From Paracoccaceae bacterium (GTDB taxonomy: Bacteria; Pseudomonadota; Alphaproteobacteria; Rhodobacterales; Rhodobacteraceae), in assembly GCA_024742575.1 (NCBI GenBank), contig JANSYF010000013.1, positions 1-64,000 on the forward strand: DNA of 64,000 nt. Reading direction: 5' to 3'. The notes under the pieces are model-generated. The model was given only the letters and a program-made list of their open reading frames with translations. It was not told the DNA's origin and did no database searches. A program made the position numbers and the translations under genes. Positions within the stretch are counted from its first letter, which is position 1; each line of letters begins with the position of its first letter. This document shows, in pieces, positions 1 to 64,000 of the stretch.

Positions 1-102
1 CGTGAGCAAAACACCCGGTCCCTTTCCGAACCCGGCCGTTAAGTGCCACCGCGCCAATGGTACTGCGACTCAAGTCGTGGGAGAGTAGGTCACCGCCAAA
101 CC
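1..102 (+). rRNA. rrf: 5S ribosomal RNA, 3' part (5' end outside window)
   Basis: The first ~102 bases match the conserved middle and 3' parts of bacterial 5S rRNA: an ACACCCGGTCCC-like helix, CCGAACCCGG, GCCAATGGTACTGC, and the closing GGGAGAGTAGGTCACCGCC. The 5' strand of the terminal helix is upstream of the window. It is presumably the last gene of an rRNA operon transcribed into the window. No tRNA follows. Bases 103-216 hold nothing recognisable. Confidence 0.93.
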
Positions 103-216
103 TAATAAAATCCCCTTATATCTCTCATAACGGTCAATACCCCAAACAAGCCAATAAGCACTGCAATTAATTGATTGCGTGTGCTTTTGTCGTTTGCCGT
201 GTAGGGCACAACTGTC

Positions 217-251
217 GCCAAAAAAATGAAAGGCCGCAACGAATGCGGCCT
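217..251 (-). terminator. Rho-independent terminator after mtlK
   Basis: AGGCCGCA (231-238) and TGCGGCCT (244-251) form a perfect 8-bp stem with a 5-nt loop, directly after the mtlK stop codon. On the minus strand the stem is followed by TTTCATTTTTTT. Position and U-tract make it a good intrinsic terminator for the polyol operon. Confidence 0.85.
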
Positions 252-1760
252 CTAATCATACGGTTGCGACAGGTATTCGACCAACGCCGTGCGCGTGCCG
301 CTTTCCCAGATCAAGGCCAGCCAGCCTTCAAACGCGGTCGCGAAACTGTCATGTTGCGCGAGGTCGCCGTAAATTTGTGACTGTTGCAACCATTCAGACG
401 GCGTCGTCCGGGCACGTTCTGCGACGGTGACAAGATCTGACCAAATTGGGTCGTTCGCTTCGATCACACTGCCATCTTCTCGGGTGCCATGACACATTCG
501 CGCCCAGAGTGCTTCGGTCAGAGCAAGACCCGATACGACGGTGCCGGCTGACAGCGCATCGCGCAGGATAGGCAGGATGAACCCAGCATGACGCGAAGAA
601 CCATCAAAAGCCACACGCCGCGTCGTGTCGTGTATTTCAGGGTTGGAGAAGCGCCGCGTGATCAGGTCAAGATAGGCATCCGGTGTGATCCCGGGGACAG
701 CTGTGACGTGCGGCGCGATTTCTGTGATTTGCACCTTGCGGAAAAACGGCGCAATTTGCGGATCAGTCATACATGCGGCAATCGTCGGCAGACCAAGGAT
801 TTCGCCGGCATTGGCCAAAACCTGATGCCCCGCATTCAACATGCGAATTTTCATCGCCTCATAGCTGTGCACGTCCTGTGTCAGGGTCGCACCGACGAGG
901 TCCCAAGCTGGGCGCCCTTGGCAGAAATCGTCTTCAATCACCCACTGCCGGAAATTCTCATGCGTGACTGGGGCGGCGTCTTTGACGCCTAATGCCAAAG
1001 CGCGTTTGCGTTCTGCGTCACCTGTGGCGGGTACGATGCAATCCACCATGGAGTTCGGAAAACTGGCTTCGCTGTCGATCCAACCTGCCAGCGCGGGGTC
1101 GATTCCACGGGCCAGCCCGATAAGGGTCTGCCGAAGGATCGTCCCATTGCCTTGGAGGTTGTCACAGGACTGCCCGGTGAAGGGCGCGTGCCCGGCCTGT
1201 TTGCGATTGCGCAGCGCTGCAACCATCGCGCCAAAGGCAGTACGGGGCGTGTCGGGATGCGCGATATCATGAACGATGTCCGGGTGCGCCATATCCAGCG
1301 CGCCACTCGCATCGCGGTAATAGCCACCTTCCGTCACGGTCAGCGACACGATGCGGATCTGTGGATCGCTCATTGCGGTGATCAGCGCGCGGTGGCCATC
1401 TTCGACAGGCACAAAATCAATCATTGAGCCGATGACTTCTGCCGAGATGCCTGCTGGATCAAGTTCGATCAGTGTGGTCAGGCAATCCTGCGCCAACAGG
1501 CTGTCGCGCATTCGGGCGTCGCCGGGGCGCACACCTGCGCCGATGATGGCCCAGTCAAGGGCTAGACCTTGCTGCATTAGACGGTGGAGATACCACGCCT
1601 GATGACCGCGGTGAAAATTACCCAAACCAATATGCACGATACCAGGCGTCAGGTCCGCACGTCTATAGGTCGGACGGCCGACACCGGCAGGCAACTGGTC
1701 CAGAGTATCCAGAGACAGCGCCACTGCTGTGCTTCGGGTTTTCTGTTTCAGCTCATCCAT
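252..1760 (-). CDS. mtlK: Mannitol/polyol 2-dehydrogenase (MtlK family)
   Basis: A 502-aa long-chain NAD-dependent polyol dehydrogenase that would oxidise D-mannitol (or D-arabinitol/sorbitol) to the ketose in the cytoplasm. The N-terminal Rossmann part contains GLGNFHRGHQ (45-54). The C-terminal catalytic helix reads KIRMLNAGH, giving the family triad K304, N309, H312. Length matches mannitol 2-dehydrogenases. The start is the ATG at 1760, which overlaps the end of the upstream SDR gene; an in-frame upstream start would only add residues inside that gene. It is the last gene of the smo-type operon. The exact polyol is inferred from context. Confidence 0.9.
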   Translation of the reverse strand: MDELKQKTRSTAVALSLDTLDQLPAGVGRPTYRRADLTPGIVHIGLGNFHRGHQAWYLHRLMQQGLALDWAIIGAGVRPGDARMRDSLLAQDCLTTLIELDPAGISAEVIGSMIDFVPVEDGHRALITAMSDPQIRIVSLTVTEGGYYRDASGALDMAHPDIVHDIAHPDTPRTAFGAMVAALRNRKQAGHAPFTGQSCDNLQGNGTILRQTLIGLARGIDPALAGWIDSEASFPNSMVDCIVPATGDAERKRALALGVKDAAPVTHENFRQWVIEDDFCQGRPAWDLVGATLTQDVHSYEAMKIRMLNAGHQVLANAGEILGLPTIAACMTDPQIAPFFRKVQITEIAPHVTAVPGITPDAYLDLITRRFSNPEIHDTTRRVAFDGSSRHAGFILPILRDALSAGTVVSGLALTEALWARMCHGTREDGSVIEANDPIWSDLVTVAERARTTPSEWLQQSQIYGDLAQHDSFATAFEGWLALIWESGTRTALVEYLSQPYD

Positions 1761-2518
1761 TGGCCACCATCCACGTTGTAGCATTGCGCGACGATGTATT
1801 TTGCATCATCGCTGGCAAGAAAGACGGCCATTCCCGTCAGGTCATCAGCGGTGCCCATACGTCCGTATGGAACAGAGGCTCCGACTTCGCGTTTCTTTTG
1901 GCCTGGGGCCTTGTTCTCATATTTGGCAAAGAACGCATCCACACCGTCCCAGTGTTCGCCGTCCACCACTCCGGGCGAAATGGCGTTCACGTTGATACCG
2001 TGCTCAATCAGGTTCAGGCCCGCTGATTGGGTCAGCGAAATGATCGCCGCCTTGGTCGCGCAATAGACTGCAACCAGCGGCTCACCGCGACGGCCTGCCT
2101 GACTGGCCATGTTGATGATCCGCCCCTTGATCCGTTGGTCGATCATGTGGCGCGCCACGGCTTGCAGCGTAAACAGCGTCCCTGCAACATTGATATCAAA
2201 GGTCCGCGCGTATTCTGCACGGGTGATCTCGGTGATCGGGGCGGCTGTAAAGATTGCGGCATTATTGATCAGGATGTCGATTTGGCCAAGTTGATCGACG
2301 CATGCCGCAACGGCGCTGTCGATGCTGGCCTGATCCGTCACATCCAAATGAATGGCAACCGCTTGGTCGCCGATCTGGGATGCGGTTTCTTGTGCGCGGG
2401 GTAGGTCGATATCTGCGATCGCCACGCGCGCGCCCTCGGCGACATAGCGTTCAGCGAAGGCGCGACCGATGCCGCGCGCTCCGCCTGTGATCAATGCAGT
2501 TTTGCCGTTCAACCGCAT
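1748..2518 (-). CDS. smoS: SDR-family sorbitol/polyol dehydrogenase (SmoS-like)
   Basis: A 256-aa classical short-chain dehydrogenase/reductase. It has the cofactor motif TGGARGIG at 11-18, NNAA at 85-88, and the catalytic triad S139, Y152, K156 (YCATK). In Rhodobacter the gene in this slot (smoS) encodes sorbitol dehydrogenase, converting D-glucitol to D-fructose; that is the basis of the name. The ATG at 2518 shares TGATG with the stop of the ATPase gene, so the two are probably translationally coupled; a GTG one codon earlier is possible. It overlaps mtlK by 13 bp. Confidence 0.87.
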   Translation of the reverse strand: MRLNGKTALITGGARGIGRAFAERYVAEGARVAIADIDLPRAQETASQIGDQAVAIHLDVTDQASIDSAVAACVDQLGQIDILINNAAIFTAAPITEITRAEYARTFDINVAGTLFTLQAVARHMIDQRIKGRIINMASQAGRRGEPLVAVYCATKAAIISLTQSAGLNLIEHGINVNAISPGVVDGEHWDGVDAFFAKYENKAPGQKKREVGASVPYGRMGTADDLTGMAVFLASDDAKYIVAQCYNVDGGQWMS

Positions 2519-3522
2519 CACTCGATCCGCAGCCCTTGCGCATCGAACTTGTGCATCTGGTCAAGCTGTGGCGTCAGGTAGATCGTGTCGCCATGCCGAA
2601 CCGAGATGTCGCCGGTGATCCGGACGGTGACCATGTCGGCCAAACCGGTTTCGTGTACGTGGATAAACGTGTCAGAGCCAAGATGTTCGGCCACACCGAC
2701 CTTGCCTTTCCATGTGCCATCACTCATCGACACATCGATATGCTCGGGCCGTATACCTGCGGACACTCCGCCGTATTTCTGGGCTTCCGCGCCACCAAAG
2801 ATGTTCATTTTCGGCGATCCGATAAAGCCCGCCACAAACTCGTTGCGCGGTTTGTGGTAAAGCTCCAGCGGGCTGCCGACCTGCTCGATATGACCTGCGC
2901 GCAGAACGACGATCTTGTCTGCCATGGTCATGGCTTCGACCTGATCGTGTGTCACGTAGATCATGGTTGTCTTGAGGCGTTCGTGTAGTTCGCTGATCTC
3001 GAGCCGCATGCCGACACGCAGGGCGGCATCAAGGTTCGACAGCGGTTCGTCGAACAGGAACGCGGCGGGTTCGCGTACAATCGCACGGCCAATCGCAACG
3101 CGCTGACGCTGACCACCAGACAACTGCCCCGGACGACGGTCCAGATAATCGGTGAGGTTCAGAACGGAGGCCGCGTTGTTGATCCGCTTGTCGATCTCAG
3201 CAGGGTCCATCTTCGCCATCTTTAGTGGGAAGGCGATGTTCTTGCGCACCGACATATGCGGATAAAGCGCATAGGATTGGAACACCATCGCCAGACCGCG
3301 TTTGGCAGGCACAAGGTCAGTGGCATCTTTTCCGTCGATCTCGATATGGCCGGTGGTGATGTCCTCAAGCCCTGCGATCAGACGCAGAAGCGTGGATTTC
3401 CCGCAGCCAGAAGGTCCGACGAAGACTGTGAACTCTCCGTCACCGATGGTCAGATCCAAAGGTGGGATGACCTGTACGTCGCCAAAGCTTTTGGTGACCT
3501 GTTTGAGTGTAATTTGTCCCAT
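2518..3522 (-). CDS. smoK: Polyol ABC transporter ATP-binding protein (MalK/SmoK type)
   Basis: A 334-aa ATPase that powers the polyol importer on the cytoplasmic face. Walker A is GPSGCGKST (36-44), the Q-loop is MVFQS, the signature is LSGGQ (134-138) and Walker B is AFLFDEP (154-160). The C-terminal ~100 residues form the TOBE/OB regulatory domain of the MalK/UgpC (CUT1) group. It lies between the permeases and the two dehydrogenases, so uptake and oxidation are encoded on one transcript. Confidence 0.92.
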
Positions 3523-3547
3523 GGGTCAGGTTCCTTGTTTCAGGTCT

Positions 3548-4378
3548 TTATTTGACGGCGCCGAATGTGAGGCCGCGGACAAGTTGTTTCTGGCTGAACC
3601 AGCCAAGAATGAGGATCGGGGCAATGGCCATGGTCGAGGCCGCGCTGAGTTTTGCGAAGAACAAGCCTTCCGGGCTGGAATAGCTGGCGATGAAGGCTGT
3701 CAGCGGGGCTGCATTCACAGCTGTGAGGTTCAGCGTCCAAAAAGCTTCGTTCCAGGCAAGGATGAAGTTCAGCAACATGGTGGAGGCGATACCGGGAATG
3801 GCCATCGGCGTGAGGATATAAAGCACCTCTTCCCTTAGCGTCGCCCCATCCATCCGCGCCGCTTCGAGGATCTCGACCGGGATTTCGCGGAAGTATGTGT
3901 ACAGCATCCAGACGATGATCGGCAGATTGATAAGCATCATCACGATCACCAGACCGGCACGGCTGTCCAGTAGACCAAGCTGAATGAACAGCAGGTAAAT
4001 CGGATACAGCACGCCCACCGCAGGCAACATCTTGGTCGACAGCATCCAAAGCAGGATATCTTTCGTCCGGCGTGAGGGCACAAAGGCCATTGACCACGCC
4101 GCAGGGACAGCAACGATCAGGCCAAGGATGGTGGACCCACCCGCGATCAGGATCGAATTCCAGAGGAAGCGCGCATAGTTCGAGCGCTCCATCACGATAC
4201 TGTAGTTTTCGAGCGTCCAATCAAAGCCGAGGAAGATCGGCGGGCTGGCAATCGCCTGCGCTTCGGTTTTGAAGCTGGTCAGGATCGTCCAGAGGATCGG
4301 GAAGAAAATCAGCAGTCCAATCGCCCAGGCAAAGCCGGTGTTGATCAGTTTGCGGCGGGAAGAAACAGAACGGGCCAT
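3548..4378 (-). CDS. smoG: Polyol ABC transporter permease (SmoG type)
   Basis: A 276-aa inner-membrane permease of the carbohydrate CUT1 (MalG-like) class with about six hydrophobic helices. The coupling loop EAARMDGATLREEVLYILTP carries the EAA...G signature that contacts the ATPase. It starts 2 bp after the stop of the first permease and sits 25 bp upstream of the ATPase gene. It should form a heterodimer with the product of 4381-5247. Confidence 0.9.
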   Translation of the reverse strand: MARSVSSRRKLINTGFAWAIGLLIFFPILWTILTSFKTEAQAIASPPIFLGFDWTLENYSIVMERSNYARFLWNSILIAGGSTILGLIVAVPAAWSMAFVPSRRTKDILLWMLSTKMLPAVGVLYPIYLLFIQLGLLDSRAGLVIVMMLINLPIIVWMLYTYFREIPVEILEAARMDGATLREEVLYILTPMAIPGIASTMLLNFILAWNEAFWTLNLTAVNAAPLTAFIASYSSPEGLFFAKLSAASTMAIAPILILGWFSQKQLVRGLTFGAVK

Positions 4379-4380
4379 GA

Positions 4381-5247
4381 TCAGTTGTCCAGGTTCTTGC
4401 CGACGATCCGCATCAGGAAGATCGCGACGATGTTAGCGAGGATGATGGCATAGACACCACCGGCTGAACCAAGTCCGACATTCTGACTTTCAAGCACACG
4501 CTGGAAGATCAGGTAAGACAGGGTACGGGTTCCGAACGCGCCGCCCGTAGTGACGAAAATCTCGGCAAAGACTGCCAGAAGGAAAATCGTCTGAATCAGG
4601 ATCACGATGGTAATCGCGCGGCTCAGGTGCGGAAGAATGATGTAGAAAAAGCGCTTCAGATGCGGGGCGCCATCCATTTCGGCGGCCTCCAACTGTTCGC
4701 TGTCCAGCGACTGGATCGCAGTCAGCAGAATGAGCGTTGCAAAGGGCAACCATTGCCAGCTGACAATCATGATGATCGACGGCATCGCAGCGTCCGACAG
4801 CCAACTCACCGGATCAGCCCCGAAGAACCGCCAGAGATGGGCAAAGAGGCCGTTCACCGGATCCATGAACATGTTTTTCCAAACAAGCGCAGACACGGTC
4901 GGCATGACAAAGAAAGGTGCGATCACAAGAATACGGACAACACCTTGGCCCCACATCGGCTGGTCGAGTAAGAGCGCCAGAAGAATACCAAGACACACGG
5001 TGATTACGAGAACACCCAACACGATGATCAGGGTCGTCTGAACCGCAGGCCAAAAGGCGCTTGAGGTGACAAAACGCACGTAGTTGTCAAAACCGGTCCA
5101 TCCCTTATCACCGCCACGCAAGGGCAGATATGTGCGGAATGAGAACCACAATGTCATGATCAGCGGGACCAACATCCAGCCCAGAAGCAGAACAACTGCC
5201 GGGGCCATCATCAGTCGGGCCGCAGATCGGGAAGCCTTTGTTGCCAT
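4381..5247 (-). CDS. smoF: Polyol ABC transporter permease (SmoF type)
   Basis: A 288-aa MalF-like permease with six predicted membrane segments. The EAA loop reads EAAEMDGAPHLKRFFYIILP. The short N-terminal cytoplasmic region and the overall length fit CUT1 sugar-alcohol importers. It follows the binding-protein gene after a 132-bp gap that contains a strong stem-loop, an arrangement that commonly lowers permease expression relative to the binding protein. Confidence 0.9.
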   Translation of the reverse strand: MATKASRSAARLMMAPAVVLLLGWMLVPLIMTLWFSFRTYLPLRGGDKGWTGFDNYVRFVTSSAFWPAVQTTLIIVLGVLVITVCLGILLALLLDQPMWGQGVVRILVIAPFFVMPTVSALVWKNMFMDPVNGLFAHLWRFFGADPVSWLSDAAMPSIIMIVSWQWLPFATLILLTAIQSLDSEQLEAAEMDGAPHLKRFFYIILPHLSRAITIVILIQTIFLLAVFAEIFVTTGGAFGTRTLSYLIFQRVLESQNVGLGSAGGVYAIILANIVAIFLMRIVGKNLDN

Positions 5248-5333
5248 TTGGGGTCATCTCCTCCGTTGACAGACTGCTGGTTTCAGCGGTGTCAGAATAC
5301 GGCATCTTGCGGGTTTTTGGGTAGGTTTTGGGG

Positions 5334-5363
5334 CCAGAGGGCGGCGAACGCGCCGCCCTCTGG
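5334..5363 (-). promoter_or_regulatory. Intercistronic stem-loop between binding-protein and permease genes
   Basis: CCAGAGGGCGGC (5334-5345) and GCCGCCCTCTGG (5352-5363) form a perfect 12-bp stem with a 6-nt loop, starting 16 bp after the smoE stop. No U-tract follows on the minus strand, so partial attenuation or 3'-end stabilisation of the smoE message is more likely than full termination. Confidence 0.7.
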
Positions 5364-5379
5364 TCTACAAAGCTAAGAC

Positions 5380-6684
5380 TTAGCGGTAGCCAGCGGCTTC
5401 CATTGTCTCGTTTGTGATCGCCTGAGCTTTCGCAAGGGCTTCGTCGACAGTCTGCTGGCCGGCATAGGCTGCAGAGAATTCCTGGCTGACTTCTGTTGCC
5501 ATACCAGCAAATTCGGGGATCGCCACGAACTGGATACCGACATAAGGCACCGGCTTTACAGTCGGGTTGGTCGGATCCGCTGCATTGATCGAGTCGAGTG
5601 TCATCTGTGCGAACGGAACTTCCTGATATTCAGGTGTTTCGTAGAGCGACGTCCGCGCACCCGGAGGAACGTTTGCCCAACCTTCGTTGGCTGCAACCAG
5701 TTCGATGTAGTCCTTGGATGTGGCCCACTCGATGAACTCTTTTGCAGCAGCTTCTTTCTGAGTACCTGCCGGGATGGCAAGTGCCCAAGCCCAAAGCCAG
5801 TTGGCGCGCTTTTCAACGCCTTCTGCGTTCGGTGCCAGTGCGAAACCAACGTGGTCTGCAACGGTGGAGTCGTCGCCTGTGACAAAGGATGCCGCAACAG
5901 TCGCGTCAATCCACATGCCACACTTGCCTTGGTTGAACAGCGACAGGTTCTCGTTAAAGCCGTTTGTCGCGTAGCCCTCGGGGCCGTAGTCGTTCATCAG
6001 GTTGACGTAGAAATCCAAAGCGGCTTTCCACTCAGGCTGATCGAACTGCGCGTTCCAGTCTTCGTCGAACCAGCGTGCGCCGAACGAGTTGCCTGTGACA
6101 GTGATGAACGCGCCGCCTTCACCCCAACCGGCCTTACCACGCAGGCAGACGCCGTTGATGTCTTCAGCAGGATTGTCCATTGCAGCCGCGGCTTCGCGGA
6201 TGAACTGCCATGTCGGAGCTGTTGGCATTTCCAGACCAGCTGCTTCCATCAGGTCTGTGCGGTACATGACCATGGAGCTTTCGCCATAGAACGGTGCCGC
6301 GAACAGCGTGCCGTCGTGAGACAAGCCGTTGCGCATCGCAGGCAGGATATCGTCAACGTCGTACTCAGCCGATAGATCGTCCAGCGCAACGAGCCAGTCA
6401 TTGGCGCCCCAGATTGGCGTTTCGTACATGCCGATTGTCATGATGTCGAACTGACCGCCCTTGGTGGTGATGTCCGTTGTCACACGCTGGCGAAGAACGT
6501 TCTCTTCCAGCGTCACCCACTCAACTTCGTGGCCAGTCTTGGCTGTAAAGTCGTCGGTATAACCCTGCATGCGGATCATATCGCCGTTGTTCACGGTTGC
6601 GATGGTGATGGTTTCAGCTTGTGCTGCTGCAACTGTTACAAGTGACAGAGCTGTTGCCGCACGAAGTGCGTTACGAAGGTACAT
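5380..6684 (-). CDS. smoE: Polyol ABC transporter periplasmic substrate-binding protein (SmoE type)
   Basis: A 434-aa family 1 extracellular solute-binding protein. It begins with a Sec signal peptide (MYLRNALRAATALSLVTVAAAQA, cleavage probably after AQA) and continues with ETITIATVNN. The ATG at 6684 is preceded by GGGAGGA at good spacing; an upstream in-frame ATG would add an unlikely leader that covers the regulatory region. It would bind sorbitol/mannitol in the periplasm. As the first transporter gene behind the operators it marks the main promoter of the operon. Confidence 0.9.
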   Translation of the reverse strand: MYLRNALRAATALSLVTVAAAQAETITIATVNNGDMIRMQGYTDDFTAKTGHEVEWVTLEENVLRQRVTTDITTKGGQFDIMTIGMYETPIWGANDWLVALDDLSAEYDVDDILPAMRNGLSHDGTLFAAPFYGESSMVMYRTDLMEAAGLEMPTAPTWQFIREAAAAMDNPAEDINGVCLRGKAGWGEGGAFITVTGNSFGARWFDEDWNAQFDQPEWKAALDFYVNLMNDYGPEGYATNGFNENLSLFNQGKCGMWIDATVAASFVTGDDSTVADHVGFALAPNAEGVEKRANWLWAWALAIPAGTQKEAAAKEFIEWATSKDYIELVAANEGWANVPPGARTSLYETPEYQEVPFAQMTLDSINAADPTNPTVKPVPYVGIQFVAIPEFAGMATEVSQEFSAAYAGQQTVDEALAKAQAITNETMEAAGYR

Positions 6685-6733
6685 CCGAATCCTCCCTGAT
6701 GTTGGATACCTAGGCATACAAAACACCAGAAGA

Positions 6734-6768
6734 TTTACCCGCGTCAATCAAAATTTTACTCGCGTAAA
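6734..6768. promoter_or_regulatory. Two tandem LacI-type operators upstream of smoE
   Basis: TTTACTCGCGTAAA (6755-6768) is a palindrome around a central CG with one mismatched pair, as expected for LacI-family operators. A second, weaker copy, TTTACCCGCGTCAA, lies at 6734-6747. They are exactly 21 bp apart (two helical turns) between smoE and the LacI-type gene, which is the likely binder. Confidence 0.7.
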
Positions 6769-6773
6769 TTTTA

Positions 6774-7805
6774 TTACGCAGAATCTCGCATGATCAAGCG
6801 TGCTGGAAACAGACTTTCTGTCCTGTTTTCAAGGCGTCCACCGCTTTCGATCAGTCGAAACAGGGTCTCAACTGCGTTGTCGGAAACAGCGGTGTAATCA
6901 TGGGCTGCGGTCGTCAATGACGGGCAGGTAAAGCGGGAAAACGGGTGATCATCGTGTGATGCGACTCGCAATTGGCACTCCGGTCCTCGTCCGACTCGCA
7001 CGCCACTCTCGTAACAAGCCGATAGAAAACCGATCGCCAGACGGTCATTGCTGCACAACACCGTGTTCGTCGGGAGCGATTTTTCCGCCAAGACCTGAAA
7101 TCCGCCCTGACGTCCGATCTCTTCAAAGCCCCAGCCGGTGCCGTCGATCTTGACCACATGTGGTTCAAGCCCCAGCCGCTCCATCATCGACAGATACGCG
7201 ATGCGCCGTTTGTTGGCGTTCGGGTTAGCCGGGGTACGCATCTCGAAGAAACACGGCGTCTCGCCGGTTCGGCTTAGGTATTCGACGGATTGTGACACAA
7301 AGCTATGGTTGTCAGACCCGACAAACGCTTCGCCCATGCCTTCGATATTACTGTCGAACAGAACCGTCGGCACATGTTTGCAAAAGGTCTCGATGGCCGA
7401 TTTGTCGGATTGTCTGCCAAGTGGGGCCAACAAAACCCCTGCCGGTTTCATCGACCGCAAACTGTCCAGAATGTCATTCTCATGCGCCTGATCGCCATGC
7501 GCGCTAAAAAGCGATGGTGTGAAGCCTGCTTCGATACAGCGCCCCTCGATCATCCGCACCATTTCACCAAAGAACGGGTCTGCAAGGTACGGCACCACGA
7601 TGCCAATGTTCTTGGTCAGCTTCCGATTCTGGTTCATTGCATAGATGTTTGGTCGGTAGTCGTATTTCTCAAGCGCCGCTTCAATCCGCATCCGTGTGGT
7701 TTTGCGCACGCTGGTGGGGTCGTGAAAATACTTCGACACCGTTGGCCGGGAAATGCCGCTGATTGCGGCGAATTCTTCCATGTTCCGGATCTCGGGTTGC
7801 GACAT
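6774..7805 (-). CDS. LacI-family transcriptional regulator of the polyol operon
   Basis: A 343-aa regulator. The N-terminal helix-turn-helix with hinge (NMEEFAAISGISRPTVSKYF, about 8-27) is followed by a periplasmic-binding-protein-like effector domain starting near NIGIVVPYLADPFF. It lies between xylB and smoE on the same strand and its stop codon abuts the tandem operators, so it probably represses or activates smoE onward in response to a polyol or its phosphate. CTTTACGTGCAA (minus strand, near 7880-7891) upstream of its start shares a half-site and could allow autoregulation; that is weak. Confidence 0.88.
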   Translation of the reverse strand: MSQPEIRNMEEFAAISGISRPTVSKYFHDPTSVRKTTRMRIEAALEKYDYRPNIYAMNQNRKLTKNIGIVVPYLADPFFGEMVRMIEGRCIEAGFTPSLFSAHGDQAHENDILDSLRSMKPAGVLLAPLGRQSDKSAIETFCKHVPTVLFDSNIEGMGEAFVGSDNHSFVSQSVEYLSRTGETPCFFEMRTPANPNANKRRIAYLSMMERLGLEPHVVKIDGTGWGFEEIGRQGGFQVLAEKSLPTNTVLCSNDRLAIGFLSACYESGVRVGRGPECQLRVASHDDHPFSRFTCPSLTTAAHDYTAVSDNAVETLFRLIESGGRLENRTESLFPARLIMRDSA

Positions 7806-7944
7806 GGTGGGCCTCTGGTTGCGTGACGGGGATCGGAGCGTGTGTCCGACAGTTTCTTATCGCGCGCAAAAAATCAATATTGCACGTAAAGAATGTGATC
7901 AGCGCGTCAATCCCTGCGAACAAAAGCAGCGCACACGGAGTTTG

Positions 7945-9393
7945 TTAAATTTTCGGCTGACTCAACGGTTTGAGCGCCCGATACAGCGCGCGGTAGCTCT
8001 GCAAGCGGTCGCTCAGGTCTTGGGCAGAGGTAGGTTCGAACCAATCTGCCACATCGGGCTGCTGCCCCAAATCCGACAGGCTCAACGCGCCCAAACCACA
8101 AGCCGCCAATCGAGCCGCCCCCAGTGCCGGGCCAGCATCCGATCCAACCGTCCGCCCAATTCGCTGTCCGGTTGTGTTAGCGATCAATTGCAGTAGGAAA
8201 GGCGACTTGCTGCCTCCGCCGATGGCCGCCAGATACGGCAGGTCCGCAATCGTGTCGCCGAAACTGTCCACCGCATCCGCAAAGGTAAAGGCAACCGCCT
8301 CAAGCACGGCACGGCACAAAGCGGCGCGCGAGGTTGTGTCTTCCAAACCAAAGAACCCGGCACGGATATGCGGATCGCCATGTGGGCTGCGTTCGCCAGT
8401 CAGGTAAGGCAGAAAGGATGGTACGCGGGCCGCATCGGCACGTTCCGCCAAGGCCACAACCTCGCCCGCGCTGATCTCCAATTGACCCGCCAACCATGCA
8501 ATCGGTCGCGCACCATTCAGCATGGCCGCCATCTGATACCACCGCCTCGGCACGGTATGCGCAAAAGCGTGTACGTATTTCGCCGGGTTTGGATGATAGG
8601 CGTCGCCCGAAACGAACAACTGTCCCGAAGTCCCAAGCGAGATGAACCCGCGTCCCGCCTCAGTCGCGCCCAACGAAACCGCCCCTGTCGCCGCATCGCC
8701 ACCACCGGCCACAACGGGAATGCCAGCGGGCAACCCGGTCTCCGCAGCTGCGGCAACCGTGACCTGACCTACCACTTCATGTCCATCGGCAAGACGCGGC
8801 AGCCATCCAATATCCGTAGCACTGGCAGCGGCAACCGAACTGCTCCAATCGCGCGCCGCCTGATCCAACCACAATGTCCCCGCCGCATCCGACCGATCCG
8901 TGGCAAGTTCACCATGTAGGCGAAGGCCGATGTAATCCTTGGGCAGCAGAATATGTGCGATCCGCGCATGAACGTCAGGCTCTTCTCGGGCCACCCACAT
9001 CAGCTTGGGCGCGGTAAAGCCGGGCAGGGGCAGCACACCGGCAATGCTCCCGATCTCGGGCAACGCCGCTTGCAACCGTGCGCAATCCCCGGTCGAACGG
9101 CTGTCGTTCCACAGGATTGCCGGGCGCAAAATCTGACGCGCGCTGTCCAACAGCACTGCACCATGCATCTGCCCAGACAGGCCAATCCCCGTTACACCTG
9201 ACAGCGGCACCGTTTTGGCAATCTCGGCCAGCGCTGCACAGGTTGCCACCCACCATGCGTCGGGTGCCTGTTCGGACCATCCCGGATATGGTGATTGTAC
9301 CGTCAGATCCGCGGTGGCCGTTGCGTGAATCGCCGTGCCATTGGTGCAGATCACCTTGACCGCCGAAGTGCCTATGTCGATGCCCAAAAACAT
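7945..9393 (-). CDS. xylB: Xylulokinase
   Basis: A 482-aa FGGY-family carbohydrate kinase that phosphorylates D-xylulose, the product of D-arabinitol/xylitol oxidation, with ATP. Motifs: the N-terminal phosphate-binding DIGTSAVKV (5-13), GLSGQMHG, the substrate-loop LWNDSRS, and the C-terminal GGGDAATGAVSLG and AIGGGSKSPFLLQL. Length is typical. Its place upstream of the LacI-type regulator on the same strand links it to polyol catabolism, as in the Rhodobacter smo cluster. Confidence 0.93.
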   Translation of the reverse strand: MFLGIDIGTSAVKVICTNGTAIHATATADLTVQSPYPGWSEQAPDAWWVATCAALAEIAKTVPLSGVTGIGLSGQMHGAVLLDSARQILRPAILWNDSRSTGDCARLQAALPEIGSIAGVLPLPGFTAPKLMWVAREEPDVHARIAHILLPKDYIGLRLHGELATDRSDAAGTLWLDQAARDWSSSVAAASATDIGWLPRLADGHEVVGQVTVAAAAETGLPAGIPVVAGGGDAATGAVSLGATEAGRGFISLGTSGQLFVSGDAYHPNPAKYVHAFAHTVPRRWYQMAAMLNGARPIAWLAGQLEISAGEVVALAERADAARVPSFLPYLTGERSPHGDPHIRAGFFGLEDTTSRAALCRAVLEAVAFTFADAVDSFGDTIADLPYLAAIGGGSKSPFLLQLIANTTGQRIGRTVGSDAGPALGAARLAACGLGALSLSDLGQQPDVADWFEPTSAQDLSDRLQSYRALYRALKPLSQPKI

Positions 9394-9504
9394 GCCGCAG
9401 CTTTACGTCAGCGCTAACATCGACGCAAGCGGCCTGATCATGTTCTGGAACTGGCACAACGCCGGAAGCCGGGCTAGATAAGACTGAACCAGAGGGAGGT
9501 GAGC

Positions 9505-10719
9505 ATGAGCAGTCTTGACGCGAAATTCGCACGGCTGGGCGCAGACAACGCGCCGGGGCAGGAGGTGCGCCAGAATGCGGACGATCTGAAATCGGTGATG
9601 CGCGGAGATATCCTACCCGGCACACCAGTGGATTTCTCGCATGGCGATGTTGACGCGTTTCAGCCGACACCCGGCGCACGTGCCGCATGGGAAGCCGGGT
9701 TCGAAGAAGGCGGCGCGCAAGCCTATACCGAATATCGCGGGGCCGCTGCGATCCGCGCTGACGTGGCCGCCAGCCTTGCCGCCTTTACCGGCGCACCAGT
9801 CGATCCCGTGGATGAGCTGATCATCACCCCCGGCACCCAAGGCGCGTTGTTCCTTGCGCTTGGCGCTGTGGTGGATCGCGGCACCAAGGTCGCGATTATG
9901 GAGCCGGATTACTTTGCCAACCGCAAACTCGTCGCCTTCTTCGGCGGGGAAATCATGCCCGTCGCGCTCCACTACCACGAAGACGCCCCGCAGCGTGGCC
10001 CAGACCTTGGTCAGTTGGAAGCCGCGTTCAAAGCCGGGGCAGAGGTGCTGGTCTTCTCGACCCCCAACAACCCGACTGGCGTTGTGACCCCCGAAGACGC
10101 GATCACCGAAATCGCCCGCCTTGCGGCCGGGTACAACGTGACGGTGATTGTTGACCAACTCTATTCCCGCCTACGCTACAGCGGCGAAAGCTACACTCAC
10201 ATGCGCGCCTGCGCGGCACGGCCTGAAAACCTGATCACCATCATGGGACCATCGAAAACCGAATCTCTCAGCGGTTTCCGGCTTGGTGTCGCCTTCGGTT
10301 CGGCGTCCCTGATCGACCGGATGGAAAAACTGCAAGCCATCGTGTCCCTACGTGCTGCAGGCTACAGCCAAGCCGCGCTCAAGACGTGGTTCCACGAACC
10401 CGAAGGCTGGATGGACACGCGTATCGCGCAACATGAGGCGATCCGCGATGACCTTCTCAAGATCTTCCGCGACGCGGGCTTCCCCACAGCAAGCCCACAG
10501 GCGGGCAGTTACCTCTTTCCGGAACTGCCAAAACTGGTGGTCTCGCCCGAAGACTTCGCGCGCCTCTTGCGCCTTCAGGCCGGGGTCACGGTCACGCCGG
10601 GGTCTGAATTCTCACCGCACACGCGCTCAAGCGTGCGCTTGAACTTCTCGCAGGATCACGCGGCCTCTGTCGCCGCAGCACATAGAATTGTCGAAATGGT
10701 CGAAAGGTACCGGGCATGA
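9505..10719 (+). CDS. PLP-dependent class I/II aminotransferase
   Basis: A 404-aa fold-type I aminotransferase. It shows STPNNPTG (PLP/substrate loop), the aspartate-containing VIVDQLYSRL, and the Schiff-base lysine in MGPSKTESLSGFRLG. The ATG at 9505 has GGGAGG five bases upstream; the in-frame GTG at 9499 lies inside that sequence. It overlaps the aspartate dehydrogenase gene by 4 bp. Substrate is not evident; pairing with an aspartate dehydrogenase suggests aspartate or a related amino acid. Divergent from xylB. Confidence 0.85.
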   Translation: MSSLDAKFARLGADNAPGQEVRQNADDLKSVMRGDILPGTPVDFSHGDVDAFQPTPGARAAWEAGFEEGGAQAYTEYRGAAAIRADVAASLAAFTGAPVDPVDELIITPGTQGALFLALGAVVDRGTKVAIMEPDYFANRKLVAFFGGEIMPVALHYHEDAPQRGPDLGQLEAAFKAGAEVLVFSTPNNPTGVVTPEDAITEIARLAAGYNVTVIVDQLYSRLRYSGESYTHMRACAARPENLITIMGPSKTESLSGFRLGVAFGSASLIDRMEKLQAIVSLRAAGYSQAALKTWFHEPEGWMDTRIAQHEAIRDDLLKIFRDAGFPTASPQAGSYLFPELPKLVVSPEDFARLLRLQAGVTVTPGSEFSPHTRSSVRLNFSQDHAASVAAAHRIVEMVERYRA

Positions 10720-11519
10720 AAATCGGAATAGCAGGATTGGGCGCCATCGGGCTGCACGTCGCACAGGAACTGGATCGCGGCGGCATCCCCGGCTGCGAAT
10801 TGGGCGGTATCAGCGCCCGCAATGCAGACCGCGCGGCCGAGGCCAACGCGACCCTGTCGAAACCCGCCCCGGTCTATTCCCTGAGCGAAATCGCAGATCA
10901 TTGCGACATCGTCATCGAAACGTTGCCGCCACAGTTGTTTATGGATTTGGCGATCCCAACCATCGAAGCAGGCAAGGAACTGATCGTTCTATCCGCCAGC
11001 CAATTGATGGGCCAGGAGGCACTTTTGGAACGGGCCGCAGAAACCGGGGCCAAAATCCTCATCCCATCAGGCGCAATCCTCGGCCTCGACGCGATCAAGG
11101 GCGCGGCGGTCGGCAACCTCAAGTCGGTTGTGATCGAAACCCGCAAGCCCGTGCCGGGCCTCGCCAAGGCACCTTACGTGATCGACAACAACATCGACCT
11201 CAGCAACCTGACGGAACCAAAACTGGTTCTGGGCGGCGCGGTCACAGACGTCGCCAAGGTGTTCCCGGCCAACGTCAATGTCGCCGTCGCGGTCAGTCTT
11301 GCAGGCTTCGGCACCGACAAAACCCGGATGGAGGTCTGGGCCGACCCGACGCTGGAAAAGAACCAGCACACCGTCCGCGTGGTGTCGGACAGTTCAGATT
11401 TCACAATGACGATCCAGAACCGCCCGACCGAGGAAAACCCGGCAACTGGCAAGATCACCGCCCTCAGCGTGATCGCAATGCTGCGCCAGAAAACGTCGGT
11501 CCTTCAGGTCGGGACGTAA
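10716..11519 (+). CDS. L-aspartate dehydrogenase family protein
   Basis: A 267-aa NAD(P)-dependent dehydrogenase. It starts with the Rossmann motif GIAGLGAIG (4-12) and has the family region ILIPSGAILGLDAIKGA and the C-terminal GKITALSVIAMLR. Members interconvert L-aspartate and oxaloacetate/iminoaspartate. nadA or nadC partners are absent; the partner is the overlapping upstream aminotransferase, so an amino-acid catabolic role is more likely than NAD synthesis. Its stop lies 4 bp from the stop of the convergent small gene. Confidence 0.85.
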   Translation: MKIGIAGLGAIGLHVAQELDRGGIPGCELGGISARNADRAAEANATLSKPAPVYSLSEIADHCDIVIETLPPQLFMDLAIPTIEAGKELIVLSASQLMGQEALLERAAETGAKILIPSGAILGLDAIKGAAVGNLKSVVIETRKPVPGLAKAPYVIDNNIDLSNLTEPKLVLGGAVTDVAKVFPANVNVAVAVSLAGFGTDKTRMEVWADPTLEKNQHTVRVVSDSSDFTMTIQNRPTEENPATGKITALSVIAMLRQKTSVLQVGT

Positions 11520-11523
11520 GGGA

Positions 11524-11655
11524 TCAGTAGCCCAGACGCACATTAGAAGGGGACGCGCCCTGTTCAGCGGCGCTCCACCCCATCTGATCCAGCGTATAAT
11601 CAGCGCCAACGGCGATCACGGCGATGGCGACAAATCCAAGTAGCATGGCTTTCAC
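11524..11655 (-). CDS. Small single-span membrane or exported protein, 43 aa
   Basis: A 43-codon reading frame, too short for most ORF callers. It starts with GTG at 11655 inside a GTGA overlap with the stop of the WD40-cytochrome gene, with GAGGAGA upstream. The product begins MKAMLLGFVAIAVIAVGADY: a basic N-terminus and one hydrophobic segment, then a polar tail ending VRLGY. Overlap, ribosome-binding site and hydrophobic design support a real, translationally coupled gene. Function unknown; possibly a small accessory subunit of the formate dehydrogenase membrane complex. Confidence 0.65.
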   Translation of the reverse strand: MKAMLLGFVAIAVIAVGADYTLDQMGWSAAEQGASPSNVRLGY

Positions 11656-12956
11656 TGCGAACTCTCCTCAGGCGCGGTTGTTTTGCGCAGATAGGTCACA
11701 AGATCGGCGCGGTCCTGCGCCCCTGTGATCCGCTGCATCGGCATCTTGGTGCCGGGAATGTAATGCTCTGGTCCGATATCGAAAAGAGCATCAATTGTGT
11801 CTTCGTCCCAAATAATATCCGACCCGTTCAGCGCGTTGGAATAGCTGTAATCCTCTACCGTGCCCGCTTGCCGCCCAAACAGGTCATACAGGCTTGGCCC
11901 GGCGCGCCGCGCACTGCCCGGCGTCAGGGTATGACATATCGAACATTTGCGCATGAACTGCCGCTCGCCATTGGGCATGGTGTCGGCGGCCTGCAGGAAA
12001 GACGGCGATCCGGTTGCCATTGGATCGGCTTCCCCCATTGCGGCAATGGGCCAGGAATACATGCGCGGGTCCAGCCCGCCAGCGTGGATGTTGCTACCAT
12101 CACGCGAAAATGCCAGTGCCCAAACCGGGCCACGCTCCGTCGCACGGAAATCGCGGGCGATGCGCCAGTCTGGGGTGTCGACCACCATGATAAAGCCTTC
12201 GCCATCGCCCACGGCCAACATCTTACCATCCGGGCTGGTGGCCATCGACAGGATCGGACGACGCTCCAACGTCAGATCAGCTAGCGTGTCTCCGGTCGCG
12301 ATATCCAGAACTCGCGTGCCGCCATCGACAGCGCCGTAGGCCAGCCAACCTGCGTCTTGGTTCAGCTCCAACTCGTTCACACCGAACCCGTGTTCGATCA
12401 CGCGCTGGTGTTCGCTGTTGATGCTCAGATCCCAAAGCCGGATGCTGCCATCCGCAGACCCGGAATAAAGGCCCGCCCCGTCACCCGTGAAGGCGACGTC
12501 ATTCACTGGCCCACTATGCCCGGTCAAAAATACGGGCGCGCCACCATCCGTGGGCCAAAGGCCAATGCTCCCGTCCCAACTGGCCGACGCCACCGTCGCC
12601 CCGTCGGGTGACAGGGCCAGCGATACGATCTTGCCCTTGTGCCCGTCCCAAACCGCCTCAACTGCGCCATCGCGGTTCCAGACCCGAACAGTGAAATCGT
12701 CACCCGCAGAATAAACCCGGCCATCCGGCGCAAAGAGCACGGCATTCACCGCCGCCTCGTGCCCGTCGAACCAAAGCGGACCTGAGTCCGACCAAAGCCC
12801 CACCGCGTTATCGAAACTCACCGTGGCAATCTGGTCGGTCTTGGACACGGCAATCCCCATGATGGGGCCGCCGTGGCCTTGCAGCGTAAAGAAGTCATCC
12901 GCGGCCCCGGTGGTCGCCCAGAGTAGAGCCGCAGATGTGGCCAAAGCCGTGCGCAT
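11652..12956 (-). CDS. Exported WD40-repeat protein with C-terminal cytochrome c domain
   Basis: A 434-aa protein. A Sec signal peptide (about 1-19) is followed by WD40-type repeats to about residue 308 (recurring GH...V..V/A...DG...SGS.DG.IRLW units) and a class I cytochrome c domain with heme motif CSICH (338-342) and a probable axial Met in GTKMPM. The ATG at 12956 is 1 bp past the stop of the FDH cytochrome b gene (TAATATG). It could hand electrons from formate oxidation to periplasmic acceptors, with the propeller as docking surface. The pairing is observed; the role is inferred. Confidence 0.85.
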   Translation of the reverse strand: MRTALATSAALLWATTGAADDFFTLQGHGGPIMGIAVSKTDQIATVSFDNAVGLWSDSGPLWFDGHEAAVNAVLFAPDGRVYSAGDDFTVRVWNRDGAVEAVWDGHKGKIVSLALSPDGATVASASWDGSIGLWPTDGGAPVFLTGHSGPVNDVAFTGDGAGLYSGSADGSIRLWDLSINSEHQRVIEHGFGVNELELNQDAGWLAYGAVDGGTRVLDIATGDTLADLTLERRPILSMATSPDGKMLAVGDGEGFIMVVDTPDWRIARDFRATERGPVWALAFSRDGSNIHAGGLDPRMYSWPIAAMGEADPMATGSPSFLQAADTMPNGERQFMRKCSICHTLTPGSARRAGPSLYDLFGRQAGTVEDYSYSNALNGSDIIWDEDTIDALFDIGPEHYIPGTKMPMQRITGAQDRADLVTYLRKTTAPEESSQ

Positions 12957-12957
12957 A

Positions 12958-14208
12958 TTACTCAGCAGGTGTGGCACCGCCGGGTGCCTTACCTTCGCGC
13001 TGCTTCACTTCCTCGACCCACAGACTGTGGTGCTCTTTGGCCCACTGTTCCTCAACCATGCCAGAGCCCATCGCGTCGTAAGCGCCTTCCATGCCGACCG
13101 AGCCGATGTAGATATGCGCAAGAATGATCGCCATCAAAGCAAAGCTAACCATGGCGTGCCACAGCTGCGCATATTGCATCTCTTCATGCGGTGTCATGGT
13201 TTCCGGCAAGATGCCAAAGCCCAACATCTCGGGAACGGCCGTGTTGTTCAGGATTGCAAACGTCTTGGCGAACATCGGCAGTTCGAACGGAAACAACAGC
13301 GACAACCCCGAAACCGAAATCGATACACCCAGCACGATGACTGACCAGAAGATCATCTTTTGACCAGCGTTGAACTTCTTTGCCGGAGGGTGCCCGCCAC
13401 CGAAAAGCCCGCCGCCTTTGGCCAGCCACTTGAGGTCGGTCTTGTCAGGCAAATTGTGGATGACCCACATCGCGAAGATCATGACCAAAGCCAGCATAAA
13501 GGCCCATGATACGTTGTTGTGCACCCACTTCGACGCTGTCGCGAGCCAAGCATAGCTTTCATGACCAAAGGCTGGGATCAGGAACTTGCGTCCCATCAAC
13601 GAGACCAACCCAGTAATCCCCAGCAGAATGAACGATCCCGCCAAGAGCCAATGGCCGAAGCGTTCGAAATTTTTAAAGCGTTCTATTCGCTGCCCGGTTT
13701 TTTCACCGTCGATCCTGACCCTGCCGCGAATTAGGAAAAACAGTGCCAAGAATGCCAAAGTACCCAAAAGCAGGTATCCGCCATATGTCAGCAACGGGCC
13801 TTCGCGAAACAGAAGCCACCACATTCCGCCATCTTGGATCAAAACGTCTGATGCTGGGCCGCGAACCTGCGTCGTCACGTCGGCGGCATTGAAACGCATA
13901 CCGCGCCACAAGTCTGGGTCGGATGCGCCGCCCAAAGTGCCCAACTGATCGCTCATGCCAGCCGCAACCGCCGGATCACCGATATTTTCAGATCGGAACG
14001 TATTGTCGACTTCCAACCCTTGCTGACGGCGCATGATGTCTTCCAGCGTGGTTGCACCACCGGTGGCAGAGCGGTCAATCTCAGTCTCGGTCGCAACGGA
14101 ACCGGCTTCTTGTGCGTTTGCCATGTTCGGGGGCAACGACGACGCCGCAAATACAAGGGCCAGTGCGGCCATGATGCAACCTAGGAAAAAGTGTCTTATG
14201 TCACGCAT
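12958..14208 (-). CDS. Formate dehydrogenase gamma subunit (membrane cytochrome b)
   Basis: A 416-aa inner-membrane subunit that would anchor the periplasmic FdhAB dimer and pass electrons onward. A signal peptide and an N-terminal periplasmic extension (about 35-125) precede the b556-type core of about five helices, starting with LLTYGGYLLLG. Candidate heme-ligand histidines are in FERFGHWLL, QLWHAM and LAHIYIG. The extension makes it longer than the ~215-aa E. coli FdnI. The ATG at 14208 follows GGGAGGACGCAGGAAC. fdhAB lie 2.7 kb away on the same strand, beyond two plus-strand genes. Confidence 0.9.
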   Translation of the reverse strand: MRDIRHFFLGCIMAALALVFAASSLPPNMANAQEAGSVATETEIDRSATGGATTLEDIMRRQQGLEVDNTFRSENIGDPAVAAGMSDQLGTLGGASDPDLWRGMRFNAADVTTQVRGPASDVLIQDGGMWWLLFREGPLLTYGGYLLLGTLAFLALFFLIRGRVRIDGEKTGQRIERFKNFERFGHWLLAGSFILLGITGLVSLMGRKFLIPAFGHESYAWLATASKWVHNNVSWAFMLALVMIFAMWVIHNLPDKTDLKWLAKGGGLFGGGHPPAKKFNAGQKMIFWSVIVLGVSISVSGLSLLFPFELPMFAKTFAILNNTAVPEMLGFGILPETMTPHEEMQYAQLWHAMVSFALMAIILAHIYIGSVGMEGAYDAMGSGMVEEQWAKEHHSLWVEEVKQREGKAPGGATPAE

Positions 14209-14270
14209 GTTCCTGCGTCCTCCCTGATGGGCGCATGAAACGCCCGGCCTTGCGGAATGTATACTTATTG

Positions 14271-14284
14271 GGTCAGATTTGACC
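14271..14284. promoter_or_regulatory. Inverted repeat in the divergent fdh gamma / cardiolipin synthase promoter region
   Basis: GGTCAGATTTGACC is a perfect 5-bp inverted repeat with a 4-bp spacer, 62 bp upstream of the gamma-subunit start and 121 bp before the cardiolipin synthase start. A second small hairpin (GGGCG 14229-14233, CGCCC 14241-14245) lies in the gamma leader. A regulator cannot be named. Confidence 0.4.
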
Positions 14285-14405
14285 ATGCCGGAAGCCCATA
14301 TTGCCCTGATAAACATGGGTGATCCATATATCTTTCTCAGGATACTCAAGATGATGCCAACAGCAAGACATTCCGTTCTCTTCCTAGTTCTGGGAACCGG
14401 GAAGG

Positions 14406-15809
14406 ATGGCTGAATTCATCACCATAACGAACGCGATAATCGCGGCCATTCTTGCCGTGCTTGCGCTTGTGGCATCATACCGCGCGGTGTTGACCTCGCG
14501 CACACCGCAAGGGGCGACCGCATGGATTCTGCTGATCCTGCTTTTGCCCTTGATCGGCACAGTGCTTTACCTTGTTTTCGGCCATGCCGATTACAAGCGT
14601 TTCGAACGCGAGCGCCGAAAATCAGACAAAGACATGTTCGAAATGGCCTCGGGGGGCACCGTCACCAACGAGCCGACTCGGCTGGATACCTTCGCACGCA
14701 TCGCCCGCCTTCCTGTAACCAAAGGCAACGACATGGCGCTTCTTGTGGATGGCTTGGCAACCTATGAGGCCGTGTTCGATGCCATCCGCGCAGCCAAGCA
14801 GACGCTGTTCGTCCAGTTCTATACGATCAAGGACGATGACATTGGCCGGACCTTGCGCGATGCGTTGATCGACCGAGCCAACAACGGGGTGTCAGTTTGG
14901 CTATTGCATGACGAATTGCCGTTTTTCGGACTTCCGCGCCAGTTTAAACGCAAGCTCGAGGATGCGGGTGTGCAACTGGCGCGACCGCAGGGTCCCAAAC
15001 GCCTGCTTGGGCCATTCCAACTGAACTACCGCAATCACCGAAAACTGGTGGTCGTCGACAACGATGTGGCGTTCACTGGCGGCTTGAACATATCCAAGAC
15101 ATATGTCGGACGCGATCCGTCGATTGGGCCATGGCGCGACACCTTTGCCACGATCCGTGGACCTGTTGTCGCCCAACTTGAGCTGCACTTTTCGTCAGAT
15201 TGGAGATGGGCCACGGGTGAAGACCTCAGCAATGTTGCCTCAGCGACCCCAGCTCAAATTGGCCCGTTGCGTGCAGTGGCTCTGGCGCCATCCCCGGCCG
15301 AAGACATTGCGGCGGGTAATCTTTATTTCATCGCGCTGGCCCATGCGGCTCGAAGACGGCTCTGGATTTCGACCCCCTATTTTGTGCCCGACCGCGATGT
15401 GTTGACCGCCTTGCGCTTTGCCGCGCTGCGCGGGGTCGACGTCAAGATCCTCGTGCCCGGGCGGGCCGACCACTACATCACCTATTTCGCCGCGATGGCC
15501 TATTTCGACGATCTTCGCTCGGCAGGAGGCGAGGTCTGGACTTATGACCCGGCCTTTATCCACCAGAAAGTCGCGCTTGTGGATGACGACATCGCGTCCA
15601 TCGGTTCAATGAACCTCGACATTCGTTCGGGGTTGCTCAATTTCGAAATCACCGTCGTGATGGAAGGGGCATCTGCCGCCAAAGCTGTCGAAGACATGTT
15701 GAAGACTGATTTTGGCAACGCCACCCGTGTCGACATTGACCTGTCGGATCGCAATCTGATCATCGGCATGCTGGCGCGGATCGCCCGATTGTTCGCGCCG
15801 GTTCTGTGA
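14406..15809 (+). CDS. cls: Cardiolipin synthase (phospholipase D family)
   Basis: A 467-aa membrane protein that joins two phosphatidylglycerol molecules into cardiolipin. Two N-terminal membrane helices (about 7-25 and 36-57) precede two HKD catalytic motifs, NHRKLVVVDNDVAFTGG and IHQKVALVDDDIASIGSMN. Length is typical of ClsA-type enzymes. Its stop overlaps the start of the next gene (TGATG). With that gene it forms a two-gene plus-strand unit inserted between the two parts of the formate dehydrogenase locus. Confidence 0.92.
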   Translation: MAEFITITNAIIAAILAVLALVASYRAVLTSRTPQGATAWILLILLLPLIGTVLYLVFGHADYKRFERERRKSDKDMFEMASGGTVTNEPTRLDTFARIARLPVTKGNDMALLVDGLATYEAVFDAIRAAKQTLFVQFYTIKDDDIGRTLRDALIDRANNGVSVWLLHDELPFFGLPRQFKRKLEDAGVQLARPQGPKRLLGPFQLNYRNHRKLVVVDNDVAFTGGLNISKTYVGRDPSIGPWRDTFATIRGPVVAQLELHFSSDWRWATGEDLSNVASATPAQIGPLRAVALAPSPAEDIAAGNLYFIALAHAARRRLWISTPYFVPDRDVLTALRFAALRGVDVKILVPGRADHYITYFAAMAYFDDLRSAGGEVWTYDPAFIHQKVALVDDDIASIGSMNLDIRSGLLNFEITVVMEGASAAKAVEDMLKTDFGNATRVDIDLSDRNLIIGMLARIARLFAPVL

Positions 15810-16486
15810 TGAGGATCGCCAGCTACAACATCCGCAAGGCGGTGGGGCTTGATTGGCGCCGTGATCCGCTGCGCATTATCCGCGTTTTGGCAGAACTTGA
15901 TGCGGATGTCGTCGCTCTGCAAGAAGCAGACAAACGGCTTGGCGCACGCCCGGCGGTGTTGCCACCTGACGCGTTGTACGATCACACCGGGTTGCACGTA
16001 CTCAACGTGACCAACGGGCCCAGTTCCGGCTGGCACGGAAACGCGCTTTTGGTGCGCGATGGGTGGCGGGTCGGTGCTACGGAACGACTAAGTCTGCCGG
16101 GGATTGAACCGCGCGGAGCTTTGCTGGCCGATCTGGAGGGGCCGGGCGAAAGCCTTACTCTTGTGGGCACCCATCTGGGGCTGCGCCGGGGGTGTCGGCA
16201 GTTGCAGATGGCGCATCTGTTAGAGGAACTGGAGGCGCGGACAGACCGGGCAGTGATCGCCGGGGATTTCAATGAATGGTCGCCGCGGATCGGTTTTGAC
16301 ATTCTAGAGCACGCCTTTGACGTCATCAGCCCGGGGCGCAGCTTTCACGCTTCGCGCCCGATTGCACCGCTGGATCGCTTCGCGGTGGGGCGCGGGTTGC
16401 AGGTGGCTGGGGCAGGGGTGTTTGAACGGGGCGAGGCACGACGCGCGTCAGACCATCTTCCGGTGTGGATGGAGCTCGACATCTGA
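15809..16486 (+). CDS. Endonuclease/exonuclease/phosphatase family protein
   Basis: A 225-aa EEP-fold metal-dependent phosphoesterase. Visible motifs: ASYNIRKAVG (N-terminal Asn), ALQEAD (metal-binding Glu), LVGTHLGL, the catalytic GDFNEW, and the C-terminal ARRASDHLPVW (SDH). Relatives cleave nucleic acids, inositol phosphates or phospholipid head groups. Coupling to cardiolipin synthase hints at a phospholipid-related substrate, but that is inference. The ATG at 15809 overlaps the cls stop. Confidence 0.88.
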   Translation: MRIASYNIRKAVGLDWRRDPLRIIRVLAELDADVVALQEADKRLGARPAVLPPDALYDHTGLHVLNVTNGPSSGWHGNALLVRDGWRVGATERLSLPGIEPRGALLADLEGPGESLTLVGTHLGLRRGCRQLQMAHLLEELEARTDRAVIAGDFNEWSPRIGFDILEHAFDVISPGRSFHASRPIAPLDRFAVGRGLQVAGAGVFERGEARRASDHLPVWMELDI

Positions 16487-16832
16487 ACGGGTGCCGTACG
16501 CATCGTTTGTCAGTTCTTAACCAACAGGCCCGATACCCACGCCCACAAAAGCTTTTGAGCGGGAAGGGTCACTCCCATGCCGCGACACCAACACTGACAC
16601 TCTCTTGATCCCCAAAGTGGGGCGACCATGAGAAACCGGTTTCAGAAGGCCCCGTCAGGGGTAAAGGTCCCGGGGAGACCCCGGCAGACAAGAGAATGGT
16701 CAGGCCCATAGGGCGGCGCCGCTTCTTCTTCATTCACCGTCATCTTCGGGCGAAGACCCGAGGACTTCAAGCCAGACAGATCCTCGGGCCCGACCCGCGG
16801 ATGGCACTCTGCTGTGGATCGCAAACGAAAAA
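16487..16832. other. Hairpin-rich gene-free interval
   Basis: About 350 bp without a convincing gene but dense in perfect inverted repeats: CAAAAGCTTTTG palindrome near 16540, CCCC/GGGG stems around 16611-16622 and 16650-16661, CCGGGG (16670-16675) with CCCCGG (16679-16684), and CCCGAGGA (16757-16764) with TCCTCGGG (16781-16788). A 60-codon frame on the minus strand has no ribosome-binding site. It may be a composite intergenic repeat or a structured RNA; it matches no RNA family I can name. Confidence 0.5.
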
Positions 16833-16859
16833 GCCCCGGAGCGAACTCTGGGGCTTTTC
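16828..16859. terminator. Bidirectional intrinsic terminator after fdhB
   Basis: GCCCCGGAG (16833-16841), loop CGAA, CTCTGGGGC (16846-16854) make a 9-bp stem with one G-T pair. It is flanked by AAAA on the left and TTTTCTTT on the right, so U-tracts exist on both strands. It would end the fdhA-fdhB transcript and also plus-strand transcripts from cls. Confidence 0.85.
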
Positions 16860-16884
16860 TTTGGTCAATCGTGTGAAACGACGA

Positions 16885-17478
16885 TCAGCCGTCTTTCTGG
16901 TCGTAGGCCGTACCCCAGCCCCATGCGCCAGAGCCGAAGCCGCGTGCCACGACGCGCTCGCGGTAGATCGCCGACACCACGTCGCCGTCACCGGCGAGCA
17001 GAGCCTTGGTGGCGCACATTTCCGCACAGATCGGCAATTTGCCTTCGTCGATACGGTTGCGGCCATACTTGGCGAACTCGGCTGTGGAGTGGTTCTCTTC
17101 CGGGCCACCGGCGCAGAAGGTGCACTTGTCCATCTTGCCGCGCGATCCGAAGTTGCCCGCTTGCGGGTACTGCGGAGCGCCGAAGGGGCAGGCGTAGAAG
17201 CAGTAGCCGCAGCCAATGCAGAGGTCCTTTGAGTGCAGGACCACACCTTCTTCGTTCTGGTAGAAGCAATCCACCGGGCAGACGGCCATACAGGGCGCGT
17301 CTGAACAGTGCATACACGCGACCGAGATCGACCGTTCGCCGGGTTTGCCATCATTGATGGTCACCACCTTGCGGCGGTTGATGCCCCACGGAACTTCGTG
17401 CTCGTTCTTACAGGCTGTGACGCAGGCGTTGCATTCAATGCAGCGTTCGGCGTCGACAAGGAATTTAGCTCGTGCCAT
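16885..17478 (-). CDS. fdhB: Formate dehydrogenase beta subunit (four [4Fe-4S] clusters)
   Basis: A 197-aa electron-transfer subunit of the DmsB/FdnH family. Cysteine groups: [11 protein letters not shown] near the N-terminus, [26 protein letters not shown] and CTFCAGG...CAEMC, together ligating four [4Fe-4S] clusters. It takes electrons from FdhA and passes them to the membrane cytochrome b. It lacks the C-terminal membrane helix of E. coli FdnH, so membrane attachment must come from the gamma subunit. Directly downstream of fdhA. Confidence 0.93.
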
Positions 17479-17492
17479 GTCTCATGTCCTCC

Positions 17493-20381
17493 TTAAGCTG
17501 CCATGATCTTGCAAAGTGTCGCTTTGGTTTCTTGCATCTGGGTCACCGAGTCATACCCGTAGGTCTGCGCGGTGTTGGTCGATTCACCCAAGACATAAGG
17601 GTCTGCGCCTTCCGGATACTTGGACCGCTGGTCCTCGCCCTGGAAATGTCCACCAAAGTGGAACGGCATGAACGCCACACCCGGAGCAACCCGTTCGGTC
17701 AACATGGCCATAACCTTGACCTTGCCACCTTCGGGGCCTTCGACCCAAACCTGTGCACCGTCCCGCACACCAAGGTCATTGGCATCGCGCGGGTTGATTT
17801 CGATGAACATGTCCTGCTGCAGCTCGGCCAGCCACGGGTTTGACCGTGTCTCGTCGCCGCCGCCCTCGTATTCGACCAGTCGGCCGGAGGTTAGGATGAT
17901 CGGGTAATCCGCCGAAAAGTCGTTGGCTTGGATCGACTTGTACATTGTCGGAACACGCCAGAACTTCTTGTCCTCGTAGGTCGGGTAGTCGGCCACAAGG
18001 TCATAGCGGTTGGTGTAGAGCGGTTCGCGGTGCAGCGGCACCGGATCCGGGAAGGTCCACACAACTGCGCGGGCCTTGGCGTTGCCGAAAGGTGCACATT
18101 CGTGTTTGATCGCGACCCGCTGAATGCCGCCCGAAAGGTCGGTTTTCCAGTTGGTTTTTGGACCCGCCACAGCGTCAATCGCTGCGCGTTCGTCATCCGT
18201 CAGATCACCGTCCCATCCAAGGTCCATGAGCATCTGCATGGTGAATTCAGGGTATCCATCCTGAATTTCCGAATTTGCAGAGGCCACGCCCTCGGCCAGA
18301 AGGTTGTCGCCGTCCCGTTCTACGCCGAAACGAGCACGGAAGGTCAGGCCACCTTTGGAAACGGGCAGAGACATATCATAAAGGTTCGGTGTCCCCGGGT
18401 GACCCATTTCTGGCGTCCCCCATGCTGGCCACGGCATACCGTAGTAATCGCCGTCTGCCGGACCACCAACAGCCTGCAACGTGGTGCGGTCGAACGTGTG
18501 CTGGTTCGCCATGTGCAGCTTAAGCCGCTCTGGTGACTGGCCGGTGTAACCGATCGTCCACATACCCCGGTTGAATTCGCGGGTGATGTCTTCGACGTTC
18601 GGCGTCACGCCATCATCTTCGATCGCGATGTTGCGGAAGATTTTGTCGTGGAAGCCGAACTTCTGCGCAAACAGACCCATGATCTCATGGTCTGTCTTCG
18701 ATTCAAACATCGGAGCCATGACCTGATCACGCCACTGGATCGACCGGTTCGAAGCAGTGACAGATCCACGGGTTTCGAACTGCGTGGTCGCCGGCAGCAG
18801 GTAAACGCCGTCCGTGCGGTCATGCAGAACTGCAGACACTGTCGGGAACGGATCGATCACGACAAGCGTGTCGAGCTTTTCCATCGCGGTCTTCATTTCC
18901 GGCAGACGGGTCTGAGAGTTGGGCGCGTGGCCCCACAGAACCATAACGCGGGTGTTGTCGGGCTGATCAAGGTTTTCCTTGTCTTCCAGAACCCCGTCGA
19001 TCCAGCGCGAAACCGGGATACCCGTCAGGTTCATCATCGGCGTGTCGCCGACTGTTTCCTGCGAGAACTGACCCTTCAGCCAATCCAGGTCTTCTTCCCA
19101 GACGCGCGCCCAGTGGGCCCACGAACCTGCGGACAGCCCATAATAGCCGGGCAGGGTATCCGCGAGAACGCCAAGGTCTGTTGCGCCCTGCACGTTGTCG
19201 TGGCCGCGGAAGATGTTGGTGCCGCCACCAGCCTGACCCATGTTGCCCAAAGCAAGCTGGAGCACACAGTATGCGCGGGTGTTGTTGTTGCCGTTGGTGT
19301 GCTGTGTGCCACCCATGCACCAAATCACGGTGCCCGGACGGTTGTTTGCCAGCGTACGCGCGACGCGTTCAAGCTGCGAACCCGGTGTGCCGGTGACGCG
19401 CTCGACCTCTTCGGGGTTCCACTTGGCGACTTCTTCTTTGATCTGGTCCATGCCCCAAACGCGGGTGCGGATGAACTCTTTGTCTTCCCAACCGTTTTCG
19501 AAGATGTGCCAAAGGATGCCCCAAACCAGCGCCACGTCCGAACCGGGCCGGAAGCGGACATATTCGTCAGCGTGGGCCGCAGTGCGTGTGAAACGCGGGT
19601 CGCAGACGATGAGCGGTGCGTTGTTCTGCTCTTTCGCCTTTAGGATATGGAGCAGCGACACCGGGTGCGCTTCGGCAGGGTTGCCACCGATCAGGAAGAT
19701 CGCGCGCGACTTGTGGATGTCGTTGTAGCTGTTGGTCATGGCGCCGTAGCCCCATGTGTTCGCCACACCAGCAACTGTTGTCGAGTGACAGATACGCGCC
19801 TGGTGGTCGATGTTGTTCGTGCCCCAATAGGCGGCGAACTTGCGCATCAGGTAGGCTTGTTCGTTGTTGTGCTTGGCGGAACCGAGCCAGTAGACCGAGT
19901 CTGGGCCGCTTTCGTCGCGGACCTCAAGCATCTTGTCACCGATCTCGTTGATCGCCTGTTCCCAGCTGATGCGCTTCCACTCACCACCCTCTTTTTTCAT
20001 CGGGTACTTGAGACGGCGCTCACCATGGGCGTGTTCGCGAACAGCGGCACCTTTGGCGCAGTGCGCACCAAGGTTGAACGGGCTGTCCCAGCCGGGCTCT
20101 TGCCCGATCCAGACGCCATTGCTGACTTCGGCGACAACGGTACAGCCAACCGAGCAGTGCGTGCAGACCGATTTAACGGTCTCGACCGCGCCATTAACGG
20201 CGGATTGTGCGCTGGCTTGCGTGACAGCGCCACCTGTGGCGCTGATGGCGGCAAGGCCACCAATCGCAAGGCCCGATCCACGCAGGAACGAGCGTCTGTC
20301 GACAGATTTGTTTGCAACTTCCGAAATCAGGCCTGTCCGCGCAGCGCGCCGTGTCAGCCCTCCGGTTTTCTTTCTTAGCAT
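17493..20381 (-). CDS. fdhA: Formate dehydrogenase catalytic (alpha) subunit, Tat-exported, cysteine form
   Basis: A 962-aa bis-molybdopterin guanine dinucleotide (Mo or W) oxidoreductase converting formate to CO2. A Tat signal DRRSFLRGSG (28-37) precedes a [4Fe-4S] site C73-C76-C80-C108. The active-site segment RICHSTTVAG has Cys198 with His199 where E. coli FdnG has selenocysteine, so no Sec machinery is needed. A molydopterin-dinucleotide-binding domain fills the C-terminal ~150 residues. Export implies a periplasmic enzyme with FdhB and the gamma subunit. Confidence 0.95.
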   Translation of the reverse strand: MLRKKTGGLTRRAARTGLISEVANKSVDRRSFLRGSGLAIGGLAAISATGGAVTQASAQSAVNGAVETVKSVCTHCSVGCTVVAEVSNGVWIGQEPGWDSPFNLGAHCAKGAAVREHAHGERRLKYPMKKEGGEWKRISWEQAINEIGDKMLEVRDESGPDSVYWLGSAKHNNEQAYLMRKFAAYWGTNNIDHQARICHSTTVAGVANTWGYGAMTNSYNDIHKSRAIFLIGGNPAEAHPVSLLHILKAKEQNNAPLIVCDPRFTRTAAHADEYVRFRPGSDVALVWGILWHIFENGWEDKEFIRTRVWGMDQIKEEVAKWNPEEVERVTGTPGSQLERVARTLANNRPGTVIWCMGGTQHTNGNNNTRAYCVLQLALGNMGQAGGGTNIFRGHDNVQGATDLGVLADTLPGYYGLSAGSWAHWARVWEEDLDWLKGQFSQETVGDTPMMNLTGIPVSRWIDGVLEDKENLDQPDNTRVMVLWGHAPNSQTRLPEMKTAMEKLDTLVVIDPFPTVSAVLHDRTDGVYLLPATTQFETRGSVTASNRSIQWRDQVMAPMFESKTDHEIMGLFAQKFGFHDKIFRNIAIEDDGVTPNVEDITREFNRGMWTIGYTGQSPERLKLHMANQHTFDRTTLQAVGGPADGDYYGMPWPAWGTPEMGHPGTPNLYDMSLPVSKGGLTFRARFGVERDGDNLLAEGVASANSEIQDGYPEFTMQMLMDLGWDGDLTDDERAAIDAVAGPKTNWKTDLSGGIQRVAIKHECAPFGNAKARAVVWTFPDPVPLHREPLYTNRYDLVADYPTYEDKKFWRVPTMYKSIQANDFSADYPIILTSGRLVEYEGGGDETRSNPWLAELQQDMFIEINPRDANDLGVRDGAQVWVEGPEGGKVKVMAMLTERVAPGVAFMPFHFGGHFQGEDQRSKYPEGADPYVLGESTNTAQTYGYDSVTQMQETKATLCKIMAA

Positions 20382-20479
20382 GGTATCCCTCTTTAGCTAC
20401 CTGAGGCGGGGTACGCCGTCGGCTGGGTTGCGATCTGTATCCCGAAGATCGGATTACAGAGGAGGTGACGTACGAGGTA

Positions 20480-20671
20480 TTAGAACCGGGTACTGGCGAG
20501 ATAGGCGCGGGTGTGTGCGGTGTCTTGCATTTTACCGTCCGCCTTGAGCGTTTCCGCCGCTTCGGCTTGCGTGCCTGACACAGCGACTGCCGCCACTGCA
20601 GCGGGGGCTGCGGTGCCTGCCAGTTTTAGAAAATCACGGCGACTTTTGGACGCCTCGTTTTTCTCAGTCAT
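20480..20671 (-). CDS. Formate dehydrogenase region Tat-target mini-protein, 63 aa
   Basis: A 63-aa protein that is mostly a twin-arginine signal: KSRRDFLKLAGTAAPAAVAAVAVSG, then a short tail ending AYLASTRF. It fits the small family known as the formate dehydrogenase region TAT target, always found beside fdhA. The ATG at 20671 has GGGAGGAACC upstream. The role is unknown in general; it may bind the FDH complex during export or act as a small subunit. Confidence 0.85.
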   Translation of the reverse strand: MTEKNEASKSRRDFLKLAGTAAPAAVAAVAVSGTQAEAAETLKADGKMQDTAHTRAYLASTRF

Positions 20672-20750
20672 GGAAGGTTCCTCCCTTCTTCCTGTTTGGT
20701 GCGGCGCGTGTGCCGCAGGGCGACGGTTGCCCGTCAGGTGCAATCCCGGT

Positions 20751-21365
20751 TTAGGCCGGGGTTAGTCTGAACGCTTCGCGCTCAATCTTCATAAATGCCT
20801 GCCCAACCGATCCAACCGCGCTGTAAAGCATTGCGGTTTTTGCGGTTTCCAGATCGGCATAGAAATGTCCGGCCCACGGCGCGATGTGCCGGTTGAAGAA
20901 CGTCTTTTGATCGTCAAGCGTCGATGGCGTGGAAAAGCGGCCAATGATCAATCCGCCCATCACTTCCATCAGCGTGGCGATATTGTCTTCGGGCTCGTAA
21001 ACATTGGGCGCGCGTTCGATCCGGCGTGCCGATAGATCGTTGCGCAGCACAGCAAGCGGCTTTTCGTGCAAAAACCCAGTTAGATAAAAACTGGCATACG
21101 GCAGCAATTCACCGCGACCCAAGCCGATGAACAGCTTATTGAACTCGCGTTCCGCCTGTTGCGGCGTTGTGGTCCGCGCGCAATCGGCAAGACGGGTGAT
21201 CGCCTGACCAAGATCAGTATCATCGCCCGTCAGCCCAGCGGTTTGAGACAGCAATAGTTCATCAGGCGGCGCCGACAGGATCAGGCCTAGAAAATTGTAA
21301 AGGTCCGCGCGAAGGCGGTCTTCTTCCGACACCGATGGCGAGGTCTGAGCCGCGCTCATTGTCAT
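20751..21365 (-). CDS. TorD/DmsD-family chaperone for FdhA
   Basis: A 204-aa all-alpha redox-enzyme maturation protein. Typical features are DLYNFLGLILSAPPDELLL near the N-terminus, EFNKLFIGLGRGELLPYASFYLTGFLHEKPL, and EPEDNIATLMEVMGGLI. Such chaperones bind the Tat signal of a molybdoenzyme until cofactor insertion is complete; FdhA is the neighbour with such a signal. Start ATG at 21365 overlaps the stop of the DUF3306 gene (ATGA). Confidence 0.88.
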   Translation of the reverse strand: MTMSAAQTSPSVSEEDRLRADLYNFLGLILSAPPDELLLSQTAGLTGDDTDLGQAITRLADCARTTTPQQAEREFNKLFIGLGRGELLPYASFYLTGFLHEKPLAVLRNDLSARRIERAPNVYEPEDNIATLMEVMGGLIIGRFSTPSTLDDQKTFFNRHIAPWAGHFYADLETAKTAMLYSAVGSVGQAFMKIEREAFRLTPA

Positions 21366-22045
21366 CCTGTCTCACTTTCTATTCTGAATCGCATCCGTCG
21401 CGGGCGCGCAGGTTCCTCTACCAGTGTATCCAACGGTGTGCCGTTGGCATATTCATCGTCGCTGTTATCGCCTGCGACCATGGTCGTAGATGCGGGTGCG
21501 GCAACTGCATTATCCTGCATAATTTCCGGAATAGATTCATTTTCCACAGATGTTTTGCGGTCTGCTTCGGTCCAACTGATTTCCGACAGATTCTCTGGGG
21601 TATCAACGTGTTCGCCCGATTGCGCGGCGATTTTGGCCCGCTCCTGTTCTTCCAAAGCTTGCACGTGGCGCAGCAATCCCTTGCCGACCTGATAGGCGGT
21701 TTTGACCCCCGGCGCGTCCGTTGCAGCGTTGGTAAAATCACCGTCGTAGTCGTTCAGCCCGTCCAAATTGGCGAGCACAGGATTGAGTCGCCACAACTGC
21801 CGCATCGCGCGGCGGCGCAGGCGTTCGGGTACCGCTTTGTTCATGAAACCTGCAATGTCCTGACCGGGTTCGAGGTTGTCGGGATCGGGCAGCCCGAACT
21901 CTTCTAGGATCTCGGCATCGGTCTTTTCTTCAAGCTGTTTCTGCGTCTCTTCGACTTCGGCAGCTTCGACGCGGCGGGCCTCTTCGGCTTCCTCGGCCTC
22001 GACCCGCGCCTTGCGGCGGGACCAGAAATCCGACCCCCGGCTCAT
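21362..22045 (-). CDS. DUF3306 family protein (FDH-associated)
   Basis: A 227-aa soluble protein. The N-terminus has the family pattern FWSRRKARVEAEEAEEARR with a Glu-rich coiled coil to about residue 42. The conserved core EEFGLPDPDNLEPGQDIAGFMNKAVPERLRRRAMRQLWRLNPVLANLDGLNDYDGDF follows. The rest is acidic and low in complexity. Members occur with DUF3305 beside formate dehydrogenases; molecular role unknown. The start at 22045 sits in an ATGA overlap with the DUF3305 gene. Confidence 0.85.
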   Translation of the reverse strand: MSRGSDFWSRRKARVEAEEAEEARRVEAAEVEETQKQLEEKTDAEILEEFGLPDPDNLEPGQDIAGFMNKAVPERLRRRAMRQLWRLNPVLANLDGLNDYDGDFTNAATDAPGVKTAYQVGKGLLRHVQALEEQERAKIAAQSGEHVDTPENLSEISWTEADRKTSVENESIPEIMQDNAVAAPASTTMVAGDNSDDEYANGTPLDTLVEEPARPRRMRFRIESETG

Positions 22046-22650
22046 GACTCGCGCGCCTTGCGGGCGCTGGAGGGCGCACGATAGACGTCGCTGACCTGTG
22101 CGATACGCGGATCGCCTTTGCCATCCTCGACCTTGTCTTCCAGATAGCGCTTGCGCTTGCGTTTCACGAACGGCTCTTGCACGAAATGCAAATCGGTCCA
22201 TTCCTGCACCCAAGCCACAAGGGGCGGGGGCATTGGCACTTTTTCAACAACATCCTCACCGCCATCAGCATATTGCATTGCCTCATGCGGGTTGGCAGTG
22301 ATCAGTTTAATTGTGTACGGCCATTCATCGGCGCCCGGCTGCAACACCACATAGGCGCAGACCACCGATTCAGCGAGGCCGATGCGATAGGCCTCGGCGT
22401 CGGTGCGCCACAGGGTCAGATTGCGGGTGCCGACGTGAAATTCGGAAACGTCGCCATCTTCGCGCAGCAGTTTCCAATGCGCTGGTCCGGCACCCGGTAA
22501 AAGCGCGGTGGGCGCATAGGCCCATTTCTGCCAGCGGGTCACACCGGGGCGGCGCTGAATCACAACGCCCACCGGCATCTCGATGGAACGGGTCTCAGTC
22601 GTGGTCAAACGTGTGTCCTCCCAATCCGGCTTCACAGGCGCGGTTGACAT
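22042..22650 (-). CDS. DUF3305 family protein (FDH-associated)
   Basis: A 202-aa cytoplasmic protein. The recognisable core is MPVGVVIQRRPGVTRWQKWAYAPTALLPG, then FHVGTRNLTLWRTDAEAYRIGL and YVVLQPG, which match the DUF3305 pattern. It is the first gene of the fdhA-fdhB operon and is divergent from the polyferredoxin gene across an 82-bp gap. The ATG at 22650 is preferred; an in-frame upstream ATG would run into the divergent gene's leader. Function unknown, presumed in FDH assembly. Confidence 0.85.
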   Translation of the reverse strand: MSTAPVKPDWEDTRLTTTETRSIEMPVGVVIQRRPGVTRWQKWAYAPTALLPGAGPAHWKLLREDGDVSEFHVGTRNLTLWRTDAEAYRIGLAESVVCAYVVLQPGADEWPYTIKLITANPHEAMQYADGGEDVVEKVPMPPPLVAWVQEWTDLHFVQEPFVKRKRKRYLEDKVEDGKGDPRIAQVSDVYRAPSSARKARES

Positions 22651-22732
22651 CTGCCTAGCATAGCCCTTGGGTATGTCCAAATATCAACCAACGACAAGAG
22701 ACCACGCGGGCAACCGCCGCGAAAGGGCCAAC

Positions 22733-24703
22733 ATGGGAACCAGACTGCTTCTTTGTGACTGCCTTGGCAGCCAAACCGTCGACGCCAGCGCCATCGGCGA
22801 GGTGACATCGCTTGATCCATCGAAAGTGTATACGAACCTTTGCGGAACCCAGACAGAGTCCGCCGCCAAGGCGATCGAGGCGGGGGATGTGATGATCGCC
22901 TGCATGCAGGAAAGCGCATTCTTCGAAATGCTGGCCGAGGAACTGGGCGTCGATGCGCCGGGATTCGTCGACATCCGCGACCGCGCGGGGTGGAGCGATC
23001 AAGGCGCCAAGGCCGGGCCGAAACAGGCGGCACTGGCGGCTGAGGCGGCGTTGAACCTGCCGGTGGCCAAGGTGGTCGATGTGATCAGCGAAGGCACCTG
23101 CCTGATCGTCGGTGCAGGCGAGGCGGTTTTTGCGGCAGCTGCGCAACTGTGTGACACTTTGGCCGTGACGGTGTTGCAGACGGACACTTCGGACGTGCCG
23201 CTGGACCGTCGGTTCGACGTTGTGCGCGGGCAGGTGCGCAATCTGAACGGTGCGCTTGGCCAGTTCGAGGTGCGCATCAACGGCTTTGCGCAACTTTTGC
23301 CCGGTGGGCGTGGCGCGTTTGCGTTCAGCGATCCCAAGGACGGTGCGGTGTCGGAATGCGACGTGGTGATCGACCTGACGGGCGATCCCGCGATGGTGCC
23401 AGCCCCGCACAAGCGCGAAGGCTATCTGCGCGCGGACCCACGCCAGCCCGTTGCTGTTGCAGCGGTTCTGGCCGAGGCGGCGCAGATGGTCGGCACGTTC
23501 GAAAAGCCGCTGTATATCGCGTTAGAACCAGCTTTATGTGCGCACAGTCGCGCCGAGCAGACGGGCTGTTCCAAATGCCTCAACATTTGCCCTACGGGCG
23601 CAATCACGTCGGCGGGTGATCATGTCGCGATTGACCCAATGATCTGTGCCGGTTGCGGCGCGTGCGCTGCGTTGTGCCCGTCGGGCGCCATCGCCTATGA
23701 CGCGCCGCCGGTGTCAGCGGTATTCCGGCGGTTGGATGCGCTGTCTTCGACCTATCGCAAGGCTGGGGGTAAAGCGCCACGTCTGCTGGTGCATGATGCC
23801 GATCATGGGGGCGAAATGATCAGCCTCGCAGCCCGCTTTGGCCGGGGCCTGCCCTCGGATGTGATCCCCTTTGCGATGGACAGTCTGGCCGCCTTTGGCC
23901 ATGCCGAGATGATGGCCGCGCTCAGCTGTGGTCTTGCATCGGTGGATGTGCTGCTGGCCCCGCGCACCGAACGTGACACGCCGGAACATGAGGCGATGCT
24001 GGCCAATGCCCTGTCTGGTGGTGGCCGGGTACAGGTGATCGACATGGTCGATCCCGATGCGCTGAGCGATCACCTTTACGGTGGCGATGTTCCGAACCCG
24101 GTGGCGTCCCCAAGCTTGCCCATTGGCACGCGTCGTCAGGTGGCCCGTGTTGCCGCAAAGGCGATGATGCCCGAGGCGGAAATGCTACCCTTGCCGGAAA
24201 ACGCGCCCTACGGCGCGGTTCTCGTGAACACAGATTCTTGCACATTGTGCTTAAGCTGTGTGTCGCTTTGCCCCTCGGGCGCATTGGGCGACAACCCGGA
24301 CCTGCCGCAATTGCTGTTTCAGGAGGACGCCTGCCTACAATGTGGACTCTGCGCCACGATCTGTCCCGAAACCGCGATCACGCTTGAGCCGCGGATGAAC
24401 CTTACCGATGCGGCGTTCAGCCAAGTGGTGCTGAACGAAGAAGAGCCGTTTGCCTGCATCGAATGCGGGTCACTCTTTGGGGTGAAATCGACCATCGAAA
24501 AGATCACCGAAAAGCTGGCGGGCAAGCATTCTATGTTCGCCACCAGTGACGCGGCGAAGATGATCCAAATGTGTGACAATTGCCGCATTCAGGCGCAGTA
24601 CCATTCGCAGAACAATCCGTTCTCGCTGGGCGAGCCTCGTATTCCGCGCACGACAGATGACTACCTCAAAGAGACGCCCTATTCGAAACGTAAGGATCAT
24701 TGA
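22733..24703 (+). CDS. Polyferredoxin-like 4Fe-4S protein (FDH-associated)
   Basis: A ~656-aa cytoplasmic iron-sulfur protein. The N-terminal RLLLCDCLGSQTVDA and a thioredoxin-reductase-like region precede four ferredoxin Cys motifs: CSKCLNICP, CAGCGACAALCP, CTLCLSCVSLCP and CLQCGLCATICP. CIECGS and CDNC close the C-terminus. It is divergent from the DUF3305-fdhA operon and probably contributes to electron supply or cluster assembly for FDH. The start at 22733 (MGTRLLLC) fits the family N-terminus; an ATG at 22673 would add 20 residues. Confidence 0.85.
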   Translation: MGTRLLLCDCLGSQTVDASAIGEVTSLDPSKVYTNLCGTQTESAAKAIEAGDVMIACMQESAFFEMLAEELGVDAPGFVDIRDRAGWSDQGAKAGPKQAALAAEAALNLPVAKVVDVISEGTCLIVGAGEAVFAAAAQLCDTLAVTVLQTDTSDVPLDRRFDVVRGQVRNLNGALGQFEVRINGFAQLLPGGRGAFAFSDPKDGAVSECDVVIDLTGDPAMVPAPHKREGYLRADPRQPVAVAAVLAEAAQMVGTFEKPLYIALEPALCAHSRAEQTGCSKCLNICPTGAITSAGDHVAIDPMICAGCGACAALCPSGAIAYDAPPVSAVFRRLDALSSTYRKAGGKAPRLLVHDADHGGEMISLAARFGRGLPSDVIPFAMDSLAAFGHAEMMAALSCGLASVDVLLAPRTERDTPEHEAMLANALSGGGRVQVIDMVDPDALSDHLYGGDVPNPVASPSLPIGTRRQVARVAAKAMMPEAEMLPLPENAPYGAVLVNTDSCTLCLSCVSLCPSGALGDNPDLPQLLFQEDACLQCGLCATICPETAITLEPRMNLTDAAFSQVVLNEEEPFACIECGSLFGVKSTIEKITEKLAGKHSMFATSDAAKMIQMCDNCRIQAQYHSQNNPFSLGEPRIPRTTDDYLKETPYSKRKDH

Positions 24704-24760
24704 GCCGGGGAGCTGTTTCGAAATAACGGACCAACAGCCGTCAAGGCGGCCGTGCCCGGT

Positions 24761-25525
24761 CTACTGATCTTGCATTGACTGAATCGGCCTTCCAAGGTCA
24801 GCAGGGGTTATGCCTTGCACAAAGGCCATAATGTTCTCCAGATCGTCCAGCGTCATCTCGACGGCGGCGATTGGCGATGGGCGGGTCGCGTCGAAGGGTT
24901 CGGTCACGTCCGCGATCTGGGTGAAGGCGGGGTGCGGGTTTAACACGTAAAACGCCTGAAACCGATCCTCCCAATCCCGCAGGGTGCGCAGCACGGCAAA
25001 GGACGGGGTGGAGCCGATAGAGTTCATGCGGTTCTTGTCGCTTACCACGTGGCAGCGCCCGCAATGGGACAGCGACACTTCCTCGCCGCGCAGGGCGTCA
25101 CCATCATAGGTGATCTGGACCACGACTTTTTCGACCTTAACCTCAGAGGTAAAGAGCGCGACCCCGTCGACCTGATAACTGTCGACCGTGTTGCGCCCCA
25201 CATCCGAACGCAACCAATCGGCAAAGCGTTGGGCGTCGGGATCGTCGCCCGTGTCGAACTTCCAAACGGTGTCGAGGCCTTCAAAGGCAACGATCCCGGT
25301 TGAGCCGAACTGCGCATCGGCGGTTGCCTCTGGCGGGGTCAGTGTGATGCGGGTCTGGGTCTTGAGGGTAAAGCGCGGCAGGATGTATTTCAGCAGACCG
25401 GACTCGACCAAAGGCTGTGGTGCGGCCAGCGTGAAAGTTTTGTCCTGTGCCTGAGCGGTTTGTCCGAGTGCCGTCAGCATCGCTGCGGCCAAAAGAAAAG
25501 GCAGGTGTTTGCGGATTGCGGTCAT
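24761..25525 (-). CDS. Exported protein: shortened binding-protein-like domain fused to a cytochrome c motif
   Basis: A 254-aa periplasmic protein with signal peptide (cleavage near AQA-QD). Residues 31-130 resemble the two ends of a tungstate/molybdate-type (TupA-like) binding protein: ESGLLKYILPRFTLKTQTRI, then RFADWLRSDVGRNTVDSYQVDGVALF, with the middle lobe missing. A heme c site CGRCH is at 155-159, with M224 as a possible axial ligand before LDDLENIMAFVQGI. It lies convergent with the polyferredoxin gene. The heme site is visible directly; the binding-protein relationship is from pattern only. Function unknown. Confidence 0.75.
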   Translation of the reverse strand: MTAIRKHLPFLLAAAMLTALGQTAQAQDKTFTLAAPQPLVESGLLKYILPRFTLKTQTRITLTPPEATADAQFGSTGIVAFEGLDTVWKFDTGDDPDAQRFADWLRSDVGRNTVDSYQVDGVALFTSEVKVEKVVVQITYDGDALRGEEVSLSHCGRCHVVSDKNRMNSIGSTPSFAVLRTLRDWEDRFQAFYVLNPHPAFTQIADVTEPFDATRPSPIAAVEMTLDDLENIMAFVQGITPADLGRPIQSMQDQ

Positions 25526-25624
25526 TCTGGGTCGCCTCCTTGCTTGAAAGCCTAAAGGCGCTGGCTTACACCCGTCAACGCTTCAACTCGCAAAGAACGA
25601 GCCGATGCCCAAGGGAGAAGACTG

Positions 25625-25816
25625 ATGAGCGACGATTTCAACATGTCCATGCGCAAGTTTCTCAAGCAGGTTGGGGTCACTTCCCAACAGGCCATTGAAG
25701 AGGCGATGCGGTCCGCTGATACCAGCGGCAAGACCTATCAAGCCAAGGTCGTTCTGACCATTGACGGACTTGATCTGGAACACGTGGTGACCGGCACCAT
25801 CAAGGGACAGGACTGA
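25625..25816 (+). CDS. DUF6494 family small protein, 63 aa
   Basis: A 63-aa soluble protein: FNMSMRKFLKQVGVTSQQAIEEAM followed by a beta-rich half with TYQAKVVLTIDGLDLEHVVTGTI. AAGGGAGAAG precedes the ATG. Such proteins are found immediately upstream of Mrp-type ATPases in Rhodobacterales (recalled as DUF6494). Only 2 bp separate it from the mrp gene, so it is probably cotranslated. Function unknown; a partner of the iron-sulfur carrier is the natural guess. Confidence 0.8.
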   Translation: MSDDFNMSMRKFLKQVGVTSQQAIEEAMRSADTSGKTYQAKVVLTIDGLDLEHVVTGTIKGQD

Positions 25817-25818
25817 CT

Positions 25819-26883
25819 GTGGCATTAGATCGTGAGGCGGTTCTTGCCGCACTGAAAGCCGTGACCGATCCGGTCTCGGGACAGGATATCGTGTCGGCAG
25901 GCGTTGTTCGCGCGTTGAACGTCGATGGCGACGCGGTGCGCTTTGTTGTCGAAGTCGCCCCCGACAAGGCCGAGGCTTATGGCCCGGTGCGACAAGCCGC
26001 CGAAGACGCGGTTAAGGCGCTGGGCGCGTCTAGCGTGTCGGCGGTGATGACGGCGCATTCCGCACCAAAACCTCCGCCTGATTTGAAAGGTGGGGCCAAG
26101 CCGAAACCGGCAGGCCCCGAAAAGATCCCCGGTGTGGACCGCATTCTGGCGATTGCATCTGGCAAAGGCGGCGTGGGAAAATCCACTGTGTCCGCAAACC
26201 TCGCCTGTGCGTTGGCCGCCGAGGGTCGGCGCGTCGGCTTGCTGGATGCGGATGTCTATGGCCCCAGCCAGCCGCGCATGTTGGGTGTGTCGGGGCGCCC
26301 CGCCAGCCCGGACGGTAAAACGATCCTGCCGATGCGCAATTTCGGTGTGACCATGATGTCCATCGGCTTGATGGTGAACGAAGGTCAAGCGGTCGTGTGG
26401 CGCGGACCGATGCTGATGGGCGCGTTGCAACAGATGATGATGCAGGTGCAATGGGGGGCGTTGGATGTGCTTCTGGTGGATCTTCCGCCGGGCACTGGTG
26501 ACGTGCAGATGACCCTGTCGCAGAAAGCGCATGTGGACGGAGCCGTTGTGGTGTCCACGCCGCAGGACGTGGCGCTTTTGGATGCGCGCAAGGGGATCGA
26601 CATGTTCAACCAGATGAACGTGCCGATCATCGGGCTTATCGAGAACATGTCGACGCATATCTGTTCCAACTGCGGCCACGAAGAGCACATCTTCGGCCAT
26701 GGTGGCGTTGCTGCCGAAGCGGCCAAGATTGGGGTGCCATTGCTTGCGGAAATTCCGCTGCATCTGGATATCCGCAAGGCGGCGGATGGCGGTGCACCGA
26801 TTGTTGTGTCGAAACCCGATAGCGCGCAGGCCGGAGCGTTCCGTGATTTGGCCCGCACGCTGATCGCTGCTGGAAAGGCATGA
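25819..26883 (+). CDS. apbC: Mrp/ApbC-family iron-sulfur cluster carrier ATPase
   Basis: A 354-aa P-loop protein that assembles and delivers [4Fe-4S] clusters. An N-terminal MIP18/DUF59-like domain (1-75) is linked by a Pro/Lys-rich stretch to the ParA/MinD-type ATPase with ASGKGGVGKST, DADVYGPSQPRML and LLVDLPPGTGD. Cluster-binding cysteines are in ICSNCGHEE. The GTG start at 25819 lies 2 bp after the DUF6494 stop. Its place beside FDH genes suggests it loads the many clusters of that system. Confidence 0.93.
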   Translation: MALDREAVLAALKAVTDPVSGQDIVSAGVVRALNVDGDAVRFVVEVAPDKAEAYGPVRQAAEDAVKALGASSVSAVMTAHSAPKPPPDLKGGAKPKPAGPEKIPGVDRILAIASGKGGVGKSTVSANLACALAAEGRRVGLLDADVYGPSQPRMLGVSGRPASPDGKTILPMRNFGVTMMSIGLMVNEGQAVVWRGPMLMGALQQMMMQVQWGALDVLLVDLPPGTGDVQMTLSQKAHVDGAVVVSTPQDVALLDARKGIDMFNQMNVPIIGLIENMSTHICSNCGHEEHIFGHGGVAAEAAKIGVPLLAEIPLHLDIRKAADGGAPIVVSKPDSAQAGAFRDLARTLIAAGKA

Positions 26884-27587
26884 CCTCTGGTCCAATGTTC
26901 CCGCCGCTGATGCAGGGCGTCAATGCGGCGGGGGCCGACCCGTTCGAGGCCGCCTGTGCCGAGGCGGCGCAGGGTTGCGACGCGGGCACCATCCTTTACG
27001 ACGTGACGCCGGAGCGTTTGCAAGCGGCGATTGTTTTAGCGCCTGAAGTGGCGATGGAAGATGCAGCGGCGATGCTACCGTTGACTGGCGTCGCGGTGCA
27101 GAACGCGCTGGGCGCACTGGGACCGTCCGAGTTTGCTGTGCACCTATGCTGGGACGGGCCGATCCGGGTGAACGGGGCGATGTGTGGTCAGGTCCGGGGT
27201 GCCACGGATACGAGGGATTCGGGTGAAGAACCCGGCTGGCTTGTCACCGGGTTTGAACTTGTCTTTGCGCGGCCGCAAGTTGCGGGTGGTGACACACCCG
27301 ATGAGACCGACCTGATGAGCGAAGGCTGCGGAGATCTGACGCCGACCGATCTGTTGGAAAGCTGGTCGCGCCATCTGCTGAACTGGATCAGCCGCTGGGA
27401 AAGCGAAGGCATGGGGCCACTGCATGCCGAATGGTCCGGGCTTGCTTATGGGATGGGGCAGGACGGCACGTTTCTGGGCAAATCGGGACATTTTCTTGGG
27501 CTGGACGAAAAGCTTGGCCTCTTGCTTCGCGCCGATGGGCAGACCATGCTCTTGCCGGTGACCGACCTATTGGAGATCCGTTCATGA
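26880..27587 (+). CDS. Biotin/lipoate ligase-like protein (DUF4444-type)
   Basis: A 235-aa protein with the biotin/lipoate ligase (BPL/LplA) fold pattern: FPPLMQGVNAAGADPFEAACAEAA, ALGALGPSEFAVHLCWDGPIRVNGAMCGQVRGAT, then a C-terminal domain ending LLPVTDLLEI. In true ligases the loop after the NG strand holds a catalytic lysine; here that loop reads NGAMCGQVRG with no lysine, so ligase activity is doubtful. It overlaps mrp and the next gene by 4 bp each. Substrate and role unknown. Confidence 0.75.
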   Translation: MTSGPMFPPLMQGVNAAGADPFEAACAEAAQGCDAGTILYDVTPERLQAAIVLAPEVAMEDAAAMLPLTGVAVQNALGALGPSEFAVHLCWDGPIRVNGAMCGQVRGATDTRDSGEEPGWLVTGFELVFARPQVAGGDTPDETDLMSEGCGDLTPTDLLESWSRHLLNWISRWESEGMGPLHAEWSGLAYGMGQDGTFLGKSGHFLGLDEKLGLLLRADGQTMLLPVTDLLEIRS

Positions 27588-28063
27588 AACTCGCCCGTGC
27601 CATTCATTTCGACGAGAGCGATCAGCGTGTCTTTCATTCTCCGGCGCGGACCGGCGAATGGTGTATCTCGGGTGGGTTCGAGTTTTCTAACTGGTCCGAA
27701 GGCGATCTTGAGGGGCGCGCAAAGCAGGCGTTCTCGAACGGTTGGCTGGGGGCCGAGACCTTTGGTCGGGTGAGCTTTGTCGCGGTGACGCAGATGGAAC
27801 CGGCGGAGTATGCGGCGCTTGTCGATGGCCTCGCCCAGCATTTCGTTGATATCTATGGCGCGCCTTCGATTGATGCCGCACGTCCGGTGGCCGAAGCCGA
27901 AATCGCGCACATGGCCGAGCTGTGTGACGAACACGCGCCCAACACGTTGCTGACGGTCAGCCGCGAATTGACCGAAGCGGGAGTGAACGAAGCCTTCCGC
28001 GTGATTGAACCGCAAGAGGCGGATATGGCGCTGCTGGCCGTGCACGGATCACTGGACGAGTAG
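27584..28063 (+). CDS. DUF6505 family protein
   Basis: A 159-aa soluble protein beginning MKLARAIHFDESDQRVFHSPA, with EWCISGGFEFSNWSEGDLEGRAKQAFSNGWLG and LCDEHAPNTLLTVSRELTEAGVNEAFR. I recall this as a Rhodobacterales family (DUF6505) linked to the same Mrp operon. The ATG at 27584 overlaps the ligase-like gene (ATGA); an upstream in-frame start lies inside that gene and is rejected. No catalytic motif is evident. It ends the four-gene DUF6494-mrp unit before a strong palindrome. Confidence 0.78.
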   Translation: MKLARAIHFDESDQRVFHSPARTGEWCISGGFEFSNWSEGDLEGRAKQAFSNGWLGAETFGRVSFVAVTQMEPAEYAALVDGLAQHFVDIYGAPSIDAARPVAEAEIAHMAELCDEHAPNTLLTVSRELTEAGVNEAFRVIEPQEADMALLAVHGSLDE

Positions 28064-28066
28064 CGC

Positions 28067-28094
28067 GTCGAAGCCCCTTCGAAGGGGCTTCGAC
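28067..28094. terminator. Bidirectional palindromic terminator
   Basis: GTCGAAGCCCC (28067-28077) and GGGGCTTCGAC (28084-28094) are perfect complements around TTCGAA. The structure lies between two converging stop codons, 3 bp after one and touching the other. It lacks a clear U-tract, so it may block read-through by structure or Rho. Confidence 0.65.
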
Positions 28095-28810
28095 TACGGC
28101 AGAATGGGGCCCGCATCGGCCACATCCTGCGTGGGCATCTCGCCAGAGATTTCCAAAATCAGTTTGCGCTTTACCGCGTCGGCAAAGGATGCGCGGTTTT
28201 CTGCGGTCACCACAAATGCCCCCAGCCCGCCGATGATCTGCGCCTCGTATTGTGCCTCAAGCCCGCCTTGGGCGCGGCCGGGGTCGTCGGGGCGCAGAAT
28301 TGGCAGCGCGTTGATTGTCACACCTGCCGCCACAACAGCATCGCGGGATTCGGCAATGGAAGGCCCAGAGTAGTTGCGCACAGAGTCGCCGGAAAAGTCG
28401 ATCACCCGCCGCCAGCCATCAAATTCGTTGGTATCCATCATCCGCAGCCCTTCTAGCAACGCCGCACCGATGGCGTTGCGCCCATAGGCCTGTCGCGGTT
28501 TGTTCAGCAGTTCGGCGGCAAACAATGTCGCACTGTCCGGCCCGTCGATTCGCATCCAGTCCGCGACAACCGCCTGATTGGCGGCCCATTCCACGTAGGT
28601 CACCGCAATCGAACCATAGGCCGTGTTGGCAATGGCAGCGAGCACTTCGGGATCGGTGATCGCCTGCGCGTAGCCTTGGCGTTGAAAGTCGATCTCGCGC
28701 TGGTCAATGGAACCCGAGGCATCCGCAAGCAGCACCAATTCAAGGTCGGTGTCTTGCGCAAGGGCTGGGCTGGTGAGGCTGAAAAGAAGGATAAAAAGCA
28801 GGCGACGCAT
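28094..28810 (-). CDS. DUF1194 family exported VWA-like protein
   Basis: A 238-aa protein with a Sec signal peptide (MRRLLFILLFSLTSPALAQ) and a von Willebrand A-like fold. The metal-binding MIDAS begins D30-A-S-G-S, with the further DFSGDS segment and VTINALPIL. It matches the DUF1194 family of periplasmic proteins, function unknown. It is divergent from a cytochrome c gene across a gap that holds an FNR-type box, so both may respond to oxygen. Confidence 0.85.
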   Translation of the reverse strand: MRRLLFILLFSLTSPALAQDTDLELVLLADASGSIDQREIDFQRQGYAQAITDPEVLAAIANTAYGSIAVTYVEWAANQAVVADWMRIDGPDSATLFAAELLNKPRQAYGRNAIGAALLEGLRMMDTNEFDGWRRVIDFSGDSVRNYSGPSIAESRDAVVAAGVTINALPILRPDDPGRAQGGLEAQYEAQIIGGLGAFVVTAENRASFADAVKRKLILEISGEMPTQDVADAGPILP

Positions 28811-28870
28811 GGGAAACCCTTATGACACAATGGTCCAAAGCTAGAGCATCCGTGCCAAAGCTCAAAAGGT

Positions 28871-28884
28871 TTGATCCGGATCAA
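28871..28884. promoter_or_regulatory. FNR/FnrL-type binding site
   Basis: TTGATCCGGATCAA is a perfect match to the FNR consensus TTGAT-N4-ATCAA. It is centred about 66 bp upstream of the cytochrome c start codon and 67 bp from the divergent DUF1194 start. No other perfect box was noticed in the window. Known FnrL sites of Rhodobacteraceae have this form. Confidence 0.8.
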
Positions 28885-28943
28885 CGCAGGAAAGGGGCAT
28901 TTCGGGCAGGCTTGGCGCACCTTTGGTCAGATGGAGTCTCCTT

Positions 28944-29351
28944 ATGCGACATGTTCTTGCCGGCCTCACCCTTCTTGCCCTGACCGCCGCGCCGCTTGCG
29001 GCGCAGGATGTCGATCACGGGCGCGCCCTGTTTCAGACCCATTGCGCCACTTGTCATGGTGCCGATGCCAAGGGGCAGGGGCCATTGGCGGGCGCTTTGG
29101 TGTTGCAACCTGTCGACCTTACCACGCTGGCATCGCGCCATGGCGGTGTCTTTCCGCTGGAGCGGGTGCTTAAGCGTATCGACGGAACCGACCCGCTGGT
29201 CAGCCACGGATCGCCCATGCCGGTCTACGGCCCGTACTTTGAAGGCGTGGCCAACACCGCGATGAAGCTTCCTAGCGGACAGCCGGTGTTGGTGTCGGAA
29301 CCGATCGCCGATCTGGTGGGCTATCTGCAATCGGTGCAGAGCGCCGAATAA
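28944..29351 (+). CDS. Periplasmic mono-heme cytochrome c
   Basis: A 135-aa class I cytochrome c. A signal peptide (MRHVLAGLTLLALTAAPLAA) is followed by the heme motif CATCH in FQTHCATCHGADAKGQGPLAG; SHGSPMPVYGPYF supplies the probable methionine ligand. GGAGTCTCC precedes the ATG at 28944; an earlier in-frame GTG would add seven residues before the signal peptide. The FNR-type box upstream suggests induction at low oxygen. It could be an electron acceptor for the formate dehydrogenase region; that link is inferred from proximity. Confidence 0.88.
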   Translation: MRHVLAGLTLLALTAAPLAAQDVDHGRALFQTHCATCHGADAKGQGPLAGALVLQPVDLTTLASRHGGVFPLERVLKRIDGTDPLVSHGSPMPVYGPYFEGVANTAMKLPSGQPVLVSEPIADLVGYLQSVQSAE

Positions 29352-29471
29352 GCACGGTTTACACATGGTGTTTTCGCGCACCGCTGTGCTGCGCTATCCG
29401 CACGGTCTGGGTTGCAATGCCACCCGTCCCGGCAGATGGTGCCGGACAATTGTGATGGGTGAGAAAATTCC

Positions 29472-30215
29472 ATGTCGATACCGGATACGTTGGGCACGTT
29501 GCTGATTGAAACCGTCAAAGGGCATCAGCTTGGCGGCGCGTTTCTTATGCTGGGGCGGCAGGGCTTTGTTGGCACCCGCCGGGGTCAATCGGCCAAGGAT
29601 TTCGAAGCGGCGATTACCACGCATTTGCCGGGCCTGACCGAAGATGATTTGCGCAATCCCGACAATGCCTACAGCGAAACCTTCTTTACCAAGCTGGGCT
29701 TTGACAGCGTGGATTCCCTTGATTTTTCGGATTTCGAGGACGCGAGTGTCATCCACGACCTGACGCAGCCTGTTGGGGAAGACCTGACTGCGCGGTTCGA
29801 TGTGATCTATGACGGCGGCACCTGCGAACATGTGTTCGAACTGCCTACTGCCTATCGCAATATCGACCGGATGCTGCGCCCCGGTGGCGTGCTGATCGGG
29901 CATTCGCCCTGCAACAACTGGATCAATCACGGCTTTTACCAGATCACCCCCGAGATGGTGTACGGGTTCTGGCAAAAGGCGATGGGGTACGAAGTGCTCG
30001 ACCTTTTGTTGCAGCCGATCCGCCCGGCCCATGCGGCCAAGACGGCGCGCACCACGAACCCGAACGAAACTGGCGTGCGCCCACGCATCCGCGGAAAACT
30101 GCCTGCCGGATCTCCGGTGATTCTGCATTATGTCGTGCGCAAGCCTTTGACGCAGCAGGCGCAAGACGGTGTGTATCAGACCGACTACATGAAGCGCTGG
30201 TCGGACGACGACTAG
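29472..30215 (+). CDS. SAM-dependent methyltransferase-like protein
   Basis: A 247-aa class I methyltransferase-like protein. The recognisable block is FDVIYDGGTCEHVFELPTAYRNIDRMLRPGGVLIGHSP, matching motifs II and III of Methyltransf_11/23. The usual glycine-rich SAM loop is replaced by GAFLMLGRQGFVG near the N-terminus, a variant known in some families that open with LMLGRQ. Substrate unknown. It is convergent with pepT with only 6 bp between stops. Confidence 0.75.
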   Translation: MSIPDTLGTLLIETVKGHQLGGAFLMLGRQGFVGTRRGQSAKDFEAAITTHLPGLTEDDLRNPDNAYSETFFTKLGFDSVDSLDFSDFEDASVIHDLTQPVGEDLTARFDVIYDGGTCEHVFELPTAYRNIDRMLRPGGVLIGHSPCNNWINHGFYQITPEMVYGFWQKAMGYEVLDLLLQPIRPAHAAKTARTTNPNETGVRPRIRGKLPAGSPVILHYVVRKPLTQQAQDGVYQTDYMKRWSDDD

Positions 30216-30221
30216 GCGCTC

Positions 30222-31460
30222 TTAGCTGGGCTGTGCGGCACGCTCTGCGATCCGCAGGCAGACATCAGTGGCGCGTGTCATGTCCTGCACCGACACCCAT
30301 TCAAGCGGACCGTGCACGTTCTGCATGCCAGTAAACAGGTTAGGGCAAGGCACGCCCATTTCCGTCAGACGTGACCCGTCGGTGCCGCCCCGAACGGGAG
30401 CGGAAAAACCAGGGATTCCGAGATCCGCCAGCGCATCGCGGGCAAGCGTGACAGGGGTCATGTTATCTTCCAGCCAATAGCGCATGTTGCGGTATTGCGG
30501 GGTGATGGTGCAGGTGATCTGGGCGCGTGGTTCGGTGGCGGCGATGGTGTCGCAGACCTGACGCAACAGCGCGCCTTTTGCCTCTAAGCCCTCACGTTCG
30601 AAATCGCGCAGGATGAACCGTAGCTCCATTTGGTCAGCGTTGCCCTTCATGTCTATGGCGTGAATGAAGCCTTGGATGCCATCGGTGGTTTCGGGCGTCA
30701 TGGTCGCTTGCGGCAGGGTGTCGATGATCTTGGATGCAAGTTGGATGGCGTTGACCAGCTTGTCTTTGGCCCAACCCGGATGGATCGACACACCAGTGAC
30801 GGTGACCACGGCGAAATCGGCTGAAAAGGTTTCGTAGGTCACTTCGCCCAGATCGCCGCCGTCGAAGGTATAGGCGAAATCGACACCCAGATCGGCGGGC
30901 AGCTTGGGATCAACGCCGCGCCCGATTTCCTCGTCCGGGGTAAAGGCGACCCTGATGGTGGGGCGTTTGATCTCGGGGTGTGTCAGCAGGTGACGCGCCG
31001 CAGTCATGACAATAGCGACGCCTGCCTTGTCATCGGCCCCCAGCAGTGTCAGGCCGGAGGCAGTGACGATGTCATCCCCGACCTTGCCCGCAAGATAGGG
31101 AAACGCCGCCGGGTCGAGCAGCAGATCGGGATCATCGGGATAGGTGATCGCTCCGCCATTGTAGCCTTCGATCACCCGGGGTTTGACGCCGGTGGCGTTG
31201 AACTGTGGTGCTGTGTCCACATGGGCCAGAAAGCCAATGGTCGGGCCGGGGGCGGTGCCAGGGATCGTGGCGATCACGGTGCCATAGGGCGTCTTGGTCA
31301 CGTCCTGCGCGCCCATCTCGGTCAGCTCAGAGACCATCAGGTCGAGCATGTCATGCTGACACGCAGTTGACGGCCCAGAGGGGCTGTCCATGTCCGCTTG
31401 GCTGTCGATGGCGCAATAGCGGACCAGACGGGTTTTCAGCTCTTCGTGGAATTGGGACAT
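30222..31460 (-). CDS. pepT: Peptidase T (tripeptide aminopeptidase)
   Basis: A 412-aa M20-family zinc peptidase that releases the N-terminal residue of tripeptides in the cytoplasm. Metal-binding segments: FLAHVDTAP, GADDKAGVAIV, TPDEEIGRGVD and, near the end, GTDGSRLTEMGVPCPNLFTG. Length matches PepT. It stands alone; the adjoining upstream interval is gene-free. Confidence 0.94.
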   Translation of the reverse strand: MSQFHEELKTRLVRYCAIDSQADMDSPSGPSTACQHDMLDLMVSELTEMGAQDVTKTPYGTVIATIPGTAPGPTIGFLAHVDTAPQFNATGVKPRVIEGYNGGAITYPDDPDLLLDPAAFPYLAGKVGDDIVTASGLTLLGADDKAGVAIVMTAARHLLTHPEIKRPTIRVAFTPDEEIGRGVDPKLPADLGVDFAYTFDGGDLGEVTYETFSADFAVVTVTGVSIHPGWAKDKLVNAIQLASKIIDTLPQATMTPETTDGIQGFIHAIDMKGNADQMELRFILRDFEREGLEAKGALLRQVCDTIAATEPRAQITCTITPQYRNMRYWLEDNMTPVTLARDALADLGIPGFSAPVRGGTDGSRLTEMGVPCPNLFTGMQNVHGPLEWVSVQDMTRATDVCLRIAERAAQPS

Positions 31461-31869
31461 TCGGCGCTCCTGTGGTTCCTGGCGCGAAGGGGCCGGATGG
31501 GCGTCGGAGAGTCAAGAGGCGCGCCCAAGTCGAAGGCTCGCTGCGGCTGAGCCAATGTCCGCTTCAGGAGATCAGCGCAGAATGTCTGATTGATTTTATA
31601 CTAGCTCAATCATGCCCATCCTTTGCGTCTGATGTGTTGAAAGATCTTATCTGACATCGCGTCGTCTTACGGGGCGATGACATACACTAATTCTTCAAAT
31701 CGGTCGAAACAGGTGTGGTCCGCGGCGTTCAACTTGCCAATTGGATAAGACCCACAAAGGACGCTGTGCTTAGTTAGCTTTAGCAAGACGTCCGAACTTA
31801 CTATGATGCGGTAAGTCCACTCGAGCCAACTGGATCATCTTTACGTTCTGGAACAAATGGCATTTGCAA
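31461..31869. other. Gene-free interval at the edge of the acid-sugar cluster
   Basis: About 410 bp lie between the starts/ends of pepT and the OtnC-like gene. The right two thirds look less GC-rich than neighbours. No frame has a credible start and ribosome-binding site, and no RNA or strong terminator stands out. It resembles a decayed junction sequence. Confidence 0.5.
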
Positions 31870-32514
31870 CTACCAGTCTACGTCAAACTTGCGCACAATC
31901 TGCTGGATATGGTCGTCCGACAACAAGGTCGCATTCATACCGCGCGTCAAAATTGCGAGCTTTGCCGTTTCTTCCAATTCTTCCATTGCAAAGGATGCTG
32001 CCCAGATATCCTTACCCGCGACGACTGGACCGTGATTGGCTAGCAAGACTGCGGAACTTTTGCCTGCTAACCCGCGCACGGCATCCCCCATCGCCGGATC
32101 ACCGGGAAGAAAGAACGGGAGCAATTTCACCTTACCCACCCGCATAATCGCGTAAGGTGTAAGAGCTGGCAGCACGTTATCGGGATCGGTTTCGGGCAGC
32201 ATTGACAGCGCGACCGAATGGGTCGAATGCAGATGTACCACCGCACCCGTGTCGTTGCGTGTCTCATAAAACGCGGAGTGCAGCGGCGTTTCCTTGGTTG
32301 GCGGATCGCCTGAAATCAGTCGGAAATTTGTATCTAGATGGCTTATCTGTGCAGGGTCCAAAAAGCCCATGGCGCGCCCTGTCGGCGTGACCAGAACGCT
32401 GCCATCAGACAACTGTGCAGAGATGTTACCTGACGACCCGCAGGTCAGCCCGCGATCAAACATCGACTTGGCCAGTGTGCAAATATCTTCGCGTAGTTTC
32501 GCGTGTTCGCTCAT
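31870..32514 (-). CDS. otnC: Class II aldolase-family 3-oxo-tetronate 4-phosphate decarboxylase homologue
   Basis: A 214-aa zinc-dependent class II aldolase/adducin protein. Key segments: GLTCGSSGNISAQL (phosphate site), KETPLHSAF (acidic residue), the metal-binding VVHLHSTHS and LLANHGPVV. In the known pathway OtnC decarboxylates 3-oxo-tetronate 4-phosphate to dihydroxyacetone phosphate. It overlaps the OtnK-like kinase by 4 bp, the expected partner. It is the last gene of the TctC-to-OtnC operon. Confidence 0.87.
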   Translation of the reverse strand: MSEHAKLREDICTLAKSMFDRGLTCGSSGNISAQLSDGSVLVTPTGRAMGFLDPAQISHLDTNFRLISGDPPTKETPLHSAFYETRNDTGAVVHLHSTHSVALSMLPETDPDNVLPALTPYAIMRVGKVKLLPFFLPGDPAMGDAVRGLAGKSSAVLLANHGPVVAGKDIWAASFAMEELEETAKLAILTRGMNATLLSDDHIQQIVRKFDVDW

Positions 32515-33731
32515 TGCGGGGATTCCATCAATGCTAGGGCCTCGACAAAGAAATCAGGCCCGCCGAAGTTCCCCGATTTGAGGACCAGCGCCGTGCCATC
32601 GCAGATCACCAAAGGTACGCCTGCGGCGGCGCGTGGTCCGATATGCAACATTTGCGCGCCCAAACCAGTCACAACCGCACCAGAGGTTTCGCCGCCTGCA
32701 ACAACCAAACGCCGCAATCCTTTGTCGACCAAGGCATTGGCGAGGCGGGAAAAAACCGCCTCAATAGCGTCCGCCGAGTGTCCACTTCCATGTTTGTTTT
32801 GAGCCGCACTGACCGTTTCGGGATCGGCTGAGGAATAGACCAGCGGTGCGGTCTCTTGCGCCATAACCCAATCAGCGATTTCGGCGATGTCATACCCATC
32901 TGCGACAGCAAGGTCCGTTTCAATTTGAAAGCTCGGGGCAATTTCGCTGAACCGTGCCACCTGTTCGCGAGTTGCACGGCTGCATGATCCTGAGAGGATC
33001 GCGCCTTGGCCCGTGATGCCAACCCAGTCAGGTTTTTTCGCTGAGAAACCAAAGTTCGCGGGCAAACCAAGGGCGATGCCCGATCCACCACACAAAAGTG
33101 GTGCGCCTTTGGCGGCTTTGCCGATCTCAAACAGGTCGCGGTCACTGATCGCGTCGGTAATCAAATGCTGCGCGGTGTCCATCGCGGCCCTGATCGCATC
33201 TCCGCCCTGTTGAACCACCATGGTATCAATATGCCCGACCGCGCGCGTGGATTGTGCCGCTAGAACGCGGCGCAAGTCTGGGTCGGCCATCGGGGTGAGC
33301 GGGTGGTTTTCCATGCCGCTTTCGCTCAGTAATTTATCGGCCACGAACAAATGCCCCATATAAACGCTGCGCCCGTTTTCGGGAAACGCAGGGCAAACGA
33401 TCACGCCTTGTGCGCCCAACATCTCGGCCAAAGCATCCAGCACAGGGCCGATGTTGCCCTCGGCCGTACTGTCGAAGGTTGAACAGACCTTGAGGATGAT
33501 CTGCTCTGCGCCTTGCGCTCGTAGCCAGCGGCAGGCGGCGACCGATTGATCAATCGCCTCTTGCACGGGGGCCGTACGGGATTTCAAAGCGACAACCCCT
33601 GCACCTAGATCGCTGTCCACATCGCCATCAGGCACACCAATGAATTGAGCCACGGACATGCCGCGTTCGGCCAATGTCAGGGCGATATCAGACGCGCCTG
33701 TAAAATCGTCCGCGATGACGCCAATTTTCAT
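32511..33731 (-). CDS. otnK: Four-carbon acid sugar kinase (3-oxo-tetronate kinase homologue)
   Basis: A 406-aa DUF1537/OtnK-family kinase. The N-terminal domain opens MKIGVIADDFTGASDIAL with the substrate-binding DDFTGASD; the C-terminal nucleotide-binding domain has LVVAGGETSGAVV. Known members phosphorylate 3-oxo-tetronates (from D-threonate, L-threonate or D-erythronate) at O4. Overlaps on both sides couple it to the MBL hydrolase and the OtnC-like enzyme. Substrate chain length is not fixed by sequence. Confidence 0.88.
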   Translation of the reverse strand: MKIGVIADDFTGASDIALTLAERGMSVAQFIGVPDGDVDSDLGAGVVALKSRTAPVQEAIDQSVAACRWLRAQGAEQIILKVCSTFDSTAEGNIGPVLDALAEMLGAQGVIVCPAFPENGRSVYMGHLFVADKLLSESGMENHPLTPMADPDLRRVLAAQSTRAVGHIDTMVVQQGGDAIRAAMDTAQHLITDAISDRDLFEIGKAAKGAPLLCGGSGIALGLPANFGFSAKKPDWVGITGQGAILSGSCSRATREQVARFSEIAPSFQIETDLAVADGYDIAEIADWVMAQETAPLVYSSADPETVSAAQNKHGSGHSADAIEAVFSRLANALVDKGLRRLVVAGGETSGAVVTGLGAQMLHIGPRAAAGVPLVICDGTALVLKSGNFGGPDFFVEALALMESPQ

Positions 33732-34525
33732 GTCTCGAACTCTTTGATTGGACCGACGTCAAGACGGTGGATATGCGTTGCCAAAGCGGAAGGGAAATAC
33801 TCGCACACCAGTGGGTCATGCCCCGGCACAATCAGCGTCGGTTTGCTTGCCAGCCGATGCAAGGTTTCAAACCCGTCGAGCATGTTTTGAAGGTCTACGA
33901 CAATCGGGAACGGTTTGCGGGCAAAGACATTTTCATAAAAATGGGCCGCATCAGAGGCCAGCACCATCCAGCCCGCCTGCGTGCGCACCCGCACCGATTG
34001 CAGCCCGCGCGAATGGCCGCCAATACAATGCACCGTGACCCCGTCGGCCACCTGCGCTTCGCCATCATGGAACGTGACCTTACCGGAATAGAGCCGCTTG
34101 ACGGCCTCGCAGACATGATCGGCGGTAAACGGCATACGCAATGTGTCGTGGCACATGCACGGACCGGTGGCATATGCCATTTCAGCCGCCTGAAGATGCA
34201 GCGTCGCGTTTGGGAACAGGTGCAACCCGCCCGCATGATCATAATGCAAATGTGTCACGATGATCTTGGTGACGTCTTCGGGTTTGATCCCGAACGGGGC
34301 GAGGGCCGTCACAGGATCAAGGCGGATCGGGCGCGCGCGCGTAGTCGCTTCGTCCATGTCATACCCTGTGTCGACCAAGATCATCTCATCGCCGCGTTTC
34401 AGCAGCCACATAAAGTAGTCCATCGCGTGGGGCGCATCGTGATAGTCATCAAAGATGAAACTGTCCGCGCGGGTGCGCGCATTGCGATCCGCGTATTTGA
34501 TCGAATAGACTTCCCAATCGCTCAT
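33728..34525 (-). CDS. Metallo-beta-lactamase-fold hydrolase, lactonase-like
   Basis: A 265-aa MBL-fold enzyme of the N-acyl homoserine lactonase-like group. The zinc motif is VTHLHYDHAGG (HxHxDH); further ligands appear at GGHSRG, ASDAAH and VPGHDP. No signal peptide, so it acts in the cytoplasm. Within an acid-sugar operon a sugar lactone is the likely substrate rather than a signal molecule; this is inference. It overlaps both neighbours by 4 bp. Confidence 0.82.
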   Translation of the reverse strand: MSDWEVYSIKYADRNARTRADSFIFDDYHDAPHAMDYFMWLLKRGDEMILVDTGYDMDEATTRARPIRLDPVTALAPFGIKPEDVTKIIVTHLHYDHAGGLHLFPNATLHLQAAEMAYATGPCMCHDTLRMPFTADHVCEAVKRLYSGKVTFHDGEAQVADGVTVHCIGGHSRGLQSVRVRTQAGWMVLASDAAHFYENVFARKPFPIVVDLQNMLDGFETLHRLASKPTLIVPGHDPLVCEYFPSALATHIHRLDVGPIKEFET

Positions 34526-34812
34526 GACGTCACCTGTGCGTAGGTTTTGACGGTCTTTCCGGCGATCATCGGGGCAACTGCGGCATCGAACGTTTTGAAA
34601 TGTGCGCTAGCGAGGTGTGCATCAAACGCCGCCGCGTTTGTATACAGTTCATATAGGAACACTTCATTGGGCGCACTTGGGTCTGTGCAAACGTCAAATC
34701 GATGACAGCCATCCTCGCGCGCCAAAGACGTTTCGGCATTGTCGCGCATCAATGGCATGAACGCGCTGGTGTCTTCAGGGTTGATCTGAAACGTGACGAC
34801 GACAGCAAACAT
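34522..34812 (-). CDS. ABM-domain (YgiN/LsrG-like) protein
   Basis: A 96-aa antibiotic-biosynthesis-monooxygenase-fold protein: MFAVVVTFQINPEDTSAFMPLM, REDGCHRFDVCTDPSAPNEVFLYELYTNAAAFDAH and ending KTYAQVTS. These small dimeric ferredoxin-like proteins act as cofactor-free monooxygenases or, as with LsrG, as isomerases of phosphorylated sugar-like compounds. The start shares TGATG with the TctA-like stop. The reaction here is unknown. Confidence 0.82.
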   Translation of the reverse strand: MFAVVVTFQINPEDTSAFMPLMRDNAETSLAREDGCHRFDVCTDPSAPNEVFLYELYTNAAAFDAHLASAHFKTFDAAVAPMIAGKTVKTYAQVTS

Positions 34813-36326
34813 CAGATGGCCTTTCCGCGCAGACGCCCAAAAGCCCGCTTGATGAAGGGGATCTGGCTCATGATGAGGGCAATGTTCAAAAGCAGCAAGA
34901 CACTTGCGACGGGGCGGGATGCAAAGACAAAGATGTCCCCACCCGAGATGAGCATTGAGCGGCGGAAGGTTTCGTCAAACAACCCGCCGAGGATCACGCC
35001 GATCACCAGTGGCGCAATCGGGAATTTTAACAGGTTCATGAAATAGGCGACAAATCCGACGCCGAGCATCAGGTAGAGATCGTTGATGCCCCCGCCCACG
35101 CTAAACGACCCGATGGTGGTCAGCACCATGACTATGGGCAGGAACACGACCTGCGGGATGCGCAGAATTTTCATGAATACACGGGCGGTGAACAGGCCCA
35201 TGATGAACATGGTGAAGGATGCCAGCAGCATGATCGCGACAACGCGCAGGATGATTTCGGGATCGATGGTGGGGCCGGGAATGATGTTGTTGATCTTGAA
35301 TGCACCCATCAAGGCGGCCGCAGGGGGTGAGCCAGGGATGCCGAGGACCAAAAGCGGGATCAACGCGCCGCCGATGCAGGCATTGTTCGCGGTTTCGGAG
35401 GACAACAGCCCCTCAAGGCTGCCTTTGCCGAATTGGTCCCCCTCTTTGGAGACGGTTTTACCTACGCCGTAGCTGACCCAGCCGGCGACGTCTTCACCCA
35501 CTCCTGGGAGCGCTCCGACGCCTGTGCCAATCACGCCAGAACGGGTGATCGTGGGCAAATACCTTTTCACGGATTTGAAATTCGGCAGGATGCGCCCCTT
35601 CACTTGGGCCATTTTGCCGATCTCCATATGCCGCATGCCTTCGATGATTTGCGGCACCGCGAAGGCGCCCATCAAGACAGGTACGACCTGAAAGCCCGAC
35701 AACATGTAGGACCAGCCGAAGGTGTAGCGCGGCTCGCTCAGCAGAGGGTCAAGCCCCACCATCGCCATCGCCAGCCCGATCAGCCCTGCGATCCAGCCTT
35801 TGACGACCAGATCTTCAGACATCAGCGTGCCCGACAGGAGGATCCCGAACAGCGCCAAGAGGGCTTTTTCAGGGCTGGCGATGTTCTTTGATAAAAGCAG
35901 CAGAACCCACACAAATACCAAAAGGGCAATCGTGCCGATTAGCGTCCCGATAAAACTGGCGGTGGTGGTCAGGCCCAAGGCCTCTCCCCCGCGACCTTCT
36001 TTGGCGAGCGGATAACCGTCCATCGCCGTCGCCGCGGACGCCGCCGTGCCGGGGATATTCAGAAGGATCGATGGATAAGACCCGCCATAAATCGCACCCA
36101 CATAAGCGCCAAGTAGCGCAATCAGGGAATAATCCAGCGGAATTTTATTGCCAAAAAAGCCGGTCAGTATGGTTACTGCCAACGTCGCCGTAAGGCCCGG
36201 CAAGGCACCAAATGTGATGCCTAGGAAGACCGAGGTTATCAGGTAGGCGTAGGTCAAAGGGTCTGCCACCAGCGCATAAAATGCGCCGCCAAAACCGGAT
36301 AACTGGGTCAGAACAAAGTCCATCAT
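34812..36326 (-). CDS. Tripartite tricarboxylate transporter large permease (TctA family)
   Basis: A 504-aa membrane protein with about 11-12 helices. The family motif GITFGALPGLTATLAVTILTGFF lies near the N-terminus and its relative GTGVGALPGVGEDVAGWVSYG in the middle. Such transporters import carboxylates with a periplasmic binding protein. Start ATG at 36326 overlaps the TctB-like gene (ATGA). The operon partners suggest a sugar acid or lactone as cargo. Confidence 0.92.
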   Translation of the reverse strand: MMDFVLTQLSGFGGAFYALVADPLTYAYLITSVFLGITFGALPGLTATLAVTILTGFFGNKIPLDYSLIALLGAYVGAIYGGSYPSILLNIPGTAASAATAMDGYPLAKEGRGGEALGLTTTASFIGTLIGTIALLVFVWVLLLLSKNIASPEKALLALFGILLSGTLMSEDLVVKGWIAGLIGLAMAMVGLDPLLSEPRYTFGWSYMLSGFQVVPVLMGAFAVPQIIEGMRHMEIGKMAQVKGRILPNFKSVKRYLPTITRSGVIGTGVGALPGVGEDVAGWVSYGVGKTVSKEGDQFGKGSLEGLLSSETANNACIGGALIPLLVLGIPGSPPAAALMGAFKINNIIPGPTIDPEIILRVVAIMLLASFTMFIMGLFTARVFMKILRIPQVVFLPIVMVLTTIGSFSVGGGINDLYLMLGVGFVAYFMNLLKFPIAPLVIGVILGGLFDETFRRSMLISGGDIFVFASRPVASVLLLLNIALIMSQIPFIKRAFGRLRGKAI

Positions 36327-37081
36327 GATCTCCAGAGGGGACGCAGAGTGACGTAATAATGGTACTCGATTTGGCTAAAGATGATGCCGCCACGATTGGG
36401 CACATTCTGGCGGAACCCGAAGGCCATGGCGCAGACGAGAATAAGCGGTGCTGCCACTGCCAGGACGGGCACAATGCGCAACACGCGATCGCCTTTTGCG
36501 TTGATCATCACGAAAACTGTGAGCACGGCCCACAGCACAAGCGTCACGCCATCATCGTCATGCGCCCCCCATTCAGCTTGCGGCAAATGGGCGATCATCG
36601 CGTAGATCCCAGCAAGGGCCACAACAAAAGCGGCCAGCAGCATGCGTTGCGCATGGCCTTTGTAGAACCCGAAAATCAGCGCCGTAATCAGCAGCCCGCT
36701 ACAGGCGACAAAATCAACTCGCGGGACCAATCCGGCGACGTAAAAGAACAAAATGATACCGATGGTGGTAAAGCGCAAAGTCTCAGCGCTGTTCCAACCG
36801 ATACCGATACCGCTCAGGGAACGTTTGGCGCCGCCTGCCTTGATCGCGATGACAAGCAGAACGACAGAAAGGATCAGCAAACAGGTGAAGATGCTCAAGG
36901 GCACAATCGCAGCCGAATTATACCAAGATGCCGAGGCCACACCGGCGCGGTTTCCACCCCAAAGCGGAATATCAAAAGTGCGCCACAGAAAAAACGCAGA
37001 TACGGCCATCAACACCAAAGCGCCCCAGAAATCACGGGCACGCAGAACTGCAAGCTCTTCAGGGGTGGTTTTGGTTTGCAT
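36323..37081 (-). CDS. Tripartite tricarboxylate transporter small subunit (TctB family)
   Basis: A 252-aa membrane protein with five or so hydrophobic segments, for example FWGALVLMAVSAFFLWRTFDIPLWG and SIFTCLLILSVVLLVIAI. It is longer than typical TctB (~150 aa): a further pair of helices with LRIVPVLAVAAPLILVCAMAFG and a tail ending LRPLWRS are present. It sits between the TctC- and TctA-like genes in the usual C-B-A order. Confidence 0.82.
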   Translation of the reverse strand: MQTKTTPEELAVLRARDFWGALVLMAVSAFFLWRTFDIPLWGGNRAGVASASWYNSAAIVPLSIFTCLLILSVVLLVIAIKAGGAKRSLSGIGIGWNSAETLRFTTIGIILFFYVAGLVPRVDFVACSGLLITALIFGFYKGHAQRMLLAAFVVALAGIYAMIAHLPQAEWGAHDDDGVTLVLWAVLTVFVMINAKGDRVLRIVPVLAVAAPLILVCAMAFGFRQNVPNRGGIIFSQIEYHYYVTLRPLWRS

Positions 37082-37163
37082 AGGCTGGCGTCCTGTGGGC
37101 TTTGTCGCACAAAGCGCGAGGAAAAGAGCCCCCGCGCTATGATATTATTCTAGAAAAACTGGC

Positions 37164-38171
37164 TTAGGGTTTTTCGATGCCGAGGCTCATTGGGTCGACT
37201 GTTGTCGCGCCCAGTTCCTGCAATGTGTAGGCAAAGTTCGCCTCAAGCGTGGCGAAGATCGCCTGTGCTTCTTCGCCGTACTGACCACCAACATCGTAAT
37301 TGTTGGCTGCGGCCCATTCGGCTACCACATCAGATGCGATTGCCATTTCAAACGCTTCACCCAAAGCGGATTTCACTTCGTCAGAAGCGGAATCGTGGAC
37401 CGCGAAACCAATCGCTTGCTTCAGCGGTAGATACGCATCCAGACCGTCATAGATGTCGAATGCAGATGGTACTGTCATGCCGCCGATTTCAGCGCTGTCT
37501 TCTGTCAACATCGCGAGGGGACGCAAAAGACCGCCTTCGATCAGGGCCGCTTGCTCAGCCAATGATGTAACAACCAATGCCACTTCGCCTGCAATCGCTG
37601 CTTCTTGACCCGGGGCAGAGCCACCGTAAGGCACGAAGAGGAATTCAGCATCCGCACCGTTCTGGATCGCGAGAAGGTTCAGGTGGTGAATGGAACCTGC
37701 ACCAGATGCCGCCGCAGGGATCGTTCCGGGGGCCGCTTTGGCCGCGTCAACGAGTTCCTGAAGGGTTGTGTATGGACTTTCAGCTGGAACGGAAATCAGA
37801 TCGGGCGAACCACCAACGATGAATGGATACCAGAAATCAAAGCGCTGGTCCCAGCCGCCTTGTACGGCTGCGGTGACGTTGGATTCAGACAGGCCGACCA
37901 AAGTGTATCCATCATCCGGCTGGTTTTGAACGTAGACCATGCCGTTCGAGCCAGCGACGCCGCCGGTCTGGTTGATAACGTTAATGGACACCGGAAGGTG
38001 CTTTTCCATTTCGGCCATGATCATGCGGTTAATGCTGTCTGTGCCGCCGCCGGCGCCCCATACAACAGCCGTTGTGATGTCGCGGAACGGATATTCCTGC
38101 GCGGATGTGGCGGTTGCCAAACCCGTGGCCAGAACAGCCGCTGTTACGATTCTCGTGATGCTAATCTTCAT
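37164..38171 (-). CDS. Tripartite tricarboxylate transporter binding protein (TctC/Bug family)
   Basis: A 335-aa periplasmic binding protein with signal peptide MKISITRIVTAAVLATGLATATSA. The mature part starts with YPFRDITTAVVWGAGGGTDSINRM, a Bug-family ligand loop, and contains TLQELVDAAKAAPGTIPAAASGAGS. GGGAGGACC precedes the ATG at 38171; an upstream in-frame ATG lacks such a site. It is first in the minus-strand operon and divergent from the dehydrogenase gene. The ligand is not deducible but should be a carboxylate. Confidence 0.9.
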   Translation of the reverse strand: MKISITRIVTAAVLATGLATATSAQEYPFRDITTAVVWGAGGGTDSINRMIMAEMEKHLPVSINVINQTGGVAGSNGMVYVQNQPDDGYTLVGLSESNVTAAVQGGWDQRFDFWYPFIVGGSPDLISVPAESPYTTLQELVDAAKAAPGTIPAAASGAGSIHHLNLLAIQNGADAEFLFVPYGGSAPGQEAAIAGEVALVVTSLAEQAALIEGGLLRPLAMLTEDSAEIGGMTVPSAFDIYDGLDAYLPLKQAIGFAVHDSASDEVKSALGEAFEMAIASDVVAEWAAANNYDVGGQYGEEAQAIFATLEANFAYTLQELGATTVDPMSLGIEKP

Positions 38172-38222
38172 TTTGGTGGTCCTCCCAGACGTAAGGTGTT
38201 TGTTGTTGCATTTCATTGCGTA

Positions 38223-38238
38223 TGCATTAAATGATGCA
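38223..38238. promoter_or_regulatory. Candidate GntR-family operator in the divergent promoter region
   Basis: TGCATTAAATGATGCA is an inverted repeat (TGCAT/ATGCA, 6-bp spacer) in the 133-bp divergent gap. A related TTGCATTTCATTGCG lies just left of it. FCD-type GntR proteins bind such short palindromes and the cluster encodes one at 40424-41101. Confidence 0.5.
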
Positions 38239-38304
38239 CTGTCAACTTTCGGTTTAGATTTTTCTGAAAGTCGCGGAACTTACGGAAAAGAGACGAGGGT
38301 CGAA

Positions 38305-39396
38305 ATGAAGAACACTTTTAACATCGCAGTCTTCCATGGTGACGGTATTGGCCCTGAAATTATGGGGCCCACGATCGATATTGTTGCGCGGATGGCAGCA
38401 GCATCGCAGAGTTATGACTTAACGTTCAAAGATGCGCCTGCTGGCGCTGCTCATTATGCGAAGACAGGCGAATCACTGCCTGATGCGTCGATGGAAACGG
38501 CCCGAAACGCCGATGCGATCTTGCTGTCTGCGATGGGCTTGCCGAATGTGCGTTACAAAGACGGTACGGAAATTTCGCCTCAGATTGACCTGCGCAAAGC
38601 CCTGACACTTTTTGCAGGTGTGCGCCCCGTAACCGTGCGCAAGGGCCAACGCACTCCGTTGAATATGCCCGCGGGCAAAGAGATTGATTTTGTGCTGATC
38701 CGCGAAAGCACCGAAGGTCTGTTTCATTCCCAAGGTTGCGGCGTCGTCACTGGAAACGAAGCCCGCGAGACCCTCTTGATCACGCGCGACATATCCGAAA
38801 AACTGTTCCGCTTTGCTTTTGATCTGGCCAAGACCCGCAAACAGGAAGGCCGTGGGCCGGGCAAAGTCACCTGCGTGGACAAGGCCAATGTGTTCCGAGC
38901 CTTCGCGTTCTTCCGCGAGATGTTTGACGCCGAGGCTGCAAAACACCCCGACCTTGCCGCAGACCACGCCTATGTGGATGCGACGGCCCTGTGGATGGTA
39001 CAAAAGCCGTGGGACTTTGACGTGATGGTAACGGAAAACATGTTCGGTGATATTCTATCTGATCTAGGTGCGGGCCTGATGGGCGGCCTTGGGCTCGCGC
39101 CGTCCGCTGATATTGGCCTTGAACATGCAGTGTTCCAACCGTGCCATGGCTCTGCCCCCGATATCGCGGGCCAAGGCCTTGCCAATCCGTTTGCGATGAT
39201 CCTGTCAGCGGCGATGATGCTCGACTGGCTCGGGATTAAACATAACAATGTCGCGATGCGCGATGATGGCAAACGCCTGCGCGAAGCGGTCGAAGATGTT
39301 GTGGCCCGCGGTGACGTTCTCACCCGTGATCTCGGTGGTAACGTCGGAACGGATGCCGCGGCACATGCGGTTCTTGATACGTTATTTGTGTCATGA
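38305..39396 (+). CDS. Isocitrate/isopropylmalate dehydrogenase family protein
   Basis: A 363-aa beta-decarboxylating dehydrogenase. Family features: NIAVFHGDGIGPEIM, the substrate-arginine region DLRKALTLFAGVRPV, ENMFGDILSDLGAGLMGGLG (Mg-binding Asp), and PCHGSAPDIAGQGLANPFAMILSAAMML (cofactor site). With OtnK/OtnC neighbours and no leucine genes nearby it probably oxidises a 2-hydroxy or 3-hydroxy sugar acid. The ATG at 38305 follows ACGAGGGTCGAA; the longer frame upstream runs through the divergent tctC gene and is rejected. Confidence 0.83.
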   Translation: MKNTFNIAVFHGDGIGPEIMGPTIDIVARMAAASQSYDLTFKDAPAGAAHYAKTGESLPDASMETARNADAILLSAMGLPNVRYKDGTEISPQIDLRKALTLFAGVRPVTVRKGQRTPLNMPAGKEIDFVLIRESTEGLFHSQGCGVVTGNEARETLLITRDISEKLFRFAFDLAKTRKQEGRGPGKVTCVDKANVFRAFAFFREMFDAEAAKHPDLAADHAYVDATALWMVQKPWDFDVMVTENMFGDILSDLGAGLMGGLGLAPSADIGLEHAVFQPCHGSAPDIAGQGLANPFAMILSAAMMLDWLGIKHNNVAMRDDGKRLREAVEDVVARGDVLTRDLGGNVGTDAAAHAVLDTLFVS

Positions 39397-40427
39397 AGAC
39401 AGGCGGTGCCAAACTGCGGGTCGCCTGTGTCGGAGCCGGATATTTTAGCCAGTTCCACTACGGCAGTTGGGCACGGATGCAGGGCGTGGACTTGGTCGCG
39501 TCCTGCAATCGTGACATCGACAAAGCCCGCGCGACGGGCTTGCCCGCCTACAGCGATCTCAACGCCATGATCGCCGAACAAGCGCCCGATCTGTTGGATG
39601 TGATCCTCCCCCCCGTGGCCCATGCAGCAACGATCCGCACCGCGTTGGCTGCGGGGATCAAATGGATCATCTGCCAAAAGCCTTTCTGCAACGACCTGTC
39701 CGAAGGCCAAGCCATCACCGCCGAGGCCGAGGCCGCAGGTGCCACCATTGTTATCCATGAAAATTTCCGGTTCCAACCATGGTACCGTGTCATCAAAACT
39801 GCGATCGAAATCGGCAAAATCGGGCGTGTCCGTCAGCTGACGTTCCGGTTGCGCCCCGGTGATGGCCAAGGGCCGGATGCCTACCTCGCGCGGCAGCCCT
39901 ATTTCCAAGAAATGCCCAAATTCCTAATCCATGAAACCGGCGTGCATTGGGTAGATACATTCCGGTATCTGCTGGGCGATCCCACGTCGGTCTATGCAGA
40001 CCTTCGCCGCGAAAACCCCGTGATCGCCGGAGAAGACGCGGGCTACGTGGTTTTTGATCATTCGGACGGCGTACGCGCTGTGTTCGATGCCAACCGCACG
40101 CTCGATCATGCCGCTGACAACCTGCGCCGCACCATGGGGGAAGCCTTGGTTGAAGGCACGGAAGGGACACTCTCGTTGGCAGGCGATGGATCCGTCACCC
40201 TGCGCGCGTTTCACAGTCAGGATCATACGGTCCTGTCCCCGCCTGACACATGGGACGGTTTTGGCGGTGATTGCGTGCATGCTTTGCAAAGCCATGTGGT
40301 GTCAGGCATATTGCGGGGAACAGCGATCGAAAACACGGCCCGCGACTATTTGGCTGTCGTCGAAATAGAGAATGCTATCTACGCCTCATCCGAGGTGGGC
40401 CGTAAAATCGAGTTGGGCACCACATGA
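39393..40427 (+). CDS. Gfo/Idh/MocA-family oxidoreductase
   Basis: A 344-aa NAD(P)-dependent sugar dehydrogenase-like protein. The N-terminal Rossmann domain opens RVACVGAGYFSQFHYG; the dinucleotide-binding WIICQKPFCNDLSEG contains the conserved Lys of EKP (here QKP). ETGVHWVDTFRYLLGD gives the catalytic-type His in the C-terminal domain. It overlaps both neighbours by 4 bp. It likely oxidises a sugar, polyol or lactone precursor in the same pathway. Confidence 0.87.
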   Translation: MKTGGAKLRVACVGAGYFSQFHYGSWARMQGVDLVASCNRDIDKARATGLPAYSDLNAMIAEQAPDLLDVILPPVAHAATIRTALAAGIKWIICQKPFCNDLSEGQAITAEAEAAGATIVIHENFRFQPWYRVIKTAIEIGKIGRVRQLTFRLRPGDGQGPDAYLARQPYFQEMPKFLIHETGVHWVDTFRYLLGDPTSVYADLRRENPVIAGEDAGYVVFDHSDGVRAVFDANRTLDHAADNLRRTMGEALVEGTEGTLSLAGDGSVTLRAFHSQDHTVLSPPDTWDGFGGDCVHALQSHVVSGILRGTAIENTARDYLAVVEIENAIYASSEVGRKIELGTT

Positions 40428-41101
40428 ACAAAGTTCTCCGAAAGCAGATGAGCAGCTCGCAACGTGCATTGCTCGAGCTTCGTGAAAAGATTTTCTCTGG
40501 CGAACTCGCACCGGGGTCAGACCATCTTGAATCTGAACTCGCCGATCAGTTGAACATGTCCCGCACCCCCGTCCGAGAGGCGGTTTTGATGCTCGAAGGT
40601 CAAGGTCTGCTCGAATTGCGTCCGCGCAAGGGCATTCGGGTGGTCCCGTTGTCGCCCGATGATATGCAAGAAATCTATGATGTCTTGACGGAACTCGAAA
40701 GCCTTGCAGCGGAATGCGCGGCAAAGGCGATGCACAAAGAAGAAGACCTACGTCGGCTGTCGAACGCTATTGACGATATGGACGTGGCCATCGCCAATAA
40801 CGACTTGGACGCTTGGGCGGACGCCGATGACAGGTTTCACACGGAACTGGTCCGGCTTGGGGGGAACAGTCGGGTCAATTCAATCGTCCATATGATGAGT
40901 GACCAAGTGCGGCGCGCGCGTATGACGACGCTCTTTATGCGCCCACTGCCGACGAAGTCCAACGAGGATCATCGTCAAGTGTACGACGCAATCAAAAACG
41001 GCGACCCACAGACTGCCCGCAATACACACCGCGATCACCGGTTGCATGCCAAAACGATCATCGTTGAATTGCTGAAGAAACACCGCTTGCGTTTTCTTTA
41101 A
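40424..41101 (+). CDS. GntR-family (FCD) transcriptional regulator
   Basis: A 225-aa regulator. The N-terminal winged HTH includes LREKIFSGELAPGSDHLESELADQLNMSRTPVREAVLMLEGQGLLELRPRKGIRV; the C-terminal FCD domain has the metal-binding pattern D..FH..LV...GN and HRDHRLHAK. It ends the plus-strand operon and is the obvious controller of both divergent units, sensing a sugar acid or intermediate. Confidence 0.92.
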   Translation: MNKVLRKQMSSSQRALLELREKIFSGELAPGSDHLESELADQLNMSRTPVREAVLMLEGQGLLELRPRKGIRVVPLSPDDMQEIYDVLTELESLAAECAAKAMHKEEDLRRLSNAIDDMDVAIANNDLDAWADADDRFHTELVRLGGNSRVNSIVHMMSDQVRRARMTTLFMRPLPTKSNEDHRQVYDAIKNGDPQTARNTHRDHRLHAKTIIVELLKKHRLRFL

Positions 41102-41443
41102 ATCCAGAGCTCACACCACATCATTCTATCGTCTGAGATGGCGCTAAAGTTGTCGCTAACGTACGCACGAAGTCACCTGACGTGGAGTCCCTATTGGGGA
41201 TTGATAGAAAGAGCCGCCTGCCAACAGGACGGACATTCGCGTCGCATGCACTCCCAGAAGAAGGTGGCAGATCAGATCGTTAGATCTCAGATCAAACAAG
41301 ACCCGTGCGTTAGATCAGTTTCAAAATGCAGACCTTCTTGCAGCTTGCAGCGTCCGGCATTAAGGGCTTAAATCCGCCTTTCGTTATCGGCTGTTCAGGC
41401 TTTGTGGACGTCCCGAAACCCGCACGCGTCGCTCTAAATCGAA
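41102..41443. other. Gene-free interval right of the acid-sugar cluster
   Basis: About 340 bp with no supported reading frame or RNA gene. It mirrors the gene-free interval left of the cluster in length. Nothing recognisable apart from the terminator that follows. Confidence 0.5.
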
Positions 41444-41469
41444 ACCGCCCGAGGTTTCCCCCGGGCGGT
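41444..41469 (-). terminator. Hairpin terminator of the nucleoside importer operon
   Basis: ACCGCCCG (41444-41451) and CGGGCGGT (41462-41469) form an 8-bp stem 44 bp beyond the BMP-protein stop. On the minus strand TTTCGATTTAG follows, a weak U-tract. Confidence 0.7.
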
Positions 41470-41512
41470 CTGTGTGGCTCGCAATCCCGGCATCTGCCGG
41501 ACGCTCCCGAAA

Positions 41513-42616
41513 TCAGTTCGGGATGTCTCCGGTGATGCCTTCGATGTAGAAGTTCATGCCCAGAAGCGTGCCGTCGTCTGAGGTTTCGCCTTCAGCCAAC
41601 CATGCGCTGCCGTCCTGCTTGTTCATCGGGCCGGTGAAGGGGTGGTAATCACCCGCGGTGATCGCGTCGATCATCGCTTGTGCTTCGGCCTTCACGTCAT
41701 CTGGGATGGCGTCGTTCATTTCGCCGATCACCACTTCGCCCTCGGGCATACCCGCCCAGCTATCGACCTGTTCGTAGGTGCCATCCATCAACGCGCCGAC
41801 GCGCTTGACGTAATAGGGCGACCATTCGTCGATGATCGAGGCGATACGCGCACCCGGAGTGCCGTCGTCATTGGTGGTAAAGGCTGCCATGTCGGACGCC
41901 TGACCAAAGCCCCATGCCTTGCCGCCTTCCTTGGCGATCTCGGCAAGCGGTGCGGTGGAGTCGGTGTGCGCGGTGATCACGTCGACGCCCTGATCAAGCA
42001 TGGCGCGTGCCGCGTCTGCCTCTTTCGCCGGGTCGAACCATGTGTACGCCCAGGTCACCACCAGTTCCACATCCGGGTTCGCCAGCTTGGCGTGGTGGTA
42101 GTAGGAATTGATGCCCATGATCACTTCGGGGATCGGGAAGGAGGCGATGTAACCGATCTTGTTGGTCTGGGTCATCTTGCCTGCGATGTGGCCGACCACG
42201 GCACGGCCTTCGTAGAAGCGCGCGTTGTAGGTGGACACGTTCGGATGCTCGCGCTTGTAGCCGGTGGAATGCTCGAACTTCACATCAGGGAACTTGGCCG
42301 CGACATTGTTGGTCGGGTCCATGTAGCCAAAGGAGGTGGTGAAGATGATGTTGCAACCCGACAGCGCCATCTGGGTGATGACACGCTCGGCATCGGCACC
42401 TTCTGGCACGCTTTCCTGCCATGCGATTTCAACCTTGTCGCCGTACTCTTCCTTGACGGCCAACGCGCCCTGATGGTGCTGATAGGTCCAGCCACCGTCG
42501 CCGATGGGGCCGACATAGACAAAGCATGCCTTGGTTACGTCTTGCGCCATGGCGGGTGCGCCGAAGGCCAGTGTCAGGCCTGCGGCAGCGGTCGCAAGTA
42601 GGGTTCTGCGGATCAT
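41513..42616 (-). CDS. BMP-family nucleoside ABC transporter binding protein
   Basis: A 367-aa PnrA/Bmp-family binding protein. The signal peptide MIRRTLLATAAAGLTLAFGAPAMA is followed by KACFVYVGPIGDGGWTYQHHQG; the ligand region includes FTTSFGYMDPTNNVAAKFP and VITAHTDSTAP. GGGAG precedes the ATG at 42616; earlier in-frame ATGs would precede the signal peptide. Relatives bind purine nucleosides, which fits the xanthine dehydrogenase genes at the head of this operon. Confidence 0.9.
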   Translation of the reverse strand: MIRRTLLATAAAGLTLAFGAPAMAQDVTKACFVYVGPIGDGGWTYQHHQGALAVKEEYGDKVEIAWQESVPEGADAERVITQMALSGCNIIFTTSFGYMDPTNNVAAKFPDVKFEHSTGYKREHPNVSTYNARFYEGRAVVGHIAGKMTQTNKIGYIASFPIPEVIMGINSYYHHAKLANPDVELVVTWAYTWFDPAKEADAARAMLDQGVDVITAHTDSTAPLAEIAKEGGKAWGFGQASDMAAFTTNDDGTPGARIASIIDEWSPYYVKRVGALMDGTYEQVDSWAGMPEGEVVIGEMNDAIPDDVKAEAQAMIDAITAGDYHPFTGPMNKQDGSAWLAEGETSDDGTLLGMNFYIEGITGDIPN

Positions 42617-42677
42617 AGATAGTCTCCCGGTTGGTGGGGCGGCAGTCGCCCCGTTTGAGTGAGTGCGCCCGGTCGTG

Positions 42678-43610
42678 TCACCGGGTCGCGTGAAAGGTCT
42701 GTCCAAGATTCGCGGGCGCATCATGACTGCTGCCGCTGCGGTTGGACGATATGAAAACAAGCACGAGGATCGTTATCAGATAGGGCGACATGGACAAGTA
42801 TTGCACGCCCCATGTCAGACCCGCAGCTTGCAGATTGAGTTGCAGCACGGTGATGCCGCCGAAAAGATAGGCACCGACCAGAACGCGCCCCGCGCGCCAG
42901 CTGGCAAAGACCACGATGGCGAGCGCAATCCAACCCGCACCAGCGGTCATGCCTTCGGTCCATTGCGGCACGCGCACAAGGCTGAGGTAAGCGCCGCCCA
43001 GCCCGGCACAGGCCCCGCCGAACATGATTGCAAGCAGGCGCACGCGGATCACCTTGTAGCCCAAGGCGTGCGCGCTTTCGTGGCTTTCGCCGACGGCGCG
43101 CAGGATTAGTCCGGCGCGGGTGTATTTCAGAAACGCCCAGACGGCGACCACAATACACAGGCTCAGATACACCATGATGTCGTGGGAAAAAAGCATCCGA
43201 CCCACCACGGGAAGGTCGCTTAGGATAGGAATGTCGAGCTTGGGCAGGGTGACGGTTTTCTGCCCCTCATAGGGTTTTCCCAACAGCGACGACAGCCCCA
43301 GACCAACAAGCGTCAACCCCAGCCCAGTTGCGACCTGGTTCGACAAGAACACTTGCGTCAGAACGCCAAACGCCAACGATAGCACTGCACCTGCGATGGC
43401 TGCGGTGGCAAAGCCCAGCAGGGGTGCCCCGGTGTTGATCGCGACGATAAAGCCGATCACAGCGCCGGTGATCATCATGCCTTCGACGCCAAGGTTCAGA
43501 ACGCCGGACTTCTCGACCACCATTTCCCCGATGGCGGCCAGCAGGATCGGCGTGGCCGAGACCATAATCGACGCAACGAGAAGAATTGGATTGATGCTGC
43601 TCAGGTCCAT
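42678..43610 (-). CDS. Nucleoside ABC transporter permease (NupQ/BmpC type)
   Basis: A 310-aa permease of the branched-chain/ribose-like class with about 8-9 helices. The family motif EMVVEKSGVLNLGVEGMMITGAVIGF is near the N-terminus and RAVGESHESAHALGYKVIRVRLLAIMFGG is the cytoplasmic coupling loop. It follows the 3-TM small gene, overlapping it by 10 bp. It pairs with the permease at 43903-44991. Confidence 0.9.
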   Translation of the reverse strand: MDLSSINPILLVASIMVSATPILLAAIGEMVVEKSGVLNLGVEGMMITGAVIGFIVAINTGAPLLGFATAAIAGAVLSLAFGVLTQVFLSNQVATGLGLTLVGLGLSSLLGKPYEGQKTVTLPKLDIPILSDLPVVGRMLFSHDIMVYLSLCIVVAVWAFLKYTRAGLILRAVGESHESAHALGYKVIRVRLLAIMFGGACAGLGGAYLSLVRVPQWTEGMTAGAGWIALAIVVFASWRAGRVLVGAYLFGGITVLQLNLQAAGLTWGVQYLSMSPYLITILVLVFISSNRSGSSHDAPANLGQTFHATR

Positions 43611-43906
43611 GCGGGGCCTCCGTGGAGCAAATGGATGATGCTTGCGGTGGCGAACGCCACAACCAGCATCAGGCCCAGATGCCGCCTCGAGGGGCGATGC
43701 GCCAAAATGCGCGCCAGCACAGGCCAGCGTCGATGCAATCCAAAGGCGGCACCCATTGCGGCCAATCCGACCACCGCGATATGGGCCAGAACAAACAGCA
43801 CTCCCGACGCGCCACCGTCGCCAGTCAGAAAACCGTGCAGCATCATCAGCGCCATCGCACCCATCATGATCCCCATGCCAACCGGCATCACGTACACATG
43901 TCTCAT
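43601..43906 (-). CDS. Small three-helix membrane protein inside the importer operon
   Basis: A 101-aa hydrophobic protein with three predicted membrane segments: VGMGIMMGAMALMMLHGFL, GVLFVLAHIAVVGLAAMGAAF and LGLMLVVAFATASIIHLLHGG, with an Arg/His-rich loop RRWPVLARILAHRPSRRH. Its ATG lies in an ATGA overlap with the upstream permease stop and its end overlaps the downstream permease by 10 bp, so it is very likely translated. No family recognised. Many BMP-type importers lack a gene here. Confidence 0.65.
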   Translation of the reverse strand: MRHVYVMPVGMGIMMGAMALMMLHGFLTGDGGASGVLFVLAHIAVVGLAAMGAAFGLHRRWPVLARILAHRPSRRHLGLMLVVAFATASIIHLLHGGPAWT

Positions 43907-44991
43907 CTCGCCACCTCGCTTGTGCCCCAGCGCACCCGGTAGTTGGTCAGCACATCAACTCCCAGCAGGAAAAACAGCAGCATCCCTTGGAACAGTTGGA
44001 TCGACGCGCCGGGCACGCCCAGCATCAACTGCGCCAACTCGCCGCCGATATAGGTCAGCGCCATAAGAAGTCCGGCCAGCAGAATGCCCACCGGGTGCAA
44101 ACGGCCAAGGAACGCCACGATGATCGCGGTAAAGCCGTAACCTGAGCCAAAGTCGATGCTGACCTGACCGGCAGGCCCCGTCACCTCAAACAGCCCTGCC
44201 ATCCCGGCCAGTGCGCCTGCCAGTCCCAGACAAAACAGGATTGTGCGGGCGGGCGATACGCCCGAGAACTTCGCGGCGCGCGGGGCCTCGCCGGTCAGAC
44301 GGATGTTGTAGCCTTGGATGTGCCGCGTCAGCAGAACATAGGCAAGGATCACCGCGATGAAGGCAGTCAGCACGCCAAGGTGCATGCCGGTGTTTGGGAT
44401 CAGTTCAAGGTTCTGCGACGACGACCATTGCGACAGGTTGCGCGAGCCCGGAAAGCCCATGCCTTCGGGGTTGCGCAAAAGGCCCGAGGACACGGAAGCA
44501 AGGATGTTCTCGGCGACGTAAACCAGCATCAGCGATACAAGGATCTCGTTTGTGCCGAACCTGACTTTCAAGAGTGCTGGGATCATCGCCCAAGCCCAGC
44601 CACCCAAAGCGCCCGCCACGATCATCAGCGGCAGGATCAGGGCTGACTCCATCGGGTAGAGCGCCAGCCCGGCGCCCGCGCCACAGATCGCGCCCATAAT
44701 GTATTGCCCTTCGGCCCCGATGTTCCAGATGCCCGCCCGAAACCCGATAGACAGCCCAATCGCAATAAGGATCAGTGGCCCTGCCTTGACCAGCAGTTGC
44801 GGGCGCGAGAACCCGGCGAACTGCGGATGGAACAGCGGATCCCAGAATATCGTCCTTATCGCCTCGACCGGCGAGGTGCCGATCAGGCCGAACATGATGC
44901 CGCCAAAGATCATCGTCAGGATCACCGCAAGGATCGGCGTTGCCACGGTCCAGGCCTTTGACGGCTGCGGGCGCTTCTCAAGTCGGATCAT
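43903..44991 (-). CDS. Nucleoside ABC transporter permease (NupP/BmpB type)
   Basis: A 362-aa permease with about nine helices. The signature RAGIWNIGAEGQYIMGAICGA and the loop IRLTGEAPRAAKFSGVSPARTILFCLGLAGALAG fit BMP-associated permeases. The ATG at 44991 is chosen; a GTG two codons upstream is possible. A 153-bp gap with a long inverted repeat separates it from the ATPase gene. Confidence 0.9.
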   Translation of the reverse strand: MIRLEKRPQPSKAWTVATPILAVILTMIFGGIMFGLIGTSPVEAIRTIFWDPLFHPQFAGFSRPQLLVKAGPLILIAIGLSIGFRAGIWNIGAEGQYIMGAICGAGAGLALYPMESALILPLMIVAGALGGWAWAMIPALLKVRFGTNEILVSLMLVYVAENILASVSSGLLRNPEGMGFPGSRNLSQWSSSQNLELIPNTGMHLGVLTAFIAVILAYVLLTRHIQGYNIRLTGEAPRAAKFSGVSPARTILFCLGLAGALAGMAGLFEVTGPAGQVSIDFGSGYGFTAIIVAFLGRLHPVGILLAGLLMALTYIGGELAQLMLGVPGASIQLFQGMLLFFLLGVDVLTNYRVRWGTSEVAR

Positions 44992-45032
44992 GCGCACCCC
45001 TCCGCGTGTTTCCTGTGGCTGCGGTTAGAATC

Positions 45033-45103
45033 TGCATATTTGGAAAAAGAAGAAGCGGGCAGGACAGACCATCCTACAGGCTTCTTCTTTTCATAAATAT
45101 GCA
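45033..45103. repeat. Long intergenic inverted repeat within the importer operon
   Basis: 24-nt arms at 45033-45056 and 45080-45103 are complementary except for three adjacent positions, around a 23-nt loop. The left arm has TATTTGG then AAAGAAGAAGC. Similar TATTTGG/AAAGAAG text occurs inside xdhA at 50860-50879, so it looks like a family of dispersed elements. Confidence 0.75.
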
Positions 45104-45144
45104 AAAGCGCGGTTGTCCCGGAGCTTGTTCGTCCAGCAAAGGCG

Positions 45145-46665
45145 TCACGCATCCACATGGGCGACCTCCATGTCATGCGCACCACCCATCATAAGGCCGA
45201 TCTCTTCCATGTTCAGGTCTGCAACTGGTTTCAGACCCGAAAGACGGCCTTCATTCAGCGCACCAAATCGGTCTGAGATTTCCAAAAGCTCGTCCAGATC
45301 CTGACTGACTACGAGGATCGCCGCACCTTTGGAAGCAAGGTCAAGCAGCGCCTGCCGGATTGCCGCTGCGGCGGCTGCATCGACGCCCCAGGTTGGCTGG
45401 TTCACGACAAGGATGTCGGGGTTCTGCGCCACCTCGCGCCCGATGACGAATTTCTGCAAATTGCCCCCGGACAAAGCGCGCGCGGCCACATGTGTGCCTG
45501 GCGTGCGCACGTCAAAGCGTTTGATCACGTCCTCCGCAAACCGATCCGCGCGGCCCCAATTGATAAAGCCCTTTTTTACCAGCTGTTGCCTGCGCCCTGC
45601 TGTGAGAACCGCATTTTCCGTCAGGCTCATATTGGGGGCCGCTGCATGGCCCAACCGTTCTTCGGGGGCGGTCAGGAAGCCCGCCGCGCGTCTGTCTACC
45701 GGACCGTCGCGGCTGACATCAGCACCCTTGACCCAGATCGTGCCACGCTTGGTGGTGCGTTCGCCTGACAACGCCAGCAGCAATTCGTCCTGCCCGTTGC
45801 CCGCGACACCGCCAAAGCCCAGTACCTCGCCCGAGCGCAGTTCAAAACTGATACCGCGCAACGGTGTGCCGAACGCGCCGGGGGCGGGCATGGCAAGGTT
45901 GTCGACCCGAAGCAGCACCTCGTCCGGTGTCGTGTGTTTGGCGGCGGGCGACGCAAAGCTGGACCCGATCATCATTTCGGCCATCGCGCGTGCTGTGGTT
46001 TCGGACGGCGTGCAGGTCGCCACCTTCTTGCCCAGCCGCAGGATCGTCGCGTGATCGCAGAGCGCGCGGATCTCTTCAAGTTTGTGGCTGATATAAAGGA
46101 TCGCCGTGCCCTCGGCTTTCAGCTTGCGCAGGGTCTCGAACAGGATCTCCACCTCCTGCGGCGTCAGAACCGACGTCGGCTCGTCCATGATCAGCAGTTT
46201 TGGATCTTGCAGAAGACAGCGGATGATCTCGACCCGCTGCCGTTCACCTGCCGACAATGTGCCCACGGTGCGCGACGGATCAAGTGGAAGACCGTAGGTT
46301 TCCGATACGTCGCGGATCTGTTTGGCCAGATCGCGACGCGGCGGTGGGTTCTCCATCCCAAGTGCCACGTTCTCGGCCACGTCGAGCGCATCGAAGAGCG
46401 AGAAATGCTGGAACACCATTGCCACACCAGAGGTGCGCGCCGCACTCGGCTCTGACGGTGCATAGGGCGCGCCGCGCAGGGTCATCGTGCCCTTGTCCGG
46501 CTTGACCAGCCCGTAGATCATCTTGACCAGGGTCGACTTGCCCGCGCCGTTTTCGCCCAGCAACGCGTGGATTTCCCCTTCGCGGATGTCGAAGGACACG
46601 TCGTCATTTGCGACGACGCCGGGATAGGCTTTGGTCAGGCCGTTGAGGCGAAGGAGGTCGGGCAA
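45145..46665 (-). CDS. Nucleoside ABC transporter ATP-binding protein (two ATPase domains)
   Basis: A 506-aa double ABC protein of the NupO/RbsA type. Domain 1 has Walker A GENGAGKST, LSAGERQRVEIIRCLL and LLIMDEPTSVLT. Domain 2 has the degenerate GGVAGNGQDE, then ALSGGNLQKFVIGREVAQNPDILVVNQPTWGVD, typical of the family. No ATG lies near the expected N-terminus; the TTG at 46665 (MPDLLRLNGLTKAYPG) with AGGTG upstream is chosen, overlapping xdhC by 31 bp. Confidence 0.87.
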   Translation of the reverse strand: MPDLLRLNGLTKAYPGVVANDDVSFDIREGEIHALLGENGAGKSTLVKMIYGLVKPDKGTMTLRGAPYAPSEPSAARTSGVAMVFQHFSLFDALDVAENVALGMENPPPRRDLAKQIRDVSETYGLPLDPSRTVGTLSAGERQRVEIIRCLLQDPKLLIMDEPTSVLTPQEVEILFETLRKLKAEGTAILYISHKLEEIRALCDHATILRLGKKVATCTPSETTARAMAEMMIGSSFASPAAKHTTPDEVLLRVDNLAMPAPGAFGTPLRGISFELRSGEVLGFGGVAGNGQDELLLALSGERTTKRGTIWVKGADVSRDGPVDRRAAGFLTAPEERLGHAAAPNMSLTENAVLTAGRRQQLVKKGFINWGRADRFAEDVIKRFDVRTPGTHVAARALSGGNLQKFVIGREVAQNPDILVVNQPTWGVDAAAAAAIRQALLDLASKGAAILVVSQDLDELLEISDRFGALNEGRLSGLKPVADLNMEEIGLMMGGAHDMEVAHVDA

Positions 46666-47573
46666 AGGGCACCTGATTTTGTCGTTGAAAGGCTCAATAG
46701 CTGTGCTGCGACCCCAACGGCAATCGCCTGAGGGTGTTTGCCAAGGGTTTTTCGCCCAATTGGGCAGCAAATGCGAGATATTTGGGCGTCTGAATGCCCC
46801 ATCTTGTGAAGTCGAGAGCGGAAGCGGGCCCATTTCGTGTCGGATCCGATCAGCCCGGTGAACCCGAACCCGTGGTGCAGCAGCGCGTCACACAGGCTGA
46901 GGTCGAGCGCGTGGGAATAGGTCAGGATCAGATGTGCGGCATTGTCCGGGGCATATGGGACGACGCGCAGCAGATCGCTTGTGGGCAGGGCGTTCACAAG
47001 GTCAGGGATCGCATCGGGAAAGCGGTTTGGGGCGGTGTCGACCCACGTGATCTCAATCTCTGGGATCGGGTGCAGCACATCGACCAGTGCCCGCCCGACA
47101 TGACCAGCCCCCCAGATCCAAACCGGTTTCGTGGGCAGCGCGACGGGTTCGACAAACCACCCTTGCACCATTCGAGGGCGCAGATCGACGCCCTGATTGC
47201 GGGCGCAGGTGGTCAGGCGTTTGACGGCCAGTGGCATCTCGCCTGGGCCGCGCGCCATGACGGTTTCCCCGTCCAATGTGGCAAGCTGGCTCGCGTCAAA
47301 GACCTCGGTCAGCAGGGTCACCGCACCACCGCAGCACTGACCCAGTTCTGGCCCCAACGAATGACGGCTGAACCCGTCGCGGGCGAACGCCTGTTGCGCG
47401 GCTTGGTACTCCAATGCACCGCCGCCGATGGTGCCCGACTGCCCACCGTCCCAGACCAGCATTGACGCCCCCACTTCGCGCGGCGACGAGCCTCGCACCT
47501 CAGTGATCACCACGCGGGCGACACGGTCATGTGCTGCGACGGCGGCGCGCAAGGCGTTGAGATCAAACGCCAT
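46635..47573 (-). CDS. xdhC: Xanthine dehydrogenase accessory protein XdhC
   Basis: A 312-aa maturation factor that binds molybdenum cofactor, promotes its sulfuration and inserts it into XdhB. N-terminal VITEVRGSSPREVGASMLVW and GTIGGGALEY plus QCCGGAVTLL fit the XdhC/CoxI domain; the C-terminal Rossmann part has VWIWGAGHVGRALVDVL and GLIGSDTKWARF. The ATG at 47573 overlaps the xdhB end by 11 bp. Confidence 0.92.
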   Translation of the reverse strand: MAFDLNALRAAVAAHDRVARVVITEVRGSSPREVGASMLVWDGGQSGTIGGGALEYQAAQQAFARDGFSRHSLGPELGQCCGGAVTLLTEVFDASQLATLDGETVMARGPGEMPLAVKRLTTCARNQGVDLRPRMVQGWFVEPVALPTKPVWIWGAGHVGRALVDVLHPIPEIEITWVDTAPNRFPDAIPDLVNALPTSDLLRVVPYAPDNAAHLILTYSHALDLSLCDALLHHGFGFTGLIGSDTKWARFRSRLHKMGHSDAQISRICCPIGRKTLGKHPQAIAVGVAAQLLSLSTTKSGALCPTSFASTA

Positions 47574-49974
47574 CACGCAACCTTTCAATGGCCGCCAGCA
47601 CCCGTTCCGGTGTGGCGGGCGCGTTGAGCGCGGGATACCCGTCGCCACATGCCGCTACTGCATCGCAGAGGGCCATAAACACCGACATGCCAAGCATGAA
47701 GGGCGGTTCGCCCACCGCTTTGGAGCGATAGATCGTGTCCTCGCGGTTGCGCCCGTCCCAAAGCGCCACGTTGAACACATCAGGCCGATCCGAGCAGGCG
47801 GGGATCTTGTAGGTCGAGGGCGCGTGGGTGCGCAGGCGGCCACTGTCGTCCCAAACCAGTTCTTCGGTCGTGAGCCAACCCGCGCCCTGCACAAACCCGC
47901 CTTCCACCTGCCCGATGTCCAAAGCGGGGTTCAGCGACGACCCGGCGTCATGCAGAATGTCAGTCCGCAAGATGCGGTATTCGCCAGTCAACGTGTCAAC
48001 TGCCACTTCGCTTATCGCGGCACCATAGGCGAAGTATAAGAACGGTCGGCCCTGACCCTTGATCCGGTCCCAGCTAAGCTTTGGCGTGCGGTAGAACCCG
48101 GTGGCCGAGAGACTGATCCGCGCTTCATAAGTCAATTGCGCGACCTTTGCGAAGCTGTAGGTCTCGCCCGGCACACTCACCTGCCCATCCGCAAACACCA
48201 CGTCACGCGCAGCGCATTGGTGCAGGCTGGCCAGATGATTGGCCATCCGGTCGCGGATTGTATCGCAAGCCGCCTTGACCGCCATCCCGTTCAGGTCCGA
48301 ACCGGATGACGCGGCGGTCGCGGACGTGTTTGGAACTTTCCCGGTATCGGTCGCGGTGATCTTCACCATTTCCAGTGGAACGCCAAACCGATCGGCGGCC
48401 ACCTGCGCCACCTTCTGGAACAAGCCCTGCCCCATTTCAGTGCCACCATGATTCATGTGGATGGAGCCATCCTGATACACATGCACCAGCGCGCCCGCCT
48501 GATTGAGATGCGTCAACGTAAAGCTGATCCCAAACTTCACAGGGGAAAAGGCGAGGCCTTTCTTGATGACGGAATTGCCCCCGTTCCAGTCTGCTACGGC
48601 AACGCGACGCGCGTCATAGTCACACGATGACAACAAGCGGTCTGTCATCTGGTCAAGAATGAAATCCTCGACAACCTGCCCGTAAGGCGTGGTTTGTCTG
48701 GCGACAGCTTCCATCGCGCCCGTGTTCTCAACCAATTCTTCGGACCCACGCGAGGCGATGTCCTGCTCCTTCATCTTGCCCGATAAACTCCGGGGGGGCG
48801 CCGCAGGCGCGGGGGGCTGGCCCCCCGCAACCTCAGCCGCATAGTAATTCGCCCGTCGCACCGCGACCGGGTCCATCCCCAGATCATGCGCGATATGGTC
48901 CATCACCCGCTCGATCCCAAGCATCCCCTGCGGTCCGCCAAACCCGCGAAACGCCGTGGCGCTTTGGGTGTTGGTTTTGAGCCGGTGGCTTTCGATCCGC
49001 GCGTGGGGCAGGTGATAGGCGTTGTCGGCGTGCAGCATGGCGCGGTCGGCCACTGGGATCGACAAATCTTGCGCCCAGCCGCAGCGGGTGTATTGCTCGA
49101 ACTCGATGCCGGAAATCACGCCGTGATCATCGAATCCGACGCGGTAGGCGATGCGGAAATCATGCCGCTTGCCGGTGATCATGAAATCATCGTCGCGGTC
49201 GTAGCGCATCTTGGCAGGTTTGCCGGTCGCGGACGCCACCACGGCACAGGCAATCGCCAGCGCGTTGCCTTGGCTTTCCTTGCCGCCGAACCCGCCGCCC
49301 ATGCGCCGGGTTTCGACTCGGACACCGTGCATCGGCAGGTGCAGGGCGTGCGCCACTTTATGCTGAATTTCGGTCGGGTGCTGGGTTGAGGCATGTACGA
49401 CCATGTCGCCGCCTTCCTGTGGCAGGGCCATGGCAGATTGGCCTTCGAGGTAGAAATGCTCTTGCCCACCCATCTCGATCACGCCGCTGATCTGGCGCGG
49501 GGCAGTGTCGATGGCTTCGCCCGCATCGCCTTTTTCCCAGATGCGGGGGCCGTCCTCGAACCGGCTGTCAGCCGCCAGCGCCTCGTCGATGGTCAGGATC
49601 GCGTCGCGTTCGGCATAGCTGATCTGACCGAGACGCGCCGCCTTGCGGGCGGCGAGGTGGCTGGTGGCAGCGACCAGAAAGATCGGCTGGCCGAGGTAGT
49701 GAATCGTTGCGCCCGACAACATCGGTTCGTCATGCGCCGAAGGCGAACAATCGCAGTCGCTGGGCAGGTCCTTGGCTTCCCACACGCCCACCACACCGGG
49801 GGCGGCACGTACCGCGTCGAGGTTGATCGCGGTGATGCGCCCGGCCGCGATGGTGCTCAGACCAAAGGCCAGATGCAGCGTGCCTTTCGGCGTTGGGATG
49901 TCGTCGACATAACGCGCCTGTCCGGTGACATGCAGGTGCGCCGCGTCGTGGGGGAGGGGTTTTGCGACGCTCAT
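47563..49974 (-). CDS. xdhB: Xanthine dehydrogenase molybdopterin-binding subunit XdhB, with repeat-derived insertion
   Basis: An 803-aa subunit that oxidises hypoxanthine/xanthine to urate at a sulfurated Mo site. Conserved regions: [14 protein letters not shown] (170-183), [12 protein letters not shown] (223-234), [11 protein letters not shown] (340-350), and [15 protein letters not shown]. Residues about 381-401 ([20 protein letters not shown] area) are encoded by a GC-rich hairpin element at 48775-48834, between RRANYY and [11 protein letters not shown], which I expect to be close together in ordinary XdhB. The frame stays open. Start overlaps xdhA (ATGA). Confidence 0.93.
48775..48834. 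repeat. GC-rich palindromic element inside xdhB
   Basis: Two adjacent hairpins: GCGCC/GGCGC at 48798-48810 and GCGGGGGG (48809-48816) with CCCCCCGC (48821-48828). On the coding strand the element continues CGGAGTTTATCGGGCAAGATGAAGG in form, like intergenic repeats I recall from roseobacters. It is in frame with xdhB. Confidence 0.65.
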
Positions 49975-51371
49975 GCGGACACCTCCAGCACGTTGGACGC
50001 GATCCCCTGATCCTCGTGCCAGTAGCGCAGCAGCATGTTCTCGGCTGTGCGCAGGCGGTAATCGGCAGAGGCGCGCATGTCGGACAAGGGGGTGTAGTCT
50101 TCGGCCATCTGGGCCATCGCGGCGCGAATGGTGGCCTCGGCCCATGGCTTGCCTATCAAGGCGATTTCTACCGCGCTGGCGCGTTTTGGGATGCCAGCCA
50201 TGCCGCCAAAGGTGATGCGGGCGTCTGTGATTGTGCCTTCCGACAAGGTGATGTTGAACGCGCCGCAGACGGCAGAGATGTCCTGATCAAAGCGCTTGGA
50301 CAGTTTGTAGACCTTCAGCCCCGGCGCGTGGCGCGGGATCGTGACGGCCTCAACAAATTCGCCCTTGGCGCGGTCCTGTTTGCCGTAGTCGATGAAGAAC
50401 TTTTCTAGGGCCATATCGCGGCTGTGATCGCCTGCGCGCAGATGCAGCGTCGCCCCCATCGCAATCAGCGCGGGCGGGTTGTCCCCGATGGGCGAGCCAT
50501 TGGCGATGTTGCCGCCGATGGTCGCCGCAGCGCGCACTTGGGCCGAGCCATAGCGGCGGATCATTTCGGCGTAGGAGGGATGCAGGTCTTTGACGGCTTT
50601 TAAGACCCGGTCCATCGTGACACCCGCGCCGATGCGAAAGGAGCCGTCGGTTTCCTCAATCTGTTGAAGTTCGGTGCAGCGGTTGAGGAAGATCACGTCA
50701 TCCAGATCGCGCAGGGATTTTGTGACCCAGAGACCCACATCCGTCGCACCCGCGATCAGTGTCGCGTCAGGACGGGCGGCGTAGGCAGTGGCAAGATCGT
50801 CCAGCGTTTCCGGGGCGTTGAGGCTGGGGGGCTGTCTGTCCCTCAGACCCCCCGAAGGTATTTGGGAGCCCAAAGAAGCAGGCGGTGTGTCCTTGAGCCA
50901 ATCGGGCGCGGGTTGGCTTGTGGCCGCTTCTGCCGCGCGGATGATCGGGGCGTAGCCGGTGCAGCGGCACAGGTTGCCCGCCAGCGCGTCGTCATGGCCC
51001 GTGTCGCCGTTCAAGTGCGCCACCGCCATCGACACGACGAAGCCCGGTGTGCAGAAGCCGCATTGTGATCCGTGGTAGTCGATCATCGCCCGTTGCACCG
51101 GGTGCAGGGTACCGTCGGGGGCGCTGATGCCTTCGACCGTGCGCACCGCGCAGCCGTCAAGTTGGGGCAGGAACAGGATGCAGGCGTTGAGGGCACGGGC
51201 ACTGCAGGCGTCGGTGACCATGACCGTGCAGGCGCCGCAATCGCCTTCGTTACAGCCTTCCTTGGTGCCAGTGAGGCCGCGCTCGTCGCGCAGCCAATCA
51301 AGCAGCGTTGCCGTGGGGGACACGTCTCGCAGCTCCACGCTCTCTCCGTTCAGAAGAAAGGTGATATCCAT
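49971..51371 (-). CDS. xdhA: Xanthine dehydrogenase FAD/[2Fe-2S] subunit XdhA, with repeat-derived linker
   Basis: A 466-aa subunit. A plant-type ferredoxin domain has C40-C45-C48 and C64-type ligands; the second [2Fe-2S] domain has C104-C107 and C135-C137 (CRC). The FAD domain includes [14 protein letters not shown] and [22 protein letters not shown]. Electrons pass from XdhB to NAD+ through these centres. The linker 164-183 is encoded by a hairpin element (50822-50884). Start [10 protein letters not shown] at 51371; longer upstream frame rejected. Confidence 0.93.
50822..50884. repeat. GC-rich hairpin element inside xdhA linker
   Basis: GGGGGG (50826-50831) pairs with CCCCCC (50848-50853), with an inner GTCTG/CAGAC stem; then GGTATTTGGGAGCCCAAAG leads into AAGCA. 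The TATTTGG...AAAGAAG tail matches the intergenic inverted repeat at 45033-45103. It encodes residues ~164-183 of XdhA in frame. Confidence 0.65.
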
Positions 51372-51540
51372 GTGAAAAACCTGCCGCCTTACCATCGTGC
51401 CCCGTTGTATGCGCGCCTTCGATGCGGCGTAGAAGATGCGCGGGGTGTTCCCTGTTATCACTCAAGGCTAGGCAAGGCAGTGGCGGTTTGGCAAGAGATT
51501 TTCTGTGGTGTCCGTGTTCGGTGGACGTCAAGTGCCTGTT

Positions 51541-52008
51541 TCACAGGCGTTGGACCAGTGCTGCCAACTGTTCGAGCGTCGTGCCCCAGCCGTCGAAAAA
51601 GCCCATCTTTTCGTGTTCTGCGCGCTTGTTCGAATCGGAATGCATGACATGCGCGTGATAGAGCGTGCCGCCGTCTTGCGGGATCAGTCGGACATCTGCG
51701 GTCATGAAAGCGGGTTTGGGGGAGGGGCGAAAACCTGACCGAACACCGTCGGTGAACACCAGCCGGGTGTGTCGGTCGGCCAGCAGGAAACACCCGTCGT
51801 TTTCCATCAGCGTGCCATCCGGCAGTTTCATCACGTTGAAGGCGCGCCCACCGGGGCGCAGGTCATTGTCGACCTCGGTCACTTTGACAGGATGCGGCAC
51901 GAACCATTGTTTAAACAGCTCCGGCTCTTCCCAGCAGCGCCAGATGGTTTCGGGCGCGGCATTCATCAGCCGTTCGATCCTGAGATCGGTTTCAGGGTTG
52001 AAACTCAC
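51541..52008 (-). CDS. SRPBCC-fold (AHSA1-like) protein
   Basis: A 155-aa START-like protein: LRIERLMNAAPETIWRCWEEPELFKQWFVPHPVKVTEV and the C-terminal GFFDGWGTTLEQLAALVQRL are typical of the activator of Hsp90 ATPase homologue 1-like family. Such proteins bind hydrophobic ligands. It overlaps a second SRPBCC gene by 4 bp and ends the ArsR-led operon, 169 bp before xdhA. Confidence 0.85.
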   Translation of the reverse strand: MSFNPETDLRIERLMNAAPETIWRCWEEPELFKQWFVPHPVKVTEVDNDLRPGGRAFNVMKLPDGTLMENDGCFLLADRHTRLVFTDGVRSGFRPSPKPAFMTADVRLIPQDGGTLYHAHVMHSDSNKRAEHEKMGFFDGWGTTLEQLAALVQRL

Positions 52009-52466
52009 GCCAGTTCTCCTGTGCGGATGAGATGCTCTAGGCGGTCTAGGCCGCTGGTCCAGCCAGATTGGAAATCGTCCTGCATGTCGTCGCCAGTCAT
52101 GGATGCGACCGCGACATCGATCGTCAGACTTGTTGCGGGGCCATCCGGCTCCAGCACATATGTGACCAGCGACACGCCGAAGCGCTGTCCACCTGCTTCG
52201 ACGGTTTCAGTGAAGCAGGCGCGGGTCGGGGCGTCGATGTGATACCAATGGGTGTCGACGGTAAATTCCGGGTTGTCCGCCGGACCGCAGCGGTGGCGTT
52301 CCTGCCCGCCTTCGCGCAGGTCGGTGGCTTCCAGCACCAGCACGGCGTCGTCCGAGGGAGCGCCCCAGACCTCTCGTGATTTGGCATCGGTTAGCAGATG
52401 CCAAAGGCGATCATGTGCTGCGGCGATGGTACGGGTCAGACGGAATGAGGCGATGGGTGCGGTCAT
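52005..52466 (-). CDS. SRPBCC-fold (AHSA1-like) protein
   Basis: A 153-aa member of the same fold: FRLTRTIAAAHDRLWHLLTDAKSREVWGAPS, GPADNPEFTVDTHWYHID, and a C-terminal helix FQSGWTSGLDRLEHLI. It is divergent in sequence from the protein at 51541-52008, so the pair is not a recent duplication. ATGA overlaps link it to ArsR and to the following gene. Ligand unknown. Confidence 0.83.
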   Translation of the reverse strand: MTAPIASFRLTRTIAAAHDRLWHLLTDAKSREVWGAPSDDAVLVLEATDLREGGQERHRCGPADNPEFTVDTHWYHIDAPTRACFTETVEAGGQRFGVSLVTYVLEPDGPATSLTIDVAVASMTGDDMQDDFQSGWTSGLDRLEHLIRTGELA

Positions 52467-52792
52467 GTTTTGGGCCTTTCAAGGGCTTCGGCCAGCGCCT
52501 GCAACCGATCCAGACGGCCTTCCCACAGCTTGCGCTGTAGGGCGAGCCAGTCTTCTGCGGCGGCCATGGGGGCGGCTTCGATATGCAGGATGCGGGAGCG
52601 GCCGGTTTTTTCGGACCGTACCAGCCCGGCGCTTTCAAGCTTGTTTAGGTGTTTTAGGAAAGACGGGAGCGCCATGTCATGGGAACTGTGCAGGTCCGAG
52701 ACGCTGGCGGGCCCGTCGAGAAGGCGTTCGATCACCGCCCGGCGGGTTGGGTCGGCCATTGCAGAGAAGATGGAATCGAGATGGTTAGCCAT
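52463..52792 (-). CDS. ArsR-family transcriptional repressor
   Basis: A 109-aa winged-helix regulator: HLDSIFSAMADPTRRAVIERLLDGPASVSDL and the recognition region SHDMALPSFLKHLNKLESAGLVRSEKTGRSR. It lacks the CxC metal site of ArsR/SmtB sensors, as in the many family members paired with SRPBCC genes. The start codon lies inside one of two matching palindromes, so autorepression is likely. Confidence 0.9.
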   Translation of the reverse strand: MANHLDSIFSAMADPTRRAVIERLLDGPASVSDLHSSHDMALPSFLKHLNKLESAGLVRSEKTGRSRILHIEAAPMAAAEDWLALQRKLWEGRLDRLQALAEALERPKT

Positions 52793-52849
52793 GTGGCTAG
52801 GTAATTTCAGCCGTGAATGGCTGTCAAGAAAAACATAGCCATATGGCTA
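52786..52849. promoter_or_regulatory. Paired operator palindromes for the ArsR-SRPBCC operon
   Basis: TAGCCATGTGGCTA (52786-52799, covering the start codon) and TAGCCATATGGCTA (52836-52849, a perfect palindrome) are nearly identical and centred 50 bp apart, flanking the expected promoter. This fits repression by the ArsR-type protein. Confidence 0.75.
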
Positions 52850-52894
52850 ACAATTGTGAACGGGGCCACAGATGTTCCGTTGGTGGCGCGCCAA

Positions 52895-53557
52895 TCATGC
52901 GCCGAACGCGAAGATCGCCAGTGGGACCGGCAAGACCGCAATTGCGACAGTGAGCAAAAAGGCAGGCACCGAAAATACACCGCTCATTCCAGCGGCAAAG
53001 GCAAGCCCACCACCACCACCGATCACGGCATTTCCGGGCACGTTGATCAGCACCGCAAGCGCCACATAGCGATGCCGCGCCAGCCGTTGTAGCGCTGGAT
53101 GCCCTGTCATTGTGATCAGCATTTCGGCGCGGTCCTTGCGGTCGATCGCACAGAGCTGTTCCAGAAATTCGGCAATCCGTACGATACGCAGCGCGCGCAT
53201 GGTCCGGGCCGCCGCTTCGAGCGGCACCAATCGGCCCACGCTATAAGCCAGAGTCAGGCTGAGGATCGTTGCCAGGTAGATGAACGGCGCCATCTGCGCG
53301 CCAAAGACGGTGAGCAGTGTCATGCCGATCTCGGCACCCGGCACGAACGGCAAAGCAGTGATCAGGACGTAGCTGAGCAATCCCAGCAGGATCATCTTGT
53401 GCATCAACGCTTCGTTGTGCGGCATGACCTCGAACCCAAGCGCGTCTTTGACCTGCGCCGACAGGTGAACCGCGCCGAGCAGGACCGCGATCAGCACTAC
53501 AAGGCGCAGCGCCAGCCCAAGATAAAAGCGCAGGTCCGCCGTCTGAGCGTTGGTCAT
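52895..53557 (-). CDS. VTT/DedA-like membrane protein
   Basis: A 220-aa polytopic protein with about five helices. ITALPFVPGAEIGMTLLTVFG in the middle and LINVPGNAVIGGGGGLAFAAGMS near the end resemble the re-entrant F/Y-x-P-G motifs of the VTT (SNARE-associated/DedA/TVP38) family, which move lipids. A cytoplasmic stretch FLEQLCAIDRKDRAEML lies between. Overlaps the next gene by 4 bp. Lipid role inferred from family. Confidence 0.72.
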   Translation of the reverse strand: MTNAQTADLRFYLGLALRLVVLIAVLLGAVHLSAQVKDALGFEVMPHNEALMHKMILLGLLSYVLITALPFVPGAEIGMTLLTVFGAQMAPFIYLATILSLTLAYSVGRLVPLEAAARTMRALRIVRIAEFLEQLCAIDRKDRAEMLITMTGHPALQRLARHRYVALAVLINVPGNAVIGGGGGLAFAAGMSGVFSVPAFLLTVAIAVLPVPLAIFAFGA

Positions 53558-54054
53558 AGGTCGGCCAGAACCTCGGCTGGCTGATCTGACAGGCTGCCTT
53601 TGAATTCAAGCACCTGCTGTGTGTCCCAATACCAGCGCGACACAGTCCATGTAACGGTGCCTTGAACTGTGTTGCCCCGGACCGAACCACGCCACACCAT
53701 GGTGGTGCTTTTGGTCGGGCAATAGGCTTCGACGATGAAATCGGTGCCGCCGTCCACCTCGCGCACATGATAGGCGCTGGGCGGGTAGTTGCAGCGGTCC
53801 GTGCATTCGCGCGACATGAAAAGCCCATCGCTGAATTGGACATAATCCACAAGCTCGGGCGGTTTGCCTTGGAGACCCATCTCAGTGTCGAACCGCAATC
53901 CGTCCAGAGGCCCTTTGCCCGCTGGATCGCTGAGCGCCGCCAGCATTGCACGTGGCGTGGCCGCTGCGTGATCGGCGTCGCTTGGCTCTTGAAGAATCAG
54001 CGTTGTTACGCCGCCCAGCAACAAACATCCCGCCAGGGCCAAGATCAATTTCAT
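53554..54054 (-). CDS. Exported protein of unknown function
   Basis: A 166-aa protein with an N-terminal signal or anchor (MKLILALAGCLLLGGVTTLIL; the LAGC could be a lipobox). Two close cysteines (RECTDRCNYPP) and a beta-rich C-terminal half (TTMVWRGSVRGNTVQGTVTWTVSRWYW) are visible. TGAGGAATC precedes the ATG at 54054. No family recognised. It is coupled to the VTT-like gene and divergent from dnaE. Confidence 0.75.
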   Translation of the reverse strand: MKLILALAGCLLLGGVTTLILQEPSDADHAAATPRAMLAALSDPAGKGPLDGLRFDTEMGLQGKPPELVDYVQFSDGLFMSRECTDRCNYPPSAYHVREVDGGTDFIVEAYCPTKSTTMVWRGSVRGNTVQGTVTWTVSRWYWDTQQVLEFKGSLSDQPAEVLADL

Positions 54055-54213
54055 GTGCGATTCCTCATATTTCAAAAGCTTAAAGGGTCGGTCCTGCGAA
54101 AGATACAGCCAATGCCGTGCAGGTTCAGGGCTTAGCGATTGATCCGCTTACCAGGCTTCCTACGGAAAAACCGAGGTATAGGGCTTTCGATTGTATCGAC
54201 CCCAGCATATCGT

Positions 54214-57200
54214 ATGCCCATGGCTGATCCCCGATTCATTCACTTGCGCGTCCATTCCGAGTATTCGTTGTTGGAAGGGGCGGTGCGACTTAAGAAGCTG
54301 CCTGATCTTTGTGCAGCCAAGGGCATGCCCGCCGTTGCGCTGACGGACACAAACAACCTTTTTGCAGCGCTTGAGTTTTCTGTTGGTGCGGCAGGTGCAG
54401 GCATTCAGCCAATCATCGGCTGTCAGGTCGATGTGCGGGTGGCTGAACCCGTGCCGGGCGAACGGGCAAAGCCGCCCGCGCCGGTGGTTCTGCTGGCGCA
54501 GGCCGAGGTTGGATACGAGCACCTGATGAAGCTCAACTCTTGCCTATATCTGCGACGCGATGGGGAATTGCCGCATGTCACTCTGGATGAATTGGCGCAG
54601 CACAGCGAGGGTGTGATCTGCCTGTCAGGTGGGCCAGACGGGGCGGTTGGGCGCATCTTGCAGCAGGGCAATCGCGGCGCGGCCGAGGCGGTGATGCAGC
54701 GGTTGGCCGAGATGTTCGGCGACAGGCTTTATGTTGAGTTGCAGCGCCATCCGGGCGAAAACGGACTGCCTGAGAGCGAACGCCTGACCGAGCGGCCCTT
54801 TGTCGAGATGGCCTATGCGATGGGCCTGCCGTTGGTGGCGACCAATGATGTGTATTTCCCTAAATCCAACATGTACGAAGCGCATGATGCGCTGATCTGT
54901 ATTTCCGAAGGCGCGTATGTCGACCAGCAGGAGCCACGCCGCCGGTTAACGCCGCAGCATTACTTCAAATCGCCGCAAGAGATGGCGACGCTTTTTGCCG
55001 ATCTGCCGGAAGCCATCGAAAATACCGTGGAAATCGCACAACGCTGTGCCTTCATGGCGTATCGGCGTGATCCGATTTTGCCGAAGTTCGCGGATGACGA
55101 GGTAGAAGAACTTAAGCGGCAGGCGCGCGAGGGCTTGAAAGATCGACTCGCGGTGATCCCGCATGCGGCCTCGGTCGAGGACTATGAAAAACGGCTTGAG
55201 TTCGAGCTGGGCATCATCGAAGGCATGGGATTCCCCGGGTACTTCCTGATCGTTGCCGATTTCATCAAATGGGCCAAGGATCACGACATTCCGGTGGGGC
55301 CGGGCCGGGGATCTGGTGCGGGGTCTCTGGTGGCTTATGCGCTGACCATCACCGACCTTGATCCGCTGCGCTATCAGCTTCTGTTCGAACGCTTCCTGAA
55401 CCCGGAACGTGTGTCGATGCCCGACTTCGACATCGACTTCTGCATGGACCGCCGGGAAGAGGTGATCCGTTATGTGCAGGATAAGTACGGGGTCGACAAG
55501 GTGGGACAGATCATCACCTTTGGTGCGCTTTTATCCAAGGCCGCCGTGCGCGATGTGGGGCGTGTGTTGCAGATGCCGTATGGGCAGGTCGACCGTCTGT
55601 CGAAGATGATCCCGGTAGAAGGGGTGAAGCCTGTCAGCATAGAAAAGGCGCTGATTGACGAACCCCGCTTGCGCCAGATGGCGCGCGAGGAAGAGGTGGT
55701 GGATCGGCTTCTGACTTATGGTCAGCAGGTCGAAGGATTGCTCAGGAACGCCTCGACGCACGCGGCGGGGGTGGTGATCGGGGACCGCCCGCTGGATGCG
55801 TTGGTGCCGCTTTACCAAGATCCGCGCTCGGACATGCCGGCGACCCAGTTCAATATGAAATGGGTGGAACAGGCCGGGCTGGTGAAGTTCGACTTTCTTG
55901 GTCTCAAGACCCTGACGGTGATCCAGTACGCGCTGGACATGATTTTTAAGTCGTATCGGGACCTGCACATCGCCGCCGACGGAACGGAACTGTATCAACC
56001 TGCCGAAGGGGCCGCGAACGATATCGGGCATATCCCGCTGGATGACGAGGCGACCTACAAGCTTTATGCCGCCGCCAAAACGGTCGCAGTGTTCCAGGTG
56101 GAAAGCTCGGGCATGATGGATGCGCTTAAGCGCATGAAACCCACCTGTATCGAAGACATCGTGGCGCTCGTGGCGCTGTACCGTCCCGGCCCGATGGAGA
56201 ACATCCCGACCTATTGCGAGGTCAAGAACGGTCTCAAGGAACGGGAATCCGTACACCCGCTGATTGACCACATCCTTGAGGAAACGCAGGGCATCATCGT
56301 CTATCAGGAACAGGTGATGCAGATCGCGCAGGTCATGGCGGGCTACAGCCTTGGCGGCGCCGACTTGCTGCGCCGCGCGATGGGTAAAAAGATCAAAGAG
56401 GCGATGGACGCCGAACGCCCGAAATTCGAAAAGGGCGCGGCAGAGAACGGGGTCGAAGCCAAGAAAGCCTCGGAGGTGTTCGACCTTCTCGAAAAGTTCG
56501 CCAACTACGGCTTTAACAAATCCCACGCCGCGGCCTATGCGGTTGTCAGCTACCAGACAGCATGGCTCAAGGCAAACCACCCGGTCGAATTCATGGCTGG
56601 GGTCATGAACTGCGATATTCATCTGACTGACAAGCTTGCGGTCTATTTCGAAGAGGTCAAAAAAGGTCTTGCCCTGCCGTGGGTGCCGCCCTGCGTGAAC
56701 CGGTCTCAGGCGATGTTCGATGTGCAGGATGGGGCGTTGGTTTATGCGCTGGGGGCGCTGAAAAACGTCGGAGTCGAGGCGATGAAACTGGTCGTCGACG
56801 GGCGTGGCGATAAACCTTTTGTTAACCTTTTCGATGTGGCCCGAAGAGTGGATTTGAAACGGGTGGGAAAACGCCCGCTTGAGATGCTTGCCCGTTCAGG
56901 CGCATTCGACCAGTTGGATCGCAACCGCCGTCGCGTGTTCGAAAGCCTGGATGCGCTGGTGGCATATTCCGCCGCGATTCATGACCAGCGTGCGTCTTCC
57001 CAAGTGTCATTGTTTGGTGAGGCGGGGGACGATCTGCCAGAACCGCGCCTGTCGCCAGTATCGGACTGGTTGCCCGCAGAACGGCTGTCAGAAGAATTCA
57101 AAGCAGTCGGCTTCTACCTGTCCGGTCATCCCCTTGACGACTACATGACCGCGCTCAAACGCAAAGGCGCGATGACGCTGGATGATGTGTTGGCGAAGGC

Positions 57201-57720
57201 GCAGAACGGCCCGTGTGTGGTCAAGATGGCGGGCGTTGTTGCTGGACGGCAGGAACGCAAGTCGGCGCGCGGTAACCGCTTTGCGTTTGCCCAACTCAGC
57301 GATCCAACTGGCGCATATGAGGTCACGCTGTTTTCCGATACGCTTGAGGCGGCGCGCGATCATCTGGAAACCGGATCGAAGGTCATGGTCACCGTTGAGG
57401 CGACGCTTGAATCTGATCAGCTTAAACTGCTTGGGCGGTCCGTGGCGCCCGTGGATATCGCCGTGGCTGACGCGGTAAGCATGGGTCTGCGCATTTTTGT
57501 GGACGAAATTGATGTCGTCTCGCACGTGGCCTCTGTCCTGACGCGCGCGGCAGACCAGTTGCCCAAGGCAGGTAAAGGTCCGATCCGCATTTGTTGCCTC
57601 AACGCGCCGGGGCTGCCCGGGGAAGTTGATGTCGCGCTGGCCCGCGAATTCCCCGTGACGCCCGAGATCAAAGGCGCGATCAAGTCTCTGGGCGGTGTTC
57701 TTGACGTTGAGGAGCTGTAG
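54214..57720 (+). CDS. dnaE: DNA polymerase III alpha subunit
   Basis: The ~1168-aa replicative polymerase. The N-terminal PHP domain starts FIHLRVHSEYSLLEGAV; palm-domain motifs are GPGRGSGAGSLVAYALTITDLDP and the catalytic aspartates in MPDFDIDFCMDRREEVI. Later come the thumb/fingers region YGFNKSHAAAYAVVSYQTAWLK and the OB fold (VVKMAGVVAGRQERKSARGNRFAF). The start is uncertain: ATG at 54214 or 54220, neither with a strong ribosome-binding site. Confidence 0.96.
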   Translation: MPMADPRFIHLRVHSEYSLLEGAVRLKKLPDLCAAKGMPAVALTDTNNLFAALEFSVGAAGAGIQPIIGCQVDVRVAEPVPGERAKPPAPVVLLAQAEVGYEHLMKLNSCLYLRRDGELPHVTLDELAQHSEGVICLSGGPDGAVGRILQQGNRGAAEAVMQRLAEMFGDRLYVELQRHPGENGLPESERLTERPFVEMAYAMGLPLVATNDVYFPKSNMYEAHDALICISEGAYVDQQEPRRRLTPQHYFKSPQEMATLFADLPEAIENTVEIAQRCAFMAYRRDPILPKFADDEVEELKRQAREGLKDRLAVIPHAASVEDYEKRLEFELGIIEGMGFPGYFLIVADFIKWAKDHDIPVGPGRGSGAGSLVAYALTITDLDPLRYQLLFERFLNPERVSMPDFDIDFCMDRREEVIRYVQDKYGVDKVGQIITFGALLSKAAVRDVGRVLQMPYGQVDRLSKMIPVEGVKPVSIEKALIDEPRLRQMAREEEVVDRLLTYGQQVEGLLRNASTHAAGVVIGDRPLDALVPLYQDPRSDMPATQFNMKWVEQAGLVKFDFLGLKTLTVIQYALDMIFKSYRDLHIAADGTELYQPAEGAANDIGHIPLDDEATYKLYAAAKTVAVFQVESSGMMDALKRMKPTCIEDIVALVALYRPGPMENIPTYCEVKNGLKERESVHPLIDHILEETQGIIVYQEQVMQIAQVMAGYSLGGADLLRRAMGKKIKEAMDAERPKFEKGAAENGVEAKKASEVFDLLEKFANYGFNKSHAAAYAVVSYQTAWLKANHPVEFMAGVMNCDIHLTDKLAVYFEEVKKGLALPWVPPCVNRSQAMFDVQDGALVYALGALKNVGVEAMKLVVDGRGDKPFVNLFDVARRVDLKRVGKRPLEMLARSGAFDQLDRNRRRVFESLDALVAYSAAIHDQRASSQVSLFGEAGDDLPEPRLSPVSDWLPAERLSEEFKAVGFYLSGHPLDDYMTALKRKGAMTLDDVLAKAQNGPCVVKMAGVVAGRQERKSARGNRFAFAQLSDPTGAYEVTLFSDTLEAARDHLETGSKVMVTVEATLESDQLKLLGRSVAPVDIAVADAVSMGLRIFVDEIDVVSHVASVLTRAADQLPKAGKGPIRICCLNAPGLPGEVDVALAREFPVTPEIKGAIKSLGGVLDVEEL

Positions 57721-57807
57721 GCCAATCAAGGCGGATTGTCGCGCTTGGTTTGCTGGACGGAGTGATATCTCGCAGCTAGTGTTCCGCATCGGAGTTAGGG
57801 GAGACAC

Positions 57808-58806
57808 ATGATCCGTTTCATTGTGATCGTGATTGTGAGCGGTCTGCTGGCAGGATGCGCCAGCGACCCATTGCGCGATGTGCCGCGCTTGTCCGAAACC
57901 GATGTCAGCGACAGCGAAATCCAGGCCGCTTTGCGCGGTGAGCCGGATGTCGAGGCCGAGGCAGTGGTCCCAGTGGCAGAACCACAACGGCGCGGTCTGT
58001 TGGGGCGTCTTTTTGGCGGTGATGCAACGCCGTCGCAGACTGATGACAGCTTGCCAACCACCGCAACGGATGCGGCGCCTGTTGCGGAAGAGGCCGAAAC
58101 CGAGCTTGATACAGCCACAGCTGCCGACGCTTCTGCCGCGCCAACACTGCCCGCCACGGCCGCTGCACCCCGCCGTGGGTTATTGGGTTTTCTAAGCCGT
58201 GCGGCAAAATCGACCCAAGCTGAAGACGGGGTAGAGGTTGCCGCTGTGCCACCGTCCACGCAAAACGACGCTGCTCCGGCCGCGACAGCCAAAGGGCCGA
58301 AACCCGGCGCGCCGGACTACCAGATTGTGCCTATGGGAACCGTTTTGCCTTATGGCGTTTTGGCCCGGGTGTGTGATGTGCCGACCCGCCAGCTTGGGTC
58401 ACGGGTTGAACGTTATCCCGACACGCGCGCGGTTTTTACGCTTTACGATTCCCAGCCGGGTACAACCACGCCGCATACGTTTTACGTGACAGGATTCAAA
58501 GACGGCTGTGCGCGGCAGTTCACCGCTGCGCTTGCATTGTTCGGAAGCCCGCAAACCCACGAGCAACTGCGCTATGGTTTGCCGTCTAAGGTACAGCCTT
58601 ATTCTTCGACCGATGCCGCGTACGAGACCCTCAAATCGCGTGTGTGCCGGGTTGGCAAAGGAAAGCCGTGTGGATCGTCTATGTCCCGACTGGCGCGGAA
58701 TACGGTTTTCGTCAGTGTTTACGAAAGGTTCGGATCGAACCCGGTTTGGAAAACAATTCTGCTGCACGACGGCGAAGTCGTGCAAACCGATATTCGCGGA
58801 AACTAA
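57808..58806 (+). CDS. Lipoprotein of unknown function with duplicated RRGLLG segment
   Basis: A 332-aa lipoprotein: lipobox LLAGC (13-17), then a long Ala/Pro/Thr-rich, acidic, probably disordered region to about residue 170. Two short repeats lie within it, RRGLLGRLFGG and RRGLLGFLSRA. The C-terminal ~160 residues form a folded domain with four or more cysteines (VCDVPTRQLG, DGCARQF, SRVCRVGKGKPC). Family not recognised. Outer-membrane location is inferred. Confidence 0.8.
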   Translation: MIRFIVIVIVSGLLAGCASDPLRDVPRLSETDVSDSEIQAALRGEPDVEAEAVVPVAEPQRRGLLGRLFGGDATPSQTDDSLPTTATDAAPVAEEAETELDTATAADASAAPTLPATAAAPRRGLLGFLSRAAKSTQAEDGVEVAAVPPSTQNDAAPAATAKGPKPGAPDYQIVPMGTVLPYGVLARVCDVPTRQLGSRVERYPDTRAVFTLYDSQPGTTTPHTFYVTGFKDGCARQFTAALALFGSPQTHEQLRYGLPSKVQPYSSTDAAYETLKSRVCRVGKGKPCGSSMSRLARNTVFVSVYERFGSNPVWKTILLHDGEVVQTDIRGN

Positions 58807-58815
58807 GCCTGAGGC

Positions 58816-59016
58816 CTAGTAGTGAGGAGGGCGTTCGTCGCCCAGCACCACGCCACCGGTGCCTTCGGATTCGCGTTCTGCTTCGCGCATCATGAGCATT
58901 TCGACCCGCGCGGTCAGGCGGTCAATCTCCTTGGCCTGTACGGCCACGGTATCTGACAGGTCTTCGGTGACGCGCATCAGGTGTGCGATGCGTTCTTCAA
59001 GGGCGGTGGTATCCAT
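58816..59016 (-). CDS. slyX: SlyX family protein
   Basis: A 66-aa coiled-coil protein: [37 protein letters not shown] followed by a short tail ending DERPPHY, the pattern and size of SlyX. The start at 59016 ([10 protein letters not shown]) is preferred; the longer frame runs through the hisS leader. Function of SlyX is unknown. Confidence 0.85.
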
Positions 59017-59055
59017 AGACCACAGATGTGCTGACGCGGTGACGATGGCAAGAGG

Positions 59056-59130
59056 CAATAGGTCCGTTGGTGGACCTATTGTTTCGCGCGCGAAACATTG
59101 GGTCCGTTTCGGACCCTTTAACCTTTTGTT
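59056..59130 (+). promoter_or_regulatory. Attenuator-like leader of the hisS-hisZ-hisG operon
   Basis: Three consecutive perfect stems: CAATAGGTCC (59056-59065) with GGACCTATTG (59072-59081); the palindrome GTTTCGCGCGCGAAAC (59081-59096); and GGGTCCG (59100-59106) with CGGACCC (59110-59116), followed by TTTAACCTTTTGTT. GGACC of stem 1 can instead pair with GGTCC of stem 3 (extended by flanking pairs), so terminator and antiterminator forms exclude each other. No His-rich leader peptide was seen. Confidence 0.6.
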
Positions 59131-59227
59131 AACCAACGCGGCCATACGCGAGGTTCACCTCTGCTTGCCCCCTCGGGTTCCAACGTTTAGAGGAGGCGCG
59201 ACACTCAAGCCCAGACGGGAATTGACC

Positions 59228-60712
59228 ATGGCCAAAGAGAAAAAAGCCCCAAAGCCCAAGGCGCAGACGCCCAAGGGCTTCCGCGACTATTTTGGCACCG
59301 AGGTGACCGAACGCGCCGAGATGTTGGCGCAGATCGCCGGGGTGTATCATCGCTATGGGTTCGACGCTTTGGAAAGCTCTGCGGTTGAGACGGTTGAGGC
59401 GCTGGGCAAGTTCCTGCCCGACGTAGATCGCCCGAATGAGGGTGTGTTTGCGTGGCAAGAAGATGAAGACGGCGACAAGGGCGACTGGCTGGCGTTGCGC
59501 TATGATCTCACGGCCCCTTTGGCGCGGGTCTATGCGCAACACCGTAACGATCTGCCGCTGCCGTACCGACGTTATGCTATGGGTCCGGTTTGGCGCAACG
59601 AAAAGCCGGGGCCGGGGCGGTTTCGTCAGTTTTATCAATGTGATGCGGATACGGTCGGATCCGGCTCTGTTGCGGCGGATGCCGAGATTTGTGCGATGCT
59701 GGCCGATACGCTTGAAGTCGTGGGTATTCCGCGTGGGGATTACATCGTTCGGGTGAACAACCGAAAGGTTTTGAACGGTGTGCTTGAGGCGATGGGGCTG
59801 AACGACGACAGCCAGCGCGACGCGGTTCTGCGCACTATCGACAAGTTCGACAAGGTGGGCGAAGCGGGCGTACGTGAACTGTTGGGCAAGGGACGGCTGG
59901 ATGCGTCAGGCGCTTATATTGACGGTGTGGGCCTAGGCGAAGCGCAAGCCGAGCCCGTTATCGCGTTCTTAACCTCCAAGGGCGAAACTGCCGCCCAGAC
60001 GATTGAGAATCTGAAGGCGGCGGTTGGTGACAGCACGATTGGGGCAGACGGTGTGGCAGAGCTTGAGCAGATCGCTGATCTGTTGGCTGCTGGCGGCTAC
60101 GGGCCGGATCGCATCGTCATTGACCCATCCGTTGTGCGTGGCCTTGGCTATTACACCGGCCCGGTGTTCGAGGCGGAGCTCACGTTTGAAATCCTTGATG
60201 AAAAGGGTCGAAAGCGGCAGTTCGGATCGGTTGCAGGCGGCGGGCGCTATGACGATCTGGTCAAACGCTTTACCGGCCAGCCGGTCCCCGCCACTGGGGT
60301 CAGCATCGGTGTGGATCGTCTTTTGGCCGCCCTCCGTGAAAAAGGCCGGATCGGCAGCCAAAGCGCGGGCCCGGTCGTGGTTACCGTCATGGATCGCGAC
60401 CGCATGGGCGATTATCAGGCCATGGTGGCCGAACTGCGCAGCGCGGGCATCCGGGCCGAGGTCTATCTCGGGAACCCCAAGAATTTCGGCAACCAACTGA
60501 AATACGCAGACAAGCGTAATTCGCCGGTGGCCGTGATCGAAGGCGGCGACGAAAAGGCCAATGGCGTGGTGCAGATCAAGGACCTGATCTTGGGTGCCAA
60601 GATCGCGGAAAGCGCAAGTCTGGAGGAATGGCAGGACCGTCCCAACCAGTTCGAAGTGCCGCGCGATCAGCTTGTGACCAAGGTGCGCGAGATCCTCGAA
60701 AGCTATTCCTGA
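59228..60712 (+). CDS. hisS: Histidyl-tRNA synthetase
   Basis: A 494-aa class II synthetase that charges tRNA-His. Motifs: [16 protein letters not shown], motif 2 [26 protein letters not shown], the histidine-A loop [11 protein letters not shown], motif 3 [11 protein letters not shown]...GVSIGVDRL, and an anticodon-binding domain at the C-terminus. It belongs to the longer alphaproteobacterial form. Start [23 protein letters not shown] at 59228 follows the leader; stop overlaps hisZ (TGATG). Confidence 0.96.
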
Positions 60713-61809
60713 TGGCGCAAGACATTCCCTATAAATCCCGCGTCAGGATTGAGGCCGAAGCCATCTGTGACGGGTTTGTTGCTGACGGGGCGGCCCGGTT
60801 TGAGACGGATATCTTGCTGCCTGCTGAGGTGCTGCTTGATCTTTACGGCGAGGACATCCGCGCCCGTGCTTATGTGACCACCGACCCGGAACGCGGCGAG
60901 ATGATGCTGCGCCCGGATTTCACCGTTCCTGTCGTACAGTACCACATGGCGGGTGATGGTTTACCCGCAAGCTATACCTACTTCGGCGAGGTTTTCCGCA
61001 AGCAGGAAGACCACCCTGACCGCCGCAGCGAATACATGCAGGTGGGTTACGAAGAATTTGGCGGGGCAAATGCGGCTGTTTCGGATGCCGATGTGTTCGG
61101 CCGCTTTTCCGAGGTGCTTGCGCCACTAGGTCTGCGTGCGGCGACTGGGGATATCGGTATCCTGATCGCGATGGTACAGGGTCTGTCCACCACTGATGAT
61201 CGCCGTGCGGCGCTGATGCGCCATATCTGGCGGCCCTCGCGGTTTACCGCTTTGGTCAAGCGCTTTGCTGGTTTGACGCCGATGCCGCCGTCACGAGCGG
61301 CGCTGCTGGCGTCGGATACGACGGCACCAGAGCCGGGTGTGATGATCGGCCTGCGCAGCGAACGTGAGATCGCGACCCGACTTGATGCATTGCGCGCAGA
61401 TGCAGCAGAGCCGCCGATGTCGGCAGAAATGGTTGAGTTGATCGCCGCGGTCCTCTCGGTGTCAGAAACCTGCCCGAACGCGTTGGAACACCTGCGTGAT
61501 ATCGGGGTGGATCTGCCGGGTTTGCTGCCCACGCTCGACCGTTTCGAGGCACGATGCGACGCGATGGCCAAACGTGGTATCGACGTGGAGGCGTTGCCAT
61601 TCGAAGCGTCCTACGGCCGAACTTCGATGGAATACTACGATGGCTTCGTTTTTGGCTTCTATTCCGAAACGCGACCAGACCTTCCCCCCGTTGCAACCGG
61701 CGGGCGCTATGACGCGCTGACCCGGCGGCTTGGGCAGGGGCGCGAAATCCCGGCCGTGGGAGGCGTGATCCGGCCTGACCTCGTGCTCGAACTGGGAGGG
61801 CTGCCATGA
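60712..61809 (+). CDS. hisZ: ATP phosphoribosyltransferase regulatory subunit HisZ
   Basis: A 365-aa HisS paralogue lacking the anticodon domain. It keeps class II core segments such as MMLRPDFTVPVVQYHM, ASYTYFGEVFRKQ and ATGGRYDALTRRLG. HisZ forms an octamer with short HisG and is needed for catalysis and feedback inhibition by histidine. Its ATG overlaps hisS and its end overlaps hisG. Confidence 0.94.
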   Translation: MAQDIPYKSRVRIEAEAICDGFVADGAARFETDILLPAEVLLDLYGEDIRARAYVTTDPERGEMMLRPDFTVPVVQYHMAGDGLPASYTYFGEVFRKQEDHPDRRSEYMQVGYEEFGGANAAVSDADVFGRFSEVLAPLGLRAATGDIGILIAMVQGLSTTDDRRAALMRHIWRPSRFTALVKRFAGLTPMPPSRAALLASDTTAPEPGVMIGLRSEREIATRLDALRADAAEPPMSAEMVELIAAVLSVSETCPNALEHLRDIGVDLPGLLPTLDRFEARCDAMAKRGIDVEALPFEASYGRTSMEYYDGFVFGFYSETRPDLPPVATGGRYDALTRRLGQGREIPAVGGVIRPDLVLELGGLP

Positions 61810-62498
61810 CGATCAAGCTGGGTGTGCCGTCCAAAGGGCGGCTGATGGAAAAGACCTTTGACTGGTTCGGCGCACGGGGCGTGACCCTGTCGCGGACCGG
61901 ATCAGAGCGCGAATATGCTGGTACGGTGGGCGGGGTCGATGGTGTTGATCTGGTGCTGCTTTCGGCGGGGGAAATCCCGCGCGAACTGGCAGCGGGACGC
62001 ATTCACCTTGGGGTGACGGGGAACGATCTCATTCAGGAAAAGCTGGTGCAATGGGACCAGAAAGTCGAACCGCTGGCACCGCTGGGGTTCGGTCATGCGA
62101 ACCTAATCGTCGCTGTGCCGCAATGTTGGGTCGATGTGGATACGCTGGATGATCTGGATGGGGCGGCGGCTGCGTTCCGCGCCCGACACGGATTTCGGAT
62201 GCGGATTGCCACAAAGTATCACCGACTGGTGCGCGATTACCTGCGCCGGGGCGGCGTGGCGGATTACCAATTGGTGGACAGCCAAGGTGCGACTGAGGGC
62301 ACGGTCAAGAACCTGACAGCCGAGGCGATTGCGGACATTACCACAACCGGGGAAACGCTGCGAGCAAACCATCTGAAGATCCTTGATGAACCGCCGGTTC
62401 TGGAAAGTCAGGCAACGTTGTTCCGCAGCCGATTGGCGCATAAGACGGATGAAGACAGGGTTATCCTGCGGGCGTTGATCGAACGCCTCGAGGTGTAG
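61806..62498 (+). CDS. hisG: ATP phosphoribosyltransferase catalytic subunit, short form
   Basis: A 230-aa short-form HisG, which joins ATP and PRPP in the first step of histidine synthesis. Features: KLGVPSKGRLMEKTFDWF, GVTGNDLIQEK, and the PRPP-binding DSQGATEGTVKNLTAEAIADITTTGETL. The ACT-like regulatory domain of long HisG is absent, consistent with the adjacent hisZ. Confidence 0.95.
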   Translation: MTIKLGVPSKGRLMEKTFDWFGARGVTLSRTGSEREYAGTVGGVDGVDLVLLSAGEIPRELAAGRIHLGVTGNDLIQEKLVQWDQKVEPLAPLGFGHANLIVAVPQCWVDVDTLDDLDGAAAAFRARHGFRMRIATKYHRLVRDYLRRGGVADYQLVDSQGATEGTVKNLTAEAIADITTTGETLRANHLKILDEPPVLESQATLFRSRLAHKTDEDRVILRALIERLEV

Positions 62499-62504
62499 CG
62501 CGGG

Positions 62505-62550
62505 TCACTCCGTTGACGGAGTGATCGAAACGCGTTGACGCGTTTTGTTG
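62505..62550 (+). terminator. Tandem hairpin terminator after hisG
   Basis: TCACTCCGT (62505-62513) with ACGGAGTGA (62516-62524), then AAACGCG (62528-62534) with CGCGTTT (62539-62545) followed by TGTTG. The second stem plus TTTT-rich run is a plausible intrinsic terminator. It also ends the convergent kinase gene whose stop is at 62553. Confidence 0.75.
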
Positions 62551-62552
62551 CC

Positions 62553-63872
62553 CTAAACGAAGCGCTGGAACAGATCCCGCAGGGTGACATGCGCCTTGAG
62601 ACGTGTGGCCAGCAGAAACAGCCCGGCGGCTTTGCGCTGCAGGTAGAGCACCTCGGTTGGTGGGATATGCTGGATCGATCTGTTGCGGCCCAAAGCCATA
62701 CCTCGGTCACGCAGATCGGCCACCAAAGAGGTGTCGCCAAAATCAAACCCATCCGGGTGCAGCATCGGTCCGTTGGCTGTCTCTACCATTCCAATGATTT
62801 CGCCGCGTACCGTTTCGGGCAAGCCATCCGCGAGCAGATTAAGGTCGCGCAGGGCGTCGGCAATACCGGGCAAGTCATCCTCCAAGGAAGGACGCAGGAT
62901 TGCTCGCGACTGTGCCACAAGGTCCGGTGTCAGAACCCGAGTCGCCCCGAAATCCAGCAGGACCAGCTTTCCCGTTTCGGTTTGCCAGCGAAAATTGGCG
63001 AAGTTGGGATCGGATTGGACAAGGTTAAACTCGAAAACCTCGCGCATCATCAGGGCGATGAGCCGTTCGGCCATGCGGTCGCGCGTGGTCTGATCTGCGT
63101 CTTCCAACGTGTCGATGGGGTCTGAGGGGATGAACTCCATCGCGAGGATGTCACGCGTCGAGAGGTCGTCATGGTAGGCCGGGACTATGAAGTCCGGGTC
63201 ATCTTTCAGCAGCGCACCAAACCGGACAAGGCTGCGGGCCTCTTGGCCGTAGTCGGCCTCTTCATGCAGTTGCGTGCGGGCATCCTTGAGCAGCGGTTTA
63301 AGGTCTAGACCCTTGGGCATCAAGCCGGACAGGCGCATGAGGCTGGCAAGATTGCGCAGGTCGCTGTCGATGCTGTCGCGTATGCCGGGATATTGCACCT
63401 TGATCGCCAGATCGCGCCCATCGCGGGTTTGGGCGCGGTGGACTTGTCCGATGGAGGCCGCGGCGATGGGGCGGACGTCGAATTTTTTGAACTGTTTGGT
63501 AAAATCTGCCCCCCAGGCTTTGGTCAGCACCTGCTTGAGTTGGGCGGGCGGCATGAAATGGGCTTGGGCTTGCAGTGGTCGCAGCACGGCGGCCAATTCA
63601 GGGGTTAGCAGGTCGCCCGCTTCGAGGGACAGGAGTTGGCCCATCTTCATCGCAGCACCGCGCATCTGGGACAGCTGTTGCGTCAGGCGATGGGCGTTTG
63701 ATGGGGTCAGGAACATGTCGCGGGGCGACGGGCGTTGTCCGCGCAGCAAGTGCTTTGCACCTTCGGCCGCAGCAGATGTCAGTAAGCCGCCTGCCAGACC
63801 GCCCATGCGGACGGCCCGGGTGGCGCGTCCAGTGGGGACCGCGCGACTGCGTGGGTCGAAGTCATCTTTCAT
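62553..63872 (-). CDS. ABC1 kinase-like (UbiB/AarF/ADCK3 family) protein
   Basis: A 439-aa atypical kinase. Motifs: the Ala-rich loop/KxGQ element AAMKMGQLLSLEAGDLL, AAASIGQVHRAQTRDGRDLAIKVQYPGI, the catalytic QSDPNFANFRW and metal-binding LLDFGATR. Family members support ubiquinone synthesis or lipid homeostasis; which applies here is unclear. Start MKDDFDPRSRAV at 63872 lacks a clear ribosome-binding site but earlier codons add an unlikely leader. Confidence 0.9.
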   Translation of the reverse strand: MKDDFDPRSRAVPTGRATRAVRMGGLAGGLLTSAAAEGAKHLLRGQRPSPRDMFLTPSNAHRLTQQLSQMRGAAMKMGQLLSLEAGDLLTPELAAVLRPLQAQAHFMPPAQLKQVLTKAWGADFTKQFKKFDVRPIAAASIGQVHRAQTRDGRDLAIKVQYPGIRDSIDSDLRNLASLMRLSGLMPKGLDLKPLLKDARTQLHEEADYGQEARSLVRFGALLKDDPDFIVPAYHDDLSTRDILAMEFIPSDPIDTLEDADQTTRDRMAERLIALMMREVFEFNLVQSDPNFANFRWQTETGKLVLLDFGATRVLTPDLVAQSRAILRPSLEDDLPGIADALRDLNLLADGLPETVRGEIIGMVETANGPMLHPDGFDFGDTSLVADLRDRGMALGRNRSIQHIPPTEVLYLQRKAAGLFLLATRLKAHVTLRDLFQRFV

Positions 63873-63911
63873 ATCGCAGAGGTAACGCCCGGTTGGCCCG
63901 AGGCAATGTGG

Positions 63912-63942
63912 GCGCGCGCCAAAAATCAAGTCTGGCGCGCGC
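63912..63942 (-). terminator. Hairpin between the partial gene and the ABC1 kinase gene
   Basis: GCGCGCGCCA (63912-63921) and TGGCGCGCGC (63933-63942) are perfect 10-bp complements around an 11-nt loop, 11 bp after the stop of the upstream minus-strand gene. No U-tract follows on that strand. Confidence 0.6.
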
Positions 63943-63953
63943 GGTGTCGCGGC

Positions 63954-64000
63954 TTATTCAGCGGCTGCGATCTTGTCTTGTGTCTTGGTGTCGAAATCGG
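63954..64000 (-). CDS. C-terminal end of an unidentified gene (5' part outside window)
   Basis: The last 47 bases read on the minus strand as an open frame ending DFDTKTQDKIAAAE and TAA, followed by a strong hairpin. Too short to identify. Codon use and the hairpin after the stop support it as a real gene end. Confidence 0.6.
   Translation of the reverse strand, partial: DFDTKTQDKIAAAE

Follow-up and report, generated by a model that had tools for sequence, protein, structure and literature searches.

The pathway for L-threonate and D-erythronate is described, in the available portions of two reports, as comprising LtnD or DenD, OtnI, OtnK and OtnC (PMC10580937, PMC12540250). The same portions give L-threonate as a product of ascorbate and a DeoR-type regulator for the tetronate pathway of Brucella (PMC10580937 / PMC12540250). 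For D-apiose, the accessible part of the report describes an apiose dehydrogenase, an apionolactonase, an oxidoisomerase, a kinase and a decarboxylase (PMC11747546). We compared these systems with a gene cluster in a window of 64,000 nucleotides, the whole stretch of DNA that was analysed.

Layout of the locus and its OtnK/OtnC end

The ORF check of the window found ten complete open reading frames without internal stops at positions 31870-41101. They form two divergent operons with a probable operator between them.

31870..32514, minus strand: OtnC, class II aldolase-type decarboxylase (NF043034, 294.7 bits, cut-off 250)
32511..33731, minus strand: OtnK, 3-oxo-tetronate kinase, DUF1537 (NF043035, 509.2 bits, cut-off 350)
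33728..34525, minus strand: MBL-fold probable lactonase (PF00753)
34522..34812, minus strand: ABM protein, LsrG-like, proposed 2-oxo/3-oxo-tetronate isomerase (PF03992, 75.3 bits)
34812..36326, minus strand: TctA, large membrane subunit of a TTT importer (PF01970, 412.3 bits)
36323..37081, minus strand: TctB-like small membrane subunit, 252 aa (position between TctA and TctC)
37164..38216, minus strand: TctC, substrate-binding protein (PF03401, 76.5 bits)
38220..38237, no strand assigned: probable GntR operator, GTATGCATTAAATGATGC, with 14 of 18 matches to GTATRCATTAATGYATAC
38305..39396, plus strand: F-type isocitrate/isopropylmalate-dehydrogenase-like (IMDH-like) enzyme (PF00180, 293.8 bits)
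39393..40427, plus strand: Gfo/Idh/MocA oxidoreductase, probable sugar dehydrogenase (PF01408)
40424..41101, plus strand: GntR-FCD regulator (PF00392 and PF07729)

Neighbouring genes mostly overlap, by 4 bp at OtnC/OtnK, OtnK/MBL, MBL/ABM, TctA/TctB, IMDH/Gfo and Gfo/GntR and by 1 bp at ABM/TctA. The only spaced junctions are TctB-TctC (82 bp) and the divergent TctC/IMDH region, and the real start of TctC is probably the Met codon at 38171, before an apparent signal peptide. The Pfam families found were Aldolase_II, SBD_N with NBD_C, Lactamase_B, ABM, TctA, TctC, Iso_dh, GFO_IDH_MocA and FCD-GntR. Together with the ORF check, they bear out the original prediction of a ten-gene cluster of these families in two divergent operons. 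TctA and TctC both exceeded their Pfam cut-offs for TTT importer membership; TctB matched no Pfam or NCBIfam model and is named from its place, and it accompanies TctA in related loci. The host (genome G000, 87% complete) is a bacterium with marine Roseobacter kinship. Other neighbours, whose protein lengths had suggested catabolic roles, were identified as Omp85/TamB, EAL, DHO-dehydrogenase, patatin and similar genes.

Only OtnK and OtnC passed cut-offs that name a function; the other eight proteins passed none. As classifications by curated models, the two assignments are firm, and they support the predicted acid-sugar route with OtnK and OtnC as its last steps. The kinase stayed below the cut-offs of the D-threonate kinase model (120.9 bits, cut-off 450) and of the model for the D-apiose kinase OiaK (105.8 bits, cut-off 700), a relative of OtnK by profile match. 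The cluster shares OtnK and OtnC with the L-threonate/D-erythronate pathway, whereas its other enzymes are an F-type IMDH-like enzyme, Gfo, a lactonase and ABM, and none of the ten proteins matched the LtnD model (NF043037) or the OtnI model. The lack of an LtnD match in the cluster agrees with the prediction. The list of known entry enzymes given with that prediction was incomplete, DenD with OtnI having been omitted from what the available portions of the reports describe. The regulator is of GntR type, in contrast to the DeoR type described there for Brucella. Compared with the D-apiose pathway, as far as the accessible part of its report goes, the cluster has the same logic of sugar dehydrogenase, lactonase, oxidation and isomerisation, kinase and decarboxylase; it differs in its kinase, which misses the OiaK cut-off, and in having OtnC, of class II aldolase type, for the decarboxylation.

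The host genome likewise yielded no OtnI/Hyi match at E<=1e-50. At this threshold, OtnI-like matches occurred in 49 of 51 genomes, of which five passed the cut-off and the others may be hydroxypyruvate isomerases, so that the presence of OtnI is hard to judge. The "internal stops" in OtnK matches at three flagged loci proved to be no oddity: those in L012 and L014 fall right where the alignment ends, and L008 has none.

A dehydrogenase subfamily with Phe at the catalytic Tyr position

Judged by its residues, the IMDH-like enzyme is a distinct subfamily, here called F-type. Its structure model (pLDDT 94.3) had isocitrate and isopropylmalate dehydrogenases as top Foldseek matches (first, isocitrate dehydrogenase 6m3s; best E 3.5e-37), so that the predicted fold is that of the family. 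It shares this fold with the beta-decarboxylating dehydrogenases (LeuB, isocitrate, tartrate and homoisocitrate dehydrogenases), together with the malate-site Arg triad (R97, R107 and R133), the catalytic Lys, the metal Asp and the NAD-site Asp. R97, R107, R133, K193, D225, D249 and D253 did not vary among the 80 core rows, and D253 was present in 88 of the 89 rows of a larger set. The enzyme differs from these dehydrogenases in scoring below their equivalog cut-offs (leuB, 247.5 against 353.2 bits; tartrate dehydrogenase, 249.4 against 470.4; isocitrate dehydrogenase, 271.5 against 510) and in its catalytic Tyr, which is replaced by Phe140 in each of the 89 rows with an identity of at least 52% (87 distinct sequences) and kept in all six rows below 52%. 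The catalytic Tyr of beta-decarboxylating dehydrogenases serves the enol-protonation step, and the uniform Phe140 would fit the loss of this step. One malate-site Arg presumably holds a beta-carboxylate, which tetronates lack.

These residues bear on an alternative in which the substrate is a dicarboxylate, namely a C5 aldaric or a branched tartrate-like acid that Gfo and the lactonase derive from a uronate, and the IMDH-like enzyme both oxidises and decarboxylates it, which can yield 3-oxo- or 2-oxo-tetronate for OtnK. The retained Arg triad, catalytic Lys and metal Asp are consistent with it, and by our own carbon counting, C3 oxidation and decarboxylation of a pentarate would give 3-oxo-tetronate. 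The tripartite importers are of types used for acids. In addition, all 89 F-type rows carry Gln93 at the spacing of IDH1 Asn96, which contacts the gamma-carboxylate according to the part of the source available. However, the catalytic Tyr is replaced throughout the subfamily, ABM would be left without a clear task, and the Rhizobiaceae version of the locus has a sugar-type ABC importer. We consider this route unlikely.

Lactonases, the ABM protein and the recurrent unit

The best PDB match of Gfo, by sequence and by fold, was 5uhw (27% identity), which we take to be an apiose dehydrogenase. The MBL protein has the HxHxDH metal motif, whose residues H92, H94, D96 and H97 are each conserved in 95% or more of 68 rows. 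In some genomes it is replaced by an unrelated SMP-30 protein, whose gene was present in 4 of 7 MBL-less versus 1 of 45 MBL-bearing genomes (p=6e-4), and in 3 of 6 MBL-less genomes when the query's genome was dropped (p=0.004). The SMP-30, IMDH and Gfo genes are consecutive in L105, L140, L144 and L146, and this adjacency of an unrelated SMP-30 protein to IMDH-Gfo lends support to the lactonase step that had been proposed.

The ABM protein belongs to the sequence family of LsrG, with aligned His and Glu positions, and its PDB matches include the LsrG structures 2gff and 3qmq, but it reached only 47.4 bits against the LsrG equivalog (cut-off 135). In agreement with the original prediction, such a protein has no place in the versions of the tetronate pathway described in the published portions available. 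The nearest named families of MBL and ABM would suit a signal-degrading locus, with an AHL lactonase and an LsrG-type autoinducer enzyme. The cut-offs for quorum quenching and LsrG were all missed (the best AHL-lactonase score was 74.6 of 375 bits), and the importer, two dehydrogenases and OtnK/OtnC would go unexplained, making this explanation extremely improbable.

The IMDH protein retrieved 66 loci outside Bradyrhizobium, in which ORFs were chosen by a codon-usage picker. All ten genes occurred together in 11 of them; the set is thus not a product of chance. The open-licence literature, searched by titles and abstract openings, gave no description of it among the matches listed. Contrary to what had been assumed, the full set of ten is not the unit, because just 21 of the 66 loci have OtnK close to the core and 17 have TctA there. 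On comparative grounds, the recurrent unit is the IMDH-like enzyme, Gfo, a lactonase (MBL or SMP-30), ABM and GntR; importers swap, TRAP binding proteins being found in swapped loci, and the ten-gene set is one layout. In 14 Bradyrhizobium loci, the F-type enzyme stands without Gfo, MBL, ABM or OtnK nearby. Two Rhizobiaceae plasmids (A. tumefaciens HAMBI 105 and S. fredii NXT3) have IMDH directly followed by ABM, with OtnK-OtnC, and carry SDR, HAD and ALDH genes instead of Gfo and lactonase. Core-adjoining OtnK proteins occupied separate places in the OtnK tree: one clade of 25 rows (100/99) with L147 outside it, and L105 and both Rhizobiaceae rows on the far side of a 100/100 branch.

Linkage to OtnK and the proposed pathway

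Of the 50 IMDH-core genomes tested, 49 encode OtnK at some position; the exception, G071, has the core and no OtnK at E<=1e-30. In a family sample of 198 genomes, OtnK was present in 26 of 28 carriers versus 47 of 170 others (p=4e-11), leaving two carriers without it. The carriers had numbered 29 until G116 was moved to the non-carriers, because its 49% match (L145) is a Tyr-type relative. The inositol gene iolD, taken as a control, was over its cut-off in 14 of 28 carriers versus 87 of 170 others, with no difference; glyoxylate carboligase was useless as a control, matching in 0 of 198 genomes.

The operator is palindromic, with at least 14 matches in 40 of 64 upstream regions versus 3 of 640 shuffles, and in the window it is the only site with at least 13. 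In genome G076, it precedes IMDH (L046) and also two unlinked loci, an ABM-MBL pair (L134) and an OtnK-OtnC-OtnI operon (L120). In G092, it precedes an operon of L-threonate dehydrogenase (411.8 bits, cut-off 350), OtnK, OtnC and OtnI. As a predicted site, the shared operator links loci that lie apart within one genome. OtnI stands under this operator in both genomes, and therefore ABM is not simply an OtnI substitute there. Among 44 OtnK-operon promoters, the rank test was not significant (p=0.30), few unlinked OtnK operons having the operator. Sites of at least 8 bits occurred in 5 of the 44 versus 5 of 262 (p=0.007), two of the former being core-linked (L105 and L106) and one of the latter being the same divergent site as in L133.

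These data bear on two further explanations. The core may convert a larger molecule, for instance one arising from ascorbate breakdown, to L-threonate or a related compound, with ABM attacking a vicinal diketone in the manner of LsrG and OtnK/OtnC forming only the tail. The likeness of ABM to LsrG, the operator before the G092 operon and the origin of L-threonate from ascorbate in the portions cited above are consistent with this. Window-type clusters, however, have OtnK and OtnC with no LtnD or OtnI match, and apart from the ABM model, no oxygenase or diketone-cleaving family matched among the ten proteins; we regard it as quite improbable. In the other explanation, the tetronate pathway is of the ordinary kind, its LtnD/DenD and OtnI genes lie at other sites in the genome, and IMDH, Gfo, MBL and ABM belong to a different pathway that only happens to share the locus. 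Most core loci indeed lack OtnK, and several core genomes have OtnK with LtnD- and/or OtnI-like neighbours. Against this stand the co-occurrence of OtnK beside a flat iolD control, the operator common to core and OtnK loci, and the joining of OtnK to the core in separate lineages, and we give it little credence.

Our best reading is a variant of the OtnK tetronate pathway in which, we infer, the F-type dehydrogenase and ABM stand in for LtnD/DenD and OtnI; neither is of a type known for such a task. The locus would be a GntR-controlled catabolic module that takes a small sugar acid, with a C4 aldonate (tetronate) or its precursor as the likeliest candidate, to dihydroxyacetone phosphate (DHAP), a proposal we hold at a little under even confidence. 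TctABC would bring in an organic acid, Gfo would form a lactone, and MBL would open it to the free acid. The F-type enzyme would use NAD+ to oxidise a hydroxyl, probably omitting the decarboxylation that is usual in its family, and ABM would move the keto group to give 3-oxo-tetronate. OtnK would phosphorylate this compound, and OtnC would decarboxylate the product to DHAP. The originally proposed order of import, oxidation, lactone opening and phosphorylation is plausible. The predicted OtnK and OtnC steps are the sole ones based on curated family assignments; comparative evidence suggests the lactone opening and the link to 3-oxo-tetronate, and the oxidation site, the isomerase role of ABM and the substrate are what we infer.

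The curated OtnK and OtnC assignments, the co-occurrence of OtnK, its joining to core genes at separate places in the tree, the lactonase replacement, the shared operator, the Rhizobiaceae IMDH-ABM-OtnK-OtnC arrangement, Phe140 and the lack of an OtnI/Hyi match in G000 count for the tetronate reading. Counting against it are the invariant malate-site Arg residues (80 of 80), including the presumed beta-carboxylate holder, the OtnI genes under the operator in G076 and G092, the absence of OtnK from G071 and 2 of 28 carriers, the scarce operators, the bare Bradyrhizobium loci and the 87% completeness of G000.

A more speculative possibility, somewhat doubtful at present, is that the Tyr-to-Phe branch oxidises sugar acids without decarboxylation and that ABM is a second, unrelated 2-oxo/3-oxo-tetronate isomerase. 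The two would constitute an "oxidise and shift" module that became attached to OtnK/OtnC on more than one occasion and whose front end (Gfo and either lactonase fold, or SDR and ALDH) and importer can be exchanged. If true, this would add two new enzyme functions inside large, well-studied families. An unnamed dehydrogenase subfamily, which occurs in marine Rhodobacteraceae, Granulosicoccus-type bacteria and rhizobial plasmids, would gain a function, as would an ABM protein labelled as a monooxygenase in records. The substrate question would then also be directly testable, since a single small set of acids is indicated by operator, importers and kinase alike.

Recurrent core of the gene cluster

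The ten genes at 31870-41101 of the window lie in two divergent operons, and most of their joints overlap by 1 or 4 bp. Against the NCBIfam models, OtnK scored 509.2 bits (cut-off 350) and OtnC 294.7 bits (cut-off 250), and as family assignments by sequence these names for the kinase and decarboxylase genes are firm. The 3-oxo-tetronate kinase cut-off was passed by every OtnK scanned (the window and loci L105, L106, L107, L120, L133 and L152). The isopropylmalate-dehydrogenase-like enzyme (IMDH), Gfo, MBL and ABM proteins fell below all curated cut-offs of the NCBIfam models that they matched. At 41513-42760, a short way downstream from GntR and on the opposite strand, lies the gene for a PnrA-like (Bmp) ABC binding protein, probably part of an unrelated importer.

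The IMDH protein was scanned against one genome per species (84,980 species); more than 80 loci exist, of which the best 80 were kept. Neighbours were counted up to 9 kb from IMDH in the 66 non-Bradyrhizobium loci among these 80, and the counts are underestimates because some loci stop at contig ends. Gfo was present in 64/66, MBL in 53/66, ABM in 50/66 and GntR in 44/66, with OtnK in 21/66, OtnC in 19/66 and TctA in 17/66. MBL and ABM both lay near IMDH in 47 of the 66 and were immediate neighbours in 45. The original prediction of ten coupled genes thus stands for the operons and overlaps in the window but not for a ten-gene unit, as the full set occurred in only 11/66 of these loci; the recurrent unit is smaller. 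A TRAP importer took the place of TctABC in loci L081 and L040 (by Pfam) and L150 (by annotation).

The 14 Bradyrhizobium loci among the best 80 (L088-L103 minus L098 and L099) carried an F-type IMDH, with Phe at the catalytic-Tyr position, and no Gfo, GntR, MBL, ABM, OtnK or OtnC nearby; two of them had a TctC match (29% identity). The one scanned by Pfam, L089, combined IMDH with a CoA-transferase, an oligopeptide-type binding protein, a zinc alcohol dehydrogenase and an enoyl-CoA hydratase.

Proposed dehydrogenase and lactone-opening steps

In this dehydrogenase family, the catalytic Tyr protonates the enol after decarboxylation. The window IMDH (38305-39396, forward strand) was mapped by alignment onto the functional residues of Thermus LeuB (Arg triad, K185, Asp residues and catalytic Y139). 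R94, R104, R132, K185, D217, D241, D245 and the NAD-site Asp were kept, and Y139 corresponded to F140. Among IMDH rows with at least 52% identity, 89/89 (87 distinct sequences) had Phe at this position, as did both Rhizobiaceae copies checked (L151, L152); below that identity, 6/6 rows had Tyr. The structural model (pLDDT 94.3) matched isocitrate and isopropylmalate dehydrogenases. Excerpts of published work on IDH1 describe Lys as the likely base starting oxidation and report that Y139D IDH1 still carries out the reduction typical of the mutant enzyme. Given the role of the Tyr in enol protonation, its loss suggests oxidation without decarboxylation, and the retained Arg triad suggests a dicarboxylate substrate. 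We judge the non-decarboxylating reading the better of the two because it gives ABM a task and fits the layouts ending in OtnK.

The nearest solved structure to the window Gfo, both by sequence and by fold, was 5uhw, which we take to be an apiose dehydrogenase yielding a lactone. As described in the excerpts available, the tetronate pathway comprises LtnD or DenD, OtnI, OtnK and OtnC, and a three-step version lacks OtnI and has a different OtnC; these excerpts name no IMDH-like enzyme, lactonase or ABM, in keeping with the prediction that ABM has no place in known versions (PMC10580937, PMC12540250). The D-apiose pathway, as excerpted, shares the overall logic of the module but uses different enzymes (PMC11747546). 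A search of titles and abstract openings of open-licence papers found no description of the window's gene set. Our best reading is that the module represents a new version of the tetronate pathway built around OtnK, with a putative substrate and two proposed central steps.

Lactone opening, also predicted, gained backing from a second lactonase fold. In G037, a genome of another family, the gene order was ABM-OtnC-OtnK / SMP-30-IMDH-Gfo-GntR, and SMP-30-IMDH-Gfo were consecutive in three more loci (L140, L144, L146). SMP-30 relatives (E<=1e-25) occurred in 4/7 MBL-less genomes versus 1/45 MBL-bearing ones (p=6e-4; p=0.004 without G037). The SMP-30 gene was unlinked to the core in G084 and G085, and G087, G089 and G090 had neither lactonase at the search thresholds (SMP-30 E<=1e-25). 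The enrichment and the shared gene rows support lactone opening as a pathway step.

Putative operator and co-occurrence

Words enriched upstream of IMDH yielded the palindrome GTATRCATTAATGYATAC, a putative GntR operator. At least 14 of its 18 positions agreed in 40/64 IMDH upstream regions versus 3/640 shuffles, a partly circular enrichment since the consensus was built from the same regions. Sites also preceded an unlinked ABM-MBL pair and an unlinked OtnK-OtnC-OtnI operon in genome G076, LtnD-OtnK-OtnC-OtnI in G092 and OtnK in G075 (L133); further sites were present in L105 and L106, and L151 and L152 had the palindrome ahead of the importer. Across L105-L149 (589 kb), 9 sites were found versus 2.0 expected, with two overlapping pairs counted twice; the L111 site is next to a GntR gene that has no known tie to the module. 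Most unlinked OtnK operons had no site, and across the full set of OtnK promoters the rank test was not significant (p=0.30). The module is real, recurrent and at least partly co-regulated.

OtnK (E<=1e-30) was found in 49 of the 50 genomes tested among the 80 with IMDH loci, the exception being G071. With the window's genome and G037 added, MBL was present in 45/52 and ABM in 47/52. Where MBL and ABM were distant from the retrieving IMDH, they were still mutual neighbours in 5/5 opened cases (L133-L137), in L133 beside a second IMDH. The core parts travel together even when scattered in the genome. In 198 genomes sampled from the family, IMDH (E<=1e-100) matched in 29, OtnK (E<=1e-60) in 73 and both in 27 (Fisher p=1.1e-11, a guide only, as are the others here, because the genomes are related). 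G116 was moved to the non-carriers, its 49% match being an enzyme with the ordinary Tyr (L145); OtnK was then present in 26/28 carriers versus 47/170 others (p=4e-11). The control iolD exceeded its cut-off in 101/198 genomes (14/28 carriers and 87/170 others, by hand count).

Kinase history and plasmid layouts

In a 70-row tree, the window's OtnK belonged to a 25-row clade made up of core-linked kinases (support 100/99). The OtnK of L147 (genome G173; GntR-Gfo-IMDH / ABM-aldo/keto reductase-MBL-OtnK-OtnC) lay outside it, and those of L105 and two Rhizobiaceae rows were separated from it by a 100/100 branch. Core-linked kinases occupy separate places in the tree, so the kinase appears to have been joined to, or exchanged in, the module more than once. 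In the 16 congeners sampled, no OtnK exceeded 56% identity to the window's (32511-33731), versus 78% for one in Epibacterium ulvae, and the cluster may therefore have been acquired by transfer.

A second OtnK system was seen in L107 (1292-10843), L113, L126, L127 and L129. OtnK was accompanied in all five loci by TctC-like and TctA-like proteins, an Asp/Glu-racemase-like protein and an IMDH relative of the Tyr type (37-39% identity); OtnC was also present in L113, L126 and L129, aconitase in four (not L126) and an RraA-like protein in L107. Their OtnK rows formed one clade (100/99). The organism name of L068, a record titled Oceanobacillus sp. HTM 045 in genome G094, looks wrong, since OtnK in G094 has coordinates identical to those in G020, a genome assigned to the same family as the window.

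Of 18 records found by a search of plasmids, 7 were examined. Four Rhizobiaceae regions carried an ABC importer, SDR, GntR, IMDH, ABM and HAD consecutively; OtnK-OtnC came next in two (L152, L154) and were not among the listed genes of L151 and L156, whose gene tables are incomplete. No ABM or OtnK was seen within 17 kb in Cupriavidus L155, and the IMDH of Paracoccus L153 had Tyr, not Phe. L150, on a Sulfitobacter mediterraneus plasmid, was a TRAP version of the window cluster with an IS6 transposase and a recombinase close by, and such a plasmid is a possible route of spread.
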